A stretch of DNA of 64,000 bases from Roseivivax isoporae LMG 25204. GTDB taxonomy: Bacteria > Pseudomonadota > Alphaproteobacteria > Rhodobacterales > Rhodobacteraceae. The notes under the pieces are model-generated. The model had not been told where the DNA came from and ran no database searches. It was given only the letters and a program-made list of their open reading frames with translations. Shown here in pieces: positions 1 to 64,000 of the stretch. Numbering within the stretch: position 1 is the first letter of the stretch; every line of letters begins with the position of its first letter. The translations under genes were made by a program, and so were the position numbers. The DNA lies in contig NZ_JAME01000001.1 in NCBI RefSeq assembly GCF_000521865.1, forward strand, positions 62,001 through 126,000, in the 5' to 3' direction.

Positions 1-1
1 C

Positions 2-397
2 ATCGCGCAGCGCGCGGTGCGCCTGCGCAGCCTGAAGGACCGGCCGTTTTCCTACGCCGAGACATGGGTGCGCGAGGACATCGGACGGACCTACAGCGCC
101 GAGGACATGGCAACGACGCCGCTCCTGCGGCTCTTCGAGATGGCCGGGGTCAAGATCGCGGGGGCCCACCAGAAGGTGATGGCCCGCTCCGCAGACTATG
201 TCGTGGCCGACCTCCTCGGCGTCGAGGTGGGCTCGGCACTCCTCTGTATCAAGCGTGTAGTGCGGGACGAGAACGGCGCGGCGGTGGAGCGGATCCGCGC
301 GCTCTACCGTCCTGATGTCTACGAGTTCGAGCTGAACCTGACCCTGGGGCAGGGTCCCGACGGCACCCTGTGGCAGCCGTCCCAGTGTATGCCGTGA
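2..397 (+). CDS. GntR/HutC-family transcriptional regulator, C-terminal UTRA part (5' end outside window)
   Basis: The frame is open from the first bases of the window to the TGA at 395-397, so the N-terminal winged-helix part lies upstream. The visible ~130 residues look like a UTRA effector-binding domain: a stretch around TTPLLRLFEMAGVKIAGAHQ, a middle segment VVADLLGVEVGSALLCIKRV, and a final strand pair R-A-L-Y-R-P-D-V-Y-E-F-E, which is the usual end of HutC-type regulators. These proteins bind a small ligand and control nearby transport or catabolic genes. The next gene, an MFS permease, starts 31 bp downstream on the same strand and may be its target or operon partner. The ligand cannot be inferred. 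Apart from the missing start the gene looks intact. Confidence 0.75.
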   Translation: MAQRAVRLRSLKDRPFSYAETWVREDIGRTYSAEDMATTPLLRLFEMAGVKIAGAHQKVMARSADYVVADLLGVEVGSALLCIKRVVRDENGAAVERIRALYRPDVYEFELNLTLGQGPDGTLWQPSQCMP

Positions 398-428
398 CGA
401 TCGCCCTCCGTCGCCGCGCCCGGCGCGC

Positions 429-1604
429 ATGACCGGAATGACCGGTCGGCCGGCACGGCGCCACCCGCTGGTGGCGTTCGCGGCCTTTTTTCACCTTGCG
501 GGCGTGCTTGGCACGCGACCCATCGTGCCGCTTTACGCCAGCGAGTTGGGGATCGGGCCGGCAGAGATCGGCGTGCTGGTCGCGCTGTTCGCCACGTTGC
601 CGCTGTTCCTTGCCTTGCGCGCCGGCCGCTGGCTCGACCTGCGCGGCAGCCGCTCGATGCTGATCACGTGCACGATCGTGGCCGCGCTCGGCCTCGCGCT
701 GCCCGAGCTGATGCCAGGGCGCCCGGGTCTCTACGCCTCGCAGGTCGTGACGGGGAGCGCGTCGACGCTCTTCATCCTCGCGGCTCAGCGCAGTGTCGGC
801 GCGCTCGCGGCCGAGGCCGGGGCGCGCGAGCGCAACGTTGCGATCTTCAGCCTCGGCGTCGCGCTTGCAAGCTTCGCGGGACCGTTCCCTGCGGGTTTCA
901 TCGCAGAAACGCTGGGCTACGGGCCGTCCTTCCTGATGCTCGGCGGGGTGACGCTCGCATCGCTCCTCGTCGCGGTCAGGCTGCCAGCGGACAGGCCAGA
1001 CGCGACCCCGGGCGTCGCGCCGTTCCCCGCCGGCAATCCGCTGCGCGTTCTGGGCTACAACCCCTACATGGGCCGCGCCTTCCTGATCTCGTCTCTCATC
1101 CTGATGGCCAAGGATATTTATGTCGCCTATTTCCCGCTCCATGCCGCGTCGATCGGCCTGTCCGCGGGGACGATCGGGGTCATCATCGGGCTCCACAACG
1201 GAGGAGGCGTTGTGATGCGCGTGGCCCTGCTTCCGCTGGTGGAGTGCTTCGGCAAGAATCGCGTGGTGGTCTCGTCGATCCTGCTCGGGGGCATCCTGTT
1301 CCTCGCGCTGCCCATGCTCGACGGCATCGTCCTTCTTACGCTTGCCTCGATCGGCATCGGGCTCGCGCTGGGTCTCGGTCAGCCGCTGTCGATCTCGACG
1401 ACGATCGCACTGTCGCCGCGGGACAAGCTGGGCGAGGTGTTGGGCGTCCGGCTGGGCTTCAACCGCTTCACGCAGGCCGTCGTGCCCCTGGGCTTCGGCG
1501 GCGCCGTGCTGGTGACAGGCGTCGCCGGCGTCTTCGCGGTGGTGGGCGCGGTCCTGTGCGTCGGCGCGACGCGGCTGCGCATCCCGGACGAGCACAGCCG
1601 CTGA
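429..1604 (+). CDS. Major facilitator superfamily (MFS) transporter
   Basis: A 391-residue integral membrane protein with about twelve hydrophobic segments, typical MFS length. The first helix carries the pattern GVLGTRPIVPLYASELG, and the loop after helix 2 (AGRWLDLRGSRSML) fits the MFS motif-A region, though degenerate. It probably exports or imports a small organic compound across the inner membrane by a proton-coupled mechanism. It follows a UTRA-type regulator by 31 bp, which suggests ligand-controlled expression. Two ATGs, at 429 and 438, could both serve as start; the upstream one was used because the extra residues are basic, as expected before a first helix. The substrate is not identifiable from sequence. 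Confidence 0.8.
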   Translation: MTGMTGRPARRHPLVAFAAFFHLAGVLGTRPIVPLYASELGIGPAEIGVLVALFATLPLFLALRAGRWLDLRGSRSMLITCTIVAALGLALPELMPGRPGLYASQVVTGSASTLFILAAQRSVGALAAEAGARERNVAIFSLGVALASFAGPFPAGFIAETLGYGPSFLMLGGVTLASLLVAVRLPADRPDATPGVAPFPAGNPLRVLGYNPYMGRAFLISSLILMAKDIYVAYFPLHAASIGLSAGTIGVIIGLHNGGGVVMRVALLPLVECFGKNRVVVSSILLGGILFLALPMLDGIVLLTLASIGIGLALGLGQPLSISTTIALSPRDKLGEVLGVRLGFNRFTQAVVPLGFGGAVLVTGVAGVFAVVGAVLCVGATRLRIPDEHSR

Positions 1605-1613
1605 CGCGCGGAA

Positions 1614-3044
1614 CTAGCGGCGCGAGCCCGAGGGGGCGTAGCCGCTGCCGGTGCGGCGGGCGGCGGACCAGGTTTCGGATCCCTCCCGGCGGGTGTCCGC
1701 CATGCCGCAGGCCGCGAAGACGCGGTCGGCCTCGGCCGCGGCCGCGCCCAGGATGTCGTCGGCCGAGACGTGCTGCGGTATCCGGTCGCGCAGGACCACG
1801 CGGCCGTCGACGATCACCGTGGACACGTCGGCGGCGCCGGCGAAATGGGTGACGCGGTTGAGCGGCATGACCGGTGGCCAGAGATGCGCGCTCCGGCCGT
1901 TGAGCAGCACGATGTCGGCCTTCTTGCCCACCTCGAGCGAGCCGATCTCGGCCTCGAGCCCGAGCGCCCGGGCGGCGTCGCGGGTGCACATCTCGAGCAC
2001 CTTGCCCTCGGGCAGGACGTTCGGATCGCGGAAGTGGCGGCGGTGATAATGCATGGCCTGCGCCATGTGGCGGAACATGTCGAAGCCGCGGTCGGGCGCG
2101 CCCGCGTCCGATCCGAGGCAGACGGTGACGCCCGCCTCGATCAGTTCCGGCACCGGGCAGCGTCCGAGGATCGACATGATGGCCGAAGGGTTGTGGATGA
2201 TCGACGCGCCCGTGGCGACGAGCGTGGCGAAATCGGCCTCGACCAGGTCGACGCTGTGGCTGAGCGCGGCACGCGGGGTCAGGAGGTCCAGCTCGGCCGC
2301 CAGCGCGATGGTGCCCCCGCGGTGGCCGTCCTGGGTGAAGAGCACGCCGGTGCGGTCCTGCAGGTCGCGGATGTCCCGCGACATCGTCCGGATCTCGGCC
2401 GCGTGGTCGTCCATGTGGTGCCCGGCATAGACCGGCAGGATCAGCGCGACGCCGGTGCCGCGGCCCAGCACGTCGTCGTGCCGCGCGATGAGGTCCGCGC
2501 TGACGTCGAGCTGGTCCCGGAACGCCACCTGCCGGCCGTCCGGCCCGAAGGTGCGCGGGAACGGCAGCCTGCCGGGGCCGACCGCCATAACCGTGCGCAG
2601 GCCCGCGTCGCGGGTCGCGGCGCAATGGGCGTCGCCCGCCGCTGGCGTGTCGGTGCGCAGCACGTCGGGCCCGCCGCCGAGCAGCGAGACCGCGGTGGTT
2701 ACCCCCGCCATCAGACGCTCGAGCAGAGCGAGGTCCGCCTCGGCCCGCCAGAAGGACGGCGTGGCTGGGCCCGCGTAGATCCGCTCGCAGATGCGGAACC
2801 ACAGGTCGCCGTCGCCGTCGCCCGCCGCGCGGACGAGGCCGTGCCCCGCGTGGGAATGCGCGTCGACGAGGCCGGGCAGGGCGATGAGCCCGGGGCGGTC
2901 GATCACTGTCCGGCCCTCGGGCGGCGCGCCGGTGCCGATCGCCGCGATGCGGTCGCCGGTGACGGCGATCCAGCCGTCCTCGAGCACGCGGCGGCTGTCG
3001 TCCACGGTCAGGATGGTCTCGCAGCGGACGACGATGTCGTGCAT
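1614..3044 (-). CDS. Amidohydrolase of the ATZ/TRZ (cytosine/SAH deaminase-like) family
   Basis: A 476-residue metal-dependent hydrolase of the amidohydrolase superfamily. The N-terminal beta-sandwich start (ILTVDDSRRVLEDGWIAVTG) is followed by the metal motif PGLVDAHSH with His63 and His65, later histidines in LSHSVDLVEADF and IIHNPSAIMS, and the terminal aspartate of the catalytic set in GSDAGAP. The family deaminates or hydrolyses ring C-N bonds of N-heterocycles. The start at 3044 was chosen because the residues before it are low-complexity Arg/Gly/Pro sequence and homologous-looking sequence begins at MHDIVV. It begins 11 bp after the stop of the GntR regulator gene and is probably cotranscribed with it, leftward, divergent from the ABC transporter operon. 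The substrate is unknown but is probably related to that of the two other amidohydrolases in this locus. Confidence 0.85.
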   Translation of the reverse strand: MHDIVVRCETILTVDDSRRVLEDGWIAVTGDRIAAIGTGAPPEGRTVIDRPGLIALPGLVDAHSHAGHGLVRAAGDGDGDLWFRICERIYAGPATPSFWRAEADLALLERLMAGVTTAVSLLGGGPDVLRTDTPAAGDAHCAATRDAGLRTVMAVGPGRLPFPRTFGPDGRQVAFRDQLDVSADLIARHDDVLGRGTGVALILPVYAGHHMDDHAAEIRTMSRDIRDLQDRTGVLFTQDGHRGGTIALAAELDLLTPRAALSHSVDLVEADFATLVATGASIIHNPSAIMSILGRCPVPELIEAGVTVCLGSDAGAPDRGFDMFRHMAQAMHYHRRHFRDPNVLPEGKVLEMCTRDAARALGLEAEIGSLEVGKKADIVLLNGRSAHLWPPVMPLNRVTHFAGAADVSTVIVDGRVVLRDRIPQHVSADDILGAAAAEADRVFAACGMADTRREGSETWSAARRTGSGYAPSGSRR

Positions 3045-3055
3045 GGCGGGTGCGC

Positions 3056-3751
3056 TCACAGCAGGATGTCCTTCAGGTCGCCGCCGGCGATCGAATCCTG
3101 GTCCAGGTCGAGCGACCCCTCCAGATGTTCGAGGTGGTGCACCATGAGGTCGGTGGCCCGCGCCGCGTCGCCGCGGGTGATGGCGGCCACGATCTCGGCA
3201 TGTTCGTCGGGACCGCAATCGGTGCCCGTGCGGACCTGGTACATGGCGATGATGAGCGACGTGCGCGAGACGAGGTCGCGCAGAACCTCCCAGAGATAGG
3301 GCGATCCCGCGAGCTCTCCCACGAGCAGGTGGAAGCCGCCCGACAGCCGGATCGCGGTGCGGGTGTCCCCGGCGGCGAGCGCCGCGCGTTCGCTCTGCAC
3401 GTGCCGTTCGAGCCGCGCGACGGTGTCGGGCGTGGCCGCGGCGCAGAGCCGGGCGGCCAGCTGCGTCTCGATGGTGCGGCGGGCGAAGAAGATGTCGCGC
3501 GCCTCCTCGATCGAGGGTTGCGCGACGAAGGCGCCGCGATGGGGAACGATGGTGACGAGCCCGTCATGCTGCAGCGCGGTCAGCGCGTGGCGAATCCGGG
3601 CGCGGCTGACCGAGAAGATCTCGGCGAGCTGTTCCTCCTTGAGTCGGGTGCCCGGACGCATCTTGCGGTCCGCGATCGCGCGCCAGATCCGGTTGTAGAC
3701 CTCGGTCTGCGGCGTGTCGGTCGAAGTCTCTGAGGGGGACAAGACGTTCAT
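3056..3751 (-). CDS. GntR family regulator, FadR/FCD subfamily
   Basis: A 231-residue regulator. Residues about 15-75 form the GntR winged helix (TEVYNRIWRAIADRKMRPGT, then the LKEEQLAEIFSVSRARIRHA recognition region). Residues about 85-215 form an all-helical FCD domain with the metal-binding type histidines in GGFHLLVGEL and VHHLEHLEG. It is transcribed leftward with the amidohydrolase that follows after 11 bp, and divergently from the peptide-type ABC transporter operon starting at 3920. Two inverted repeats of the kind bound by this subfamily lie in the shared intergenic region (3796-3807 and 3823-3836), so it probably represses both directions until the transported substrate or a product binds. 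Ligand unknown. Confidence 0.88.
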   Translation of the reverse strand: MNVLSPSETSTDTPQTEVYNRIWRAIADRKMRPGTRLKEEQLAEIFSVSRARIRHALTALQHDGLVTIVPHRGAFVAQPSIEEARDIFFARRTIETQLAARLCAAATPDTVARLERHVQSERAALAAGDTRTAIRLSGGFHLLVGELAGSPYLWEVLRDLVSRTSLIIAMYQVRTGTDCGPDEHAEIVAAITRGDAARATDLMVHHLEHLEGSLDLDQDSIAGGDLKDILL

Positions 3752-3795
3752 CCTTTTGATTCAGTGAGACTTTCCATTTTGCCTAAACTTATGGC

Positions 3796-3807
3796 AACAA
3801 TTTTGTT
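3796..3807. promoter_or_regulatory. Inverted repeat between divergent GntR and ABC operons
   Basis: AACAA and TTGTT arms flank a central TT, giving an exact 5-bp inverted repeat in an AT-rich stretch that contrasts with the GC-rich surroundings. It lies 27 bp from the stronger palindrome at 3823-3836. It may be a second, weaker regulator site; AT-richness alone could also produce it. Confidence 0.45.
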
Positions 3808-3822
3808 CGCACAAGTAGTAAA

Positions 3823-3836
3823 AATTGTAGACAATT
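3823..3836. promoter_or_regulatory. Probable GntR/FCD operator
   Basis: AATTGTAGACAATT has perfect 6-bp arms around a central AG. The core TTGTAGACAA matches the GT...AC spacing known for FadR/VanR-type GntR operators. It sits between a divergently transcribed GntR gene (start 3751) and the ABC importer operon (start 3920), the expected place for autoregulation and operon control. Confidence 0.7.
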
Positions 3837-3919
3837 ATTGGTGAACCTGTTTGCAATATTGCTGACGCGGACAGCCGGCCTCGGGCGGCGGAACCGCGCA
3901 AGATCCAACGGGAGACCAC

Positions 3920-5488
3920 ATGATGTATCGCGACCTGATGATGACTGCCGCCGTGCTCGGCTGCATCGCGACCGGGGCCAGCGCGGAAACCCTGCGTTAC
4001 GCCACCGCCCGCGACGTGTACGGGCTCGACCCGCACGCGGTGACCGACAGCTTCACCAACATCTTCACCCACCACATCTACGAGCCGCTGGTGCGCTACG
4101 ACGCCGACATGACCGTCGAGCCGGCTCTCGCGACGTCGTGGGAGGTGATCGAGCCGGCGCGCGTCCGCTTCACCCTGCGGGAGGGCGTGACCTTCCACGG
4201 CGGCGAGACCTTCGATGCCGCGGACGTGCAGGTATCGCTGATGCGGGCGGTCGATCCGAAATCGCCCCTGCGCGGCAACCTGCCGGGCCTGAAGGCGGTC
4301 GAGATCGTCGACGATCTGACCGTCGACCTGGTGCTCGAAGGGCCGGCGCCGCTGCTCAACAACTACCTGACCAACATCTTCATCCTCGACAGCGGCTGGC
4401 TCGAGGAGCACGGCGCCACGACGCCCATCGACGCGAGCCAGGGCGAGGAGGGCTACACCACCAACAACGCCAACGGCACCGGGCCCTTCCGGCTCGAGAG
4501 CCGCCGCCCCGACGCGCTGAACGTGCTCGTGGTGAACGAGGACTGGTGGGACACGCCGCAGCACAACCTGACCCGGATCGAGCATTCGCCCATCGGGTCG
4601 GACGCGACGCGGGTCGCGGCGCTCCTGTCGGGCGAGATCGACCTCATCGAGCCCGCCCCGCTGCAGGACGCCGCGCGCATCGAGGCCGCCGAGGGCGTGC
4701 GGATGCTCGAGAACCCCGGCCTGCGCAGCATCATGATGGGCATCAACATGGGCGACAGCCTCGTCGACGGCGACGTCGAGGGCAATCCGCTCAAGGACCT
4801 GCGCGTGCGCCAGGCGCTCTACCACGCGATCAACATGGACCTGATCCGCGACCGCATCATGCGCGGCAAGTCGCGGGTCACCGGGTCGCTGATCGCGCCG
4901 CAGGTGACGGGCTACAGCGAGGCGATGGACGAACGGCTGCCCTATGACCCCGAGAAGGCACGGGCGCTCCTGGCCGAGGCGGGCTATCCCGACGGCTTCG
5001 CGTTCAACCTCAACTGCCCGAACGACCGCTACGTGAACGATGAGGCGATCTGCCAGGCGATGGCGGCGATGATGGCGCAGGCGGGCTTCAAGCCGCGGCT
5101 CCTCGCCGAACCGCGCCAGATCCACTTCCAGAAGGTCGACAACCGCGAGGTGGACGTCTTCATGCTGGGCTGGGCGACGCTGCCCATGCTCGACGGCTTC
5201 TCGGTCCTGTCGGCGATGCTGGCGACGCCGGAAGGCGAGTACGGCACCTTCACGCCGGCGGGCTACGCGAACCCGCGCGTCGACGAGCTGACCCGTGGCG
5301 TCGCGGTCGAGCTCGACCCCGAAAAGCGGCTCTCCATGATGCAGGAGGCGCTGATGCTCGCGCACGAGGACGTGGCCTGGCTGCCGCTGCACCAGCAGCC
5401 CTTGTCCTGGGCGGTGCGCGACAGCGTCGAGATCCCGCAGGCCGCCGACGACCTCGTGCGCCTCTGGTACGCGCGCATCCAGAACTGA
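3920..5488 (+). CDS. ABC transporter periplasmic substrate-binding protein, family 5 (Dpp/Opp type)
   Basis: A 522-residue secreted binding protein. Residues 1-22 form a signal peptide ending ATGASA before ETLRYATA. The mature part has the family-5 hallmarks: an opening LRYATARDVYGLDPHAV, the IYEPLVRYD and ATSWEVIEP segments, the VRFTLREGVTFHGGETFDAADV region, and a C-terminal VAWLPLHQQPLSWAV. It captures a peptide-like or other amide compound in the periplasm for the permeases encoded next. GGGAG precedes the start at a suitable distance; ATG at 3923 is an alternative. It is the first gene of an operon running to 13517. A GC-rich hairpin (5498-5525) separates it from the permease genes, which commonly keeps binding-protein mRNA more abundant. 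Confidence 0.92.
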   Translation: MMYRDLMMTAAVLGCIATGASAETLRYATARDVYGLDPHAVTDSFTNIFTHHIYEPLVRYDADMTVEPALATSWEVIEPARVRFTLREGVTFHGGETFDAADVQVSLMRAVDPKSPLRGNLPGLKAVEIVDDLTVDLVLEGPAPLLNNYLTNIFILDSGWLEEHGATTPIDASQGEEGYTTNNANGTGPFRLESRRPDALNVLVVNEDWWDTPQHNLTRIEHSPIGSDATRVAALLSGEIDLIEPAPLQDAARIEAAEGVRMLENPGLRSIMMGINMGDSLVDGDVEGNPLKDLRVRQALYHAINMDLIRDRIMRGKSRVTGSLIAPQVTGYSEAMDERLPYDPEKARALLAEAGYPDGFAFNLNCPNDRYVNDEAICQAMAAMMAQAGFKPRLLAEPRQIHFQKVDNREVDVFMLGWATLPMLDGFSVLSAMLATPEGEYGTFTPAGYANPRVDELTRGVAVELDPEKRLSMMQEALMLAHEDVAWLPLHQQPLSWAVRDSVEIPQAADDLVRLWYARIQN

Positions 5489-5497
5489 CCGGGCGGC

Positions 5498-5525
5498 GGG
5501 GCGCGGTCGCATCGCGTCCCGCCCC
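5498..5525 (+). terminator. GC-rich hairpin after the binding-protein gene
   Basis: GGGGCG (5498-5503) can pair with CGCCCC (5520-5525), with further GC pairing possible inside. No T-run follows, so it is more likely an mRNA-stabilising or partially attenuating stem between the binding-protein and permease genes than a full terminator. Confidence 0.45.
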
Positions 5526-5560
5526 GTAGATCCGTCCCACCCCCGAGGAAGGAGCCCCTC

Positions 5561-6544
5561 ATGCTCGGATTTCTGATCCGCCGCATCATCCAGTCGATCT
5601 TCGTGATGCTCGCCGTCGCGTTGATCGCCTTCATGATGTTCCGTTTCATGGGCGACCCGGTCAACTCGATGGTGGCCGAGACCGCCACGACCGAGGAACG
5701 CGAGGCCGTCCGCGAGAGACTGGGCCTCGACCAGCCGCTCTGGGTCCAGTACGGGCGCTTCGTGGCGCGCGCCGCGCAGGGGGATTTCGGCCTGTCCTGG
5801 CGCAACGCGCGCCCGGTCTCGACGCTCCTGGCCGAACGGTTCCCGGCGACGGCAGAGCTCGTTCTGGTCGCGGCGGGCCTGTCGCTCCTCGTGGGCATCC
5901 CGCTCGGCATCCTGACGGCGCTGAAGCCCGGCAGCTTGTCGGCGCAGACGCTGCAATTCGTGTCGCTGATCGGGATCTCGCTGCCGACTTTCGTGACGGG
6001 TATCCTCCTGATCCTCGTCTTCTCGGTCTGGCTCAATTGGCTGCCCTCGTTCGGGCGCGGCACCGTGGTCGACATCGGCTGGTGGTCGACCGGGTTCCTG
6101 ACCGTGTCGGGGCTCAAGGCACTGATCCTTCCCTCGGTCATGCTCTGCCTCTTCCAGCTGACGCTCATCATGCGGCTCGTGCGGGCCGAGATGATGGAGG
6201 TGCTGCGCACGGACTACATCAAGTTCGCCCGCGCCCGCGGCCTGCCGAACCGGTCGATCCATTTCCGGCACGCGCTCAAGAACACGCTGATCCCGGTCAT
6301 CACGATCTTCGGCCTGCAGCTCGGCGGCCTCATCGCCTTTGCCATCATCACCGAGACGGTGTTCCAGTGGCCGGGCATGGGCGCGCTGTTCATCCAGGCG
6401 GTCAGCTTCGGCGACGTGCCCGTGATGGCGGCCTACCTCGTCCTGGTCAGCCTGATCTTCGTCGTCATCAACACCAGCGTCGATCTCCTCTACGCGGTGC
6501 TCGACCCGCGCCTGCGCGCGGATGCCGCGCGCGCGGCGCATTGA
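5561..6544 (+). CDS. ABC transporter permease, DppB type
   Basis: A 327-residue inner-membrane permease with an N-terminal helix (LGFLIRRIIQSIFVMLAVAL), the conserved FRFMGDPV-like start of DppB/OppB proteins, and several further helices. The cytoplasmic EAA loop that contacts the ATPases is visible as RTDYIKFARARGLPNRSIHF near residue 215. It forms the transmembrane channel with the DppC-type protein encoded 16 bp downstream. GGAAGGAG precedes the start. Length and layout are normal for the family. Confidence 0.92.
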   Translation: MLGFLIRRIIQSIFVMLAVALIAFMMFRFMGDPVNSMVAETATTEEREAVRERLGLDQPLWVQYGRFVARAAQGDFGLSWRNARPVSTLLAERFPATAELVLVAAGLSLLVGIPLGILTALKPGSLSAQTLQFVSLIGISLPTFVTGILLILVFSVWLNWLPSFGRGTVVDIGWWSTGFLTVSGLKALILPSVMLCLFQLTLIMRLVRAEMMEVLRTDYIKFARARGLPNRSIHFRHALKNTLIPVITIFGLQLGGLIAFAIITETVFQWPGMGALFIQAVSFGDVPVMAAYLVLVSLIFVVINTSVDLLYAVLDPRLRADAARAAH

Positions 6545-6560
6545 GGGACGGGAGGCACCA

Positions 6561-7478
6561 ATGGCAGACACGACCTTCCACCGCGCGCTCGACAGCGACC
6601 TTTTCTGGAGCTTCCGGAAGTCCTGGACCGCGCGCGTCTCGAGCCTCGTCCTCCTCGTGCTCTTCGGCGCCGCGATCTTCGCGCCCTGGCTCGCGACGCA
6701 GAACCCCTACGACATCTCGCAGCTCTTCCTGCTCGACAGCGAGCTGCCGCCCATGTGGATCGACGGGGGCGATCCGCGCTACATCCTCGGCACCGACCAG
6801 CAGGCGCGCGATCTCTACTCGGCCATCCTCTACGGGCTGCGGCTGTCGCTCGTCGTGGGCTTCGCCTCGGTGGCGCTGGCGGCCGCGCTGGGGATCACGC
6901 TCGGTCTTCTCGGCGGGTTCCTGGGCGGGATCGTCGACGCCGCGATCATGCGGGTCGCCGACATCCTCCTGAGCTTTCCGGCGATCCTCGTCGCGCTCCT
7001 CGTGAACGGGATCGCCCGGGGCGTCCTGCCCCCCGACCAGCACGCGGATGCGGCGATCTGGGTGCTGATCCTCGCCATCGGGCTGACCAACTGGGTGCAG
7101 TATGCCCGCACGGTGCGCGGCTCGACCATGGTCGAGCGGCAGAAGGAATACGTGCAGGCCGCGCGCATCAACGGCGTGTCGGGCAGCGGCATCATGATCC
7201 AACACATCCTGCCGAACGTGCTGGGTCCCGTGCTGGTGATCGCCACCATCAACCTCGGCATGGCCGTCCTGACCGAGGCGACGCTGTCCTTCCTCGGGGT
7301 CGGCATGCCGGCGACGCAGCCCTCGCTCGGCACGCTCATCCGCATCGGCAACGAGTACCTGTTCTCGGGCATCTGGTGGGTCGTGATCTTTCCCTCGGTC
7401 GTGCTCGTGGTGCTGGTGTTGGCCGTCAACCTTCTGGGCGACTGGCTGCGCGACGCCCTGAACCCGAAGCTGAGGTAA
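6561..7478 (+). CDS. ABC transporter permease, DppC type
   Basis: A 305-residue permease and partner of the DppB-type protein. It has the long N-terminal segment and first helix typical of DppC/OppC (SSLVLLVLFGAAIFAPWLAT), the motif LGTDQQARDLYSAILYGLR, and an EAA loop near VQAARINGVSGSGIMIQHIL. The start at 6561 follows GGGAGGCACCA; an upstream in-frame start at 6522 would overlap the previous gene and adds only unrelated residues. It is followed after 5 bp by the first ATPase gene. Confidence 0.92.
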   Translation: MADTTFHRALDSDLFWSFRKSWTARVSSLVLLVLFGAAIFAPWLATQNPYDISQLFLLDSELPPMWIDGGDPRYILGTDQQARDLYSAILYGLRLSLVVGFASVALAAALGITLGLLGGFLGGIVDAAIMRVADILLSFPAILVALLVNGIARGVLPPDQHADAAIWVLILAIGLTNWVQYARTVRGSTMVERQKEYVQAARINGVSGSGIMIQHILPNVLGPVLVIATINLGMAVLTEATLSFLGVGMPATQPSLGTLIRIGNEYLFSGIWWVVIFPSVVLVVLVLAVNLLGDWLRDALNPKLR

Positions 7479-7483
7479 CGACC

Positions 7484-8448
7484 ATGACACTTCTGACCGT
7501 GGAAGACCTGACCGTGACCTTTCCCGGCCGCCGCGGGTCGGTGAATGCCATCGAGAACGTCTCTCTGTCCGTCGAGCCGGGGGAAATCCTCGGCATGGTG
7601 GGCGAGAGCGGGGCGGGCAAGTCGATGACCGGCGCGGCCATCATCGGCCTGATCGAGCCGCCGGGACACATCGCGGGGGGCCGCATCACGCTCGAGGGCG
7701 AACGCATCGACACCCTGCCGCCCGAGGCGATGCGACGCATCCGCGGCCGGCGGATCGGCGCGATCTTCCAGGACCCGCTCACGAGCCTCAACCCGGTGCT
7801 GACCGTGGGCGAGCAGCTGATCGAGACGATCCAGACCCATCTCGGGCTGTCGCGGGCCGCGGCGCGCGAGCGGGCAATCGACTGGCTGAGGCGGGTCGGG
7901 ATCCCGGCGCCCGAGGCACGCATCGACACCTATCCGCACCAGTATTCGGGCGGCATGCGCCAGCGCGTGGTGATCGCGCTGGCACTCTGCGCCGAGCCGC
8001 GGCTGGTGATCGCGGACGAGCCCACCACCGCGCTCGACGTGAGCGTGCAGGCGCAGATCATCGCGCTGTTGCGGCGGCTCGCCCGCGAGACCGGCGTGGC
8101 GGTGATCCTCGTGACCCACGACATGGGCGTGATCGCCGAGACGGCGGACCGCGTCGCGGTGATGTATGCGGGCCGGATCGTCGAGGTCGGGCCGGTCGCC
8201 CGGGTGCTCGCCAATCCGCGCCACCCCTACACCGAGGGTCTGATGGCCTCGATCCCGCGGATCGGGCCGCGGCCGGACCGGCTGGCGCAGATCGAGGGCG
8301 CCATGCCGCGACCGCATGCGCGCCCGCCCGGCTGCGCCTTCGCGCCGCGCTGCCCGCACCGCTTCGCGCCCTGCGTCGAGCGGCGGCCAGAGCTGCGCGG
8401 CACGGCCGCCGCGGCGGTCGCCTGTCACCTGACCACGGAGGTTCCCGC

Positions 8449-8452
<4 letters not shown>
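7484..8452 (+). CDS. ABC transporter ATP-binding protein, DppD type
   Basis: A 322-residue ATPase. Walker A is GESGAGKS (about residues 43-50), the Q-loop region is GAIFQDPLTSLNP, the signature is YSGGMRQRV, and Walker B is LVIADEPTTALDV followed by the H-loop THDMG. The C-terminal oligopeptide/dipeptide extension contains GCAFAPRCPHRFAPC, a cysteine-rich element seen in DppD/OppD proteins. It energises import together with the DppF-type ATPase, whose start codon overlaps its stop (ATGA, 8449-8452). Confidence 0.93.
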
Positions 8453-9476
<1,024 letters not shown>

Positions 9477-9477
<1 letters not shown>

Positions 9478-10133
9478 TGGACTTCGACTTCACCCGATTG
9501 CCGCCGCAGGACCGCTACCGGCTGCTGACCAATTTCGTCGGGCCCCGTCCCATCGCGCTCGTGACCACGCGGTCCGAGGCCGGGCATCTCAACGGCGCGC
9601 CGATGAGCTTCTTCAACGTGTTCTCGCAGGACCCGCCGATCGTGATCCTCGGCATCCAGTCGCGGCCCGACGGCGTCGAGAAGGACACCCTGCGCAACAT
9701 CCGCCGCACCAGCGAGTTCTGCGTCAACATGGTCGACATGGAGCTTGCCGAGGGCATGATCCTCTGCGGCGTGAACTTCGCGCCCGAGGTGGACGAGCCG
9801 GCCTTTGCCGGGCTCGGCACGCGTCCCTGCCGCCAGATCGGCGCGGATTACGTGGCGCGCACGCCCTGCGCAATGGAGTGCCGGGTCGAGCGCATCATCG
9901 ACTACCCGCGCCGGGCCATCATCCTCGGCGAGGTGGTCGAGATGACCGTGCGCGACGACTGCCTCGACGCGAGCGGCCGCTACGTCGATCCCGCGGTCTA
10001 CCAGCCGCTCGCGCGGCTCCACGCGGACAATTACGTCGTGGCCGACCGCCAGTTCGAACTGAAGAAGCCGGCCGAGGCGGCGGAATGGGAGGCGGCGCCG
10101 CAGGCCGCGCCCCGGAAGGCGGGGGCAGAGTGA
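9477..10133 (+). CDS. Flavin reductase-like domain protein
   Basis: A 218-residue soluble protein with the flavin reductase (split-barrel FMN-binding) fold. Characteristic segments are NFVGPRPIALVTTRSEAGH near the N-terminus, NGAPMSFFNVFSQDPPIVIL, and the helix DTLRNIRRTSEFCVNMV. Such proteins bind FMN and either reduce it for a partner monooxygenase or carry out small redox reactions. No partner monooxygenase is encoded in this window. Start and stop overlap the neighbouring genes by 1 bp on each side (TGATG), so it is part of the transporter-amidohydrolase operon. Its role in the pathway is unclear. Confidence 0.82.
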
Positions 10134-10858
10134 TGCGCATCCACGTGGTCAACCCGAACGCGACGGCGTCCATGACCGCCCAGATCGGGCGCGTCGCCCG
10201 CCGGGTCGCCCGGCCCGGGACCGAGATCGACCTCGCCACGGTGGCCGGGGCGCCGGTGTCGATCGAGGGCTATGCCGACGAGGCGCTGTCGGTGCCGGGG
10301 CTCCTTGCGGCGATCCGCGCGGCCGAGGTCCGGGGCGCGGACGCGCATGTCATCGCCTGCTTCGACGATCCCGGCCTCGACGCCGCGCGCGAGGTCGCCG
10401 CGGCGCCGGTTATCGGCCTTTGCCAGGCGGCGATGCAGGCGGCGACGATCCTGTCCGCCCGGTTCTCCGTGGTCACCACGCTGCCGCGCTCGGTGCCCAT
10501 CATCGAGGACCTCGCGGACCGCTACGGCATGGGCCGGCGCTGCCGGCGCGTGCGGGCGATCGACCTGCCGGTCCTCGCGGTCGAGGACGCGGCGGGCGGA
10601 GCGCACGAGCTGATCGCCGCCGCGACGCGCGCCGCGCGCGACGAGGACGGGGCCGAGGCCGTGGTGCTCGGCTGCGCCGGCATGGCGGAGCTCTGCGACC
10701 GTCTGACGGCCGAGACCGGCATCCTCGTCATCGACGGCGTGACCGCGGCGGTGACGCTCGCCGAGGCGCTCGCCGCCACGACCTACCGGACCTCGAAGGC
10801 GGGTGCCTATGCCGCGCCGCGTCCCAAGGCCGGCGGCCTGTTCCCGGAGGCCGCATGA
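10133..10858 (+). CDS. Hydantoin racemase-like protein (Asp/Glu racemase superfamily)
   Basis: A 241-residue enzyme starting MRIHVVNPNATASMT, the classical N-terminus of hydantoin/aspartate-type racemases. The two catalytic cysteines expected of hydantoin racemase fall at Cys76 (VIACFDDPG) and Cys181 (VVLGCAGMAELC), the same numbering as in characterised HyuA enzymes. The reaction would be racemisation of a 5-substituted hydantoin or related compound by two-base proton transfer. It overlaps the preceding stop by 1 bp and its stop overlaps the ATG of the following amidohydrolase by 4 bp. Together these point to a pathway for chiral cyclic ureides or amides. The exact substrate is inference; related proteins also include allantoin racemase. 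Confidence 0.82.
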   Translation: MRIHVVNPNATASMTAQIGRVARRVARPGTEIDLATVAGAPVSIEGYADEALSVPGLLAAIRAAEVRGADAHVIACFDDPGLDAAREVAAAPVIGLCQAAMQAATILSARFSVVTTLPRSVPIIEDLADRYGMGRRCRRVRAIDLPVLAVEDAAGGAHELIAAATRAARDEDGAEAVVLGCAGMAELCDRLTAETGILVIDGVTAAVTLAEALAATTYRTSKAGAYAAPRPKAGGLFPEAA

Positions 10859-12048
10859 CCGACCTCCTGATCCGAAATGTCCGCCCCATGGGCGGCGCCG
10901 CCTGCGACATCCTCGTCCGCGGCGGGCGCATCGACCGTATCGGCCCGGCCCTCGAGGCGCCCGGCGTTCCCGTCGAGGAGGGAGGCGGCGCCATCGCCGT
11001 GCCGGGGCTCGTCGAGGCGCACACGCATCTCGACAAGACGCTGATGGGCATGGGCTGGTACGAAAACGTGGTCGGCGCCGACTTGCGCGCGATGATCGAC
11101 AACGAACGCGCCGAGCGGCGCCGTCTCGGCCACGACCCGCGCCGGCAATCCATGCGCCACGCGCTGGCGCTGGCCGGGGCCGGCACCACGCATGTCCGCA
11201 GCCACGTGGACGTCGATACCGAGAACGGGCTTGCCGCGCTCGAGGGCGTGCTGGCGACGCGCGAGGACCTGCGCGGCATCGTCGACATGGAGATCGTCGC
11301 CTTTCCGCAATCGGGCCTCGTCAGTCGCCCGGGAACGCGCGAGCTCTTGGACGAGGCGATGGCGCTCGGGGCGGATCTCGTGGGCGGGCTCGATCCCTGC
11401 GGGATCGACCGCGATCCGCGTGGCCATCTCGACGCGGTGTTCGGTCTGGCCGAAAGGCACGGACGCGGCATCGACATCCACCTGCACGAGGCCGGCGAGC
11501 TCGGCGCCTTCTCGATGGAAATGATCATCGAGCGGACCCGCGCGCTCGGGATGCGGGGGCGGGTCGCGATCAGCCATGCCTTCTGCCTCGGCATGCCCGA
11601 CTGGGTCAGGACCGAGGCTCTGCTTGCGGCGCTTGCGGAGGAGGACGTGGCGATCCTGACCACCGGCGCGCCCTCGCGAGAGGTGCCCTCGGTGCGCCGG
11701 GTGCTCGACGCCGGGCTGCGCATGGGGGCGGGCTGCGACGGTGTCCTCGACACCTGGAACCCCTGGAACCGTCCCGACATGCTCGACCGCGCGCGCATCG
11801 TCGCCCAGAAGAACAATTTCCGCTCGGATGCCGACGTGGAGCTCGCGCTGCATGTCTGCTCGACCGGCGGCGCGGCGGTGATGGGCGTCGCCGATCACGT
11901 TCTCGCCGAGGGACGCCCGGCCGACCTGGCACTTCTGCCCGGAACCACGCTCGCCGAGGCGGTCGCGACGGGCGGGCCGGTCACGCTGACGCTGAAGGGC
12001 GGCCGCGTGACCGGCCGGCAGGGCAGACCCGAGCGGGAGGCACCGTGA
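10855..12048 (+). CDS. Amidohydrolase, cytosine deaminase/AtzC-like
   Basis: A 397-residue metal-dependent hydrolase. Metal motif GLVEAHTHLDKT supplies His56 and His58, and the HLDK form is typical of the cytosine deaminase branch. A second set, THVRSHVDVDTENG, and the barrel motif IDIHLHEAGELGAFS followed by VAISHAFCLG and GCDGVLDTWNPW complete the expected pattern. The family hydrolyses ring or exocyclic C-N bonds of pyrimidine- and triazine-like rings. It starts inside the stop of the racemase gene (ATGA) and ends TGATG with the next amidohydrolase. The substrate is unknown. Confidence 0.88.
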   Translation: MTDLLIRNVRPMGGAACDILVRGGRIDRIGPALEAPGVPVEEGGGAIAVPGLVEAHTHLDKTLMGMGWYENVVGADLRAMIDNERAERRRLGHDPRRQSMRHALALAGAGTTHVRSHVDVDTENGLAALEGVLATREDLRGIVDMEIVAFPQSGLVSRPGTRELLDEAMALGADLVGGLDPCGIDRDPRGHLDAVFGLAERHGRGIDIHLHEAGELGAFSMEMIIERTRALGMRGRVAISHAFCLGMPDWVRTEALLAALAEEDVAILTTGAPSREVPSVRRVLDAGLRMGAGCDGVLDTWNPWNRPDMLDRARIVAQKNNFRSDADVELALHVCSTGGAAVMGVADHVLAEGRPADLALLPGTTLAEAVATGGPVTLTLKGGRVTGRQGRPEREAP

Positions 12049-13517
12049 TGCTCGACACGCTTACACTGGGCGCGCGCCCCGAGGGCCGCACGGCGCTGCG
12101 GGCGCGCTGGATCCTCGCCTTCCGCGACGGCGGGCACCGTCTGCTAGAGAACGGCGAGGTGGTGATCGAGGACGATCGCGTGCTCTTCGTCGGGCAACGA
12201 TTCGAGGGCGAGGTCGCCCGCCGGATCGACCTCGGCGAGGTGCTGGTGTCGCCGGGTCTCGTCGATCTCGACGCGCTGTCGGATCTCGACACCACCGTCC
12301 TCGGCGTCGATTGCGGCCCGCCCTGGGCCAAGGGGCGGGTCTGGCCCGAAAGCTACGTCGCGCGCGGGCCATACGAGATGTACGACCCCGAGGAACTCGC
12401 GTTCCAGAAGCGGTTCTCGTTTGCGCAACTCCTCTGCAACGGCATCACCTCGGCATTGCCCATCGCTTCGCTCTTCTACCGGGAATGGGGCGAGACGGTT
12501 GCCGAGTTCGAGGCGGCTGCAGAGGCCGCGGGCGCGCTCGGGCTGCGGGTCTGGCTTGGCCCCGCCTACCGCTCGGGCGGCATGGTCTGCACCGCGCCCG
12601 GCACGCTCGAGCCGCGCTTCGACGAGGCGCGCGGGTTGCGGGGGCTCGAGGACGCCCTCGGCTTCGTCAAGGCGCGGGCGGGAAGCCACGGCGGCCTCGT
12701 GCAGGGGATGCTGGCGCCCGACCGGGTCGAGACCTGCACCGGGACGCTCCTCACCCGCACGATGGACGTGGCGCGCGACCTCGACCTGCCGGTGCGCCTG
12801 CACATGGCGCAGGGCCAGATGGAACGCGACACGGTCCGGGCGCTGCACGGCACCACCGCGCCGGCTTGGCTGGCCCGGATCGGCGCGCTCGACGAGCGGC
12901 TCATCGCGCCGCACGCCAACTACGCCACCGACGAGGACCTGGCGCTCTATGCCGATCATGGCGTGACGGTCGCGCATTGCCCGCTCGTCTTCGCGCGGAC
13001 GGGCGCGATGCTGAAGAGCTTCGGCCAGCTGCGGCGGCGGGGCATCCGGATCGGGATGGGCACCGACACCGCGCCGCCCGACATGGTGCTGAACATGGCG
13101 GTCGGGGTGATTATGGCGCGCATGGCGGGCGACGCGGTTGACGAGGTGGCGCCGCAACACATGTTCGACGCCGCCACGATCGGCGGCGCGGACGCGCTGC
13201 GCCGGCCCGATCTCGGCCGGCTCGCGCCGGGGACAAAGGCCGACATCGCCGTATTTGACATGTCGGACGCGCTGATGGCGCCGCGGATCGACCCGGTGCG
13301 GACCCTCGTCCTCGGGGCCACGGGGCGCGTCACGCGGGCGGTCTTCGTCGACGGGCGCCTGTCGATGCGGGACGGAGAGGTCGCGGGGCTCGACATGGCG
13401 GAGGCGCGCGCCCGCGCGCAGCGGCAGTTCGACGGCCTGCGGGCGAAATATCCCGACCGCACCTGGGGCCATCCGCCCGAGACCGAGATCTTCCCGCCGG
13501 CCTATCCGCCGTTTTGA
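12048..13517 (+). CDS. Amidohydrolase-like protein lacking the HxH metal motif
   Basis: A 489-residue protein of the amidohydrolase superfamily and last gene of the operon. The N-terminal sandwich (RWILAFRDGGHRLLENGEVV) and most barrel elements are present: LHMAQGQME (His252), APHANYA (His289), VAHCPLVFAR (His310) and GMGTDTAPPD (Asp340). The usual PGLVDAHTH motif instead reads SPGLVDLDALSDLD, so the two histidines expected at about 75 and 77 are Asp and Leu. Either metal binding differs (mononuclear, or Asp ligands) or the chain plays another role. The reading frame is intact and continuous with its operon, so it is not a decaying gene. The start at 12048 overlaps the previous stop by 1 bp. 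Confidence 0.83.
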   Translation: MLDTLTLGARPEGRTALRARWILAFRDGGHRLLENGEVVIEDDRVLFVGQRFEGEVARRIDLGEVLVSPGLVDLDALSDLDTTVLGVDCGPPWAKGRVWPESYVARGPYEMYDPEELAFQKRFSFAQLLCNGITSALPIASLFYREWGETVAEFEAAAEAAGALGLRVWLGPAYRSGGMVCTAPGTLEPRFDEARGLRGLEDALGFVKARAGSHGGLVQGMLAPDRVETCTGTLLTRTMDVARDLDLPVRLHMAQGQMERDTVRALHGTTAPAWLARIGALDERLIAPHANYATDEDLALYADHGVTVAHCPLVFARTGAMLKSFGQLRRRGIRIGMGTDTAPPDMVLNMAVGVIMARMAGDAVDEVAPQHMFDAATIGGADALRRPDLGRLAPGTKADIAVFDMSDALMAPRIDPVRTLVLGATGRVTRAVFVDGRLSMRDGEVAGLDMAEARARAQRQFDGLRAKYPDRTWGHPPETEIFPPAYPPF

Positions 13518-13920
13518 GGCAGGCCGCGACCGGGGCAGGGGGCTGCGGCGCTTCGTCCGCGGGGCGGGGGACGGGCCCTTTGCGCGGGGCATAGGGCGCG
13601 ATGACCGATTTCCGCGCGCCCGGCACCGCTCCGGTGTGCCTGCTCGTCCGCCGCGTGCTGGGCTCGATGCGCGCGCGGGCGGTCTGCACTATCCGGTCAC
13701 CGCAGGATGCGTGGAGCCAGTCCCCCTGACGCGCCGGCTGCTGCTGGTATCCGAGGCGCGCGCATACGTCGCCGACGTCACCTTCCGCTTCGACGTGGCG
13801 ATCCGCGTGCCCGTCACGAAGGGGCTCGTGGTGCGGTACCGGGGTTTCCTGATTGCCGGGGCGCCGGGAGATCTGGCGCGGGACCCCTCGCCTCGGGGGC
13901 AGTGCCCCGCCGCGCAAGGC
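13518..13920. other. Non-coding or degenerate stretch between two convergent operons
   Basis: About 400 bp with no gene I can support. A 42-codon frame runs from ATG 13601 to TGA 13729, and a different plus frame is open from 13636 through the ectoine terminator, but neither has a credible RBS, recognisable family features or a natural stop position. The sequence is as GC-rich as its neighbours. It could be the remnant of a small gene or plain spacer. Confidence 0.5.
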
Positions 13921-13947
13921 AAAAAAAAGCCCGCCACGAGGGCGGGC
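13921..13947 (-). terminator. Rho-independent terminator of the ectABC-ask operon
   Basis: On the minus strand GCCCGCC pairs with GGCGGGC across a 5-nt loop and is followed by eight T residues (A8 at 13921-13928 on the plus strand). It begins 20 bp after the ask stop codon. This is the clearest intrinsic terminator in the window. Confidence 0.93.
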
Positions 13948-13967
13948 CAGTCAGGTTCAGACTTGTT

Positions 13968-15401
13968 TCACGCCGCCTCGAGTTTCGCGGTGGCGCCGCC
14001 CTTGCCCATGAACGTGTCATGGAGGGTCTTGATGCAGGTCTCGAGGTCGTCGCGATGGATCACGAACTGCGCGTCGACCGTGCGGGTCGTCTGGTGGGCC
14101 GAGATCACGTCGATCCCCGCCTCGCGCAGCGCGCCGAGACCGCGTTCGAGCACGTGCAGGCCCCGCAGGTCGCGGCCGATCACCGAGGCGATCGCGGCCG
14201 AGCGCACGTTGATCTCGGATTGCGGGTAGTGCTTGGCGAGCTCTTCCTCGACCTTGCGCATGGCCGACAGCGGCGCGTCCACGTAGTGCGTGATCGTGTT
14301 CGCGTTCGACGTCTTGGACACGATGCGCAGGTCATGCTTGGTCAGGATCTCGAGCGTGCGGGCGTCGTAGCCCTTAACGCCGACCATGTCCTGCTCGAAG
14401 AGCTCGAGCGCGAAGACATGCAGGCCGCAGACGATCTCGGCCACGCCCTTCTCGGCCTCGGCCTCGTCGATCACGGTGCCCGGATCCTCGGGCTCGAACG
14501 CGTTCGTCACGCGCAGCGGCACCTCGGCCTGGCGCAGCGCCTTGGCGGCGGTCGGGTGGATCGCCTCCATGCCCATGTTCGACAGCTGGTCGGCCACGTC
14601 GTAGTTGGTGTGGCCGATCTTGCGCACGTTGTCCGCGCCCACGAGCTTCGGATCCGCAGAGGAGAGATGGAACTCCTTGTGGATGATCGCCTCGCGCGCC
14701 TTGGTCAGCGCCGCGATCTGGCTGAACGTGACCTCGGAATAGCCGCGGTCGAACTTGTTCATCAGCCCCTCGACGCATTGCGCGTAGCCGGTGACGATCG
14801 GCATCTCGCTCTCGAGGTCGATGTCGGACAGCCCGTCGCGGATGCGCTCCTCGAGGTTCATCTCGCGCTCGTCGCGCCAGCCCGAGAGATCGACGAACCG
14901 CGCGTCGACGCCGTTCCGGCGCAGGAGCAGCGTGGTCACGTAGGCCGAGTGCGCCTCGCCCAGCCCCGACAGGAGCTCGCGGGTCACCTGCATGTGCGCC
15001 GACAGGCGGAAGTGCCCGTAGGAACACAGCCGGTGCAGGTCGATCAGGCAGTTGCGCGCGCCCTCGATGCGGTCACGCACGAAGTCGTCGGCGTCCTGCT
15101 TGTCGCCCTTGTGCGAGAGCAGCTTCTCGTGCGCCTCGCGCATGGCACGGTCGACGCGCGTCAGCGCCGACATCCAGCCGTGCTCGGCCGTCTCGTTGGC
15201 GAACTCGGCGTAGACGCCGGGTTCGCCGCTCTTCTTGTGCTCGAGCAGCAGGTTCGTGATGCCGCCGAACGCCGAGACCACGAACATGCGGCCGTAGTCC
15301 GGTTGCGACACCCTGAACAGGGGCTCGAGCAGCTCGTCGAGACGCGACATCGTCGTGCCGCCGATCTTCTCGACGCTGTGGTTCCTGAAATCGAAGGTCA
15401 T
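13968..15401 (-). CDS. ask: Ectoine-associated aspartate kinase (Ask_Ect)
   Basis: A 477-residue aspartokinase. The kinase start is NHSVEKIGGTTMSRLDELL, the KIGGT variant seen in ectoine-linked aspartokinases rather than the KFGG of housekeeping LysC. Later parts include the substrate region VTGYAQCVEGLMNKFDRGYS and C-terminal ACT-type repeats (VGVKGYDARTLEILTKHDLR and INVRSAAIASVIGRDLRG). It phosphorylates L-aspartate, the first step towards L-aspartate-semialdehyde and so 2,4-diaminobutyrate. It is the last gene of the operon, 18 bp after ectC and just upstream of a strong terminator. This dedicated isozyme is generally thought to escape feedback inhibition by lysine and threonine. Confidence 0.95.
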   Translation of the reverse strand: MTFDFRNHSVEKIGGTTMSRLDELLEPLFRVSQPDYGRMFVVSAFGGITNLLLEHKKSGEPGVYAEFANETAEHGWMSALTRVDRAMREAHEKLLSHKGDKQDADDFVRDRIEGARNCLIDLHRLCSYGHFRLSAHMQVTRELLSGLGEAHSAYVTTLLLRRNGVDARFVDLSGWRDEREMNLEERIRDGLSDIDLESEMPIVTGYAQCVEGLMNKFDRGYSEVTFSQIAALTKAREAIIHKEFHLSSADPKLVGADNVRKIGHTNYDVADQLSNMGMEAIHPTAAKALRQAEVPLRVTNAFEPEDPGTVIDEAEAEKGVAEIVCGLHVFALELFEQDMVGVKGYDARTLEILTKHDLRIVSKTSNANTITHYVDAPLSAMRKVEEELAKHYPQSEINVRSAAIASVIGRDLRGLHVLERGLGALREAGIDVISAHQTTRTVDAQFVIHRDDLETCIKTLHDTFMGKGGATAKLEAA

Positions 15402-15419
15402 GCAGTCCCCGTCCGTCGC

Positions 15420-15812
15420 TTAGGCCGCCTCGTCGGGCGACGCGTAGGAGCCGTCCTCGCGGTGCACTTCCTTGCCCGTCACGGGCGGGTTGAAGCAGCA
15501 GGCGAGCACCAGCTCCTCCTCGCAGCGCACCGTGTGCTTGTCGTGCTTGTCGAGCGCGTACATGACGCCCGGGGTGATCTGGTGCGTCTCGCCGGTGGCG
15601 AGATCCTCGATCGTGCCCTTGCCCGAGATGCAGTAGACGCTCTCGAAATGGTTCTTGTAGTGGAACGTGTGCTCCGACCCGGCCTGGATGTAGGTGATGT
15701 GGAAGGAGAACCCCATCGCATCGTCGGCCAGGAGCATCCGCACCGAAGTCCACTTCTTGTCGGACACCGAACGGTCGGTGTCCTTCAGCTTGTTCACGTC
15801 ACGAACGATCAT
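15420..15812 (-). CDS. ectC: L-ectoine synthase
   Basis: A 130-residue cupin enzyme, the normal EctC length. It starts [16 protein letters not shown] and contains the cupin histidine-rich strands [20 protein letters not shown] and the [19 protein letters not shown] motif. It cyclises N-gamma-acetyl-2,4-diaminobutyrate to ectoine, a compatible solute. It lies 6 bp after ectB and 18 bp before ask in the same operon. No ectoine hydroxylase (ectD) gene is present in the window. Confidence 0.97.
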
Positions 15813-15818
15813 GTCTGG

Positions 15819-17105
15819 TTACTCCGCTGCGATTTTGTGGTTCTGGGTCGCTTCCTGCGTCGCCTCGCGCAGGATCTCGAGGCCGTTGCGCAGCGTCTCG
15901 GGGGACACGGTCAGGGCGACCAGCACCTTGACCACCTCGTCGTCGGCGCCGGAGGTCTCGATGATCAGGCCCTTCTCGAAGGCGCGTGCGCAGATGTCGC
16001 CGGCAAGCTCGCCCGAGCCCACGTCGACGCCCTGCATCATGCCGCGGCCCTTGAGCCTGGCGCCCGGGACGATCTCGGCGACCGACTGCAGGCCGGTCGT
16101 CAGCATGACCGACTTCTCCTGCACCTTCTTCTGGAAGGTGTCGTCGCTCCAGAACTTCTCGAGCGCGACGCGCGCGGTGACGAAAGCGTGGGTGTTGCCG
16201 CGGAAGGTGCCGTTGTGCTCGGCCGGCTTCCAGATGTCGTGCTCGCGCTTGATCAGCAGCGCCGCGAACGGAAGGCCGAAGCCCGACAGCGATTTCGCCT
16301 GCGTGATCAGGTCGGGCTCGATGCCCGTGCCCTCGAACGAGAAGTAGGTGCCGGTGCGGCCGCAGCCCGACTGGATGTCGTCCACGATCAGGAGCGCGCC
16401 GTGTTCCTTGGCGAGCCGTGCGATGCCCTGCATCCACTCGGTCGACGCGGCGTTGAGGCCGCCTTCGCCCTGGACGGGCTCGAAGATGAAGGCCGCGGGC
16501 TTGTCGATGCCCGACGACGTGTTGTTCAGCATCATCTCGATCTGCTGGAGCGTGTCGACACCGTCGCCGAACGCGCCGTCATAGGGCAGGTGCGTCACGC
16601 CGCAGAGGCCGCCGCAGCTGTTGCCCGCGCCCGCCCGCTTGCCGGCATTGCCGGTCAGCGACAGCGCGCCCATGGTCATGCCATGGAAGCCGTTGGTGAA
16701 GGAGATGATGTTGCGGCGCCCGGTGATCTTGCGCGCGAGCTTCATCGCCGCCTCGACCGCGTTGGTACCGGTCGGGCCGGTCATCATGACCTTGTAGTCC
16801 ATGCCGCGCGGCTCAAGGATCTTCTTCTCGAACGCCTCGAGGAACTGCGCCTTCTCGGCGGTGTACATGTCGAGACCGTGCGCGATGCCGTCACCGGCCA
16901 CGTGGTCCAGCAGCGCCTGCTTCATGTCCGGGTCGTTGTGCCCGTAGTTCAGCGACGAGCAGCCCGCGAGGAAGTCGATATAGGTCTTGCCCTCGGTGTC
17001 GGTCATCTCGGACCCGACGGCCTTGGTGAACACCGTATCGAAATTGCGGCAATAGCTGCGCGCCTCGGATTCGCGGCGCGCGAAAATCTGTTTGTCTGTC
17101 GACAT
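15819..17105 (-). CDS. ectB: Diaminobutyrate-2-oxoglutarate transaminase
   Basis: A 428-residue class-III PLP aminotransferase. Recognisable parts are the EctB N-terminus (ARRESEARSYCRNFDTVF), FLAGCSSLNYGHNDP, the PLP-phosphate region MMTGPTGTNAVEAAMKLARK, and IVDDIQSGCGRTGTYFSF followed by the PLP lysine in ITQAKSLSGFG. It transfers an amino group to aspartate-semialdehyde, giving 2,4-diaminobutyrate. The gene lies 56 bp after ectA and 6 bp before ectC. Length is normal. Confidence 0.97.
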   Translation of the reverse strand: MSTDKQIFARRESEARSYCRNFDTVFTKAVGSEMTDTEGKTYIDFLAGCSSLNYGHNDPDMKQALLDHVAGDGIAHGLDMYTAEKAQFLEAFEKKILEPRGMDYKVMMTGPTGTNAVEAAMKLARKITGRRNIISFTNGFHGMTMGALSLTGNAGKRAGAGNSCGGLCGVTHLPYDGAFGDGVDTLQQIEMMLNNTSSGIDKPAAFIFEPVQGEGGLNAASTEWMQGIARLAKEHGALLIVDDIQSGCGRTGTYFSFEGTGIEPDLITQAKSLSGFGLPFAALLIKREHDIWKPAEHNGTFRGNTHAFVTARVALEKFWSDDTFQKKVQEKSVMLTTGLQSVAEIVPGARLKGRGMMQGVDVGSGELAGDICARAFEKGLIIETSGADDEVVKVLVALTVSPETLRNGLEILREATQEATQNHKIAAE

Positions 17106-17161
17106 TCCTAGTCCTCCGGACTGAATAATGGGATGTGAACGCGTGAGCGGGAGCGCGGGTT

Positions 17162-17692
17162 TCAGGCCGCGCTCTGCACCGCATCGCGGAAGGTGATGGT
17201 CACCATGTGCTCGGTCGCGTGCTCACCCGCGAAGTGCGTGTCGCGGGTGAAGTGGGCGTCCGAGGTGAGCAGGCCGTTCGACCGCTCGGCGAACTTGCGG
17301 AACAGCGCCCAGGACGCATCGTTGTCGAGCGTGATGGTCGTCTGCATGCGCTTGACCTCTGCACACTCCTCGCGCGCCATCAGCGCGCTCAGCATGCGCG
17401 TGCCAAGCCCCATGCCGCGGGCCGCGCTCGACACGGCGACCTGCCACACGAAGACGGTGTCGGGATCATGCGGCGTCACGTACGCCGAGATCCAGCCGAC
17501 GATCTCGCCATCCTTCTCCGCCACGACGCAGGTGTCGCGGAAATGGTCGGACTGCAGAAGATTGCAGTACATCGAGTTCTCGTCGAGCGGCTTGCAGTCG
17601 CGGATCAGTTCCCAGATCGCGGAGCCGTCCTCGCGCACGGGTTTGCGGAACGTCACCGTTCCTTCGGCCTTCATGCTTTGAAGTGTCTGCAT
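17162..17692 (-). CDS. ectA: L-2,4-diaminobutyric acid acetyltransferase
   Basis: A 176-residue GNAT acetyltransferase. It has the EctA opening (RKPVREDGSAIWELIRDCKP and LDENSMYCNLLQ), the acetyl-CoA strand VFVWQVAVSSAARGMGLGTR with the R/Q-x-x-G-x-G/A loop, and TTITLDNDASWALFRKFA. It acetylates the gamma-amino group of 2,4-diaminobutyrate. It is the first gene of ectABC-ask and is read from the promoter at 17733-17761. An AAGG about 10 nt before the ATG can serve as ribosome site. The divergent MarR gene is the likely regulator. Confidence 0.95.
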   Translation of the reverse strand: MQTLQSMKAEGTVTFRKPVREDGSAIWELIRDCKPLDENSMYCNLLQSDHFRDTCVVAEKDGEIVGWISAYVTPHDPDTVFVWQVAVSSAARGMGLGTRMLSALMAREECAEVKRMQTTITLDNDASWALFRKFAERSNGLLTSDAHFTRDTHFAGEHATEHMVTITFRDAVQSAA

Positions 17693-17732
17693 CGGTCTGA
17701 ACCTTCACTACGTCTTCTTGTTCGTGATGCTA

Positions 17733-17761
17733 AAGATAGGGCGATGGCCGAGATGTTTCAA
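17733..17761 (-). promoter_or_regulatory. Predicted sigma-70-type promoter of ectA
   Basis: On the minus strand TTGAAA (17756-17761) and TATCTT (17733-17738) are separated by exactly 17 bp, matching the consensus at five and four of six positions. Transcription would begin near 17725, leaving a leader of about 33 nt before the ectA ATG at 17692. Confidence 0.6.
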
Positions 17762-17825
17762 CAGGCAAAGTAATTTTCTTCCCCGAAATGGCATGTGCGA
17801 CGGCATTTGTCATCTATGCCGCTGA

Positions 17826-17841
17826 TTTTAATTGATTAAAA
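17826..17841. promoter_or_regulatory. Inverted repeat, candidate MarR/EctR site
   Basis: TTTTAATTGATTAAAA has perfect 7-bp arms around TG. It lies about 65 bp upstream of the ectA -35 box and between the divergent regulator and ectoine genes. Size and symmetry suit a MarR dimer, but its distance from the ectA promoter fits activation, or control of the regulator gene itself, better than direct occlusion. Confidence 0.4.
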
Positions 17842-18046
17842 CTTGTGGACAAGCCCGTGCTGATGGCAAAGGAATGCCGTGTATGGCGAACGGATGATGC
17901 GTCCGGGCCATTGCGCAGCTTGTATCGGTAGATTATTCGACTAACTAAATAACATGTTTGATTATACGACGACTCAGAGTGCCGCCGCCTCCTGTGCCCT
18001 TGCATCCGGCGGGGCGTCGCACCGGTCAGAGACGATTGAGCCGCCC

Positions 18047-18601
18047 ATGGACAGAGACAGAACGGATGAAAGCCTGATTGCGTTGCGCAGGATTCTGCGC
18101 GCGACGGATCTTTACGGCCGCGACCTCGCGCGGGATGCGGGGCTGACGGCGGTGCAACTGCGCGTCCTGCAGATCGTCGCGGAACGCGGCCGGTGCCATC
18201 CGACCGACGTCGCGGCGCAGATGGGCGTGACCCAGGCGACGATCTCGGTCCTGATCAAGAAGCTCGAATCCTGGGGCCTGATCCAGCGCGAGCAGTCGGC
18301 GACCGATCGCCGCCAGATCGACCTCACCATCACGCCAGCAGGCCTCGAAAAGGTCGAGGTGGCGCCCGACGCGCTGCAGCAGCGTTACGTGCGCCATTTC
18401 GAGGCGCTTCCCGACTGGGAACAGGCGATGGTCGTGGCCGTGCTGGAACGGGTGGCGGGCATGCTCGGCGCCGGCAATTTCGACGCCGCGCCGGTTCTCG
18501 CCGCGGGCGACATCACGCGGCAGGCGCGGGGCACGAACGGCGAGACCGGGCACGGCGCGCCGCGCAACGGGATCGTTCCCGGGCGGAACCGGGCGCAGTA
18601 G
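18047..18601 (+). CDS. MarR family regulator, probably EctR-like
   Basis: A 184-residue protein from ATG 18047. It shows a MarR winged helix: LRRILRATDLYGRDLARDAG (dimer helix), TAVQLRVLQIVAERGRCHPT, recognition region VAAQMGVTQATISVLIKKLE, and a wing with REQSATDRRQIDLTITPAG. The wing DRR(Q) motif is typical. It is transcribed divergently from ectABC-ask, the arrangement known for EctR regulators, which repress ectoine genes at low salinity. An upstream ATG (17954) would add 31 residues with little character and no RBS. The last ~40 residues are low-complexity Gly/Arg-rich sequence. Control of ectA is inference from position. Confidence 0.82.
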   Translation: MDRDRTDESLIALRRILRATDLYGRDLARDAGLTAVQLRVLQIVAERGRCHPTDVAAQMGVTQATISVLIKKLESWGLIQREQSATDRRQIDLTITPAGLEKVEVAPDALQQRYVRHFEALPDWEQAMVVAVLERVAGMLGAGNFDAAPVLAAGDITRQARGTNGETGHGAPRNGIVPGRNRAQ

Positions 18602-18618
18602 CGCCCGCCCGCCGCGGC

Positions 18619-21600
18619 TCAGTAGTCGCGCTCGTAGTAGATGCCGACGCCGGTATTTCCGCCGCTGCCCACCGTGCCGCGCGCGGTGACGCTGGGCGTG
18701 ATGGTCAGGTTGAGGTTGATCTCGGTCTCGCCCTCGCTGTTCACCGTCACGTCGGTATAGGCGCGTTCGTTGATGTAGCGCCCGAGCCGCAGCTCGGTCT
18801 GGCCGTCCGCCCCGGTCTGCACGTCGAGATCGTCGAGACCCGTCGACATCCGCAGGCGATCCACCAGCGAGGTGCCGCTGCGACCGGCAAGCGTGTTGAT
18901 CGCCGAAGCGATGCGCAGCGCCTGCAGCCCCGAGATCTCGGACAGGTCGCGGCCGAACAGCAGCAGCGCCAGCACCTCCTCCTCGGGCCGGTCGGGGCTC
19001 GAGGTGAAGTCGACCTCGGGTTCCGACACCGGCCCCTCGATGATGATGGCGATCGTGTTCTCGTCGCGCTGGGTGTCCGCGCGCACGTAGATGAACGGGT
19101 TCAGGTCGCCCTCGAGCTGGATGTAGGCCTCGGACAGGGTCAGCCGCTGGCCCAGGATGTCGAGCCGGCCCCGGATCAGGTCGAACCGGCCGACCGGCTG
19201 GATGTTCTGCAACGTGCCGCCGATCACCACCTCGCCGCCCAGTTCCGCGTCGAGCCCGCGGCCCCGCACGAAGATCTGCGAGGGGGCCGTGACCGTGACG
19301 TCGAGGCCGTAGTTCACGCCCCCGCCGCCGCCACCGGCGCCGCCGTCGTCGGACGGGTCGCGGAAACCTGCGCGCGCGCGCGTCTCCTGGACGTCCGCGG
19401 GCGGGTTGACGTGGCGGACGTCGAAGCTCAACGAGGTGTTGCCCGTGCCGCCCGAGGGCACGCGCACCTCGGTCCGGCCGAGCGCGATGTTGCCCGACAG
19501 CGTCGCCGTCGAGGCGAGCGGTCCCGTCAGCCGCAGCGACCCGTTCGCGGTGCTCTCGATGAAGCCCGCATCGACATATTGCAGGCCGTCGAGGGTGATC
19601 GCGAGGTCGCCGTTGAACGGCGGTGACAGCGTTACCGGCCCCGAGACCGAGAGCTGCCCGCCGGACGACAGTCCGCCTGTCAGGTCGATGTCGGCACGTC
19701 CGCCCGACAGGCCCACCTGCGCGTCGATGCCGTTCACGGTCAGGCCCTGCGAGGGGAGGGCGAATTCGGACCCGGTCGTGGTCACGGTGCCCGACACCGC
19801 GTCGAGACCCGGCGCACCGTTCACCCGGAGGTCGAAGCGTGCCTGCCCCTGAAGGATGTTGGGCTCGATGAATCCGTTGGCGAGCCCGAGCGGCGCGGCG
19901 CCCGTCACCGACAGGTTCACCCGGCCGAAATCCTGCGCCGCGGTGCCAGAAACGTTGGCGTTCGTGCCGCCGGGGCCCGTCAGGCCCGCATCGATCCGGT
20001 AGCCGCCGCCGGCCAGCTGCGCGGTGCCCTCCGCGGTCAGCGGGCCCGACAGGTCAGGCACGAACAGACCCACGTCGCGCAGGCGCAGGTCGTACCGGAC
20101 GTCGCCCGAGTTGCCGCCATAGGTGCCGTTCACGGTGGCGTCGATCTCGGTGCCATCGACCACCAGGCGATCGATGCGGATGGCGCCGCCCGGATCGCCC
20201 GCCGCCGTCGCGCCGAAGGTGGTCGTCCCGCGCAGGAGCTGGTCGATCGCGGAGATGCCGGTGCGCAGGTCCGCGACGCGGCCGTCCACGTCGGCGCTGA
20301 ACTCCTGGCTCTCGAGCGCGTAGGAGCCCGATCCTTCGACCGATACCGACCCGCCGAGCCGCCGGCCCGCCACCGAACCATAGGGCGCGAGGGTCGTCAC
20401 CGACACCGTGCCCGATCCCTCGACCGCCTCGAGCGCGTTCTCGACCACGCGAAGCGCCGCGTCGACCTGCGCCTCGGCCCCGCCGGGGCCCGAGGCGGTG
20501 GCGTCCACGTTCCAGACGTCGCCGTCCTGCTGCGCGGTCGCGTCGACCTGCGCGCCGCCCGACAGCCCGTCCAGCACGTCGCCGAGATCGGTCATGCGCG
20601 CCTCGAGCCGCACGTTCGAGCCCGTGTCGCGGTAGGTGCCTTCCGCGGTGGCGCGCGCGCGCGGCGCCTCGATCCGGAGGTTGCGCAGCACGATTCCGTC
20701 GTCGTCGCGCGCGGCGTCGATGTCGTAGGTCGCGGTTCCGGCGAGCAGGGCGTCGGCCTGCGGGATGCCGGTCGTCACGTCCTGCGACCGGCCGGAGACA
20801 TCGGCGCTGAAGAATTGCGTCGCCAGCTCGTAGCTGCCCGACCCCTCGAACCGGGCCGAGCCCGAAAGCGGGCGGCCGACGAGCTCGGCATAGGGGCGGA
20901 GGGTCTCGATTCCGAGCGCGCCCGCCGCCTCGATCGCGCGGAGGGCGAGCCCGTCGAGCGTCGCCGCGCCCGCGATGTCCGCGGCGGCGCCGCCCGGGCC
21001 CGAGCCGGTGATGTCGAAATCGACGGTGTCGCCGGTCTGGTCGGCGGTGCCGCTGAGGCGCGCCTCGCCGGTCATGCCCTGGACGACCGAGGCGAGGTCG
21101 GTCACCACCGCGTCGAAGTTGGCGCGGCTGCCGGTCTCGGCATAGACGCCGTCGCCGGTGACGCTGACGCGGGGCGCGGCGATGCGCAGCTCGTCCACGG
21201 TGATCCCGTCCGCGTCGCGGCGCGCCTCGACGTCGTAGGTCGCCTCTCCCTCGAGCAGCGCGTCGAGCTCGGCGATGCCGGTCGCGACATCGGTGCTTGT
21301 GCCGCTCACATCCGCCGAGAAGAAGCCCGTCGCGCGTTCGAAACTGCCCGAGCCGTCAAAGGTCAGCGCGCCGCCGAGCGGCCGGTCCACGAGGCCCGCA
21401 TAGGCCGACAGGTCGTCCGCGGCGATGCTGCCCGTGGCGTCCACGCCGCGGAAATCGGTGCCGACGAGACGCGCGGTGCCGTCGAGATCGGCGCGCGCGC
21501 CGCCCGGGCCGCTGCCGGTGACGTCGAAGCTCCAGGCCTCGCCGTCCTGGCTGGCGGTTCCGCTCAGGCGCGCGTCGCCCGACATGGTCGGCACGACGGC

Positions 21601-23931
21601 GGCAAGTTCCGACAACGCCACGTCGAATTCCGCCGTGCTGCCGTCGTCGCGCAGGCGCCCCTCGGCGGTGATGTCGGCGCGCGGCGTCGTGAGTTCGAGC
21701 GTGCGGAGGGTGATGCCCTCCTCGTTGCGCCCGCCGTCGAGCACGAACCGCGACTGCCCGGCAAGAAGCGCGTCGAGCTCGGCAATGCCGGTCGCGATGT
21801 CGGTGCCGGTGCCGGACACGTCGGCGGTGGCCGCGCTGCTCTGCAGGTCGTAGCGCCCGGTGCCCTCGACGCGGACCGCGCCGCCGAGCTCGCGCCCGGC
21901 GATGCCCGAGAACGTGTCGAGCGTGTCGACTGCCACGGTGCCGGTGCCGCCGACCGCGGTCAGCAGGTTGTCGACCAGCGTGGCCGTCACGTCCGCGTCG
22001 ATGCGCGCGCCGCCCGGGCCCGCGCCGGTCAGGTCGAGCGTGTAGTCCTCGCCGTCCTGCACCACGGTGCCCGCGACCGCGAGCCGGCCCTCGAGGTCGG
22101 GGCGCACGCGCGTCATGTCGGCGATGTCGATGTCGAAGCGCGCGTCGGTCTCGTTGCCGCCGACGCGGCCCTCTGCGGTCGCGGTCAGTGTCTCCGAGGC
22201 GAGGTTGAGCGTGCGCAGGACGATCCCCGCCTCGTTGCGCGCCGCGTCGATGGCGAGGTCGAGCTGGCCCGCCACGAGGCCGTCGACCTCGGGGATGCCG
22301 GTCTCGATGTCGGTGGCAGAGCCATCGACGGCCATGTCGAACGCGCCCGAGACAGGTTCGAACGTGCCCTCGGCCTGCACGTCGACCGCTCCGCTCAGGT
22401 CGCGCCCGGCGAGACCGGAAAAGCGCGAGATGTCGTCCGCGACCACCGAGAGGTCCGGCGCGATGACGATGTTGAGGTCGTTGGCGATGCCGCTCACCGA
22501 CACGGTGCCGGTGGTGGTGATGCCGGCGCCGGTCAGGTCGATCCCAGTGAGCTCGAGCGCCGAGCCCTGCGTCCAGTCGAAGCTCACGAGGCCCGACAGC
22601 GTGTCCCCCACCGCCTGGGCCAGGTCCGGATCGGCGAATTCGAGCCCCTCGGCCGACAGGTCGAACTGCCCCGCGGCCGCGCCGAGCCCCGAACCCTCGC
22701 CCTGGGTCAGGGTGCCGTCGCCGTCGAGCCGGAAGGACGCGGCGTCGAGGTCGGGACGGTCGAGCCCCTCGACCGCGATGCCGGCCTGCCAGGTGTCGCC
22801 CTCGGCGGCGTTGAAGTCGATGTCGATCGCCGCGCGGTCGACGCGGGTATCCTGCCCGGGCAGGGGCAGGGCGACCGGCCCGCCATCCTCGGCCTGCATC
22901 CGGCCGGTCAGCGAGACGAGCACGGGCCAGTTCTGCGCGTTGAGCTCGACCGTTCCGTCGAGCGTGATCGCGTCCGAATCGAGCGACAGCGTCTCGAGCA
23001 CGAGGCCGCCCTCGGCATAGCTCTGGCCCGAGACGTCGAGCGACAGGCTCGGGCCGAAGAATTCGCGGTTCTCGGGCGTGAGCAGCGGGCGCACGTCGCC
23101 CTCGACGTCCACGTCGAACTGCGTGCCCGCGCGGTCGGCATCCGCGATGTCCGCCACGGCGATGCGGCCCGCCAGCCGGTCCTCGCCGTCGGTGGCGAAG
23201 GCGAGGTCGGCCGCGAAGTCGGACAGCGGCCCGCTGCCCTCGACCGTCAGCTCGAGCGCGGGTTCGCCGGGAATGCCCGCGAGCGAGGCCACGATGCCGC
23301 CCGGCCCCTCGTTCACGTCGAGATCGACGGACAGCTCGCGCGAGTCGTTGGCATAGGCCGCATCGAGCGTGATCTCGCCCTGCCGGTCGTCGGTGCGCTC
23401 CACGTCGAGCGCCACCTCCCCCTCGCCGCCGGCGAGGCTCGCCGAGCCTTCGAGCCGGAACTCGACCGGCTGGCCGATCACCGGCGCGCCGATCTCGACC
23501 CTTTCGGCCGCGATCCGGCCCACCTGGACCGAGACCGGCAGCTCTGGCAGCGAGAACGGCTGCGTGGCGGCATCGGGCACCTCCACCGTCGCGTCGGCCG
23601 GCTGCGAGGGCAGGCGCGCGAGGATGATCTCGTCGGCGGTCAGCTCGTTCACCGACAGCCTGCCCCGCAAGAGCGCGAGGCGGTTCCAGTCGAGCACCGC
23701 CCCCCGCAGCGTCAGCCAGACACCTTCCTCGTCGGCGATGGTCAGCTCCTCGAGCTGCGCCTCGGAACTGAGCGCGCCCTGGAAGCCGGTGATGTCGATC
23801 TGCATCCCCTCGGCCGACAGGTTGTCTTCGATCAGCGCCTCGAGCCGGCCGCGTTCGTCGGACTGGCCGTTCACGGCCGCGGGCGCGACGAAGGCGAGGC
23901 CGAGGGCGGTGGTGGAGAGGATGCGTCTCAA
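18619..23931 (-). CDS. tamB: Translocation and assembly module subunit TamB, with internal 170-residue repeats
   Basis: A 1770-residue AsmA-like inner-membrane-anchored protein, longer than many TamB proteins. Residues 1-22 are a signal/anchor (LSTTALGLAFVAPAAVNG). The long beta-rich middle contains five tandem units starting at residues 502, 672, 842, 1012 and 1182, each with motifs such as TDIATGIAELDALLAG and SGPGGA. The DUF490/TamB C-terminal domain follows from about 1350 (ANGFIEPNILQGQARFDLRV, later FDLIRGRLDILGQRLTLSEA and EVLALLLFGRDLSEISGLQA), ending YYERDY. With TamA it is thought to bridge the periplasm and move outer-membrane proteins or phospholipids. Its ATG overlaps the tamA stop by 4 bp. 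It converges with the MarR gene, leaving 17 bp. Confidence 0.93.
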   Translation of the reverse strand: MRRILSTTALGLAFVAPAAVNGQSDERGRLEALIEDNLSAEGMQIDITGFQGALSSEAQLEELTIADEEGVWLTLRGAVLDWNRLALLRGRLSVNELTADEIILARLPSQPADATVEVPDAATQPFSLPELPVSVQVGRIAAERVEIGAPVIGQPVEFRLEGSASLAGGEGEVALDVERTDDRQGEITLDAAYANDSRELSVDLDVNEGPGGIVASLAGIPGEPALELTVEGSGPLSDFAADLAFATDGEDRLAGRIAVADIADADRAGTQFDVDVEGDVRPLLTPENREFFGPSLSLDVSGQSYAEGGLVLETLSLDSDAITLDGTVELNAQNWPVLVSLTGRMQAEDGGPVALPLPGQDTRVDRAAIDIDFNAAEGDTWQAGIAVEGLDRPDLDAASFRLDGDGTLTQGEGSGLGAAAGQFDLSAEGLEFADPDLAQAVGDTLSGLVSFDWTQGSALELTGIDLTGAGITTTGTVSVSGIANDLNIVIAPDLSVVADDISRFSGLAGRDLSGAVDVQAEGTFEPVSGAFDMAVDGSATDIETGIPEVDGLVAGQLDLAIDAARNEAGIVLRTLNLASETLTATAEGRVGGNETDARFDIDIADMTRVRPDLEGRLAVAGTVVQDGEDYTLDLTGAGPGGARIDADVTATLVDNLLTAVGGTGTVAVDTLDTFSGIAGRELGGAVRVEGTGRYDLQSSAATADVSGTGTDIATGIAELDALLAGQSRFVLDGGRNEEGITLRTLELTTPRADITAEGRLRDDGSTAEFDVALSELAAVVPTMSGDARLSGTASQDGEAWSFDVTGSGPGGARADLDGTARLVGTDFRGVDATGSIAADDLSAYAGLVDRPLGGALTFDGSGSFERATGFFSADVSGTSTDVATGIAELDALLEGEATYDVEARRDADGITVDELRIAAPRVSVTGDGVYAETGSRANFDAVVTDLASVVQGMTGEARLSGTADQTGDTVDFDITGSGPGGAAADIAGAATLDGLALRAIEAAGALGIETLRPYAELVGRPLSGSARFEGSGSYELATQFFSADVSGRSQDVTTGIPQADALLAGTATYDIDAARDDDGIVLRNLRIEAPRARATAEGTYRDTGSNVRLEARMTDLGDVLDGLSGGAQVDATAQQDGDVWNVDATASGPGGAEAQVDAALRVVENALEAVEGSGTVSVTTLAPYGSVAGRRLGGSVSVEGSGSYALESQEFSADVDGRVADLRTGISAIDQLLRGTTTFGATAAGDPGGAIRIDRLVVDGTEIDATVNGTYGGNSGDVRYDLRLRDVGLFVPDLSGPLTAEGTAQLAGGGYRIDAGLTGPGGTNANVSGTAAQDFGRVNLSVTGAAPLGLANGFIEPNILQGQARFDLRVNGAPGLDAVSGTVTTTGSEFALPSQGLTVNGIDAQVGLSGGRADIDLTGGLSSGGQLSVSGPVTLSPPFNGDLAITLDGLQYVDAGFIESTANGSLRLTGPLASTATLSGNIALGRTEVRVPSGGTGNTSLSFDVRHVNPPADVQETRARAGFRDPSDDGGAGGGGGGVNYGLDVTVTAPSQIFVRGRGLDAELGGEVVIGGTLQNIQPVGRFDLIRGRLDILGQRLTLSEAYIQLEGDLNPFIYVRADTQRDENTIAIIIEGPVSEPEVDFTSSPDRPEEEVLALLLFGRDLSEISGLQALRIASAINTLAGRSGTSLVDRLRMSTGLDDLDVQTGADGQTELRLGRYINERAYTDVTVNSEGETEINLNLTITPSVTARGTVGSGGNTGVGIYYERDY
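19879..22428 (-). repeat. Five tandem 510-bp (170-codon) coding repeats inside tamB
   Basis: Equivalent codons start at 22428, 21918, 21408, 20898 and 20388, four steps of exactly 510 bp. A second anchor, the Thr of the TGI motif, falls at 22302, 21792, 21282, 20772 and 20262, again 510 bp apart. The GPGG anchor falls at 22020, 21510, 21000, 20490 and 19977, so only the last unit has one extra codon. Protein identity between units is only partial, so the repeats are old, yet they carry almost no length changes. Confidence 0.9.
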
Positions 23932-25736
23932 AATGCCTGTCCGATGCCGATGTAGAACTGCACGCCTTCGCCGGTATCGCCCGAGGTGGGCGCGGCCACG
24001 TCGAACCGGATCGGGCCGATGCCGGTCTGGTAGCGGACGCCGAGGCCCGCGCCCGAGTGCCAGCCGCCCGAGCCGTCGTAGAAGCTTTCCTCGCCGATGT
24101 AGCCCGCGTCGTAGAACGCGACGAGCCCGAGGCTCTCGGTCAGGTCGCGGCGGTACTCGGCGGACATGCCGACGAAGCTGCGCCCGCCGGTCTCGTCCCC
24201 GTCACCGAGGTCGACGTTCAGCGACTGGTAGGGCTGGCCGCGCACGGTGCCGCCGCCGCCCGAGTAGAACAGGAACTCGGGCGCCGTCTCCTCGAGGTCG
24301 GAGCCCACGACGGAACCGAGCTGCAGCCGGCCGGCCAGCACGTTCGGGTCGCCGTCGCCCCAGCCGAGATAGCCGCGCAGGTCGCCGTAGAGCCGCGCGC
24401 CCGACTGGGTGTCGTTGAGCCCCAGATAGGGCGTGGCCTCGGCGTTCACGTAATAGCCCTGCCGCGGGTTCAGCTCGTTCGAGCGCTTGTCGATCGTCAA
24501 GCCCGCGGGAAAGGTCAGCAGGAAGAACTCGCGTTCGCCGAGGTCGTCCTCGACGTCGCTGTAGATCAGTCCGAGCCCCAGCTCGACCTCGGTGTCGTCG
24601 CCGAGGCGCCGCGTGGCGCCGATCTCGGCCTCGAAGCGGTTCGACAGGTAGGTCGGTTCGTCCTCGCGCACGATCGCGGACAGCACGTAGCCGTCGGTAT
24701 CGGCGCCGTAGATCGCGGGAATGTCGAGCCGGCCGCGCAGCGCGTAGTCCATCCCGCTCTCGCTGCTGCCGATGTTCCGGACCGAGGCGTCGAAGCGCAG
24801 CCGCTCGGCCCCGCCGAAGAAATTGCGGTGCATCCAGAACGCGGTGAGCCCGATGCCCTCGAGCGTCGAGTATTCCGCGCCGAAACCGATGCGCCGGGGT
24901 TTCTGGTCGGACACCGCCAGCGACATGTCCATCGTCCCGTCGGGCCGCACCACCTCGCCTTCCTGCAGCGTCACGGACGAGAACGCGCCGGTGCGCCGCA
25001 GCCGTTCGACCACGCGCTCGACCTCCTCGGGGTCGAAGCTCTCGCCCTGCGGGAAACCCGCGATGCGGCGGATCGCGCCCTCGCGGACCGCGCTGGGCGT
25101 GGTGACGAGCATGTTGCCGAAGCGGACGCTCGGGCCGGTCTCGATGCCGATCACCGCGGACAGGGTGTTGGTGCGGTGCTCGGCCACCACGTCTTCCGAG
25201 GCGAGGCCGGCCTTGGCGTAGCCGCGCGCGCGCCAGTCCTCGATGGCGATGTCGACGGCGTCGCGGATCACGGTGCTCTGCGCGACCTTGCCGACCGCGA
25301 AGCCCTCGGGCAGCTCGGTCTTGCGCGGGATGGGCGCCACCTCGGCGCGGGAAAATCGGAACTGCGGACCCGTCTCCACCTGAACCTGGATCACCCCGAC
25401 CCGGTCGGGCAGGTCGAGGAGCGGGATCTGCGAGGCCTCGCGCCCGTCCACGAGGATGTTGATCACGCCGCCGTAATAGCCGCGGGAATAGAGCGCCTCG
25501 AGCAGGTGTGCGTAATCCGCAAGCGCCGTCGCCACGAGATCCTGCGGGTCGGTCCGCCCGTCGTTCTCGGCCGCAGAGATCAGCGACACGCTGCGCAGCA
25601 GGTCGCGGATCTCTTCCCGCTGCTCCTCGCTCGGGGCGCGCACCGAGTAGGACACGTCGTCGAGGGCGAGGGCTGCCGGTGTTGATGTGCAGATCGCAAG
25701 CGCCGCGAGGCGGACTTTTCTGGAAAGGTCGAACAC
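23928..25736 (-). CDS. tamA: Autotransporter/translocation assembly protein TamA (Omp85 family)
   Basis: A 602-residue outer-membrane protein. A signal peptide ends near ALALDDVSYSV (about residue 25). POTRA-type segments occupy roughly 25-250 (VIQVQVETGPQFRFSRAEVA and PSVRFGNMLVTTPSAVREGA), then a 16-strand Omp85 barrel with the conserved RGQPYQSLN segment (the VRGQPY form of the L6 RGF-type motif) and a final phenylalanine (FYIGIGQAF), the BAM recognition end. It works with TamB in the same operon (4-bp overlap). The start is a GTG at 25734-25736; residues following it form the basic signal-peptide head MFDLSRKVRL. Confidence 0.93.
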   Translation of the reverse strand: MFDLSRKVRLAALAICTSTPAALALDDVSYSVRAPSEEQREEIRDLLRSVSLISAAENDGRTDPQDLVATALADYAHLLEALYSRGYYGGVINILVDGREASQIPLLDLPDRVGVIQVQVETGPQFRFSRAEVAPIPRKTELPEGFAVGKVAQSTVIRDAVDIAIEDWRARGYAKAGLASEDVVAEHRTNTLSAVIGIETGPSVRFGNMLVTTPSAVREGAIRRIAGFPQGESFDPEEVERVVERLRRTGAFSSVTLQEGEVVRPDGTMDMSLAVSDQKPRRIGFGAEYSTLEGIGLTAFWMHRNFFGGAERLRFDASVRNIGSSESGMDYALRGRLDIPAIYGADTDGYVLSAIVREDEPTYLSNRFEAEIGATRRLGDDTEVELGLGLIYSDVEDDLGEREFFLLTFPAGLTIDKRSNELNPRQGYYVNAEATPYLGLNDTQSGARLYGDLRGYLGWGDGDPNVLAGRLQLGSVVGSDLEETAPEFLFYSGGGGTVRGQPYQSLNVDLGDGDETGGRSFVGMSAEYRRDLTESLGLVAFYDAGYIGEESFYDGSGGWHSGAGLGVRYQTGIGPIRFDVAAPTSGDTGEGVQFYIGIGQAF

Positions 25737-25954
25737 GGCGCTCGGATCTCCCTGTCGGTCGGTTTCTTCTGACTGACGCGGGTTGAACCTAGCGGTGCCC
25801 GCCTATGCTGACCACCCGCTTGCCCCGCGCGGCCGGCGTTGCGCCGCCGGATGTGTCAATTGCGGAACGCAGGCGGCAGGGGCCCGTTTTCCTTGACAAC
25901 GCGCGGACGCACGGTAGCAACGACCGGCCCCGGCACGAAAAGGACGCCCCGTCC

Positions 25955-26611
25955 ATGTCCGACCCGCACAGGCACGATCTGCTCTGGCAGCGCAAGGTGC
26001 GGCAGTGCCGCAGCCGGCGCACGCAGGCCGCGCTTCTCGACGCGGCCGAGGCGCTGTTCGCGGAGCACGGCCTGGCCGAGGCGTCGGTATCCGACATCGC
26101 GCAGCGCGCGGGTACGTCGGTCGGCGCCGTCTACCACCATTTCCGCGACAAGTCGGCGCTCTACCGGGCCGTTATCCTGCGCATCGCGGACGAGATGGCC
26201 GACACCAACGCCGAGGCGCTCGACCCGGCCCGGTGGGACGGATGCGGGATCGCCGGCATCGCCCAAGGCTATCTCGACTTCGCGCTGAAGGACCTCGCCC
26301 GCTCGCCGGTCATGCGGCTTCTCGATTCGCCCGACCTGCGCGAGGTCCCGGACCTCAAGGACACGATCCTCGAGCTCAAGCGGCGCTTCAATGCCGGGCT
26401 GGCCGCGCTGTTCCTGCAGCGGCGCGAGGAGATCGGGCATCCTGATCCCGACCGTGCCGTGGCGGTGGCGGTGGACCATCTCGCCGCCATGACCAAGTGG
26501 CGGTCGGGCGCGATGATCTGGCCGCAGCAGAGCGCGCCGCTCGATGTACAGACCTACATCGACGAGGTGCTGCGCGGATTCTCCTGCTACCTGCAATTGA
26601 AACGTCACTGA
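25955..26611 (+). CDS. TetR family transcriptional regulator
   Basis: A 218-residue protein. Residues about 15-65 form the TetR DNA-binding region: SRRTQAALLDAAEALFAEHG, then ASVSDIAQRAGTSVGAVYHH and FRDKSALYRAVI. The rest is an alpha-helical ligand domain. The ATG at 25955 was chosen because AAGGA lies upstream and the extra residues of a longer frame from 25805 are unlike the family. It precedes, on the same strand, the molybdenum hydroxylase operon, whose promoter carries an 18-bp palindrome at 26683-26700; autogenous or pathway control is likely. Ligand unknown. Confidence 0.88.
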   Translation: MSDPHRHDLLWQRKVRQCRSRRTQAALLDAAEALFAEHGLAEASVSDIAQRAGTSVGAVYHHFRDKSALYRAVILRIADEMADTNAEALDPARWDGCGIAGIAQGYLDFALKDLARSPVMRLLDSPDLREVPDLKDTILELKRRFNAGLAALFLQRREEIGHPDPDRAVAVAVDHLAAMTKWRSGAMIWPQQSAPLDVQTYIDEVLRGFSCYLQLKRH

Positions 26612-26651
26612 GCGCCGCTATCCTTCGCGTCGAGCCCGGGCGCGGGACGTA

Positions 26652-26700
26652 TTGACAGGCGCGCGGCGTTTGCGTCATTTTTGAATCCGAGTTCGGATTC
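26652..26700 (+). promoter_or_regulatory. Promoter with palindromic TetR-type operator ahead of the molybdenum hydroxylase operon
   Basis: A perfect TTGACA -35 box (26652-26657) is followed after 17 bp by a weak -10 candidate TCATTT (26675-26680), then by GAATCCGAGTTCGGATTC (26683-26700), whose 8-bp arms are perfect around GT. The palindrome covers the expected transcription start, as a repressor site should. It is also followed by TGTTTTTT, so an alternative reading is a rho-independent terminator for the TetR gene. Both roles are possible. Confidence 0.6.
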
Positions 26701-26817
26701 TGTTTTTTGCGCTCCGGACCGCTGCGGCGACCGCGCCTCTGGCCCCTCGTCGCACGGCCCCCTCAACCCAGCCGCCGGCCTCCGAGCGCCGGACCGCCAG
26801 ACGAAAGGGAGTAGCCC

Positions 26818-27276
26818 ATGGCGACATTCACCGTGAACGGCAAGGACGTGACGCTCGAGGTGCCCGACGACACCCCGCTTCTCTGGGCGCTGCGGGACGA
26901 CCTGCGGCTGACCGGCACCAAGTTCGGCTGCGGCATCGCCCAGTGCGGCGCCTGCACCGTGATGGTCGACGGCATGCCGCGGCGTTCCTGCGTGACGCCG
27001 ATCGGCACCCTCGACGGAGCCTCGGTCGAGACCATCGAGGGCATCGAGGGCCCCGAGGTCGAGGCCGTGCAGGCCGCCTGGGTCGGCATCGACGTGCCGC
27101 AATGCGGCTGGTGCCAGTCGGGGCAGGTGATGAGCGCCGTGGGCCTCCTGCGCATGAACCCCGCACCTACCGACGAGGACATCGACAATGCCATGGCCGG
27201 GAACGTCTGCCGCTGCGCCACCTATGTGCGCATCCGCCAGGCGATCCACGACGCCGCCGACATGCTGGAGGGCTGA
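26818..27276 (+). CDS. Molybdenum hydroxylase small (2Fe-2S) subunit, isoquinoline 1-oxidoreductase alpha-like
   Basis: A 152-residue iron-sulfur protein of the xanthine oxidase family. The plant-ferredoxin cluster uses Cys38, Cys43, Cys46 and Cys58 ([19 protein letters not shown]). The second, CO-dehydrogenase-type 2Fe-2S cluster uses Cys96, Cys99, Cys131 and Cys133 ([10 protein letters not shown] and [11 protein letters not shown]). It passes electrons from the molybdenum centre of the large subunit, encoded 2 bp downstream, to an external acceptor. No FAD subunit gene is present; the pair resembles the two-subunit IorAB/aldehyde dehydrogenase class. The natural substrate is unknown. Confidence 0.93.
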
Positions 27277-27278
27277 GC

Positions 27279-29435
27279 ATGACCGTTCAGACACGCCGCC
27301 AATTCCTCGCCGCTTCGGCGGGCCTCGTGATCGGGGTGGCGCTGCCCATCCGCGCGCGGGCGCAATCGGGCGCCGCCGCGGCGCTGGGCGACGGCACGCT
27401 GGCCGAGGGCAGCTTTGCCCCGAACGCCTTCGTGCGCGTCGCGCCGGACAACACCATCACCGTCTTCTGCAAGCATATCGAGTTCGGCCAGGGCCCCTAT
27501 ACCGGCCTCGCGACGCTCGTGGCCGAGGAGATGGACGCCGACTGGTCGCAGATGCGGGTCGAGGCCGCGCCGGCCGACGACGAGCTCTACAAGAACCTCG
27601 CCTTCGGCATCCAGGGCACCGGCGGCTCGACCGCCATGGCCAATTCGTGGATGCAGATGCGGCAGGCCGGCGCAGCCGCCCGCGCCATGCTGGTCGCCGC
27701 CGCGGCCGAACGCTGGGGCAGTGATGCCGCGACCCTCACCGTGTCGGCCGGAACCGTCTCGGACGGCAGCAATTCCGCGACCTTCGGCGAGCTGGCCGAG
27801 GCGGCCGCCGCGCAGGACGTGCCCGTCGAGCCCGCGGTCAAGAACCCGTCCGAGTTCACGCTGATCGGCACCGACCGGCCCAAGGTCGACAGCCGGTCCA
27901 AGTCGGACGGCACCGCGATGTTCACCATGGACGTCTACCGCGACGGGATGGAGACGGTCGTGGTCCGCCGTCCGCGGGTGATCGGCGCCACCGTCGCGTC
28001 CTTCGACGACGCGGCCGCGCTCGAGGTGCCGGGCGTCACCGCCGTGCGGCAGATCCCGCAGGGGGTCGCGGTCTACGCCACGTCGACGGCGGCCGCGCTC
28101 AAGGGGCGCGAGGCGCTGAGCGTCGAGTGGGACTACACGGACGCCGAGACGCGCTCCTCCGAGGAGATCTTCGCCGCGTTTTCGGAGGCTGCGCGATCGC
28201 CCGGCCTCGAGGCCGAGAAGGTCGGCGACAGCGCGGGCGCCATCGCGGCGGCCGAGACCGTGCACGAGGCGGAGTTCCTGTTTCCCTTCCTTGCCCACGC
28301 GCCGCTGGAGCCGCTCGACGCGGTGCTCGAGCTGAAGGACGGCAAGGCCGAGATCTGGATGGGGGCGCAGTTTCCCGGCGCCGACAAGGGCGCGGTGACG
28401 CAGGTCCTGGGCCTCGAGCCCGCGGACGTGACGATGAACGTGATGCTGGCCGGCGGCAGCTTCGGGCGGCGCGCGCAGCCCACCGCCCATATCGGGGTCG
28501 AGATCGCCTCGATCGCCAAGGCCGCGGGCCGCGACGGCGCGTGGAAACTCGTCTGGACCCGCGAGGACGACCTGACCGGCGCCTATTACCGGCCGATCAC
28601 CGTGCACAGGATGCGCGGCGGCATCGCCGCCGACGGCAGCATCGTCGGCTGGGAGGACCGCGTGGTGAACCAGTCGATCATGGCCGGCACGCCCTTCGAC
28701 CAGGGCGGGGCGGACCCGACCTCGTTCGAGGGGTCGACCAACATGCCCTATGCGCTGCCGAACCTCACCGTCGACTGGGTCAAGCAGGAGCTGCCGGTCG
28801 CGCCGCTCTGGTGGCGGTCGGTGGGACACACCCACACCGCCTACGCGACCGAGGTCTTCCTCGACGAGCTGCTCGAGAAGGCCGGCAAGGACCCGGTGCA
28901 GGGCCGGCTCGACCTGCTCAAGGACGAGGCCGGGCGGGACCGCGCCGTGCTCGAGCGGGTGGCCGAGATGGCGGGCTGGGACGGCACCAAGGTGCGCGGC
29001 GACCGCGCCTACGGTGTCGCGCTGCACGAGAGCTTCCAGAGCTACGTGGCACAGATCGTCGAGATCTCGGACGCGGGCGGCCTGCCGCGCGTGCACAAGG
29101 TCTGGTGCGCCATCGATTGCGGCATCGCGGTCAACCCGAACGTGATCCGCGCGCAGATCGAGGGCGGCATCGGCTACGGGCTCGGCACGGCGCTCTACAA
29201 CGAGCTGACGCTCGGCGAGGGGGGCGAGGTCCAGCAGCTGAACTTCGACACCTACCGGATGCTGCGCATCAACGAGATGCCCGAGGTCGAGGTCGCGATC
29301 ATCGACAGCGACGCCGATCCCACGGGCGTCGGCGAACCCGGAACCCCGCCCATCGCGCCCGCGGTGGCCAATGCGTGGCGCGCGCTGACCGGATCGAGCC
29401 CGCGCCGGCTTCCCTTTGCACGAGCAGGTGTCTGA
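27279..29435 (+). CDS. Molybdenum hydroxylase large (Moco) subunit, IorB-like, Tat-exported
   Basis: A 718-residue molybdopterin-binding subunit. The N-terminus [19 protein letters not shown] is a twin-arginine signal, so the enzyme is probably periplasmic. Moco-domain motifs include [29 protein letters not shown], the [14 protein letters not shown] loop and, near the C-terminus, [16 protein letters not shown], which carries the conserved active-site glutamate of the family. It hydroxylates a heteroaromatic ring or oxidises an aldehyde, using water as oxygen source. It starts 2 bp after the 2Fe-2S subunit gene. The small subunit lacks its own signal and would be exported with it. A cytochrome c gene follows after 5 bp as likely electron acceptor. 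Confidence 0.93.
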
Positions 29436-29440
29436 AGAAC

Positions 29441-30031
29441 ATGAAGAAATGGCTGATGATCGCGGCGCTCGCCGCGACCCCCGCACTGGCGCAGGATGCG
29501 GAATTGCGCGCGGTCGGGGACTTCGACGACATCGAGGGTGAGGAGGTGCGGTCGGTTGCGCTGTTCGAGGAGATGCTCAAGGTGATCGAGCATCCCCGCT
29601 GCCTGAACTGCCATCCCGTGAACGGCGGGCCGACGCAGGGCGACGACATGACCCCGCACATGCCCCCGGTGGTGCGCGGCGACGCCGATTTCGGCGCGCC
29701 CGGCATGTTCTGCACCACCTGCCACGGCACGCAGAACGTGGCCTTCGTGACCGGCGACGGATCGATCCCGGGGCACGAGCCCTGGGCGCTCGCGCCGGTC
29801 TCGATGGGCTGGCAGGGCCTTTCGGGCGCCGAGATCTGCGCGCAGCTCAAGGACCCCGAGCGCAACGGAGACCGCGACCTGGCCGAACTGCACGAGCACA
29901 TGGCCGAGGACGGCCTCGTGGGCTGGGGCTGGCATCCGGGCGACGGGCGCACGCCCGTTCCGGGCACGCAGGAAGCCTTCGGCGAGATCGTGCAGGCCTG
30001 GATCGACACCGGCGCGGCCTGCCCGGGTTGA
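29441..30031 (+). CDS. Periplasmic diheme c-type cytochrome
   Basis: A 196-residue secreted protein. Residues 1-18 form a signal peptide ([18 protein letters not shown]). Two CxxCH heme sites are visible: CLNCH (54-58) and CTTCH (91-95). Candidate distal ligands include methionines in DDMTPHMPP and VSMGW. It begins 5 bp after the IorB-like gene, and the Tat export of that enzyme makes this cytochrome its obvious electron acceptor, delivering electrons to the respiratory chain. The C-terminal half ([20 protein letters not shown]) has no recognised motif. Specific subfamily not assigned. Confidence 0.85.
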
Positions 30032-30072
30032 ACGTCCGCACGGGGTCGCCCGACTTGGGCGGCCCCGCCGTT

Positions 30073-30966
30073 TCAGTCGTGGCCGAGCGCCAGCGTGCGC
30101 TGCCGGAGCCACGCGACGAGCTCGCGCCCGCTGCCCGCGGCGCGCAGCTCTTCCGGCGGAATCGGCCTGCCGATCACGGGCGCCTGCGGCGTGCGGCACG
30201 CCTTCACCACCTCGTGGATCAGGAGCCCCTGCCGCAGCGTGGGAGAGATCAGGTTGGCGATCTGGTAGGCGCGCGAGTTCTGGCCCGGGAAATGGATCGG
30301 GACCACCGTCGCGCCCGACCGCTGGATCAGCTTCGCGGTGAACGGGTTCCACTCCGCCTCCTCGGCCGGGCCGAAGGCCCGGCGCGAGGTCGCCACCACG
30401 CCCGAGGGAAAGAGCGCGACCAGCCCGCCCGCGCCCAGGTGGTCCATGGCCGTCTCCCGCATCCGCAGCCCCTGCGCGCGCGCGTCGGGTTCGTGCGGGA
30501 AGGGGACGGGGATCAGGAAGCGTTCGACCTCGCGCACGCCGGTCAGGAGCGAGCGGGTCAGGATGCGGTAGTCGCGCCGCACCCGGCCGATCAGCTCGGC
30601 CAGCACCATGCCGTCTACGAGGCCGTGGGGATGGTTCGCCACCACCACCACCGGACCCTTGCGCGGGATGCGCGCGATCTGCGCCTCGGGGGTCTCGAGC
30701 GTGATGTCCATGATCGACAGTGCCTGCGCCCAGAACGCCTGGCCCTCGGCCGGGCCGATCCGCTCGAAGGCGCGGACCATGCGCAGGAGCGTGACCTTGC
30801 CGGTCAGCCATTCCATCGCGCGGATCGTGCCGCGCTTCCACGGGTTCTCGAAGGTGTTGGCGTAGCTCAGCTTGCGCTTGTCGTAGGGCGCGGGGTCGCG
30901 CGGGGCGGGGCTGACAGGCGCGGCGGCGGGACGGCGGGTCTGGGGATCGACGTCGGGGCTCAGCAT
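30073..30966 (-). CDS. PlsC-like 1-acyl-glycerol-3-phosphate acyltransferase family protein
   Basis: A 297-residue acyltransferase-domain protein. The catalytic HX4D motif appears as NHPHGLVDG near residue 110, followed by [10 protein letters not shown], equivalent to the FPEG substrate block, and later [14 protein letters not shown]. The N-terminal 30 residues are Pro/Ala-rich. It probably acylates a lysophospholipid or related lipid at the inner membrane. Its ATG overlaps the HPr gene stop by 7 bp, so it is the distal member of the chvI-to-ptsH transcription unit, possibly linking envelope-stress control to membrane lipid synthesis. It could instead be an ornithine-lipid-type acyltransferase; the motif set does not decide. 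Confidence 0.85.
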
Positions 30967-31238
30967 GCCTCACCGAAGCGGTTGGCGACGAGGGCCGCGA
31001 TCGCGTCCGCCAGCGCCTCGGCATCGGGGCCCGACGTCTCGACCTCGATCGAGGTGCCCTTCGAAGCGGCCAGCATGAGGAGCCCCATGATGCTGTCGCC
31101 CGAGGCCGACAGGCCGTCGCGAGACACTTCGGCCTGCGCGTCGAAACCTTCGACCACCTCCACGAGCTTGGCCGAGGCACGGGCGTGCAGGCCCTTCTCG
31201 TTGACGATCTTGAGTTCTCTGCGGACAGACGTGGTCAT
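30960..31238 (-). CDS. ptsH: Phosphocarrier protein HPr
   Basis: A 92-residue HPr. The phospho-accepting histidine is His18 in [15 protein letters not shown]. The regulatory serine, target of HPr kinase, is Ser49 in [12 protein letters not shown]. It relays phosphate from enzyme I, not encoded here, to the EIIA protein whose gene lies 34 bp upstream. In alphaproteobacteria this reduced PTS is regulatory rather than sugar-transporting. The start at 31238 was chosen because the longer frame adds 40 residues foreign to HPr. Confidence 0.95.
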
Positions 31239-31272
31239 GGCGCTCTTTTCGGGATTCACGTGGGGGAGGGGG

Positions 31273-31695
31273 TCAGGCGCTGCGCGTCGCCGGGTCGGCC
31301 ACCTGATCGGGCTTGATGTTCTGTGTGTCAATGTATTTCCGACCGGCCTCCAGCGCACCCCGGACGGCGTCGGCCACGCCCTTCTGGCGGCTCTTCGCCA
31401 GCTTGATCAGCATGGGCAGGTTCGCCCCGTAGAGGATGCGGCGGTTCTCGGGCTGGCACGCCCGGAGCGCCAGGTTCGATGGCGATCCGCCGAACATGTC
31501 GACCACGATGACGACCCCGTCGCCCTGGTCGACCTCGTTGGCGGCGGCGCAGATCTCGTCCTGCTTGGACTGGCGGTTGTGGTCCGCCTCGATGGAGATG
31601 GCGCGCATGCCGTTCTGCATGCCGACCACGTGCTCGACCGCCGCGAGATATTCCCGCGCCAGCCCGCCGTGGGCCACGATGACGATACCGATCAC
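31273..31695 (-). CDS. PTS EIIA component, mannose/fructose (EIIA-Man) family
   Basis: A 140-residue single-domain EIIA. The phospho-histidine is His9 in [14 protein letters not shown]; the [17 protein letters not shown] segment is the second family hallmark. It receives phosphate from HPr. No membrane EIIC/EIID genes follow, so it probably acts as a signal output protein. It overlaps rapZ by 4 bp and precedes ptsH by 34 bp. Confidence 0.94.
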
Positions 31696-32624
31696 GCGCT
31701 CGCCCTTCCGATCCCCTGCGGCGTCGGCCGACTGTCCCCGATCAAGCCCCGCCGCTCCAGCTCCCTGTGCCTTATTGACACCCGCCAGCCCACTTCCGCA
31801 AGGCCGCGCGCGACCGCCTCGGTCACCGCGACCGACCTGTGTTGCCCCCCGGTACAGCCGAAGGCCACGGCGAAGTGCGCCTTTCCCTCGTCGCGATAGG
31901 CGGGCAGCAGGAAACGCAGCATGTCCTCGACCCGCTCGAGAAAGCCCGCGTGCAGCGGGTCGGCGGCGACGTGCGCGACCACCTCCGGGTCGAGCCCGGT
32001 CAGATCGCGCAGCTCGGGGATCCAGTGCGGATTGGCGAGGAAGCGGCAGTCGAGGATCATGTCGGCGCCCTGCGGCACGCCGCGCTTGTAGGAGAACGAG
32101 CTGAGCGTGACCGCAAGCGGCCGCGCGCCGTCCGGACCGAACCGCGCGACCAGTTCGTCGCGCAGCTCGTGCGGGCTGAACTCGCTCGTGTCGATCAGCG
32201 TGTCGGCGGCCTCGCGCACCGGATCGAGCAGCGCGCGTTCTCGCGCGATCCCCTCTGTCGGCGCCGCATCGGGCGTCAGCGGATGGCGGCGGCGGGTCTC
32301 GGAATAGCGCCGCACCAGCACGTCGGGGCGGCAGTCGAGATAGAGCAGCTCGGGCGCGACGCCGGGCCAGCCCCGCAGCGTGTCGCAGAGCTCGAGCAGC
32401 GCCTCGACCGAGAATTCGCGGTTGCGCACGTCGATCCCGAGCGCCAGCGGATGCGTGGGCGCGGGGCCGTCCACCAGCCGCGGCACGAGGCTGACCGGCA
32501 TGTTGTCGATCGCCTCGTAGCCCAGGTCCTCGAGCGCGTTGATCGCGGTGCTGCGCCCGGCGCCCGAGGGGCCGGTGACGAGCACCACGCGCGTGGCGGT
32601 GAGGGTCTGGCTGTCGCTACTCAT
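31692..32624 (-). CDS. rapZ: RNase adapter protein RapZ
   Basis: A 310-residue P-loop protein. Walker A is [10 protein letters not shown] (about residues 17-26), followed by [17 protein letters not shown], the conserved RapZ/YvcJ segment. Other family parts are [20 protein letters not shown] and [15 protein letters not shown] near the C-terminus. It is an ATP/GTP-binding protein that in enterobacteria senses glucosamine-6-phosphate and directs RNase E to a small RNA; in alphaproteobacteria its role is less defined, but it always travels with hprK and the EIIA/HPr genes as here. Start at 32624 overlaps the hprK stop by 8 bp. Confidence 0.95.
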
Positions 32625-33045
32625 GTCGTCCGCCTTTAAGATACTGGACGAGGGCCGCGGCGAAATGGGGGTGCGCAAAGTTGTGAAGGACAGGCACCGC
32701 GCATGACAAGAGCGTAACGTGACGCAGGGGGGGGAGTCGGGCGGTTTCCGGCGTATCGAGGTCGACCACCACCGAAAGGCGGACCGGACCCTCGGCCGGA
32801 CGCGCGCGCAGGAGGCCGATGCCGCGCGCCTCGATCAACCCGCGGATCGCCTCGGGCGCCGAGAGCACGATGCCGTCGCCGTCGCGGGTCAGGATCACCC
32901 GGTCGTCCGCGACGAGCGCCGCGCCCGCGGCCATCATGCCGAGGGCCAGCGCGGACTTGCCGGAACCGGCCCTGCCGCGGATCAGCGCCGCGCGTCCGTC
33001 GAGCGCCACCGCGGTCGCATGCAGGATGGTGGTCTCGGAGGTCAC
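32617..33045 (-). CDS. hprK: Short HPr kinase/phosphatase (HprK C-terminal domain only)
   Basis: A 142-residue protein consisting only of the kinase domain. Walker A is [14 protein letters not shown] (about residues 22-35), followed by [12 protein letters not shown], the loop typical of HprK. It lacks the N-terminal domain of Firmicute HprK, a normal feature in alphaproteobacteria. It phosphorylates HPr on the regulatory serine (Ser49 of the HPr gene at 30960-31238). It lies 7 bp after chvG and overlaps rapZ by 8 bp. Confidence 0.92.
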
Positions 33046-33052
33046 CGCCGCC

Positions 33053-34783
33053 TCAGAGCGGCAGGCCCACGACGAAGCGCGCGCCCAGCGGTTCCGAGGT
33101 GACGTCGGCCTCGGTGGGGCGGATGTTCTCGGCCCAGATCACGCCGCCATGGGCCTCGACGATCTGTTTCGAGATGGCGAGCCCGAGACCCGAGTTGTTG
33201 CCGAAGTCGGTTTCCGGCCGGTGCGAGTAGAAGCGCTTGAAGATCTTCGTCAGCGACTGGTCGGGGATGCCCGGGCCGGTATCCTCCACCACCACCAGCA
33301 CGCGGTTCTCGCGCCGGCGCGCCCAGACGCGGATCGCGTCGCCGTCCTCGCAGAAGGACACCGCGTTGGTGATGAGGTTGACGAAGACCTGGGCCAGCCG
33401 GGCCTCGAGCCCGTGGATCATGATCGGCCGCGGCGGCAGGTCGGTGATGAACTCGATCCCCTTGCGCTTGGCGTCCACGCCGAGGAACTGCGCGAGGTTG
33501 TCGATCATCTCGAGAAGGTTGAACTCCTGCTCCTCCTCCTTGACGAGCTCGCTGTCGAGCCGGGAGGCGTTCGAGATGTCCGAGACCAGCCGGTCGAGCC
33601 GGCGCACGTCGTGCTCGATCACGTCGAGAAGCTTCTCGCGGTGCTCCTCCTTCTTGACCATGCGCAGCGAGCCCACCGCGGAGCGCAGGCTCGCGAGCGG
33701 GTTCTTGATCTCGTGCGCCACGTCCGCGGCGAACTGCTCGTTGCCGTCGATCCGGTCGTAGAGCGCGGCGACCATGCCGCGCAGCGCGCCCGAGAGGCGT
33801 CCGATCTCGTCGGGCCGCGCGGTGAGGTCGGGAATGCGGATGCGCCCGGTCGCGCCGCGCGAGCGGTTCCTCTCGCGCCCGAGCTCGGCCGCCTCGGCGA
33901 GGTCCGAGATCGGGTGCGCGATGGTCGAGGCGAGGACGAGGCTGAGGCCGATCGACACCAGCGTCGCGATCACGAAGACCTGCAGGACGCGCTCGCGTTC
34001 GAGCCGGACCGCGATGTCGATCTCGGCGGCGGGCGAGATGACGCCCACCCAACCCACGACCGCCGCGCCCTGCCGGATCGGCGAGAGCGCGGTGAACAGG
34101 GTCTCGCCGCTCTGCGCGCTCGACTGGACGACCTGCGTGGCGTTCGGGTCGCCCGCCTCGATCAGGCGGCGCAGGCGGTCCTCGGCGCCGAGCGGCTCGT
34201 CGCCCGCGAGCATGCTGAAGACGCCCGAGACGGATTGCCAGATCGCGGCGAGGAAGTCCGAGATCACGGTGGGCTGCTCCGCCGGCTGGCCCGCGCCCGT
34301 GCCGGCCTGCGCCGGCGCGTCGCCCGTCGCCTCGCCCACGAGGAACACCTGGCTGTCGAAGACGAGCAGCCGCGTGCCGTCGCGCAGGTCGAGCCCCTCG
34401 ACCGTGGCGGCCACGTCGATGCCGTCCCCGGTGGCCATGTTGACCGGCGCGGCGCGCGGCAGCTGCGCCTCGAACACGTCGGCGATGAGTTCCGCCTCTG
34501 ACTGCGCCGCGTTCGCGCGCTGGATCGCCAGCGTGTCGCGCGAGGAGTTGAGGAACAGGATCCCCGCCACCAGCACGTTCAGCGTGATCAGGTTGAAGGT
34601 GATGATCTTCCGCGTGAGCGGCGAGCGGTTCAGCGAGAACAGGCCGCGGCGGGCGCGGCTTTCCCGCAATTCCTTCTCGACGGTCGCGTCGGGCGCCACC
34701 CAGTCGTCACCGAGCACGACATCGTCCTCGCGCCGGTCCTCGGCGCGTGACATGTCATCGGGCAGCCGCTCCGCGAGGGCCAT
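33053..34783 (-). CDS. chvG: Sensor histidine kinase ChvG/ExoS-like
   Basis: A 576-residue membrane kinase. Transmembrane segments are at about 58-79 and 268-287, enclosing a periplasmic sensor domain of roughly 190 residues. A HAMP region follows (STIAHPISDLAEAAELGRER). The H-box is FAADVAHEIKNPLASLRSAV with His357 as phosphorylation site, then an N-box (FVNLITNAVSF) and G-boxes (VEDTGPGIPDQSL and SGLGLAISKQIVEAHG). The ChvG/ChvI system senses acid or envelope stress in alphaproteobacteria. It follows chvI by 3 bp. A second in-frame ATG ten codons downstream is also possible as start. Confidence 0.94.
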   Translation of the reverse strand: MALAERLPDDMSRAEDRREDDVVLGDDWVAPDATVEKELRESRARRGLFSLNRSPLTRKIITFNLITLNVLVAGILFLNSSRDTLAIQRANAAQSEAELIADVFEAQLPRAAPVNMATGDGIDVAATVEGLDLRDGTRLLVFDSQVFLVGEATGDAPAQAGTGAGQPAEQPTVISDFLAAIWQSVSGVFSMLAGDEPLGAEDRLRRLIEAGDPNATQVVQSSAQSGETLFTALSPIRQGAAVVGWVGVISPAAEIDIAVRLERERVLQVFVIATLVSIGLSLVLASTIAHPISDLAEAAELGRERNRSRGATGRIRIPDLTARPDEIGRLSGALRGMVAALYDRIDGNEQFAADVAHEIKNPLASLRSAVGSLRMVKKEEHREKLLDVIEHDVRRLDRLVSDISNASRLDSELVKEEEQEFNLLEMIDNLAQFLGVDAKRKGIEFITDLPPRPIMIHGLEARLAQVFVNLITNAVSFCEDGDAIRVWARRRENRVLVVVEDTGPGIPDQSLTKIFKRFYSHRPETDFGNNSGLGLAISKQIVEAHGGVIWAENIRPTEADVTSEPLGARFVVGLPL

Positions 34784-34786
34784 GGA

Positions 34787-35488
34787 TCACTCTTCGTTGT
34801 AACGGTAGCCGATGCCGTAGAGCGTCTCGATCGCCGAGAATTCCTCGTCCACCGAACGCATCTTCTTGCGCAGCCGCTTGATGTGGCTGTCGATGGTGCG
34901 GTCGTCCACGTAGACCTGGTCGTCGTAGGCCACGTCCATCAGCTGGTCGCGCGACTTCACGAAGCCGGGCCGCTGGGCGAGGGCCTGCAGCAGCAGGAAC
35001 TCGGTGACCGTCAGCGACACGTCCTGCCCCTTCCACGTGACCGAGTGGCGCAGCGGGTCCATGGTGAGGGACCCCCGCTGCATGAGCTTCGTCTCTTCGG
35101 TCTCGCCCACGGCGCCGGTGGTCACGGCCTCCTGCCGGCGGAGCAGCGCGCGGATCCGTTCCACGAGCAGCCGCTGCGAGAACGGCTTCTTGACGTAGTC
35201 GTCCGCCCCCATGCGCAGGCCCAGGACCTCGTCGATCTCGTCGTCCTTGGAGGTCAGGAAGATGACCGGCATCTTCGACTTCTGCCGGACGCGCTGCAGC
35301 AGGTCCATTCCGTCCATTCGTGGCATCTTTATGTCGAAAACCGCCATGTCGGGCAGCTTGCGATTGAACGCTTCGAGCGCCTGCTGGCCGTCATTGTAAG
35401 TATCGACCTCGAAGCCTTCGGCCTCGAGGGTCATAGAAACCGACGTCAGAATGTTCCTGTCATCGTCCACAAGGGCGATTCTGGACAT
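34787..35488 (-). CDS. chvI: Response regulator ChvI, OmpR family
   Basis: A 233-residue regulator. The receiver domain has acidic residues LVDDDRN, phospho-acceptor Asp52 ([13 protein letters not shown]) and Lys in FLTSKDDE. The C-terminal winged helix is OmpR-type ([20 protein letters not shown] and [17 protein letters not shown]). It pairs with ChvG encoded 3 bp downstream. It is divergent from pckA, a gene placed under ChvGI control in related organisms. The start at 35488 follows GAGGAAAT; upstream residues in the longer frame do not belong to the family. Confidence 0.96.
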
Positions 35489-35802
35489 TGGGGATTTCCT
35501 CGTACTGCTCACTTTGTATTTTCCCGCAGTATGAGCGCGTTTCCGCTTTACAGCAATTCCTAACTGCGAATCACGCACCTGTGACCGTTTCCATGCAACC
35601 GAAAAACCATGAGTAATGGCTTAATTGTGACATTGCCACCCGCATGGGGAGAACGATGATTGCGCTAAACCTGAGATGGTTGCGCTAACTGCCTGAAGGC
35701 CTTCTGTTCAGCCGCAAAATCCTCGTGCTAGATGATGTCCTGCGCGCCGGAACCGAGACCTTCGGAGCGCGACTCTCGCAGGCGCTGACAGGAGCTAAGG
35801 CC
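35489..35802. other. Divergent chvI / pckA intergenic region
   Basis: About 310 bp with lower GC than its flanks. It contains a 9-bp direct repeat (35660-35668 and 35680-35688) and no credible small gene. Promoters for both chvI and pckA must lie here, but no convincing -35/-10 pair was singled out. Confidence 0.5.
35660..35688 (+). promoter_or_regulatory. Direct repeat TTGCGCTAA x2, candidate response-regulator site
   Basis: TTGCGCTAA occurs at 35660-35668 and again at 35680-35688, exactly 20 bp apart, i.e. on the same helix face. OmpR-family regulators such as ChvI usually bind tandem direct repeats. The pair lies 115-143 bp upstream of the pckA ATG. Confidence 0.45.
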
Positions 35803-37401
<1,599 letters not shown>

Positions 37402-37410
37402 GCCCGGCAG

Positions 37411-37434
37411 GCGGCGGCCGCGTCCGGCCGCCGC
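37411..37434 (+). terminator. Hairpin downstream of pckA
   Basis: GCGGCGGCCG pairs perfectly with CGGCCGCCGC across a 4-nt loop, starting 9 bp after the pckA stop. Only a weak T-containing tail follows, so termination efficiency is uncertain. Confidence 0.55.
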
Positions 37435-37469
37435 TTGCGCTTGGCGCCGCGACGCCGCATCCTGCCGCC

Positions 37470-38051
37470 ATGACACCCCGCCGTCCCGCGCTTCGCAGGC
37501 TCCGCGCCCTCATCCTGCCGCTCGTGCTCTCGGCCGCCGCGGCCGGGGCGCAGAACGCGCAGCAGGCCCTGCAGGACGGCGCGCGCTACGATCCCGACCT
37601 TTTCGAGCTGGTGCGGGGCGTCTTCTGCGAGGTGCCCTCGACCGGCAGCGTGCCGGCGCCGGGCACCGTCGCCGGCAAGATCGAGCTCTTCGACGCAGTG
37701 CCGGACTTCCAGTGGCTGACATCGGTGGTGCCGGCGGTGCCGGGCATCAGCTTCGGCGTGCAGACCCTCGCGCGCGACGGGCGGATCTACGATAACGTGG
37801 TGATGACGCTGACGCACCCCGCCTTCCGCGACAGCGGCGCCAGCACGCAGAGCTACGTCACCGCGCTGGGCGGCAGCGACACGGCGATCAACGCCTACAC
37901 CTTCGACACGCCCGAGGAACTGGCGACCGGCACCTGGACCTTCACCGCGACGCGCGACGACGAGCTGATCTATTCCGCGCGGTTCGAGGTGGTGCCGCCC
38001 GCCGCCGCGCCCGAGATCGCCTCGGCCTGCGGCGGGCTGCCGATGTCCTGA
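37470..38051 (+). CDS. Secreted protein of unknown function
   Basis: A 193-residue protein with a signal peptide (RALILPLVLSAAAAGAQN, cleavage near 28). The mature part is beta-rich by appearance: FCEVPSTGSVPAPGTVAGKI, WLTSVVPAVPGISFGVQTLA, DNVVMTLTHPAFRDSGAS and a C-terminal ATGTWTFTATRDDELIYSAR resembling an Ig-like strand pair. Two cysteines (one in FCEVP, one in SACGG) could form a disulfide. I do not recognise the family with confidence. It follows pckA by 68 bp behind a hairpin and faces the TSUP permease gene convergently. Confidence 0.7.
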   Translation: MTPRRPALRRLRALILPLVLSAAAAGAQNAQQALQDGARYDPDLFELVRGVFCEVPSTGSVPAPGTVAGKIELFDAVPDFQWLTSVVPAVPGISFGVQTLARDGRIYDNVVMTLTHPAFRDSGASTQSYVTALGGSDTAINAYTFDTPEELATGTWTFTATRDDELIYSARFEVVPPAAAPEIASACGGLPMS

Positions 38052-38070
38052 CCCGGGCGCCCGCCGCCCC

Positions 38071-38841
38071 TCAGGCGAAGAAGGCGCGCCGCACGAGGTT
38101 CAGCCCCGCCACCAGCAGGACGAGCTGCGTCGCGCGGCGGAACGCGTGCTGGTCGATGCGGTCCTGCACCTGCCCGCCGATCCACATGCCGAGGATCGCC
38201 GCCGGCACCAGCGCCAGGGACAGCCAGACCGTCGCGGCGTTCAGCACGCCCGACCCGATATGCGCGAGCGTCAGCAGCACGGCGCCGAGCCCGTAGATCA
38301 CCCCCTGCACGCGCATCTGTTCCGTCTTCTCGGTGCCGATCATGGTGAGGTACGCCACGGTCGGCGGACCCCAGACGCCAGAGACGCCGCCGATGAACCC
38401 GGCGAAGGCGGCGATCGCGACCTCGACGCGCCGGCCGCCGCCGCCCGGCAGCTGCCCGGACCAGCCCAGAAGCTGCGCCGCGGCGAAAAGCACGATGGGC
38501 ACGCCGATCAGCGCGAACATGACCTGCGCCGGCATCACCGACACGAGCTGCGCGGACAGCAGCAGCATCACCGCGCCGACCCCGAGGAACACCCGGAACC
38601 GCCGCGCCGATTCGACCGCGGCGCCGACTCCCTGCCGGAAGGCCTGCAACCCGTTCGAGGCGAGCGTCGGCAGGATCAGCCCCGCCAGCGCCAGTTCCGG
38701 TGCGAGCAGCGAGCCCAGGCCGGAAATGATGATCATCGGCATGGCGAACCCGACCATGCCCTTGATGATGCCGGCGACGAGGGCCACGATAAGGCACAGC
38801 GCCAGCACGGGCGGCGGCGTCAGCGTGAAAAGAGTGTCCAT
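38071..38841 (-). CDS. TSUP family permease (TauE/SafE type)
   Basis: A 256-residue membrane protein with about eight hydrophobic segments and the internal two-fold repeat of TauE/SafE proteins: GIIKGMVGFAMPMIIISGL in the first half and FAGFIGGVSGVWGPPTVAYL in the second, each with the family glycine-rich motif. It probably exports or imports an organosulfur or organic anion such as sulfoacetate or sulfite. No sulfur genes are nearby, so the substrate is open. It is convergent with the secreted-protein gene (19-bp gap) and divergent from mcd. Confidence 0.88.
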   Translation of the reverse strand: MDTLFTLTPPPVLALCLIVALVAGIIKGMVGFAMPMIIISGLGSLLAPELALAGLILPTLASNGLQAFRQGVGAAVESARRFRVFLGVGAVMLLLSAQLVSVMPAQVMFALIGVPIVLFAAAQLLGWSGQLPGGGGRRVEVAIAAFAGFIGGVSGVWGPPTVAYLTMIGTEKTEQMRVQGVIYGLGAVLLTLAHIGSGVLNAATVWLSLALVPAAILGMWIGGQVQDRIDQHAFRRATQLVLLVAGLNLVRRAFFA

Positions 38842-38989
38842 GTCGGGCTCTTAGCAGAGCGTCCCGGGGGCTGCCGCAAGAATCGCGCAGGCAACAATCG
38901 AACGCCCGCCGCGACGTGCGCGCATTTATGTTGCGCTGCGGGTGCGAAGGCCCTATGTCCGTCGGGACGGAGAAAGAAGGACGATTTGC

Positions 38990-40675
38990 ATGGCACATGA
39001 CGGTCAGGATCTGACGCTCTCCGGCAGCGCGCTGCTGCCCGACCTGCTGTCGCTCACCGGCGCGGCGGTGGCGCCCTGCGCGGCGCTCCTTGACGCGGCC
39101 AGGTCCCGCGTGCGCGAGATGGTGGTGGAGGATGGCCGCGTCTCGGGTGCGCTGATCGAGGTGCACCAGACCGCGGCGCACGGTCTCGCCTGGCTTGCGA
39201 CCTACGTGGAATCACTGCGCCAGATGCAGGCCTGGGCCGAGCGGCTCGAGGCACAGGACCGGTTCGGCGAGGTCGAGGCGTTGATCCACCAGATCGCGTT
39301 CGGGGAATACCTGTCGCAGATCGTGGGCGGCATCCAGATGAACCAGGGCGAGATCGTGCGCCTGCAGGACATGGGGCTCGCGGCAGAGGACGCGCGGCCG
39401 CTGACGGAGGCGGGCGCCACGCTCATGCGGGCCGGCAACACGCAGTCCGCGCGCCTGCGGCTCGTGGAGCTGATGCAGGAACGTGCGGCCGAGATCACCG
39501 TCGGCCGGTCGGGCCTCGAGGACGAGCTCGAGATGATCCGCGAGCAGTTCCGCCGCTACGCGGTCGAGAAGGTCCTGCCTCACGCCCACGAATGGCACCT
39601 CAAGGACGAGCTGATCCCTATGGAGGTGATCGAGGAGCTGGCGGAGATGGGCGTCTTCGGGCTGACCATCCCCGAGGAATACGGTGGCCTCGGCCTGTCC
39701 AAGTCCTCCATGTGCGTCGTGTCCGAGGAGCTGTCGCGCGGCTATATCGGCGTTGGTTCCCTCGGCACCCGCTCCGAGATCGCGGCGGAGCTCGTGATCG
39801 CGGGCGGCACCGAGGAGCAGAAACGGAAGTGGCTGCCGGCCTTCGCCAGCGGCGAGAAACTGCCCACCGCCGTCTTCACCGAGCCCAACACCGGATCGGA
39901 CCTCGGGGCACTGCGCACGCGGGCCCGCAAGGACGAGAACGGCGACTGGCGCATCACCGGCAACAAGACGTGGATCACCCATGCGGCGCGCACCCACGTG
40001 ATGACGCTGCTGGCGCGGACCGATCCCGACAGCACCGACTACCGCGGGCTGTCCATGTTCCTGGCCGAGAAGGAGCCGGGAACCGACGACCATCCCTTCC
40101 CGACCGAGGGCATGACCGGCGGCGAGATCGAGGTGCTGGGCTACCGCGGCATGAAGGAATACGAGCTCGGCTTCGACGACTTCCACGTGAAGGCCGAGAA
40201 CCTGCTCGGGCAGGAAGAGGGCAGGGGCTTCAAGCAGCTGATGGAGACCTTCGAGAGCGCGCGCATCCAGACCGCCGCGCGCGCCGTGGGTGTCGCGCAA
40301 TCGGCGCTCGACCTCGGGATGCAGTACGCGCAGGACCGAAAGCAGTTCGGCCGGGCGCTCGTCGCGTTCCCGCGGGTGGCCTCGAAGCTCGCCATGATGG
40401 CGGTCGAGATCATGGTGGCGCGCCAGCTCACCTATTTCTCGGCGCACGAGAAGGACGAGGGCCGGCGCTGCGACCTCGAGGCCGGGATGGCCAAGCTGCT
40501 CGGCGCCCGGGTGGCGTGGTCGGCGGCGGACAACGCGCTGCAGATCCACGGCGGCAACGGCTTCGCGCTCGAATACGCGATCAGCCGCGTCCTCTGCGAC
40601 GCGCGCATCCTCAACATCTTCGAGGGGGCGGCGGAAATCCAGGCGCAGGTGATCGCGCGCCGGCTTCTGGCCTGA
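38990..40675 (+). CDS. mcd: (2S)-Methylsuccinyl-CoA dehydrogenase
   Basis: A 561-residue acyl-CoA dehydrogenase with an extra helical N-terminal domain of about 170 residues, a layout and length diagnostic for Mcd. The dehydrogenase core has TIPEEYGGLGLSKSSMCV, FTEPNTGSDLGALRTRA (FAD/substrate region), GNKTWITHAARTHV, and near the C-terminus ILNIFEGAAEIQAQ, where Glu545 occupies the catalytic-base position of the family. It oxidises methylsuccinyl-CoA to mesaconyl-CoA in the ethylmalonyl-CoA pathway of C2 assimilation. AGAAGGA precedes the ATG. The gene converges with a 3-hydroxybutyryl-CoA dehydrogenase gene. Confidence 0.9.
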   Translation: MAHDGQDLTLSGSALLPDLLSLTGAAVAPCAALLDAARSRVREMVVEDGRVSGALIEVHQTAAHGLAWLATYVESLRQMQAWAERLEAQDRFGEVEALIHQIAFGEYLSQIVGGIQMNQGEIVRLQDMGLAAEDARPLTEAGATLMRAGNTQSARLRLVELMQERAAEITVGRSGLEDELEMIREQFRRYAVEKVLPHAHEWHLKDELIPMEVIEELAEMGVFGLTIPEEYGGLGLSKSSMCVVSEELSRGYIGVGSLGTRSEIAAELVIAGGTEEQKRKWLPAFASGEKLPTAVFTEPNTGSDLGALRTRARKDENGDWRITGNKTWITHAARTHVMTLLARTDPDSTDYRGLSMFLAEKEPGTDDHPFPTEGMTGGEIEVLGYRGMKEYELGFDDFHVKAENLLGQEEGRGFKQLMETFESARIQTAARAVGVAQSALDLGMQYAQDRKQFGRALVAFPRVASKLAMMAVEIMVARQLTYFSAHEKDEGRRCDLEAGMAKLLGARVAWSAADNALQIHGGNGFALEYAISRVLCDARILNIFEGAAEIQAQVIARRLLA

Positions 40676-40684
40676 GATCGCGGG

Positions 40685-40708
40685 GACGGGGCGGCCTGCC
40701 GCCCCGTC
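40685..40708. terminator. Bidirectional GC-rich hairpin between mcd and the 3-hydroxybutyryl-CoA dehydrogenase gene
   Basis: GACGGGGCGGC and GCCGCCCCGTC are perfect 11-bp arms meeting at a CT centre, placed in the 37-bp gap between two convergent genes. No T-run accompanies it. Position and symmetry support shared termination. Confidence 0.6.
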
Positions 40709-40712
40709 GCGC

Positions 40713-41588
40713 TCAGCGGGTCGGGACCGGCGTCTCGCCGCGGTAGTCGTAGAAACCGCGCCGCGTCTTGCGGCCGAGCCAGCCGGCCTCGACATATTTC
40801 GACAGGAGCGGGCAGGGGCGGTACTTGGTGTCGCCAAGCCCGTCGTGCAGTACGTTCATGATGGCGAGGCAGGTGTCGAGCCCGATGAAGTCCGCAAGCT
40901 CCAGCGGACCCATCGGGTGGTTCGCGCCGAGCTTCATCGCCTGGTCGATGGAGCTCACGTTGCCGACGCCCTCGAGCAGCGTGTAGACCGCCTCGTTGAT
41001 CATCGGCATCAGGATCCGGTTCACGATGAAGGCGGGAAAATCCTCGGCCGAGGCCGCGGTCTTGCCCAGCTTCTCGACCACGGCGAGGCAGGATTCGTAG
41101 GTTTCCTGGTCGGTGGCGATGCCGCGGATCAGCTCCACCAGCTGCATCACCGGCACCGGGTTCATGAAGTGGAAGCCCATGAACTTCTCGGGCCGGTCGG
41201 TGCGGCTCGCGAGCCGCGTGATCGAGATCGACGAGGTGTTCGAGGTCAGGATGGTCTCGGGCTTGCAGGCGGGCACGAGCGTCTCGAAGATCTTGTTCTT
41301 GACCTCCTCGCGCTCGGTCGCGGCTTCGACCACGAGGTCGGCCTGGCCCAGGTCCGCCAGATCCTGGGTGGTGCGGATGCGGGCGAGCGCGACGTCGCGC
41401 TCCTCCGACGAGATCTTCTCGCGGCTGACCTGCCGGTCGAGGTTCTTGGCGATCAGCTCGGTCGCCTTCGTCAGCGCGTCGGCATTCACGTCGTTCAGCA
41501 GAACGTCGTACCCGGCCAGAGCCATCACGTGCGCGATGCCGTTGCCCATCTGCCCGGCGCCGACCACGCCGACCGTCCTGATCTCCAT
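40713..41588 (-). CDS. 3-hydroxybutyryl-CoA dehydrogenase
   Basis: A 291-residue NAD(P)-dependent dehydrogenase. The Rossmann motif is [20 protein letters not shown] (about residues 5-24) with acceptor residue Asp in [10 protein letters not shown]. The catalytic histidine region is [18 protein letters not shown], and the C-terminal domain has [19 protein letters not shown] and [19 protein letters not shown]. It interconverts acetoacetyl-CoA and 3-hydroxybutyryl-CoA, feeding crotonyl-CoA to the ethylmalonyl-CoA pathway or butyrate metabolism. The ATG at 41588 begins MEIRTVGV; the 14 extra residues of a longer frame are not family-like. Confidence 0.94.
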
Positions 41589-41750
41589 CTCGCGGTGTCC
41601 CTTCCTGCTGACCGGGGCAACCATAGGCATGCCGAAAAGGCAGGGGCAAGGGCGGCCCTGCCAAGTTCCTCTCGCATTCGACCGTTAGCGGTTTCGTAAG
41701 CCGATTCGAAAATCCTCGGATCCGGGTGAGACTGAATTCTAGGGTGTGAG

Positions 41751-42596
41751 ATGAGCTATCCGTCCGGGGGCCGGGGTGGGCCCGATTATGCGCTCTGTCG
41801 CTACGGCAATTCGCGGCTGTCCTTCCGGGGACCGCGCAAGCCCTGCGTCGGGGATTTCGTCGCCTGCATCGGCGGCACAGAAACCTACGGCCGGTTCCTG
41901 CACGATCCGTGGCCGGATCTGCTGCAGCGCCGGACCGGCGTGCCCTGCGTGAATTTCGGCGTGCAGAACGCGGGCATCGACGCAGGCCTGAACGATGCCG
42001 CCGTGCTCGACATCTGCGGCGGCGCGCGGCTTACGGTGATCGAGGTTCTGGGTGCGCAGAACATGTCGAACCGGTTCTACACGGTGCATCCGCGCCGCAA
42101 CGACCGTTTCGTGCGGGCGTCGACGCTGCTGACCGCGCTCTATCCCGACGTGGACTTCACCGACCATGCCTTCGTGCGCGGCATGCTGACGGCGCTGCAC
42201 GCGCGGGATCCCGAGCGTTTCCGGCTGGTGGTGACCGAGTTGCAGACCGCCTGGGTCGCGCGGATGAAGCTCCTGCTGACGCAGCTGCGCGGGCCGGTAT
42301 TCCTGCTCTGGTGCGCCGATGCCGCGCCTCCCGCGGCGATCGACTGCGCGACCGCGGCGGTGCTCGAGGGCGACCCGCTCTTCGTCACGGCACCCATGCT
42401 CGAGGCCCTGGGCGCCCGCGTCGCAGGGCGGGTGACCTATGTGCGCAGCGCCGCCGCGCGCGCGGCGGGGACCGAGGGCATGGCGTTCTCGGATTTCGAC
42501 CGCGTGGCGGCCGAGGCGATGCTGGGTGCCCGCGCCCATGACGAGATCGCGGAGGCGCTCGCCGCGGCCGTGACCGGGTTTCTGCGCGTCGCCTGA
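41751..42596 (+). CDS. DUF6473 family protein
   Basis: A 281-residue protein with the conserved opening LCRYGNSRLSFRGPRKPCVG, the GGTETYGRFL motif near residue 42 and CVNFGVQNAGIDAGLND near 67. This pattern is the DUF6473 family, frequent in Rhodobacterales and unlinked to a known reaction. The N-terminal half, with GGTETYG and NFGVQNAG, has the look of an SGNH-hydrolase or sulfotransferase-neighbour fold, but I see no complete catalytic set. It stands alone on its strand, starting after a 160-bp spacer and converging with the BKACE gene (10-bp gap). Confidence 0.75.
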   Translation: MSYPSGGRGGPDYALCRYGNSRLSFRGPRKPCVGDFVACIGGTETYGRFLHDPWPDLLQRRTGVPCVNFGVQNAGIDAGLNDAAVLDICGGARLTVIEVLGAQNMSNRFYTVHPRRNDRFVRASTLLTALYPDVDFTDHAFVRGMLTALHARDPERFRLVVTELQTAWVARMKLLLTQLRGPVFLLWCADAAPPAAIDCATAAVLEGDPLFVTAPMLEALGARVAGRVTYVRSAAARAAGTEGMAFSDFDRVAAEAMLGARAHDEIAEALAAAVTGFLRVA

Positions 42597-42606
42597 GACG
42601 TGGCGC

Positions 42607-43470
42607 TCAGGCGGCCGGTCGCAGCCCCAGAATCGCGCGCGCCTCGGCCGGCGTCGCGACGGGACGCGCGTAGCGGGCGCAGATCTCGGCCGCGCGCCGG
42701 ATCAGCGCGGCGTTCGACGGAGCAAGCGTGTGCCGGTCGAGGCGCACGTTGTCCTCGAGGCCCGCGCGGGTGTGGCCGCCCGCGGCGATGGCCCATTCGT
42801 TGACCACGACCTGCGCCGCGCCGATGCCCGCCGCGCACCAGAGCGCCTCGGGGGCCCGCCGCGCCAGGGTCTTCACGTAGAAGTCGAACACCTCCCGGTC
42901 GGCGGGCATGGCGTTCTTCACGCCCATCACGAACTGGACGTAGAGCGGCCCGTAGAGCTTGCCCTCTCCGTGCAGCCGGATCGCCTGGAGGATGTGGCTC
43001 AGGTCGAACGCCTCGACCTCAGGCACGATCTCGTGGGTGCGCATCTCTGCGGCGAGCCAGTCGACGAGGTCGGGCGGGTTCTCGTAGACCCGCGTCGGAA
43101 AGTTGTTCGATCCCACCGACAGCGACGCCATGTCGGGCCGGAGCGGCAGCATCCCGCCCCGCGCACGTCCCGCGCCCGACCGACCGCCGGTCGAGAACTG
43201 CACGATCATGTCCGGGCAGTGCTTCGCGATCCCCTCCTTCAGCCGGGCGAACTTGTCGGGGTCTGCGGACGGCGTCTGGTCCTCGTTGCGCACGTGGCAA
43301 TGGACGATGCTTGCCCCGGCCTCGTAGGCCTCGTGGGTGCTGTCCACCTGCTCGGCGATCGAGATCGGCACCGCGGGATTGTCCCGCTTGGTCGGCAGCG
43401 ATCCGGTGATCGCCACGCAGAGGATGCAGGGCTTGCCCGCGACGCCCGCGGCTGGGGCGTGCTCAGACAT
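42607..43470 (-). CDS. Beta-keto acid cleavage enzyme (BKACE, DUF849)
   Basis: A 287-residue TIM-barrel enzyme. Metal-binding residues appear in ASIVHCHVRNEDQTPS; other family parts are CILCVAITGSLPTKRDNPAV at the start, MIVQFSTGGRSGAG, MASLSVGSNNFPTRVYENPP and GHTRAGLEDNVRLDRHTLAP. BKACE enzymes react a beta-keto acid with acetyl-CoA to give acetoacetate and the shortened acyl-CoA. The gene overlaps pcaG by 8 bp in a pcaCHG operon, and no pcaIJ or pcaF is present in the window, so 3-oxoadipate is the likely substrate, with succinyl-CoA and acetoacetate as products. The substrate assignment is inference. Confidence 0.9.
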   Translation of the reverse strand: MSEHAPAAGVAGKPCILCVAITGSLPTKRDNPAVPISIAEQVDSTHEAYEAGASIVHCHVRNEDQTPSADPDKFARLKEGIAKHCPDMIVQFSTGGRSGAGRARGGMLPLRPDMASLSVGSNNFPTRVYENPPDLVDWLAAEMRTHEIVPEVEAFDLSHILQAIRLHGEGKLYGPLYVQFVMGVKNAMPADREVFDFYVKTLARRAPEALWCAAGIGAAQVVVNEWAIAAGGHTRAGLEDNVRLDRHTLAPSNAALIRRAAEICARYARPVATPAEARAILGLRPAA

Positions 43471-44074
43471 CGAAGAACACCGTCTCGTCAGGGCCCTGAA
43501 GCCGGATGTCGAAGCGGTAGGCGTCGGGCCCCTCGGGCTGCGCGAGGAGCGTCGCCACCCGGCCGCGGTGCTCGATACGCGCCAGCACGGGGTCCGTGTC
43601 GTTCGCGGCGTCCTCGTCGGCGAAGTACATGCGCGTGTGCAGCCCCAGATTGATGCCGCGCGCGACGATCCAGAGGGTCGCGTGCGGCGCCTGCAGCCGT
43701 CCGTCGGGCCAGGGCACGCGCCCGGGCTTGACCGTGTCGAAGGTCCAGTCGCCGGTCTCGGGGTCGGCCGCGCGGCGCACGAAGCCGGCAAAGGCCGGAT
43801 CGGCCGGGCCGCGCGGATCGCCGCCGGGCATCCGGCCCTCGGCATCCGCCTGCCAGACCTCGACCAGCGCGTCGCGCACGACGGAGCCCGTGCCGTCGAG
43901 GATGCGGCCGCGCACGGTGATCTTCTGCCCGCGCACACCGTCGGCGTACATGCGCGCGCCGAGATCCTCGGGGTAGACGCCGTCGATGCCGCAGAGGTTC
44001 GGCAGGCAGCCGATGTGCACGTAAGGCCCGGCGGTCTGGCTCGGGCTTTCCTTCAGCATGGGGTCGCGGTGCAT
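43463..44074 (-). CDS. pcaG: Protocatechuate 3,4-dioxygenase alpha subunit
   Basis: A 203-residue intradiol dioxygenase subunit. It begins with SPSQTAGPYVHIGCLP, the usual PcaG opening, and contains the family signature region VVRDALVEVWQADAEGRMP. Its equivalent of the iron-ligand strand reads APHATLWIVARGINL and lacks the His-x-His of the beta subunit, as expected for alpha. With PcaH it opens the protocatechuate ring between C3 and C4, giving 3-carboxy-cis,cis-muconate. It lies 24 bp after pcaH. ATG at 44059 is an alternative start. Confidence 0.95.
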   Translation of the reverse strand: MHRDPMLKESPSQTAGPYVHIGCLPNLCGIDGVYPEDLGARMYADGVRGQKITVRGRILDGTGSVVRDALVEVWQADAEGRMPGGDPRGPADPAFAGFVRRAADPETGDWTFDTVKPGRVPWPDGRLQAPHATLWIVARGINLGLHTRMYFADEDAANDTDPVLARIEHRGRVATLLAQPEGPDAYRFDIRLQGPDETVFFDV

Positions 44075-44098
44075 GCGGTCCTCCTTGTCCGTGCCGGC

Positions 44099-44824
44099 TC
44101 AGCCGCCCTCGGGGCGGGTCTCGAACAGCGTCTGGCGGCGCCCGCGCAGCACGAGGTCGAAGCGGTAGGCGCGCATGTCCATGGGCAGCGTGTTCGCCAT
44201 GTCGAGCCGCGCGGTCAGGCTGTCGATCCCCTCCGCCGTCGGCACGGTGCGCACGATGGGGCAGAGCGGGATCATCGGGTCGCCCTCGAAATACATCTGG
44301 GTGATCAGGCGCTGCGCGAAACCCGAGCCGAAGATCGAGAAATGGATGTGCGCGGGCCGCCAGTCGTTGCCGCCATTGGGCCACGGATAGGGGCCGGGCT
44401 GCACGGTGCGGAAGGCATAGCTGCCGTCCGCCCCGCTGATCGTGCGACCGCAGCCGCCGAAATCGGGGTCGAGCGGCGCGAGGTAGCCTTCCTTCTTGTG
44501 GCGGTACCTCCCGCCGGCATTGGCCTGCCACACCTCGATCAGCGCACCGGGCACGCCGCGGCCGGTCTCGTCCAGCACGCGGCCGTGCACGAAGATGCGC
44601 GGGCCGATGGCGCTGTGGCCGGGACGGGCGAAGTTGCGGATGAGGTCGGCGTCGAGCGGCCCCAGCAGGTCGTGACCGAAGACGGGGCCGGTCTCCTCGG
44701 ACAGCGAGGGCGGGAACGAGATCGGCGCGCGCGCGGGCGCGCGCGTCACCGAGGTGCGGTAGTCCGGCGTCAGCGCGGGCGGGTGGCGCCCACGGTCGCG
44801 GGCGAAGAACGTGCCGTCACCCAT
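44099..44824 (-). CDS. pcaH: Protocatechuate 3,4-dioxygenase beta subunit
   Basis: A 241-residue iron-binding subunit. Intradiol signature: [20 protein letters not shown], then the tyrosine-bearing [15 protein letters not shown] and the histidine ligands in [25 protein letters not shown] is a typical PcaH lead. It supplies the non-heme Fe(III) site of the dioxygenase. The start at 44824 overlaps the pcaC stop by 8 bp; the ten extra residues of a longer frame are not conserved-looking. Confidence 0.96.
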
Positions 44825-45209
44825 CCTGCCGCTCCGCCGCGTCCATCTCGGCATAGGTGGCGCGGGCGAGCTTCAGCGCGTGGTTCGCACGCGGCACGCC
44901 GGCATAGATGGCCACGTGCTGGAACGCCTCGAGCACGTCGCGCCGCGACGCGCCGGTGCGTTCGGTGGCGCGGATGTGCATCGGGATCTCGTCGAAATTC
45001 CCCGTCGCCGCCAGCAGCGCCAGCGTCAGCATGGACCGCTCGCGCAGGCTGATGCCGTCCGAGGCCCAGACCGTGCCCCACGCGCCCTCGGTGATGAGGT
45101 CCTGGAAGGGGGCGTCGAGCTCGGTCTTCGCCGCCTCGGCACGGTCCACATGCGCGTCGCCCAGCACCTGCCGGCGGATCCGCATCCCCTCTGCGTGCCG
45201 ATCTGTCAC
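44817..45209 (-). CDS. pcaC: 4-carboxymuconolactone decarboxylase
   Basis: A 130-residue AhpD-like fold enzyme. Conserved parts are [40 protein letters not shown] and [20 protein letters not shown]. It decarboxylates 4-carboxymuconolactone to 3-oxoadipate enol-lactone. The start is GTG at 45207-45209, with GGGGAGG upstream. It begins only 46 bp after the recR stop on the same strand, so the pca genes may be reached by read-through from dnaX-ybaB-recR. Confidence 0.95.
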
Positions 45210-45255
45210 CCGTGACGTCCTCCCCTGTCGAGACTAGCAGATGCCGGTCGGTCCG

Positions 45256-45849
45256 TCACAGCCGCTTGCGCGCGGTCAGTGCCGCGGTGATCGTGCCGTC
45301 GTCGAGGTAGTCGAGCTCGCCGCCGATGGGCACGCCCTGCGCGAGCGAGGACAACGCCACCCGGTCGCGCAGCAGGTCGGCGATGTAATGGGCGGTGGTC
45401 TGGCCGTCGACGGTGGCGTTGAGCGCGAGGATCACCTCCTCGACGCCCTCGGCGGTCACGCGGTCGACGAGGCGCGGGATGCGCAGTTCGTCCGGCCCGA
45501 TGGCGTCGAGCGCGGACAGGGTGCCGCCCAGCACGTGGTAGCGGCCGCGGAACGTGCCCGAGCGCTCCATCGCCCAGAGGTCGGCCACGTCCTCGACCAC
45601 GCACAGCACGCCGGTCGCGCGCGCCTCGTCGTTGCAGATCGCGCAGATGTCCGACGTGCCCACGTTGCCGCAATTGAGGCATTCGCGCGCGGTCTCTGCC
45701 ACGCGCCCCATGAGTTCGGCGAGCGGGGTCAGGAGCGGCCCGCGCTTCCGGATCAGGTGGAGGACCGCGCGGCGTGCCGATCGGGGCCCGAGGCCCGGCA
45801 GGCGGGCCATCAGGTCGATCAGGGCGTCGATGTCGGACTTCTCGGACAT
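45256..45849 (-). CDS. recR: Recombination protein RecR
   Basis: A 197-residue protein. N-terminal helix-hairpin-helix region [20 protein letters not shown], a zinc finger with [16 protein letters not shown], then a Toprim domain starting [18 protein letters not shown]. It acts with RecF and RecO in loading RecA at single-strand gaps. It lies 23 bp after ybaB in the classical dnaX-ybaB-recR order. Confidence 0.97.
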
Positions 45850-45872
45850 GGGGCTGCCGCCGGCGCGGGCGC

Positions 45873-46217
45873 TCAGAACGGCAGGTTCATGTCCTTGGGC
45901 AGGCCGAGGCTTTCCGTCAACTTGCGCATCTCTTCCTGCGACCGGTCCGAGGCGCGGCTCTGCGCGTCCTTGATCGCCGCGAGGATCAGGTCCTCGACCA
46001 CTTCCTTGTCGTCGCCGTTGAAGATCGACGGGTCGATGTCGAGGCTCTTCAGCTCGCCCTTGGCAGAGGCCACGGCCTTGACGAGGCCCGCGCCGGATTC
46101 ACCGGTCACGGTGATGTTGTGCAGTTCCTCCTGCAGCTCCGCCATGCGGGTCTGCATCTCCTGCGCCTTCTTCATCATGCCGGCCATGTCGCCGAGGCCG
46201 CCCAGTCCCTTGAACAT
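45873..46217 (-). CDS. ybaB: YbaB/EbfC family nucleoid-associated protein
   Basis: A 114-residue protein starting [20 protein letters not shown], with the coiled segment [15 protein letters not shown] and the [20 protein letters not shown] core. YbaB dimers bind DNA without strong sequence specificity. It sits between dnaX (76 bp) and recR (23 bp). The start at 46217 was chosen because longer frames add unrelated sequence. Confidence 0.96.
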
Positions 46218-46293
46218 CGGATCTCCCCTCAGGGTGTGCTGTTTCCCAAGAGATACGCGCGCGACGCACCTCTCACAAGGGCGGGGGGCGGGA

Positions 46294-48051
46294 TCAGTCC
46301 TCCTCGAAGGGATCCCATTCGTCCTCGACCTCGGGCAGGGCCTCGGCGCTCGCCGCCTGTTCCGCCTCGGCCTCGGTGCGGATGTCGGCGATGCGCGCCT
46401 TCGGAAAGGCTGCGAGGACCGCCTGCACCATCGGGTGGCGCGCGGCCTCGGCCCGGAGCGCCATGCGGTCGGCATCGCGCCGCTCGACGATGGTGGGGGC
46501 GTCGCAGCCGTTCACCACGATGACCGCCCAGCGGTTGCCGGTGAACCGCTGGAGCGCGGCGCCGAGCCGCTGTGCGAGGTCGGGCGCCGCGTCCTCGGCC
46601 GGCGTGAACTCGATCCGGCCCGGCTGGTAGGCGGCCAGCCGGACGCCCCCCTCGATCTCGACCAGAAGCTTCACGTCGCGGTTCGCGCGGATCACCTCGA
46701 TCACGTTGTCGAAGCTCGGATAGCGCGCGAGCGCGCCCTCCACCGCGAGGGCGGTCGCGGCGCTTCCGCCCGAGGCGGAGGGGCCGGACGGGCCGCGATG
46801 GGTCGGCGCGGGCGCGCCGCCGCTCGCGACGCCGGCGCCCTCGCCACGCATGGCGCCGCCGCCGCCCCCGGACGGCGGCGGGGGCGGCGGCGTCTCGGAC
46901 CGCAGCCTGCGCACCAGTTCCTCGGGCGAGGGCAGTTCGGCCACGTGCGTCATGCGGATGATCGCCATCTCGGCGGCCATCATGGCATTCGGCGCCGAGG
47001 CCACCTCGTCGAGCGCCTTGAGCAGCATCTGCCACATGCGGGTGAGCGCCCGCATCCCGAGACCCTCGGACAGCGCCAGGCCGCGGGTGCGTTCGTCCGG
47101 CCCGATCGTCGGATCCTCGGCCGCCTCGGGCGTGATCTTCACCACCGAGATCCAGTGCGTGATCTCGGCGAGATCGCGCAGCACCGCCATCGGGTCGGCC
47201 CCGTCGGCATATTGCGCCGACAGTTCGGACAGCGCCCCGGCCGCGTCACCGCGCATGACCTGCTCGAAGAGGTCCATGACCCGGCCGCGGTCGGCGAGGC
47301 CCAGCATGGCGCGGACCTCTTCGGCGCCGGTGCCGCCCGCGCCGTGACTGATCGCCTGGTCGAGGAGCGAGGTCGCGTCCCGCGCCGACCCCTCGGCCGC
47401 GCGGGTGATGAGGGCGAGCGCCTCGTCGGTGATCTCTGCCCCCTCGGCGGCGGCGATGCGGCGCAGGAGCGCGATCATCACCTCGGGTTCGATCCGGCGC
47501 AGGTCGAAGCGCTGGCAGCGCGACAGCACCGTGACCGGCACCTTGCGGATCTCGGTCGTGGCGAAGATGAACTTCACGTGCGCCGGCGGCTCCTCCAGCG
47601 TCTTCAGGAGCGCGTTGAACGCCGAGGTGGACAGCATGTGCACCTCGTCCACGATGTAGATCTTGTAGCGCGCCGAGGCGGCCCGGTAGTGCACGCTGTC
47701 GATGATCTCGCGGATGTCGTTGACCGAGGTGTTGGATGCCGCGTCCATCTCGAGGACGTCGACATGCCGGCCCTCCATGATCGCGCGGCAATGCTCGCAG
47801 GTGCCGCAGGGATCGGTGGTCGGCCCGCCGGTGCCGTCCGGCCCGATGCAGTTCATGCCCTTCGCGATGATCCGCGCGGTCGTCGTCTTACCGGTGCCGC
47901 GGATGCCGGTCATGATGAAGGCCTGCGCGATGCGGTCGGCGGCGAAGGCGTTCCGCAGCGTCCGCACCATGGCGTCCTGGCCCACGAGATCGGCGAACGT
48001 CTCGGGCCGGTACTTGCGGGCGAGCACCTGGTAGGCGGAACTGTCGGACAT
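46294..48051 (-). CDS. dnaX: DNA polymerase III subunit gamma/tau
   Basis: A 585-residue clamp-loader ATPase. Walker A GIRGTGKTTTARIIAKGMNC (about residues 50-69), zinc-binding DPCGTCEHC, Walker B YIVDEVHML and the arginine finger in VLSRCQRFDLRR. Residues about 370-440 are a Pro/Gly/Ala-rich linker, including six consecutive prolines and five glycines, followed by the tau-specific C-terminal part ending WDPFEED. No A-rich slippery heptamer is visible. A perfect 14-bp inverted repeat (46857-46870 and 46879-46892) lies in the linker and might matter for producing the shorter gamma form. Confidence 0.96.
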   Translation of the reverse strand: MSDSSAYQVLARKYRPETFADLVGQDAMVRTLRNAFAADRIAQAFIMTGIRGTGKTTTARIIAKGMNCIGPDGTGGPTTDPCGTCEHCRAIMEGRHVDVLEMDAASNTSVNDIREIIDSVHYRAASARYKIYIVDEVHMLSTSAFNALLKTLEEPPAHVKFIFATTEIRKVPVTVLSRCQRFDLRRIEPEVMIALLRRIAAAEGAEITDEALALITRAAEGSARDATSLLDQAISHGAGGTGAEEVRAMLGLADRGRVMDLFEQVMRGDAAGALSELSAQYADGADPMAVLRDLAEITHWISVVKITPEAAEDPTIGPDERTRGLALSEGLGMRALTRMWQMLLKALDEVASAPNAMMAAEMAIIRMTHVAELPSPEELVRRLRSETPPPPPPSGGGGGAMRGEGAGVASGGAPAPTHRGPSGPSASGGSAATALAVEGALARYPSFDNVIEVIRANRDVKLLVEIEGGVRLAAYQPGRIEFTPAEDAAPDLAQRLGAALQRFTGNRWAVIVVNGCDAPTIVERRDADRMALRAEAARHPMVQAVLAAFPKARIADIRTEAEAEQAASAEALPEVEDEWDPFEED

Positions 48052-48231
48052 GCGCGACTCCTTTCGGGCAGCCGGCAGAGTAGGCGCTGGGCGGCACGGC
48101 GTCCACCGGGTCGCGGCGCTGCGGCGGGACGTGGCGTCAGCGGTGCCGTGCCGTCACGTCGCGCGCCCTTGCGAAACCGGGTCGGCTCGTAAGACACTCT
48201 CCCGCGGGAGCCATCTGGGAGGAGCACGCCC

Positions 48232-50133
48232 GTGACATTCGCATCGTTCGCGGATCGCAACGCCATCGAGGCCGAGATGCCGTGGGAGGCACGGGACGTG
48301 CCGCAGACCCTCTGGGGGCTCCTGTCCCGCACGGCCGACCAGTTCCCGGACCGCCCGGCGGTATCCTACCAGATCCTCTCGGGACCCAAGGACAAGGCCG
48401 AGACCCTGTCGTGGGGCAAGCTGCGGGAGCGCACCGCGCAGGCCGCGAACCTCTTCCGCACGCTCGGGATCGGCGAGAAGGACGTGGTCGCCTACGTTCT
48501 GCCGAACTGCAACGAGACCATCGCCGCGCTTCTCGGCGGGGCCGTGGCCGGGATCGTGAACCCGATCAACCCGCTGCTCGAGCCCGAGCAGATCGCCGCG
48601 ATCCTGCGCGAGACGGGTGCCAAGGTCGTCGTCACGCTGAAGCCGTTCCCCAAGACCGACGTGGCGCAGAAGGTGCACGAGGCGGTGCGCCATGCGCCCG
48701 GCGTCTCGACCATCCTAGAAGTCGACCTGAATCGCTACCTGACCGCGCCCAAGTCGTGGATCGTGCCTCTGATCCGGCCGAAGCTCACCGGCACGAGCCA
48801 TGCCGACGTCAAGGATTTCAACCGGGAGGCCGCGCGCCAGCCGAAGATGCTGAGCTTCCCGGACGCGGACGGGGACCGCGTCGCCGCCTATTTCCACACC
48901 GGCGGGACAACCGGCATGCCGAAGGTCGCCCAGCACCTCTATTCGGGCATGATCTACAACGGCTGGCTCGGGCACCGGCTCCTCTTCACCGAGGAGGACA
49001 ACATCATGTGCCCGCTGCCGCTGTTCCACGTCTTCGCCTGCCACGTGATCCTGATGGCCGCGGTCAGTTCCGGCGCGCACGTGGTGTTCCCGACGCCCGC
49101 GGGCTACCGCGGCGAGGGCGTGTTCGACAATTTCTGGAAACTCGTCGAACGCTGGAGGATCAGCTTCATCATCACGGTGCCGACCGCCGTGTCGGCGCTG
49201 ATGCAGCGCAAGGTCGATGCCGACGTCTCGTCGGTCAAGACCGCGTTCTCGGGGTCGGCGCCGATGCCGCTCGAGCTGTTCAAGCGGTTCGAGGCCGCGT
49301 CGGGCGTGACCGTGGTCGAAGGCTACGGCCTGACCGAGGCGACCTGCCTCGTATCGTGCAACCCGCCCGAGGGCGAGAAGAAGGTGGGCTCGGTCGGCGT
49401 GCCGTTCCCCTACACGGACGTCAAGATCGTGCGCCAGACCGATGCCGGCCCGCGCGAATGCGGCACCGACGAGGTGGGCGAGATCTGCATCTCGAACCCC
49501 GGCGTCTACGCGGGCTCGACCTATACCGAGGAGGACAAGAACCGCGACCTCTTCCACCAGGGGCTCTACCTGCGGACGGGCGATCTCGGGCGCATCGACG
49601 CGGACGGCTACCTCTGGATCACCGGCCGGGCCAAGGATCTCATCATCCGCGGCGGGCACAACATCGACCCGGCCGAGATCGAGGAGGCGCTGCTGCTGCA
49701 TCCCGCGGTCGCCTTCGCCGGCGCGATCGGCCAGCCCGACGCGCATTCGGGCGAGCTGCCCTGCGCCTACGTGGAACTCGTCTCCGGCGCGACGGTGACC
49801 GAGGACGAGCTTCTCGCGCATTGCCGCACCCACGTGCACGAGCGCGCGGCGCAGCCTAAGCACCTCACCATCCTCGACGAGCTGCCGAAGACCGCGGTCG
49901 GCAAGGTGTTCAAGCCGGACCTGCGCAAGCGTGCGATCACGCGGATCTACGATGGCGCGCTCGAGGCGGCCGGCAGTCCCGCGCGCGTGGTCTCGGTCGT
50001 CGATGACAAGAAGCGCGGGCTCGTCGCCCGGGTCGCGCTGAACGGCGGCGATGCGGACGTGGTCTCCGAGGCGCTCGGGGCGTTCACGCGGCCCTGGGAA
50101 TGGGCCGAGGAACGCGACACCGCGGCCGCCTGA
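48232..50133 (+). CDS. Acyl-CoA synthetase (AMP-forming)
   Basis: A 633-residue adenylate-forming enzyme. The AMP/P-loop motif is YFHTGGTTGMPKVAQHLYSG, then VVEGYGLTEATCLVSCNPPE, YLRTGDLGRIDADGYLWITG and the C-terminal KDLIIRGGHNIDPAEIEEAL, with the catalytic lysine in LPKTAVGKVFKPDLR. It activates a fatty or related organic acid to its CoA thioester. The start is GTG 48232, preceded by GGGAGGAG. The length, slightly above 600, matches a Rhodobacterales acyl-CoA synthetase group of unknown chain-length preference. It is divergent from dnaX and convergent with the ArsR gene. Confidence 0.92.
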   Translation: MTFASFADRNAIEAEMPWEARDVPQTLWGLLSRTADQFPDRPAVSYQILSGPKDKAETLSWGKLRERTAQAANLFRTLGIGEKDVVAYVLPNCNETIAALLGGAVAGIVNPINPLLEPEQIAAILRETGAKVVVTLKPFPKTDVAQKVHEAVRHAPGVSTILEVDLNRYLTAPKSWIVPLIRPKLTGTSHADVKDFNREAARQPKMLSFPDADGDRVAAYFHTGGTTGMPKVAQHLYSGMIYNGWLGHRLLFTEEDNIMCPLPLFHVFACHVILMAAVSSGAHVVFPTPAGYRGEGVFDNFWKLVERWRISFIITVPTAVSALMQRKVDADVSSVKTAFSGSAPMPLELFKRFEAASGVTVVEGYGLTEATCLVSCNPPEGEKKVGSVGVPFPYTDVKIVRQTDAGPRECGTDEVGEICISNPGVYAGSTYTEEDKNRDLFHQGLYLRTGDLGRIDADGYLWITGRAKDLIIRGGHNIDPAEIEEALLLHPAVAFAGAIGQPDAHSGELPCAYVELVSGATVTEDELLAHCRTHVHERAAQPKHLTILDELPKTAVGKVFKPDLRKRAITRIYDGALEAAGSPARVVSVVDDKKRGLVARVALNGGDADVVSEALGAFTRPWEWAEERDTAAA

Positions 50134-50176
50134 GCCGCACCCGCGCCGGCGACGACCCGTCGGGCCGGCGCGGGGG

Positions 50177-50503
50177 TCAGGTCGACCAGACCCGTCCGAA
50201 CTTCTCGCTCAGCAGCGCGACGAGGCGCTCCGTGTCGGCATCGCAGATGCGGTAGTAGACCGTCTTGCCCTCGCGCCGGGTGACCACTTGGCCCTCGTCG
50301 CGCAGCCGCGCCAGCATCTGGCTCACGGCCGCCTGCCGGATGTTCAGGAGCCGCTCCAGTTCCCCCACCGACTTCTCGCCGTTCATCAGGTGGCAGACGA
50401 TAAGCAGCCGACCCCGGTGCCCGAGGGTCTTGAGGTACGCCGTGGCCGCGTCACCGTCGAAGGGCTCCTCGCTGAAGCCCGTTTGGCCGCCTTCCCGTGT
50501 CAT
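50177..50503 (-). CDS. ArsR family transcriptional regulator
   Basis: A 108-residue winged-helix repressor. The helices run ATAYLKTLGHRGRLLIVCHL, NGEKSVGELERLLNIRQAAV and SQMLARLRDEGQVVTRREGK, with the wing TVYYRIC. There is no CxC metal motif, so it is unlikely to sense arsenite. It is transcribed in the same direction as the Zn-alcohol dehydrogenase, 91 bp downstream of it. ATG 50503 was preferred because AGAAGGGG precedes it; a longer frame starts at a TTG 15 codons upstream. Confidence 0.85.
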   Translation of the reverse strand: MTREGGQTGFSEEPFDGDAATAYLKTLGHRGRLLIVCHLMNGEKSVGELERLLNIRQAAVSQMLARLRDEGQVVTRREGKTVYYRICDADTERLVALLSEKFGRVWST

Positions 50504-50594
50504 TTCGGCCCCTTCTGCCGGATGAGACCATCCCCGCATAAAGTGCAAACTCGATGCAACAATAGGAGCGATACGGCCGGCGGGCGAACCTATT

Positions 50595-51680
50595 CTATTC
50601 GTGGAATGTCAGCACGTTGCGACGCGCGCCGCCGGCCGCCGTGTCGGCCATCGCGTCGTTGATCCGGTCGAACGGCCAGCGGCGCGACACCAGTTCATCG
50701 AGTCGCAGTCTACCCTGAAGGTAGAGGTCTGCCATCCACGGAATGTCGCGTCCGATGACGGCGTCGCCCATCTTTGATCCGACGAGGCTCTGGCCGGTGA
50801 ACGCCGTCCTGAGCGGCTCGTAGGACGCCGTGGCCCCGGCATGCGGCATGCCCACCATGACGACCCGGCCGCCCCAGCCGAGGTAACGCGGCGCGTCGTC
50901 GTAGGCGCCGGTCGCCCCAACCGTGACGACGCACAGATCCGCGCCGCGCCCGAGCGCGCGGAGCGCCGCGCGCCAGGGCTGGCCCGCGGTCGCGAGCACG
51001 CCGTCCGTGGCGCCGAAGGCGCGGGCGTCCTCGAGCTTGGCCTCGGTCACGTCGACCGCGACGATGCGCCGCGCCCCCGCCAGACGCGCGCCCTGGATGG
51101 CGTTCAGCCCGACGCCGCCCGCGCCGATCACCACCACGTCCTCGCCCGCCCGCAATCCGCCCGCGTGTACGACAGCGCCCACGCCGGTCACCACGCCGCA
51201 GCCGAGGAGCGCCGCGCGGTCGGCCGGGATGGCGTCGGGAACGGCCACGACCTGCGTGTGGTGCAGGACCGCGCGGGTCGCGAAGGCGCCGCAATCCATC
51301 TCGTTCAGGACGCTCGTGCCGTCGGAGCGCGACAGGGTCGGGGGCGCGCGGTCGACGTCGCGGCAGATGGTCTGCCGGCCCGAGAGGCAGGCCGGACAGG
51401 CGCCGCAGAACCGCACGAGCGTGATCACCACCCGGGTACCGACTGCCGGTCCCGGCGTGCCGTGGCCGAGCGCCGCGACGCGTCCGGCCGCCTCGTGCCC
51501 GAGGACCGCGGGCAGGCGGCTGCGAAAGCCGCCCTCGGCGTAGTGGATGTCGGAATGGCAGATGGCCACCGCCTCGATCTCGACCTCGATCTCGCCCGGG
51601 CCGGGCGCCCTGAGGTCGAGGTCCTCGAGGGTCAGGGGGGCGCCGAAGGCGTGGCAGACCGCGGCACGGATGCGCGTCAT
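50595..51680 (-). CDS. Zinc-dependent alcohol dehydrogenase (MDR family, class-III-like)
   Basis: A 361-residue medium-chain dehydrogenase. Catalytic zinc ligands are in VAICHSDIHY, LGHEAAGRV and LLGCGVVTGVGAVV. The structural zinc loop is RFCGACPACLSGRQTIC. The NAD-binding motif is VVVIGAGGVGLNAIQGARLA. The arrangement resembles S-(hydroxymethyl)glutathione/aryl-alcohol dehydrogenases. It lies 68 bp after the MFS gene in the pcaD-pcaB strand and may oxidise an aromatic alcohol feeding the protocatechuate pathway; this link is only positional. Confidence 0.9.
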   Translation of the reverse strand: MTRIRAAVCHAFGAPLTLEDLDLRAPGPGEIEVEIEAVAICHSDIHYAEGGFRSRLPAVLGHEAAGRVAALGHGTPGPAVGTRVVITLVRFCGACPACLSGRQTICRDVDRAPPTLSRSDGTSVLNEMDCGAFATRAVLHHTQVVAVPDAIPADRAALLGCGVVTGVGAVVHAGGLRAGEDVVVIGAGGVGLNAIQGARLAGARRIVAVDVTEAKLEDARAFGATDGVLATAGQPWRAALRALGRGADLCVVTVGATGAYDDAPRYLGWGGRVVMVGMPHAGATASYEPLRTAFTGQSLVGSKMGDAVIGRDIPWMADLYLQGRLRLDELVSRRWPFDRINDAMADTAAGGARRNVLTFHE

Positions 51681-51748
51681 GGGGGGAACCTCCTCGGGAC
51701 CTGTCGCCCGCATGTTGTCGCCGCGGGCCGGTCGGGTCGCAAGCGGCT

Positions 51749-52978
51749 TCAGCGCAGCGAGGCGCGGCCCTGCCGGTCGGGGGCGAGCACGACGGCAAGC
51801 GCGGCGAGCAGGATCGCGAGCGAGACGAGGAACGGCGCACCGGGCAGGTGCAGGGGCGCGTCGGGCCGGGTGAAAGCGGCGAAGGTCGCGGTCATCACCG
51901 GCGGCGACACGATCGCGGCCAGCGCGCCGGCGGACGAGAAGAGACCCTGCAGCGCACCCTGTTCGTCCGCGCCCGCCCGCCGGGCCAGGAGGCCCTGCAG
52001 CGCGGGCGAGGTGACCGCGCCGAGCGCGGCGAGCGGCGTCAGCACGAGCGCCGGCGTGCCAGAGGCGACGAAGGCCAGCGCGAGGAAAGCCAGCGCGTTG
52101 AACACGAGCCCGTAGATCACCGTGCCCCGTTCGCCCATGAGCCGCAGGAAGACGCGGATGAGCCCTCCCTGCACGCCTGCGACGGCCACGCCGAACAGCG
52201 CCAGCGACAGCCCGATGGTCGCCGCGCTCCAGCCGAAGCGGGCGGTGCCGAAAAAGCTCCAGATCGCGGGATAGACGAAGAAGGCGGTCTGCAGCAGGAA
52301 GAACACGGTGAGTCCGCGCCGCGCGCCGGGCAGGCGGCCGAGCGCCCGGAAGGCCCCGAGAGGGTTCAGGCGCCGGCGGTCGAGCCCGCGGCGCGTGGCG
52401 TCGGTCACGGTCTCGGGCAGGACCACCGCGCCGAGGACCCCGTTCGCCGCCGCGAGCGCCGCCGCTGCCCAGAACGGCGCGCGCGTGCCCATGTCGCCCA
52501 AGAGCCCGCCGAGGAGCGGCCCGATCACGAAACCCATGCCGAAGGCCGCGCCGATCAGGCCGAACTGCGCCGCCTTCTCCTCGGGACGCGAGAGGTCCGC
52601 CATGGCGGCCGAGGCCGTCGCCTGCGTCGAGGCGGTGATCCCGCCGACGATGCGCCCCGCGAGCAGCAGCCACATGGTCGAGGCGAGCGCCATCACCACG
52701 TAGTCGACCGCCATCACCGCGAGCGAGAGCAGCAGAACCGGCCGCCGGCCGAACCGGTCGGACAGGGAACCCACCAGCGGCCCGCAGAGGAACTGCATCA
52801 GCGCGAAGGAGGTCGACAGGACCCCGCCCCAGAGCGCGGCGTCTGCAAGCGTGCCGCCCGTGACCTCGCGCAGGAGGTCAGGCATCACCGGGATGATCAG
52901 CCCGATCCCCATGGAATCGATCATCACCGTCGACAGCAGGAACAGCCTCGGCAGCCGGCGGTGCCGCGCCGCGGGCAA
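51749..52978 (-). CDS. MFS transporter of the TetA-like (TCR) group
   Basis: About 409 residues with twelve hydrophobic segments. The first helix MIDSMGIGLIIPVMPDLLRE and the loop GSLSDRFGRRPVLLLS (motif A) match the TetA/DHA1 group. It may export a drug-like compound, or move an aromatic acid in this catabolic setting. The start is uncertain: a TTG at 52978, 5 bp after the pcaB stop, keeps a basic N-terminus in front of helix 1; the first ATG (52924) would begin inside helix 1. Tight coupling to pcaB favours the TTG. Confidence 0.8.
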   Translation of the reverse strand: MPAARHRRLPRLFLLSTVMIDSMGIGLIIPVMPDLLREVTGGTLADAALWGGVLSTSFALMQFLCGPLVGSLSDRFGRRPVLLLSLAVMAVDYVVMALASTMWLLLAGRIVGGITASTQATASAAMADLSRPEEKAAQFGLIGAAFGMGFVIGPLLGGLLGDMGTRAPFWAAAALAAANGVLGAVVLPETVTDATRRGLDRRRLNPLGAFRALGRLPGARRGLTVFFLLQTAFFVYPAIWSFFGTARFGWSAATIGLSLALFGVAVAGVQGGLIRVFLRLMGERGTVIYGLVFNALAFLALAFVASGTPALVLTPLAALGAVTSPALQGLLARRAGADEQGALQGLFSSAGALAAIVSPPVMTATFAAFTRPDAPLHLPGAPFLVSLAILLAALAVVLAPDRQGRASLR

Positions 52979-52983
52979 GGGCG

Positions 52984-54309
52984 TCAGTTCCCGGCCCGGG
53001 CGGCGGCGGCGAAGGCGCGCGCCTCGTCCGGGGCCGCGCCCAGCTGCCGCGCCGGATCGAAGAGCGCCGGATCGAGGTCCGGCCAGCGTGCGTGCGCCGC
53101 GCTGCCGAGATCGGTGCCGTGCGCCGCGACCTCCCGCGCCAGCGCCTTGACCGCGTCCTGCGCCTCGGGCCGCGGCATGCGCTCGGCCAGCGCGAAGGAC
53201 AGCGCCTCGGCGGCGAGAAGCCCCCGCGACCGTGCGAGCGTGTCCGCCATGGCCTCCGCGTCGGGCGCGAGCGCCTCGGCCATCTCCGCGCCCCGTTCCA
53301 GCGCGGCGGCGAGGGCGAGGCAGAGCGGCGGCAGGGTGAGCCACTCGGTGAACCAGGCGGCGCCGTCCCGCTGCTGCCGGTGCGCGCCCGCGCCCTGCAG
53401 GGTGGCGTTCAGGCCCTGCACCTGCGCCGCGAGCGCGACGAGGATCGAGGCGGAGACCGGGTTCTGCTTCTGCGGCATGGTCGAGGACTGGCCGGCCGCG
53501 CCGAGGCGCAGTTCCGCCAGCCCCGACTGGGTCCCGAGGATCACGTCCTCGCCGATCTTGGCGAGCGCCGCCGCGGCGCGCGCGAGCCACGCGCCGAGCC
53601 GCAGGAGGATCGTCCGGTCGGTGTGCCAGCCATGGCCGGGATCGGCGAGCGCGAGCGCCTGCGCGAGGTCGGCCCGCAGCGCCGCCGCGTGCACGCCGAG
53701 CGCGCCCGACGTCCCTGCCGCCCCCGACAGCGAGACCGGGAGCGCCGCGCGCAGGGCGCCGAGTTCCTCCCGCAGGGCGAGGAGCGGCCAGCCCCAGGAC
53801 GCCACCTGCGCGCCGAAGCTCGTGGGCGTCGCGTGCTGGCCATAGGTGCGAGCGGCCATCGCCGTCCCGGCGTGGTCCTCGGCGAGCGTCGCAAGCCGCG
53901 CGAGGAGGCGGCCGAGCGCAGCGTCGTAATGTCCGAGAACCTGCCGCAGCCGCAGCATGAGCGCCGTGTCCATGATGTCCTGGGAGGTCGCGCCCCAGTG
54001 CACGTATTGCGCGTGCTCGGGCGCCTTCATCCCGGCGCGGAAGGCCGCGACGAGCGCGGGCACCGGCACGCCGTTCCCGCCGGTCGCCCCGGCAAGGGCG
54101 GCGGGGTCGATCTGCAGTTCGAGGCTCGCGCGGTGGATCGCCGCGCCGCTGATCTCGGGAATGATGCCGCGTGCGCCCTGGGCGTGCGCCAGCGCCCCCT
54201 CGACCAGCATCATGGCGCGCACCTCGGCGCTGTCGGTGAAGAGCCGCGCGACCTCTCCGGCCGGCACGAGGCGCGCGTAGAGTTCGCTGTCGAAAAGCGA
54301 TCCGGCCAT
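52984..54309 (-). CDS. pcaB: 3-carboxy-cis,cis-muconate cycloisomerase
   Basis: A 441-residue member of the fumarase/aspartase superfamily. The signature is GQSSTMPQKQNPVSASI; other parts are YVHWGATSQDIMDTALMLRL and MAARTYGQHATPTSFGAQVA. It lactonises 3-carboxymuconate to 4-carboxymuconolactone, the substrate of PcaC. It lies 34 bp after pcaD and directly before the MFS gene. The C-terminal ~80 residues are Ala-rich but the frame is intact. Confidence 0.95.
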   Translation of the reverse strand: MAGSLFDSELYARLVPAGEVARLFTDSAEVRAMMLVEGALAHAQGARGIIPEISGAAIHRASLELQIDPAALAGATGGNGVPVPALVAAFRAGMKAPEHAQYVHWGATSQDIMDTALMLRLRQVLGHYDAALGRLLARLATLAEDHAGTAMAARTYGQHATPTSFGAQVASWGWPLLALREELGALRAALPVSLSGAAGTSGALGVHAAALRADLAQALALADPGHGWHTDRTILLRLGAWLARAAAALAKIGEDVILGTQSGLAELRLGAAGQSSTMPQKQNPVSASILVALAAQVQGLNATLQGAGAHRQQRDGAAWFTEWLTLPPLCLALAAALERGAEMAEALAPDAEAMADTLARSRGLLAAEALSFALAERMPRPEAQDAVKALAREVAAHGTDLGSAAHARWPDLDPALFDPARQLGAAPDEARAFAAAARAGN

Positions 54310-54343
54310 GGCTCAGGCGGTCCGTGCCGGGCGTGCGCGGCGG

Positions 54344-55132
54344 TCAGCCATGGCCTTGCGCCTTCAGGAACCCGGTCAGGATCGACGCGTAGTCCTCGGG
54401 CGCCTCGACGCAGGGCAGGTGGCCCACGCCGCGCATCAGCCGGACCTGCGATCCCGGCACCAGCTCGGCGGTCTCGCGCACGAGGTCGGGCGGCGTCGAC
54501 CCGTCCTCGGACCCGGCGATGCCGAGGACCGGCAGGCGCAGCGCGGCGGTGGGCGTGAAGAAATCCGCCCCCGCGATGGCGTGGCAGCAGCCGAGATAGC
54601 CCTCGCGCGGCTGCCGCAGCAGCATGTTGCGCCAGGCGTGGAATTCGGGCGTCGCGCGGAAGCGGGCGGAGAACCAGCGTTCGAGCACCTGGTCGGCGAG
54701 CGCGGCGATGCCGCCCGCCTCGACCGCGGCGATGCGGTCTGCCCACATCTCGCGCGTGCCGATCTTGGCGCCGGTGTTCGACAGGACCGCCGCGCGCACG
54801 AGGTCGTGCCGCTTGGTGGCGAGGCCCTGCGCGATCATGCCGCCGATCGACAGGCCCACGAAGACCGCGTCGGTCATCCCGGCATGGTCCATGAGCGCCT
54901 CGACGTCCGAGACGAGCATGCCCATGGAATAGGGGCCCTTCGGTGCCTCGGACAGGCCGTGCCCGCGCTTGTCGTAGCGCAGGATGCGCAGGCCCGCGGG
55001 CAGGTGCGGCAGCACCGCGTCCCAGAGCCTGAGGTCCGTGCCGAGCGAATTGGAGAAGACGACCGGCGCGCCGTCGGCCGGCCCGTCGATGCGGTAGTGC
55101 AGGCGCGTGCCGTTGACCTCGGCGATCTGCAT
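54344..55132 (-). CDS. pcaD: 3-oxoadipate enol-lactonase
   Basis: A 262-residue alpha/beta hydrolase. Conserved parts: VVFSNSLGTDLRLWDAVLPH, LRYDKRGHGLSEAPKGPYSM, nucleophile elbow FVGLSIGGMIAQGLA with the catalytic serine, and terminal histidine in MRGVGHLPCVEAPEDY. It hydrolyses the enol-lactone to 3-oxoadipate. The ATG at 55132 begins MQIAEVNGTRLHYRIDGP; upstream residues are not family-like. First gene of the pcaD-pcaB-MFS-ADH run, divergent from trpB. Confidence 0.95.
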   Translation of the reverse strand: MQIAEVNGTRLHYRIDGPADGAPVVFSNSLGTDLRLWDAVLPHLPAGLRILRYDKRGHGLSEAPKGPYSMGMLVSDVEALMDHAGMTDAVFVGLSIGGMIAQGLATKRHDLVRAAVLSNTGAKIGTREMWADRIAAVEAGGIAALADQVLERWFSARFRATPEFHAWRNMLLRQPREGYLGCCHAIAGADFFTPTAALRLPVLGIAGSEDGSTPPDLVRETAELVPGSQVRLMRGVGHLPCVEAPEDYASILTGFLKAQGHG

Positions 55133-55286
55133 GGTGCCTCCCGGTGATCCCGCTCCCGGTCTAGCCCGAAGGCCCGGGCCAAGGGAAGGGCGGCGCGCCT
55201 GCGACACCGGGGCGGACGATTCCCGCTGGCGGGCAGGGCGGCCGATGTCGTAGGACGGCCCAAGGCACGATACCGGAGGATGCGCG

Positions 55287-56507
55287 ATGAACGAGCTCGT
55301 CAACAGCTTCATGACCGGGCCCGACGACAAGGGCCGCTTCGGCGATTTCGGCGGGCGTTTCGTGTCCGAGACGCTGATGCCGCTGATCCTCGAACTCGAG
55401 GAACGCTATACCTACGCCAAGACCGACCAGAGCTTCTGGGACGAGATGCACTTCCTCTGGAAGCACTATGTGGGCCGGCCCTCGCCGCTCTACCTCGCCG
55501 AGCGGCTGACCGAGCGGCTGGGCGGCGCCAAGGTGTACATGAAGCGCGACGAGTTGAACCACACCGGCGCGCACAAGATCAACAACGTGCTGGGCCAGAT
55601 CATCCTCGCGCGCCGCATGGGCAAGACCCGCATCATCGCCGAGACCGGTGCGGGCCAGCATGGCGTGGCGACGGCGACGGTCTGCGCCAAGTTCGGGCTG
55701 AAATGCGTGGTCTACATGGGCGCGCACGACGTCGAGCGGCAGCAGCCGAACGTGTTCCGCATGCGGCTTCTGGGCGCCGAGGTGGTGCCGGTGACGTCGG
55801 GCCGCGGCACGCTCAAGGACGCGATGAATGACGCGCTGCGCGACTGGGTGACGAACGTGCGCGACACGTTCTACTGCATCGGCACCGTCGCCGGCCCGCA
55901 TCCCTATCCCGCCATGGTCCGCGACTTCCAGTCGATCATCGGCAAGGAGGTGCGCGAACAGATGCACGAGGCCGAGGGCAGGCTGCCCGACACGGTCGTC
56001 GCCGCGATCGGCGGCGGATCGAACGCTATGGGGCTGTTCCACCCCTTCCTCGACGACAAGGAGGTGCGGATCATCGGCGTCGAGGCCGGCGGCAAGGGCG
56101 TCAACGACAGGATGGAACATTGCGCATCGCTGACGGGCGGGCGGCCGGGCGTCCTGCACGGCAACCGCACCTACCTGCTGCAGGACGACGACGGGCAGAT
56201 CCTCGAGGGCTTCTCGATCTCGGCCGGGCTCGACTACCCGGGCATCGGGCCTGAACATGCCTGGTTGCACGAGATCGGGCGCGCCGAATACGTGGCGATC
56301 ACCGACGCCGAGGCGCTCGAGGCGTTCCAGCTCTGCTGCGAGACCGAGGGCATCATCCCCGCGCTCGAGCCCTCGCACGCGCTGGCCCACGTGACGAAGA
56401 TCGCGCCCGAGCTTCCGTCCGACCATATCATCTGCATGAACATGTGCGGGCGTGGCGACAAGGACATCTTCACCGTCGCCAAGGCGCTTGGCCACGACAT
56501 GGGCTGA
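55287..56507 (+). CDS. trpB: Tryptophan synthase beta chain
   Basis: A 406-residue PLP enzyme. The PLP lysine is Lys97 in [18 protein letters not shown]; the phosphate-binding loop is [29 protein letters not shown] and [13 protein letters not shown] are further family marks. It condenses indole and serine to tryptophan. CCGGAGGA lies just upstream. It is not adjacent to trpA, which is encoded on the other strand near the right end of the window. Confidence 0.98.
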
Positions 56508-56534
56508 ATCCGCAGGATTGTCCGGTTTGTGAAA

Positions 56535-56570
56535 GAAAGGGGCCGGTCCGGATGTGGATCGACCCCTTTC
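56535..56570 (+). terminator. Long hairpin downstream of trpB
   Basis: The 15-nt left arm starting GAAAGGGG (56535) pairs with the right arm ending CCCCTTTC (56570), with a single C-A mismatch and one G-U pair around a 6-nt loop. It begins 28 bp after the trpB stop. There is no T-run, so it may stabilise the 3' end or act with another factor rather than terminate alone. Confidence 0.55.
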
Positions 56571-56708
56571 ATGTTCGGAAAGTGAGGGCGTTTCCCCCGG
56601 GCACGCGGGGCGTCCGTGCCGTGCGGGCGAGGTCCCGGGGCGGCGCGGCCTGCGACGCCCGACGCGTGAGCATCCGACGGCAAATGCCCGGCTTTGCTCC
56701 GATGTCGC

Positions 56709-57089
56709 TCAGTCGGGCAGGTCGATCGCGTGCGCGCGCAGCTTGTCCTCGGGCACGATCTCGAGCGCCCGCCGATGGGTCGCGGCGAGCGAGACCCGCG
56801 GCGCGCATCCCTCCTCCGCCGCCTGGAGGAAGCGGCCGGCGCAGACGCACCAGCGGTCGCCGGGGCGGAGCCCCTCGAACCCGAACTCGGGGCGCGGCGT
56901 CGAAAGGTCGTTCCCCACGTACTTGGAATATGCCAGGAACTCGGCGGTCATCACCGCGCAGACGGTGTGGCTGCCCACGTCCTCGTTGCAGGTATTGCAC
57001 GCGCCGTCGCGGAAGAAGCCGGTCAGGGGATCGACCGAGCACGGCTCCAGCGGCCCGCCCAGGACGTTGATCTTCGGGTCCATCTCCAT
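56709..57089 (-). CDS. DUF2237 family protein
   Basis: A 126-residue soluble protein rich in cysteine: NVLGGPLEPCSVDPLTGFFR, GACNTCNEDVGSHTVCAVMT, then FLAYSKYVGNDLSTPRPEFG and PGDRWCVCAGRFLQAAEEG. These are the signature segments of DUF2237. The conserved cysteines and DGxCNT motif suggest metal or thiol chemistry, but no function is established. AGGAGGCGCCCC precedes the ATG. It lies 26 bp downstream of the serine hydrolase gene on the same strand. Confidence 0.85.
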   Translation of the reverse strand: MEMDPKINVLGGPLEPCSVDPLTGFFRDGACNTCNEDVGSHTVCAVMTAEFLAYSKYVGNDLSTPRPEFGFEGLRPGDRWCVCAGRFLQAAEEGCAPRVSLAATHRRALEIVPEDKLRAHAIDLPD

Positions 57090-57115
57090 GGGGCGCCTCC
57101 TGCCGACACAACCGG

Positions 57116-58279
57116 TTACACGCTGTCCCGAATACGACGGAACATCTGCAGCGAGTCCATGAACGCCCCGTCCTCGCGGAAGTTCCGGTCCGCCCCGTTG
57201 ACCGCGATCACCACCCCGGCAGCGCGGTCGAGGTAGAGGTACTGCCCGTAAACCCCGCGCCCCAGGACCTCTCCGCTGTCGCCGTCCGCGGGGATCCACC
57301 ACTGGTAGCCGTAGCGCAGCGCACCGGGCGCGGTGGGCGCAGAGGGCACGGTGCTGGCCGCGATCCAGTCCGCCGGCACCACCTGCCGTCCGTCCCAGTG
57401 GCCGCCCTGCAGCACCATCTGGCCGAAGCGCGCGTAGTCCCGCGTCGTCATGGCAAGTCCGCCCAGAGCGAAGGCCACGCCGTAACCGTCCGTCACGTAA
57501 AGCGGTTCGCGTTCGAGCCCGAGCGGCGCCACGATCCGCTCGGACATGAGGTCGGGCAGCGACTGCCCGGTGGCGCCGCGCAGGACCATCGACAGGACAT
57601 GCGTGTCGATCGACACGTAGGCCCAGGACGTGCCCGGCGCGGCCGCCCGGTCGTCGAGTCCCGCGGCATAGCTGTCCATCGAGCCGCCCAGCGCAAGGAC
57701 GCGGCCCATGCGGTTGATGTCGCTCCAGAAGTCCAGGTAGTCCTCGTCGAAGGCCACGCCCGAGGACATCTGCAGCACGTTCCGGACGGACACGCCGTCA
57801 TAGGCCGACCCGGCGAGGGCCGGCGCGTAGCGTGTCACCGGGTCGTCGAGGCTGTCGATCGTGCCATCCGCAACGACGGTGCCGAAGAGCGCGGAAAGAA
57901 ACGATTTCGCCATCGACCAGGAGATCCGCAGATCGTCCGGGCCCGTGCCGAGCCGGTAGGTCTCGTGCCGGATCGCACCCTCCTTCAGCACCACCATCGC
58001 CGTCACCGCCCTTCGGTCGAGCCAGGCGTCGAGCCCGTCCGGCGGCACAAGCGGCATGCCCTGCGGCAGCGGCACCGCGGGACCGTCGCCGCGCGGCACC
58101 GGCGCCGTGTGAAAGAGCGTGTGCATGTTGCTGAAGTTGCGCACGATCCTGTCCTCGGCGAACAGGCTCGTCACGGCCATGAGCCGCGTCAGGTCCTCGC
58201 GCTTCCACAGGCCGGCCGCCAGCACGGCAAGGGCCACGATGCCCGCCGCGGCGGCGGCGCGCGCCGTCCGTCTGCCCAT
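57116..58279 (-). CDS. Serine hydrolase, beta-lactamase/penicillin-binding-protein-like (class C type)
   Basis: A 387-residue protein with an N-terminal membrane anchor (RAAAAAGIVALAVLAAGLW). The catalytic SxxK is in RISWSMAKSFLSALF (about residue 125). A Tyr-x-Ser candidate for the second motif is SWAYVSIDTHVL, followed by RYGYQWWIPADG and GRGVYGQYLYLDRAAG near the C-terminus. Such proteins hydrolyse esters or small amides or trim peptidoglycan in the periplasm; true beta-lactamase activity is unlikely. ATG 58279 has a GGGGA upstream; a TTG 17 codons earlier is an alternative. It precedes the DUF2237 gene by 26 bp. Confidence 0.87.
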   Translation of the reverse strand: MGRRTARAAAAAGIVALAVLAAGLWKREDLTRLMAVTSLFAEDRIVRNFSNMHTLFHTAPVPRGDGPAVPLPQGMPLVPPDGLDAWLDRRAVTAMVVLKEGAIRHETYRLGTGPDDLRISWSMAKSFLSALFGTVVADGTIDSLDDPVTRYAPALAGSAYDGVSVRNVLQMSSGVAFDEDYLDFWSDINRMGRVLALGGSMDSYAAGLDDRAAAPGTSWAYVSIDTHVLSMVLRGATGQSLPDLMSERIVAPLGLEREPLYVTDGYGVAFALGGLAMTTRDYARFGQMVLQGGHWDGRQVVPADWIAASTVPSAPTAPGALRYGYQWWIPADGDSGEVLGRGVYGQYLYLDRAAGVVIAVNGADRNFREDGAFMDSLQMFRRIRDSV

Positions 58280-58348
58280 CTTCCCCGTCCTCCCGGCACG
58301 CAGCGAACACCGGTGCCGCGCGTCCGGCAAGCGTGACGCTGCGGCGCT

Positions 58349-59038
58349 TCAGCGGAAGCGATCGGCGAGCCGCTGGAGCGGGGAGCGCGCGTCGGGCTCG
58401 GGGTCTGCGGGCCCTTCCGCGGCGGGGCGTTCGGTCTCGACGCGCCCGGGCTTCGGCGCGCTCTCGCGCTGGGGCTGCGTGCGCAGCGCGACCTTGGTGG
58501 TGAAGCCCGCCGCATCGCCGTCCGCGAGGGCCGGCGCCCCGTCCGAGATGCCGCGCAGCACGTCGTCGAGCCAGGCCTCGTCGGCCTTGGCGAAGTCGTG
58601 CAGCACGTAGCCCGACACCAGTTCCTTGCGGCCGGGATGACCGATCCCGATGCGCACGCGGCGGTAGGCCTCGCCGATGTGGGCGTGGATCGAGCGCAGC
58701 CCGTTGTGACCCGCATGGCCGCCGCCGGTCTTGACCTTGACCTTGCCCGGCGCGAGGTCGAGCTCGTCGTGCAGGATCACCACGTCCTCGGGGCCGAGCT
58801 TGTAGAAGCGCATCGCCTCGCCCACCGCCTGGCCCGAGAGGTTCATGAAGGTGCCGGGTTTCAGCAGGATGACCTTGTCGCCGCCGAGCCTGCCCTCCGC
58901 CGCCTCGCCCTGGAAGCGGGCGCGCCACGGCCCGAGCCCGTGGTCCTCGGCGATGCGGTCCACCGCCATGAAGCCCACGTTGTGCCGGTTGCCCGCGTAT
59001 TTCGCGCCCGGATTGCCGAGACCTGCGAAGAGTTTCAT
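58349..59038 (-). CDS. pth: Peptidyl-tRNA hydrolase
   Basis: A 229-residue enzyme. [20 protein letters not shown] carries the family Asn9 and His19; [29 protein letters not shown] and [12 protein letters not shown] are further hallmarks. It recycles peptidyl-tRNAs released from stalled ribosomes. The core ends near residue 190; an acidic and proline-rich tail of about 40 residues follows, longer than in many Pth proteins. It lies downstream of rplY on the same strand, behind a hairpin. Confidence 0.97.
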
Positions 59039-59096
59039 GGCCGTCTCCCCTCTGCGTCGGGCCGAGAGATAGGGCGCGGGCGCGCCGGCCGCAACG

Positions 59097-59127
59097 AAAA
59101 CGGCCCCGCGCGGGGGCGCGGGGCCGT
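59097..59127 (-). terminator. Terminator-like hairpin between rplY and pth
   Basis: ACGGCCCCGCGC (59100-59111) pairs perfectly with GCGCGGGGCCGT (59116-59127) across a 4-nt loop. On the minus strand it is followed by TTTT, a short U-tract. It lies 34 bp after the rplY stop, so rplY and pth may be separately transcribed or partly coupled. Confidence 0.7.
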
Positions 59128-59161
59128 GATGGCGGGGCAGGGATGCCGCGCCGCGTCGGGA

Positions 59162-59818
59162 TCAGTCGTTCTCGCCCTCGACGGTCTCGGCGTTCTGTTC
59201 GATGACCTCGGTCTCCGTCACCTCGTCCTCGTCGGACGCCGCGGCCAGCGCGGACGGCGCGGTGATGTTGCAGATCACGAAATCGCGGTCGATCGTCTTC
59301 TTGGCGCCCTCGGGCAGCGGGACGCTCGAGATGGTCAGCGTGTCGCCGATCTCGAGGCCCTCGAGATCCGCCACGACCTTTTCCGGGATGTCGCCGGCGG
59401 TCACCATCAGCTCGACCTCGGGACGCACGACGGTCATCACGCCGCCCTTGCGCAGGCCCGGGCACTTGTCCTCGTTGATGAACTCGACCGGGATGTAGAG
59501 GTTGATCTTCGAGGTCCGGCGCAGGCGCATGAAGTCCACATGCGTCGGCAGGTCCTTGACCACGTCGCGCTGCACGTCGCGGCAGATCACGCGGACGTCC
59601 TCGTGGCCGTCAACCTTGAGGTTGAAGAGCCGCGACTTGAAGCGGCCGGCGCGCAGGCGCTTGATGAGGTCGTTGTAGGGCAGGTTGATGGGCAGCGGTT
59701 CCTTTTCGCCACCGAACACGATCCCCGGAACGAGATTGGCGCGACGCGCCGCACGAGCGGCGCCCTTGCCCGTCCCCGTGCGTTCCTGGGCGTGAAGATC
59801 TGGGATTTCTCCAGCCAT
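59162..59818 (-). CDS. rplY: Large ribosomal subunit protein bL25 (RplY/Ctc, two-domain form)
   Basis: A 218-residue protein. The N-terminal 5S rRNA-binding domain reads [20 protein letters not shown] and [20 protein letters not shown]; the C-terminal CTC domain begins around [20 protein letters not shown]. An acidic tail ([20 protein letters not shown]) closes the chain, common in alphaproteobacteria. It binds 5S rRNA in the central protuberance. It is followed by pth, the usual order. Confidence 0.97.
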
Positions 59819-59997
59819 GTCTTTAACTCCTGATGTCTGACGCGGCGTGCCTCCAAGGCTGTCACCCCGCGCGAGTGCTGCCCGTTACACGCATGCCCCC
59901 GCCATGGCAAGGCGATTCGGGGGTACGCGCGGCGCACACCCGCCGTCCCGTCGAGGGCGTCTGGACGCCGGGCGCGCCGCATGTCACAGGCACCGCC

Positions 59998-61173
59998 ATG
60001 CAGATGCTGGGTGATCTCCGGGCCAGCCGCGGCCCCGCGGCGGCCTTTGCCGCGATGGGCGTGTTCTGGGGCGGTTTCGCGGCGCAGGTGCCCGCGGTCA
60101 AGGCGCAGGTCGGACTGTCCGACGGCGGCTTCGGGCTGGCGCTGCTCGTGGCCACGGTGGGTGCGGTCGCGGCCATGTGGCTCGCCCCCCTGGCCGAGGC
60201 GCGGCTCGGGCGGCACGCGCTGAGCGTGGCGACAGCGGCCTCCGCGACGGTCGCGCTCTTTCCCGGAATGATCGGCGACGGCGTCACCTTCGCGCTGGTG
60301 ATGCTGCTGGGCTGCATGGGGCTCGGCGTCATGGACGTGGTGATGAACACCCGCATCAGCCTGATCGAGAGCGTCACGGGCCGCACGCTGATGAACCTCA
60401 ACCACGCGATCTACTCGCTGACCTACGCCTTCGTCGCGCTGGCGGTCGGGCTCGCGCGGGAGGCGGGCATCGCGCCCGCGCCGATATTCCTCGTGCTCGG
60501 CGCGGTCATGTTCGGCCTCACGATCATCGTGGCGACGGTGCGCGACCCCGCGGCGCCGGCGGATGCCGACGACGACGCGGACGGCCCGGTCGTGGTGCGG
60601 GCGCCCTGGGCGCTGATCCTGCCGGGCGGCCTGATCGTGTGCCTGGCCTTCCTGTCCGAACAGGCGACCGAGGGCTGGTCGGCGCTTCATCTCGAGCGCG
60701 GTCACGGCGCGGGTGCCGCGGCGGGCGCGCTCGGGCCTGCGCTTCTCGGGCTCACCATGGGCATCGGCCGGCTGTCGGGGCAGGTGCTGGCGCAGCGGCT
60801 GTCGGAACGGTCGGTGATCGCCGCCGCCACCCTGATCGCCGCCGTGGGCGCGCTCGTCGCCGCGCACGGGCCCGGCCTCGGCTTCGCGCTCGCGGGCTTC
60901 ACGCTGATGGGGCTCGGTCTCTCGGTCGTGGTGCCCATGGTCTTTGCCTGGGTGGGGCGGCTCGTGCCGTCGCGGGCGCGCGCGCACGCGATCTCGCGGC
61001 TGTCGGTCGTGGGCTATACCGGTTTCTTCCTCGGGCCGCCGATGATGGGCTTCGTGTCCGAGGGGTTCGGCCTCTCGACGTCCTTCACGGTGATCGCCGT
61101 CCTGCTGCTGGTGGTGCCGCTCGCGCTCCTGCCGGCGCTCGGGCGCGGGGCGATGCCCGTCCGCGCGCCCTGA
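59998..61173 (+). CDS. MFS permease, YbjJ/MosC-like
   Basis: A 391-residue membrane protein with twelve hydrophobic segments. FAAMGVFWGGFAAQVPAVKA near residue 20 and LGCMGLGVMDVVMNTRISLI near 100 recall the YbjJ/MosC branch of MFS. A charged loop (DPAAPADADDDADGP) joins the two six-helix halves. The substrate is unknown. ATG 59998 was chosen because the segment upstream is Pro/Arg-rich and has no transporter character; earlier in-frame starts exist. The gene is divergent from rplY and converges with the alpha-hydroxy-acid dehydrogenase gene after 9 bp. Confidence 0.83.
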   Translation: MQMLGDLRASRGPAAAFAAMGVFWGGFAAQVPAVKAQVGLSDGGFGLALLVATVGAVAAMWLAPLAEARLGRHALSVATAASATVALFPGMIGDGVTFALVMLLGCMGLGVMDVVMNTRISLIESVTGRTLMNLNHAIYSLTYAFVALAVGLAREAGIAPAPIFLVLGAVMFGLTIIVATVRDPAAPADADDDADGPVVVRAPWALILPGGLIVCLAFLSEQATEGWSALHLERGHGAGAAAGALGPALLGLTMGIGRLSGQVLAQRLSERSVIAAATLIAAVGALVAAHGPGLGFALAGFTLMGLGLSVVVPMVFAWVGRLVPSRARAHAISRLSVVGYTGFFLGPPMMGFVSEGFGLSTSFTVIAVLLLVVPLALLPALGRGAMPVRAP

Positions 61174-61182
61174 GGAGACGCC

Positions 61183-62367
61183 TCAGGCGTTGCGGCGCGG
61201 CGCCTCCCAGCGACCCGAGAAGTCCTCGGGCACGAGAAGGATGTCGCGGTCGATGTCAGTGACGTGCCGCCGTCCGCAGAGCGCCATCGACACGTCGAGC
61301 TCGTTGCGGATGATCTCGAGCGCGCGGGTCACGCCCTTCTGGCCCATGGCGCCGAGGCCGTAGATGTAGGCGCGCCCGATATGCACGCCCTTGGCGCCCA
61401 TGGCGAGCGCCTTGAGCACGTCCTGGCCCGACCGCACGCCGCTGTCGAGGTGCACCTCGACCTTGTCGCCCACCGCGTCGAGCACCGGGGTCAGCGCCCG
61501 GATCGACGACAGCGCGCCATCGAGCTGCCGGCCGCCGTGGTTCGAGACGATGATCGCGTCGGCGCCCACGTTCACCGCCTCGAGCGCATCGCGCGGGTCC
61601 ATGATCCCCTTGATGATGAGGGGGCCGTCCCACATGTCCCGGAACTGCCGGATGCGGTCCCAGTTCAGCGACTGGTCGAATTTCTGCGCCGTCCACGTCA
61701 TCAGCGAGGACGGGTCGTCCACGTCCGCCACGTGGCCGACGATGTTGCCGAACTGCCGCCGCCTGGTCGACAGCATGCCCATGGCCCAGGCCCACTTGGT
61801 CGAGAGGTTCACGAGAGTGCGCAGCGTGGGCTTTGGAGGCGCCGACAGCCCGTTGCGATGGTCCTTGTGCCTCTGGCCGAGAAGCTGGAGGTCGACGGTG
61901 ATGACCGCGGCCGAGCATTTCGCGGCCCTGGCCCGGTCGAAGAGCCTGCGCATGTAATCGTCGTCGGTCAGCGTGTAGACCTGCAGCCAGAACGGCTTCG
62001 AGGTGTTGGCGGCGACGTCCTCGATCGAGCAGATCGACATGGTGGACAGGCTGAAGGGCACGCCGAACGCCTCGGCCGCCTTCGCCGCCTTGATCTCGCC
62101 GTCCCAGTGCTGCATCCCCGTCATGCCCACGGGCGCGAGCGCCACCGGCATCGCCACGTCCTGGCCGATCATGGTGCTGCGGGTGGTGCGGTTCGCCATG
62201 TCCACGGCCACCCGCTGGCGCAGGTAGATCTTGTCGAAATCCGAGGAATTCTCCCGGAAGGTCTGTTCCGTCCAGCTGCCCGACTCGCAGTAATCGTAGA
62301 ACATCTTGGGCACGCGACGCCGGTAGATGCGCTTGAGGTCCTCGATCTCGGTGATGACGGGGGGCAT
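61183..62367 (-). CDS. FMN-dependent alpha-hydroxy-acid dehydrogenase (L-lactate dehydrogenase-like)
   Basis: A 394-residue TIM-barrel flavoenzyme. The active-site signature is IIVSNHGGRQLDGALSS with the catalytic histidine and arginine. FMN-binding parts include VALAPVGMTGMQHWDGE, SLSTMSICSIEDVAA and LDSGVRSGQDVLKALAMGAK. It oxidises an L-2-hydroxy acid, L-lactate most likely, passing electrons to the respiratory chain or oxygen. No lactate permease or regulator accompanies it. Length fits LldD/glycolate-oxidase-type enzymes; LldD is the best guess among them. Confidence 0.92.
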   Translation of the reverse strand: MPPVITEIEDLKRIYRRRVPKMFYDYCESGSWTEQTFRENSSDFDKIYLRQRVAVDMANRTTRSTMIGQDVAMPVALAPVGMTGMQHWDGEIKAAKAAEAFGVPFSLSTMSICSIEDVAANTSKPFWLQVYTLTDDDYMRRLFDRARAAKCSAAVITVDLQLLGQRHKDHRNGLSAPPKPTLRTLVNLSTKWAWAMGMLSTRRRQFGNIVGHVADVDDPSSLMTWTAQKFDQSLNWDRIRQFRDMWDGPLIIKGIMDPRDALEAVNVGADAIIVSNHGGRQLDGALSSIRALTPVLDAVGDKVEVHLDSGVRSGQDVLKALAMGAKGVHIGRAYIYGLGAMGQKGVTRALEIIRNELDVSMALCGRRHVTDIDRDILLVPEDFSGRWEAPRRNA

Positions 62368-62428
62368 GCGGCTCTCCTCGGGCGGACGTTCCGAGGAGGC
62401 TTAGCAAGCGTCGTGACGTCCGTCCATC

Positions 62429-63031
62429 TCAGGCCCCGCCGAGCCGCGCGAGCTCTGCCTCGAGCTCGGCGATGTGCGCCTCGCGAGTTTCGAGGGCGCG
62501 CGCCACGTCGGCGGCCTCGAACCGTTGGGGGATGTGCTGCGGGCAGTTCCGGTCGATCGCGGCCACGTCGATGATCAGCGCGCGTTCCGCCCGGCCGGTG
62601 CCGTCCCCGGGCATCAGCCGCGCCACGAGGTCGGGATCGTCCTCGACCATGCGGGCGGTTCCCCAGATCTTGACCCGCAGGCGGTTGGCGTAATCGATGA
62701 GAAAGAGGTGGATGCGCGGGTTCTCGGACAGGTTGCCGGTCGAGATGTACTGCCGGTTCCCCGCGAGGTCGGCCATCCCGAGCGTGCGTTCGTCGAGGAC
62801 CTTCAGGAATCCCGGCGGCCCGCCGCGGTGCTGGATGTAGGGCTGGCCATCCGCGCTCGCCGTGGCGAGGAAGACGGACCGCTGGGCCGCGATGAACTGC
62901 GCCACGTCGGGCGAAATCGTCGTGTCCCACCCGCCCCGTGCCTCGACGCGGGCATAGGCGGCGCGCGATCCGAGCCGGTCCTGCACGGCCTTGACCGCGG
63001 GCGAGAAGGCGATGTCGGTCGAGGGCTGCAT
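62429..63031 (-). CDS. Pyridoxamine 5'-phosphate oxidase-like FMN-binding protein
   Basis: A 200-residue split-barrel protein. SVFLATASADGQPYIQHRGG is the typical flavin-binding strand pair, followed by GNRQYISTGNLSENPRIHLF and LRVKIWGTARMVEDDP. C-terminal residues 165-200 form a probable coiled coil (ARALETREAHIAELEAELAR). It is not PdxH; these relatives are of uncertain function, some acting on heme or flavin substrates. It lies 61 bp upstream of the alpha-hydroxy-acid dehydrogenase gene on the same strand, but a functional link is unproven. Confidence 0.87.
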   Translation of the reverse strand: MQPSTDIAFSPAVKAVQDRLGSRAAYARVEARGGWDTTISPDVAQFIAAQRSVFLATASADGQPYIQHRGGPPGFLKVLDERTLGMADLAGNRQYISTGNLSENPRIHLFLIDYANRLRVKIWGTARMVEDDPDLVARLMPGDGTGRAERALIIDVAAIDRNCPQHIPQRFEAADVARALETREAHIAELEAELARLGGA

Positions 63032-63159
63032 GGCGGTCGCTCCGGTGTGGTCCGGCAGGCCCCATGCGCCGCCGGCCCGTCGAACATGGCCCCGGAACCC
63101 GCGAGGAACAATCCGTGCAAAACGGAAGTCAGTATTCCTGTTTTCGCAATGACCGACGC

Positions 63160-63951
63160 TCAGGCGGAATGGGCGCCCCCGGCGAGCGAGGCGACGAAGT
63201 CCAGCACCTCGGGCACCGGGCGCCCCTCGGCCAGCGCCGCCACGATGGCCGAGCCCACGACGCAGCCGTCGGCCACGCCGGCGATGGCCGCGGCGCTCTC
63301 GGGTGTGCGGATCCCGAAGCCCACGATCACGGGCAGGTCGGTCTGCGCCTTGATGCGCGACACCTCGGGGCCCACGTCGCCGGCCTCTGCCGCTGCGGCG
63401 CCCGTGATCCCGGTGATCGACACGTAGTAGACGAAGCCCGAGGTGTTCTGCAGCACGCGCGGCAGCCTCCGGTCATCGGTCGTGGGCGTCGCAAGGCGTA
63501 TGAAGTTCATGCCGGCCTTCTGCGCGGGCAGGCACAGCTCGTCGTCCTCCTCGGGCGGCAGGTCGACCACGATCAGCCCGTCGATGCCGGCCTCGGTCGC
63601 CTGCGCCAGGAACCGGTCGACGCCGCGCGAATAGATCGGGTTGTAGTAGCCCATGAGCACGATGGGCGTCTCGTTGTCCTCGGCGCGGAAGCGGCGCACC
63701 ATGTCGAGCGTCCGGTCGAGCGTCATGCCGCCGGCGAGCGCGCGCTGGCCCGCGGTCTGGATCGTCGGGCCATCGGCCATGGGATCGGTGAAAGGCAGGC
63801 CCAGCTCGATCACGTCGACGCCGGCGCCGGGCAGCCCGCGCATGAGCTCGAAAGAGGTTTCCACGTCCGGGTCGCCGGCCATGATGTAGGCCACGAAGGC
63901 CTTCCGTCCGTCCTGCCGGAGGCTGGCGAAACGGGCGTCGATCCGGGTCAT
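63160..63951 (-). CDS. trpA: Tryptophan synthase alpha chain
   Basis: A 263-residue TIM-barrel enzyme. Catalytic residues are Glu49 ([10 protein letters not shown]) and Asp60 ([11 protein letters not shown]), at the canonical numbers. It cleaves indole-3-glycerol phosphate and hands indole to TrpB. AAGGGAGAG precedes the ATG. It is separated from trpB by about 6.6 kb and lies on the opposite strand, so the subunits are not cotranscribed. Confidence 0.97.
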
Positions 63952-64000
63952 TGTCTCTCTCCCTTGCGCGGTCCGCTGAACCGGATGCCCGAGAGGGGCG

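Follow-up and report, generated by a model that had tools for sequence, protein, structure and literature searches.

The tamB gene of Roseivivax isoporae LMG 25204 encodes a protein with five tandem units of nearly identical length, and the question is how such a series grows and whether its length is set by the width of the periplasm. TamB is described as a hydrophobic groove that serves as a lipid conduit (PMC12800296; PMC11014939; PMC5719984); 24 strands have been assigned to it (PMC12800296), and a TamB model measures 17.8 nm, or 24.6 nm when stretched (PMC11014939). A first-pass annotation of the stretch of DNA analysed here (64,000 nucleotides, hereafter the window) had seen in the strict unit length a sign of selection, either on a length that spans the periplasm or on the register of the groove.

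The gene lies in an operon with tamA, which encodes the Omp85 partner (Table 1), and a TamA match was found within the fetched locus for 121 of the 124 TamB loci. The protein terminates in ...YYERDY, with the C-terminal aromatic residue that has been described as a TamB feature (PMC4494059), and it shares with the known TAM complex proteins (TamB/AsmA-like) the C-terminal TamB (DUF490) domain and the adjoining tamA gene; its predicted strands may form the long hydrophobic groove (beta-taco) described for such proteins (PMC5719984). With the NCBIfam TamB equivalog model, the protein scored 68.9 bits (below the cut-off of 825); the YhdP domain profile gave 19.4 bits, under its curated cut-off of 46, and the AsmA profile (PF05170) had no match in the R. 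isoporae genome. Adjoining tamAB are a gene for a MarR regulator (17954-18598) and genes for an amino-acid kinase, a class III aminotransferase and a GNAT protein (13971-17692), the latter group being presumably an ectABC-ask osmolyte cluster. Elsewhere in the family, 28 of 199 genomes had no PF04357 match (including the single-contig genomes G011 and G053), and TamB is either lost or very diverged there.

Internal repetition was scored by an offset scan of the 1770-residue protein. The best ungapped local self-score was 1384, at offset 170, with further scores of 795 at offset 340 and 439 at offset 510; a score of 120 at offset 171 corresponds to the last unit, longer by one codon. Shuffled versions of the protein (n = 20) reached at most 56. 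The five units were of 170, 170, 170, 170 and 171 residues and spanned residues 495-1345 (about 19897-22449, minus strand). An HMM of the five units scored 219.8-253.1 bits on the protein; since it was trained on these same units, it sets the boundaries and is not an independent test. Pairwise identities between units (ten pairs, 170 columns) were 30.0-50.6%, the sole indel was the one residue in unit 5, and the TGI and GPGG motifs were present in all five. The first-pass description of diverged tandem units of about 170 residues, with near-invariant length, two recurrent motifs and a one-codon exception at the end, is therefore borne out, as is its expectation that a self-comparison would find the units significantly alike; the unit starts that it gave (22428, 21918 and so on) are the codons for residues 502, 672 and so on, which is one valid phase of the array. 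The 510-bp spacing was visible in the DNA too. Judged from their sequence, the window's copies arose long ago (72% nucleotide identity in the best 50-codon stretch), and Tandem Repeats Finder, whose longest period is 500, reported nothing at tamB.

Table 1. Positions in the window of tamB, tamA, the five units, their A and B cores and an A-like stretch
Feature	Positions	Strand	Details
tamB	18619..23931	minus	1770 aa; TTG start overlaps tamA stop; ORF and Pfam TamB, E 7.5e-50 at aa 1419-1770
tamA (Omp85 barrel, POTRA)	23928..25736	minus	602 aa; upstream partner; Pfam Omp85 8.7e-37, POTRA 1.1e-5
C-terminal TamB/DUF490 domain (PF04357)	18622..19677	minus	aa 1419-1770, inside near-constant tail
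Unit 1 (A+B)	21940..22449	minus	aa 495-664; HMM 232 bits
Unit 2 (A+B)	21430..21939	minus	aa 665-834; HMM 243 bits
Unit 3 (A+B)	20920..21429	minus	aa 835-1004; HMM 239 bits; ten strands predicted
Unit 4 (A+B)	20410..20919	minus	aa 1005-1174; HMM 253 bits; ten strands predicted
Unit 5 (A+B), last	19897..20409	minus	aa 1175-1345; 171 aa; HMM 220 bits
Unit 1 A core	22153..22434	minus	A HMM 106.0 bits
Unit 1 B core	21973..22140	minus	B HMM 57.6 bits
Unit 2 A core	21643..21921	minus	A HMM 95.6 bits
Unit 2 B core	21463..21630	minus	B HMM 70.6 bits
Unit 3 A core	21133..21414	minus	A HMM 99.4 bits
Unit 3 B core	20950..21120	minus	B HMM 57.2 bits
Unit 4 A core	20623..20901	minus	A HMM 105.8 bits
Unit 4 B core	20446..20610	minus	B HMM 61.9 bits
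Unit 5 A core	20110..20391	minus	A HMM 87.6 bits
Unit 5 B core	19927..20097	minus	B HMM 79.8 bits
Weak A-like stretch upstream of array	22933..23181	minus	aa 251-333; 21.0 bits

For comparison, 125 loci were assembled: the window, 24 named loci (pattern matches to the window TamB) and 100 loci from the window's GTDB genus or family. TamB frames were analysed from 124 of them (the window, 100 same-family and 23 named); the remaining locus (L022, Paracoccus cavernae) had no TamB frame bearing the C-terminal match, perhaps owing to an assembly frameshift. Two frames (L120 and L125) touch an edge, and all 124 differ within the last 900 residues. The sample is non-random, being made up mostly of best-scoring profile matches, with some loci chosen for large frames. 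At an offset score of at least 80 (shuffle maximum 58), 109 of the 124 TamBs were internally repetitive, with best periods of 59-63 (16 proteins), 99-111 (17), 116-125 (3), 165-173 (66), 196-204 (3) and 338-405 (4). None of these 109 had its best period at 30-58, 64-98 or 128-164; isolated offsets scoring at least 80 occurred at 68 and 93, and at 35, 36 and 41 in L090. The TamB of R. halotolerans (L007) has, within the region of its last A module, an additional partial copy of 68 residues (residues ~905-989, score 234, 56% identity).

A further check was made with 20 of the first 21 unsampled family rows sorted by TamB E-value (G050 omitted). Sixteen of these 20 TamBs were repetitive (score of at least 80), in three no offset reached 60, and the remaining one had a score of 60. 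Unusual best periods were 127 (L251), 290 (L237), 296 (L241) and 137 (L246), the last of which falls within the 128-164 gap of the main sample.

The periods of about 61 and about 109 residues seen in relatives map onto two parts of the 170-residue unit, termed B and A, respectively. Median spacings between successive modules were 98 for A-B (277 pairs), 72 for B-A (153), 109 for A-A (70) and 61 for B-B (90), i.e. additive (98+72 = 109+61 = 170); outliers exist, some of them from a missed module. Module strings ranged from (AB)1 to (AB)7, with runs of up to six A and up to 12 B, the window TamB being (AB)5, and in all 124 strings the first module was A and the last was B. When the A and B models were run on control proteins, shuffled sequences gave no matches that passed the parse and reversed sequences gave three (all A). 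Beyond the last full unit, the tail had a median length of 436 residues (5th-75th percentile 432-441, family sample); the 95th percentile of 809 indicates that the two do not adjoin in every protein. As read from the protein sequences, A and B were evidently copied in tandem, alone or as AB, at one central place, in a growth zone bounded by the first A and the last B and followed by a near-constant tail of about 436 residues. The variable unit counts that the first-pass annotation had expected among relatives are thus present; its fixed 170-residue module stands as a tandem, near-constant unit in the window, and is not primitive, as relatives copy the 109- and 61-residue parts separately. The A-like stretch upstream of the array in the window TamB scored 21.0 bits against 17.6 for the best reversed-control match, which is suggestive only, and is possibly an older, diverged module. 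Upstream A-like stretches were rejected as modules, their scores being too weak.

For structure prediction, an alignment (A2, 37 rows) was made of the last three of the five window units and those of 36 relatives, with one last triple per protein and L007 excluded. A first alignment (A1) of 70 overlapping unit triples was dropped: it had grown to 1408 columns, apparently because overlapping windows from one protein self-aligned. The AlphaFold2 model of the three units (mean pLDDT 93.4, pTM 0.77) predicts an amphipathic strand meander for the window TamB, each 170-residue unit having ten strands, two helices and one three-residue helical turn. The first strand of the three units starts at model residue 14, 184 and 354, respectively; strands 2-4 recur at exactly +170 and strands 5-10 at +169 to +172, so that the 170-residue boundaries fall at equivalent positions in the three folded units, as the first-pass annotation had anticipated. 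In each of the 30 strands one side was the more hydrophobic, with a mean contrast of 2.85, against a mean of 1.13 and a maximum of 1.56 in 1000 within-strand shuffles. By raw residue parity, four of the ten strands present the same face in all three units, and the other six depart from this in the third unit alone, starting with strand 5, which fits the one extra residue of that unit.

The TamB of L139 (three A in a row, two B) was modelled with a mean pLDDT of 85.2 and a pTM of 0.56, residues 211-255, within the middle A copy, being mostly below pLDDT 50, and showed six strands per 109 residues and four per 61. Together, the two models predict that periods of 61, 109 and 170 residues hold four, six and ten strands: A (~109 residues) would comprise six strands and two short helices, and B (~61 residues) four strands and a short turn. 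The even-strand rule, drawn from these two predicted models and the periods 61, 109 and 170, should be read accordingly as a prediction. In Foldseek searches of the PDB with the three-unit model, the best match was weak (apolipoprotein B-100, 9bde, E 3e-4, TM 0.22), and another apolipoprotein B-100 entry, 9coo, matched with Z 12.2 and an rmsd of 13.6 over 333 residues; with so low a TM-score and so high an rmsd, this is a fold resemblance without evidence of relation. The best 50 matches listed by the Foldseek/VIA searches included ApoB, LptD and porins and no TamB, VPS13 or ATG2, and are silent on membership. A PDB sequence search found nothing useful.

We consider it fairly probable that the array is a growth zone of the periplasmic TamB groove, where A, B or AB are copied centrally, in steps of even strand number, and where length is tolerated. 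Copies would arise through unequal recombination or slippage within tamB. On the AlphaFold2 prediction, the addition of A, B or AB would extend the beta-sheet by an even count of strands, and the chain could then run on in the same direction, with its loops on the same side and its hydrophobic face uninterrupted; duplications of other lengths, with odd strand numbers, would mostly be lost because the sheet would break. The extra groove would be more of the same conduit for lipid or hydrophobic cargo. A TamB that tolerates such large changes of length would not be a taut ruler of the periplasm.

The history of the units was followed in a tree built with 47 units, drawn from 12 proteins (supports are given as two values). 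The first units of nine Roseivivax and of L068 grouped together (94/73, or 98/95 with units 1-3 of L067 added), and the last units, including unit 5 of the window, formed an open group of 12 rows (89/58, or 98/96 with unit 1 of L008 added); the remaining units fall outside these two groups. Among the five long Roseivivax species, grouping followed position: first (100/99), second (100/95), third (84/99, open), fourth (99/98) and last (97/98). Concerted evolution is not supported by this grouping. Unit number was three in four Roseivivax species (R. lentus among them), five in four (including the window and R. jejudonensis) and six in R. marinus, units 3 and 4 of which both fall in the third-unit group. 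The freshest copies seen were in L143, where adjacent 109-residue copies were up to 92% identical in DNA; this locus is a candidate for strain-level variation in unit number.

Outside the family, 40 alphaproteobacterial TamBs and E. coli K-12 TamB were scanned, and two of the 41 were repetitive (scores 115 and 83). Among 20 other outside-family loci, 13 of which were picked for long frames, 18 were usable (the frames of L271 and L275 were not TamB) and 11 scored at least 80. Eight were strong cases, seven from the alphaproteobacterial family f156 and one from f158, with periods of 107 (L258, L260), 102 (L263), 622 (L256, L257, L259, L261) and 520 (L266). As L258, L260 and L263 had only one or two A matches each, it was another stretch that was copied there, in a similar quantum. 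Scores of 84, 96 and 236 were obtained for L272, L273 and L274, at periods of 258, 252 and 171, respectively. The four f156 proteins with the longest period carry a 622/626-residue internal duplication in TamB.

Whether added units bring any benefit is a separate matter. Duplications of four, six or ten strands may simply be harmless, as the sheet keeps its register, and unit number would then drift as a neutral ratchet; we give this close to an even chance. In favour of such drift are the large variation in unit counts and module strings, beside partners of near-constant length, and the further cases outside the family, but in the five long Roseivivax species each unit has its orthologues at the corresponding position and has persisted for a long time, so gain and loss cannot be very fast there. 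Rather unlikely, in our judgement, is that more units were selected in some lineages for cargo capacity or flexibility, through additional binding sites or a groove that bends more easily, a reading with which the ten predicted amphipathic strands added by each unit (i.e. more groove) and the occurrence of expansions in more than one family are consistent.

Selection of unit number so that the groove spans the local distance between the inner and outer membranes seems quite improbable. In its favour, TamB is believed to extend from the inner membrane as far as TamA (PMC11014939), and for eukaryotic bridges it is suggested that the number of domains may be matched to the width of the contact (PMC7613979). 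In 121 loci, TamB length, measured from the tamA stop, ranged from 1061 to 2096 residues (median 1371) and the TamA match span from 549 to 609 (CV 2.3%); TamA span and TamB frame length showed a weak positive rank correlation that would favour length matching (0.32, p 0.0004). Against it stand this range of TamB lengths, the occurrence of three, five and six units inside Roseivivax, and the lengths of YhdP-like proteins, which may span the periplasm. Of 50 genomes, 46 had a match to the YhdP profile (22 above the cut-off); after four genomes with only 650-750-residue YhdP-like frames (G141, G152, G192, G285) were left out, the YhdP-like protein, measured stop to stop, was 1087-1329 residues long and its length had a Spearman correlation of 0.06 with that of TamB (n = 42 genomes); for the nine genomes of Roseivivax alone the value was -0.54 (p 0.14). 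Partner lengths, taken as a stand-in for width, thus argue against periplasm width as the driver. Of the two kinds of selection raised by the first-pass annotation, register agrees with the discrete periods; periplasm-spanning length is not supported, given the spread of units and the constancy of the partners.

An explanation of the period as an artefact of alignment or of biased composition, in a beta protein of low complexity that is rich in Gly, Ala and Asp, is almost certainly wrong: the window TamB looks compositionally biased and a relative, L090, reaches short-offset scores of up to 99, but same-composition shuffles gave 56-58 against 1384, which refutes it for the window, and both the controls of the A and B models and a predicted structure that repeats at the same period speak against it.

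The growth-zone reading has a counterpart in the RBG proteins (VPS13, ATG2, Hobbit, Tweek, SHIP164), in which central internal duplication lengthens the groove and the end domains stay (PMC7613979). The TamB series grows in the same way, as seen in the tail, the unit tree and the module strings. The RBG unit is described as five strands plus a loop, with variants of three, seven or other numbers (PMC7613979), whereas six (A), four (B) and ten (AB) strands are predicted here, and the window TamB, with a predicted ten per unit (6+4), would lack a repeated five-strands-plus-loop unit; the likeness described here is one of mode of growth. A wider generalisation, offered tentatively and somewhat short of an even chance, is that TamB is no periplasm ruler, that its groove has grown in quanta of four, six and ten strands at a fixed zone, separately in several lineages of Alphaproteobacteria, and that the eukaryotic five strands with a crossing loop obey the same even-crossing rule.

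Heinz et al. 2015 (PMC4494059) describe TamB length as relatively consistent, with few very long exceptions; by contrast, a modular series of 1061-2096 residues is found here within one family. No paper on variable TamB repeat number or a modular series was found in the open-access literature searched, and the modular length series appears new, growth by internal duplication being already known for VPS13. For VPS13, it is described as an open question whether lipid carriers of the bridge type are dimensioned to fit the gap that they cross (PMC7613979). With a natural length series and a near-constant TamA in one family, and even in one genus, pairs of species could put this question to the test. 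The discrete periods also amount to a simple rule, which can be checked, for the ways in which a beta-groove can lengthen and those in which it cannot.

The N-terminus of TamB in this family looks like a cleavable signal peptide, whereas E. coli TamB has a signal anchor. By a crude rule, used without a control set, 116 of 121 TamBs had N-termini resembling signal peptides with a possible cleavage site; a stricter pattern for a cleavable signal peptide was matched by 89 of 121, with A-x-A before Q in many. In the window the N-terminal region concerned lies at 23860-23931. Signal anchors are often mistaken for cleaved peptides, as PMC4494059 warns. If the signal peptide is cleaved in these same-family TamBs, the N-terminus would not anchor the protein in the membrane.
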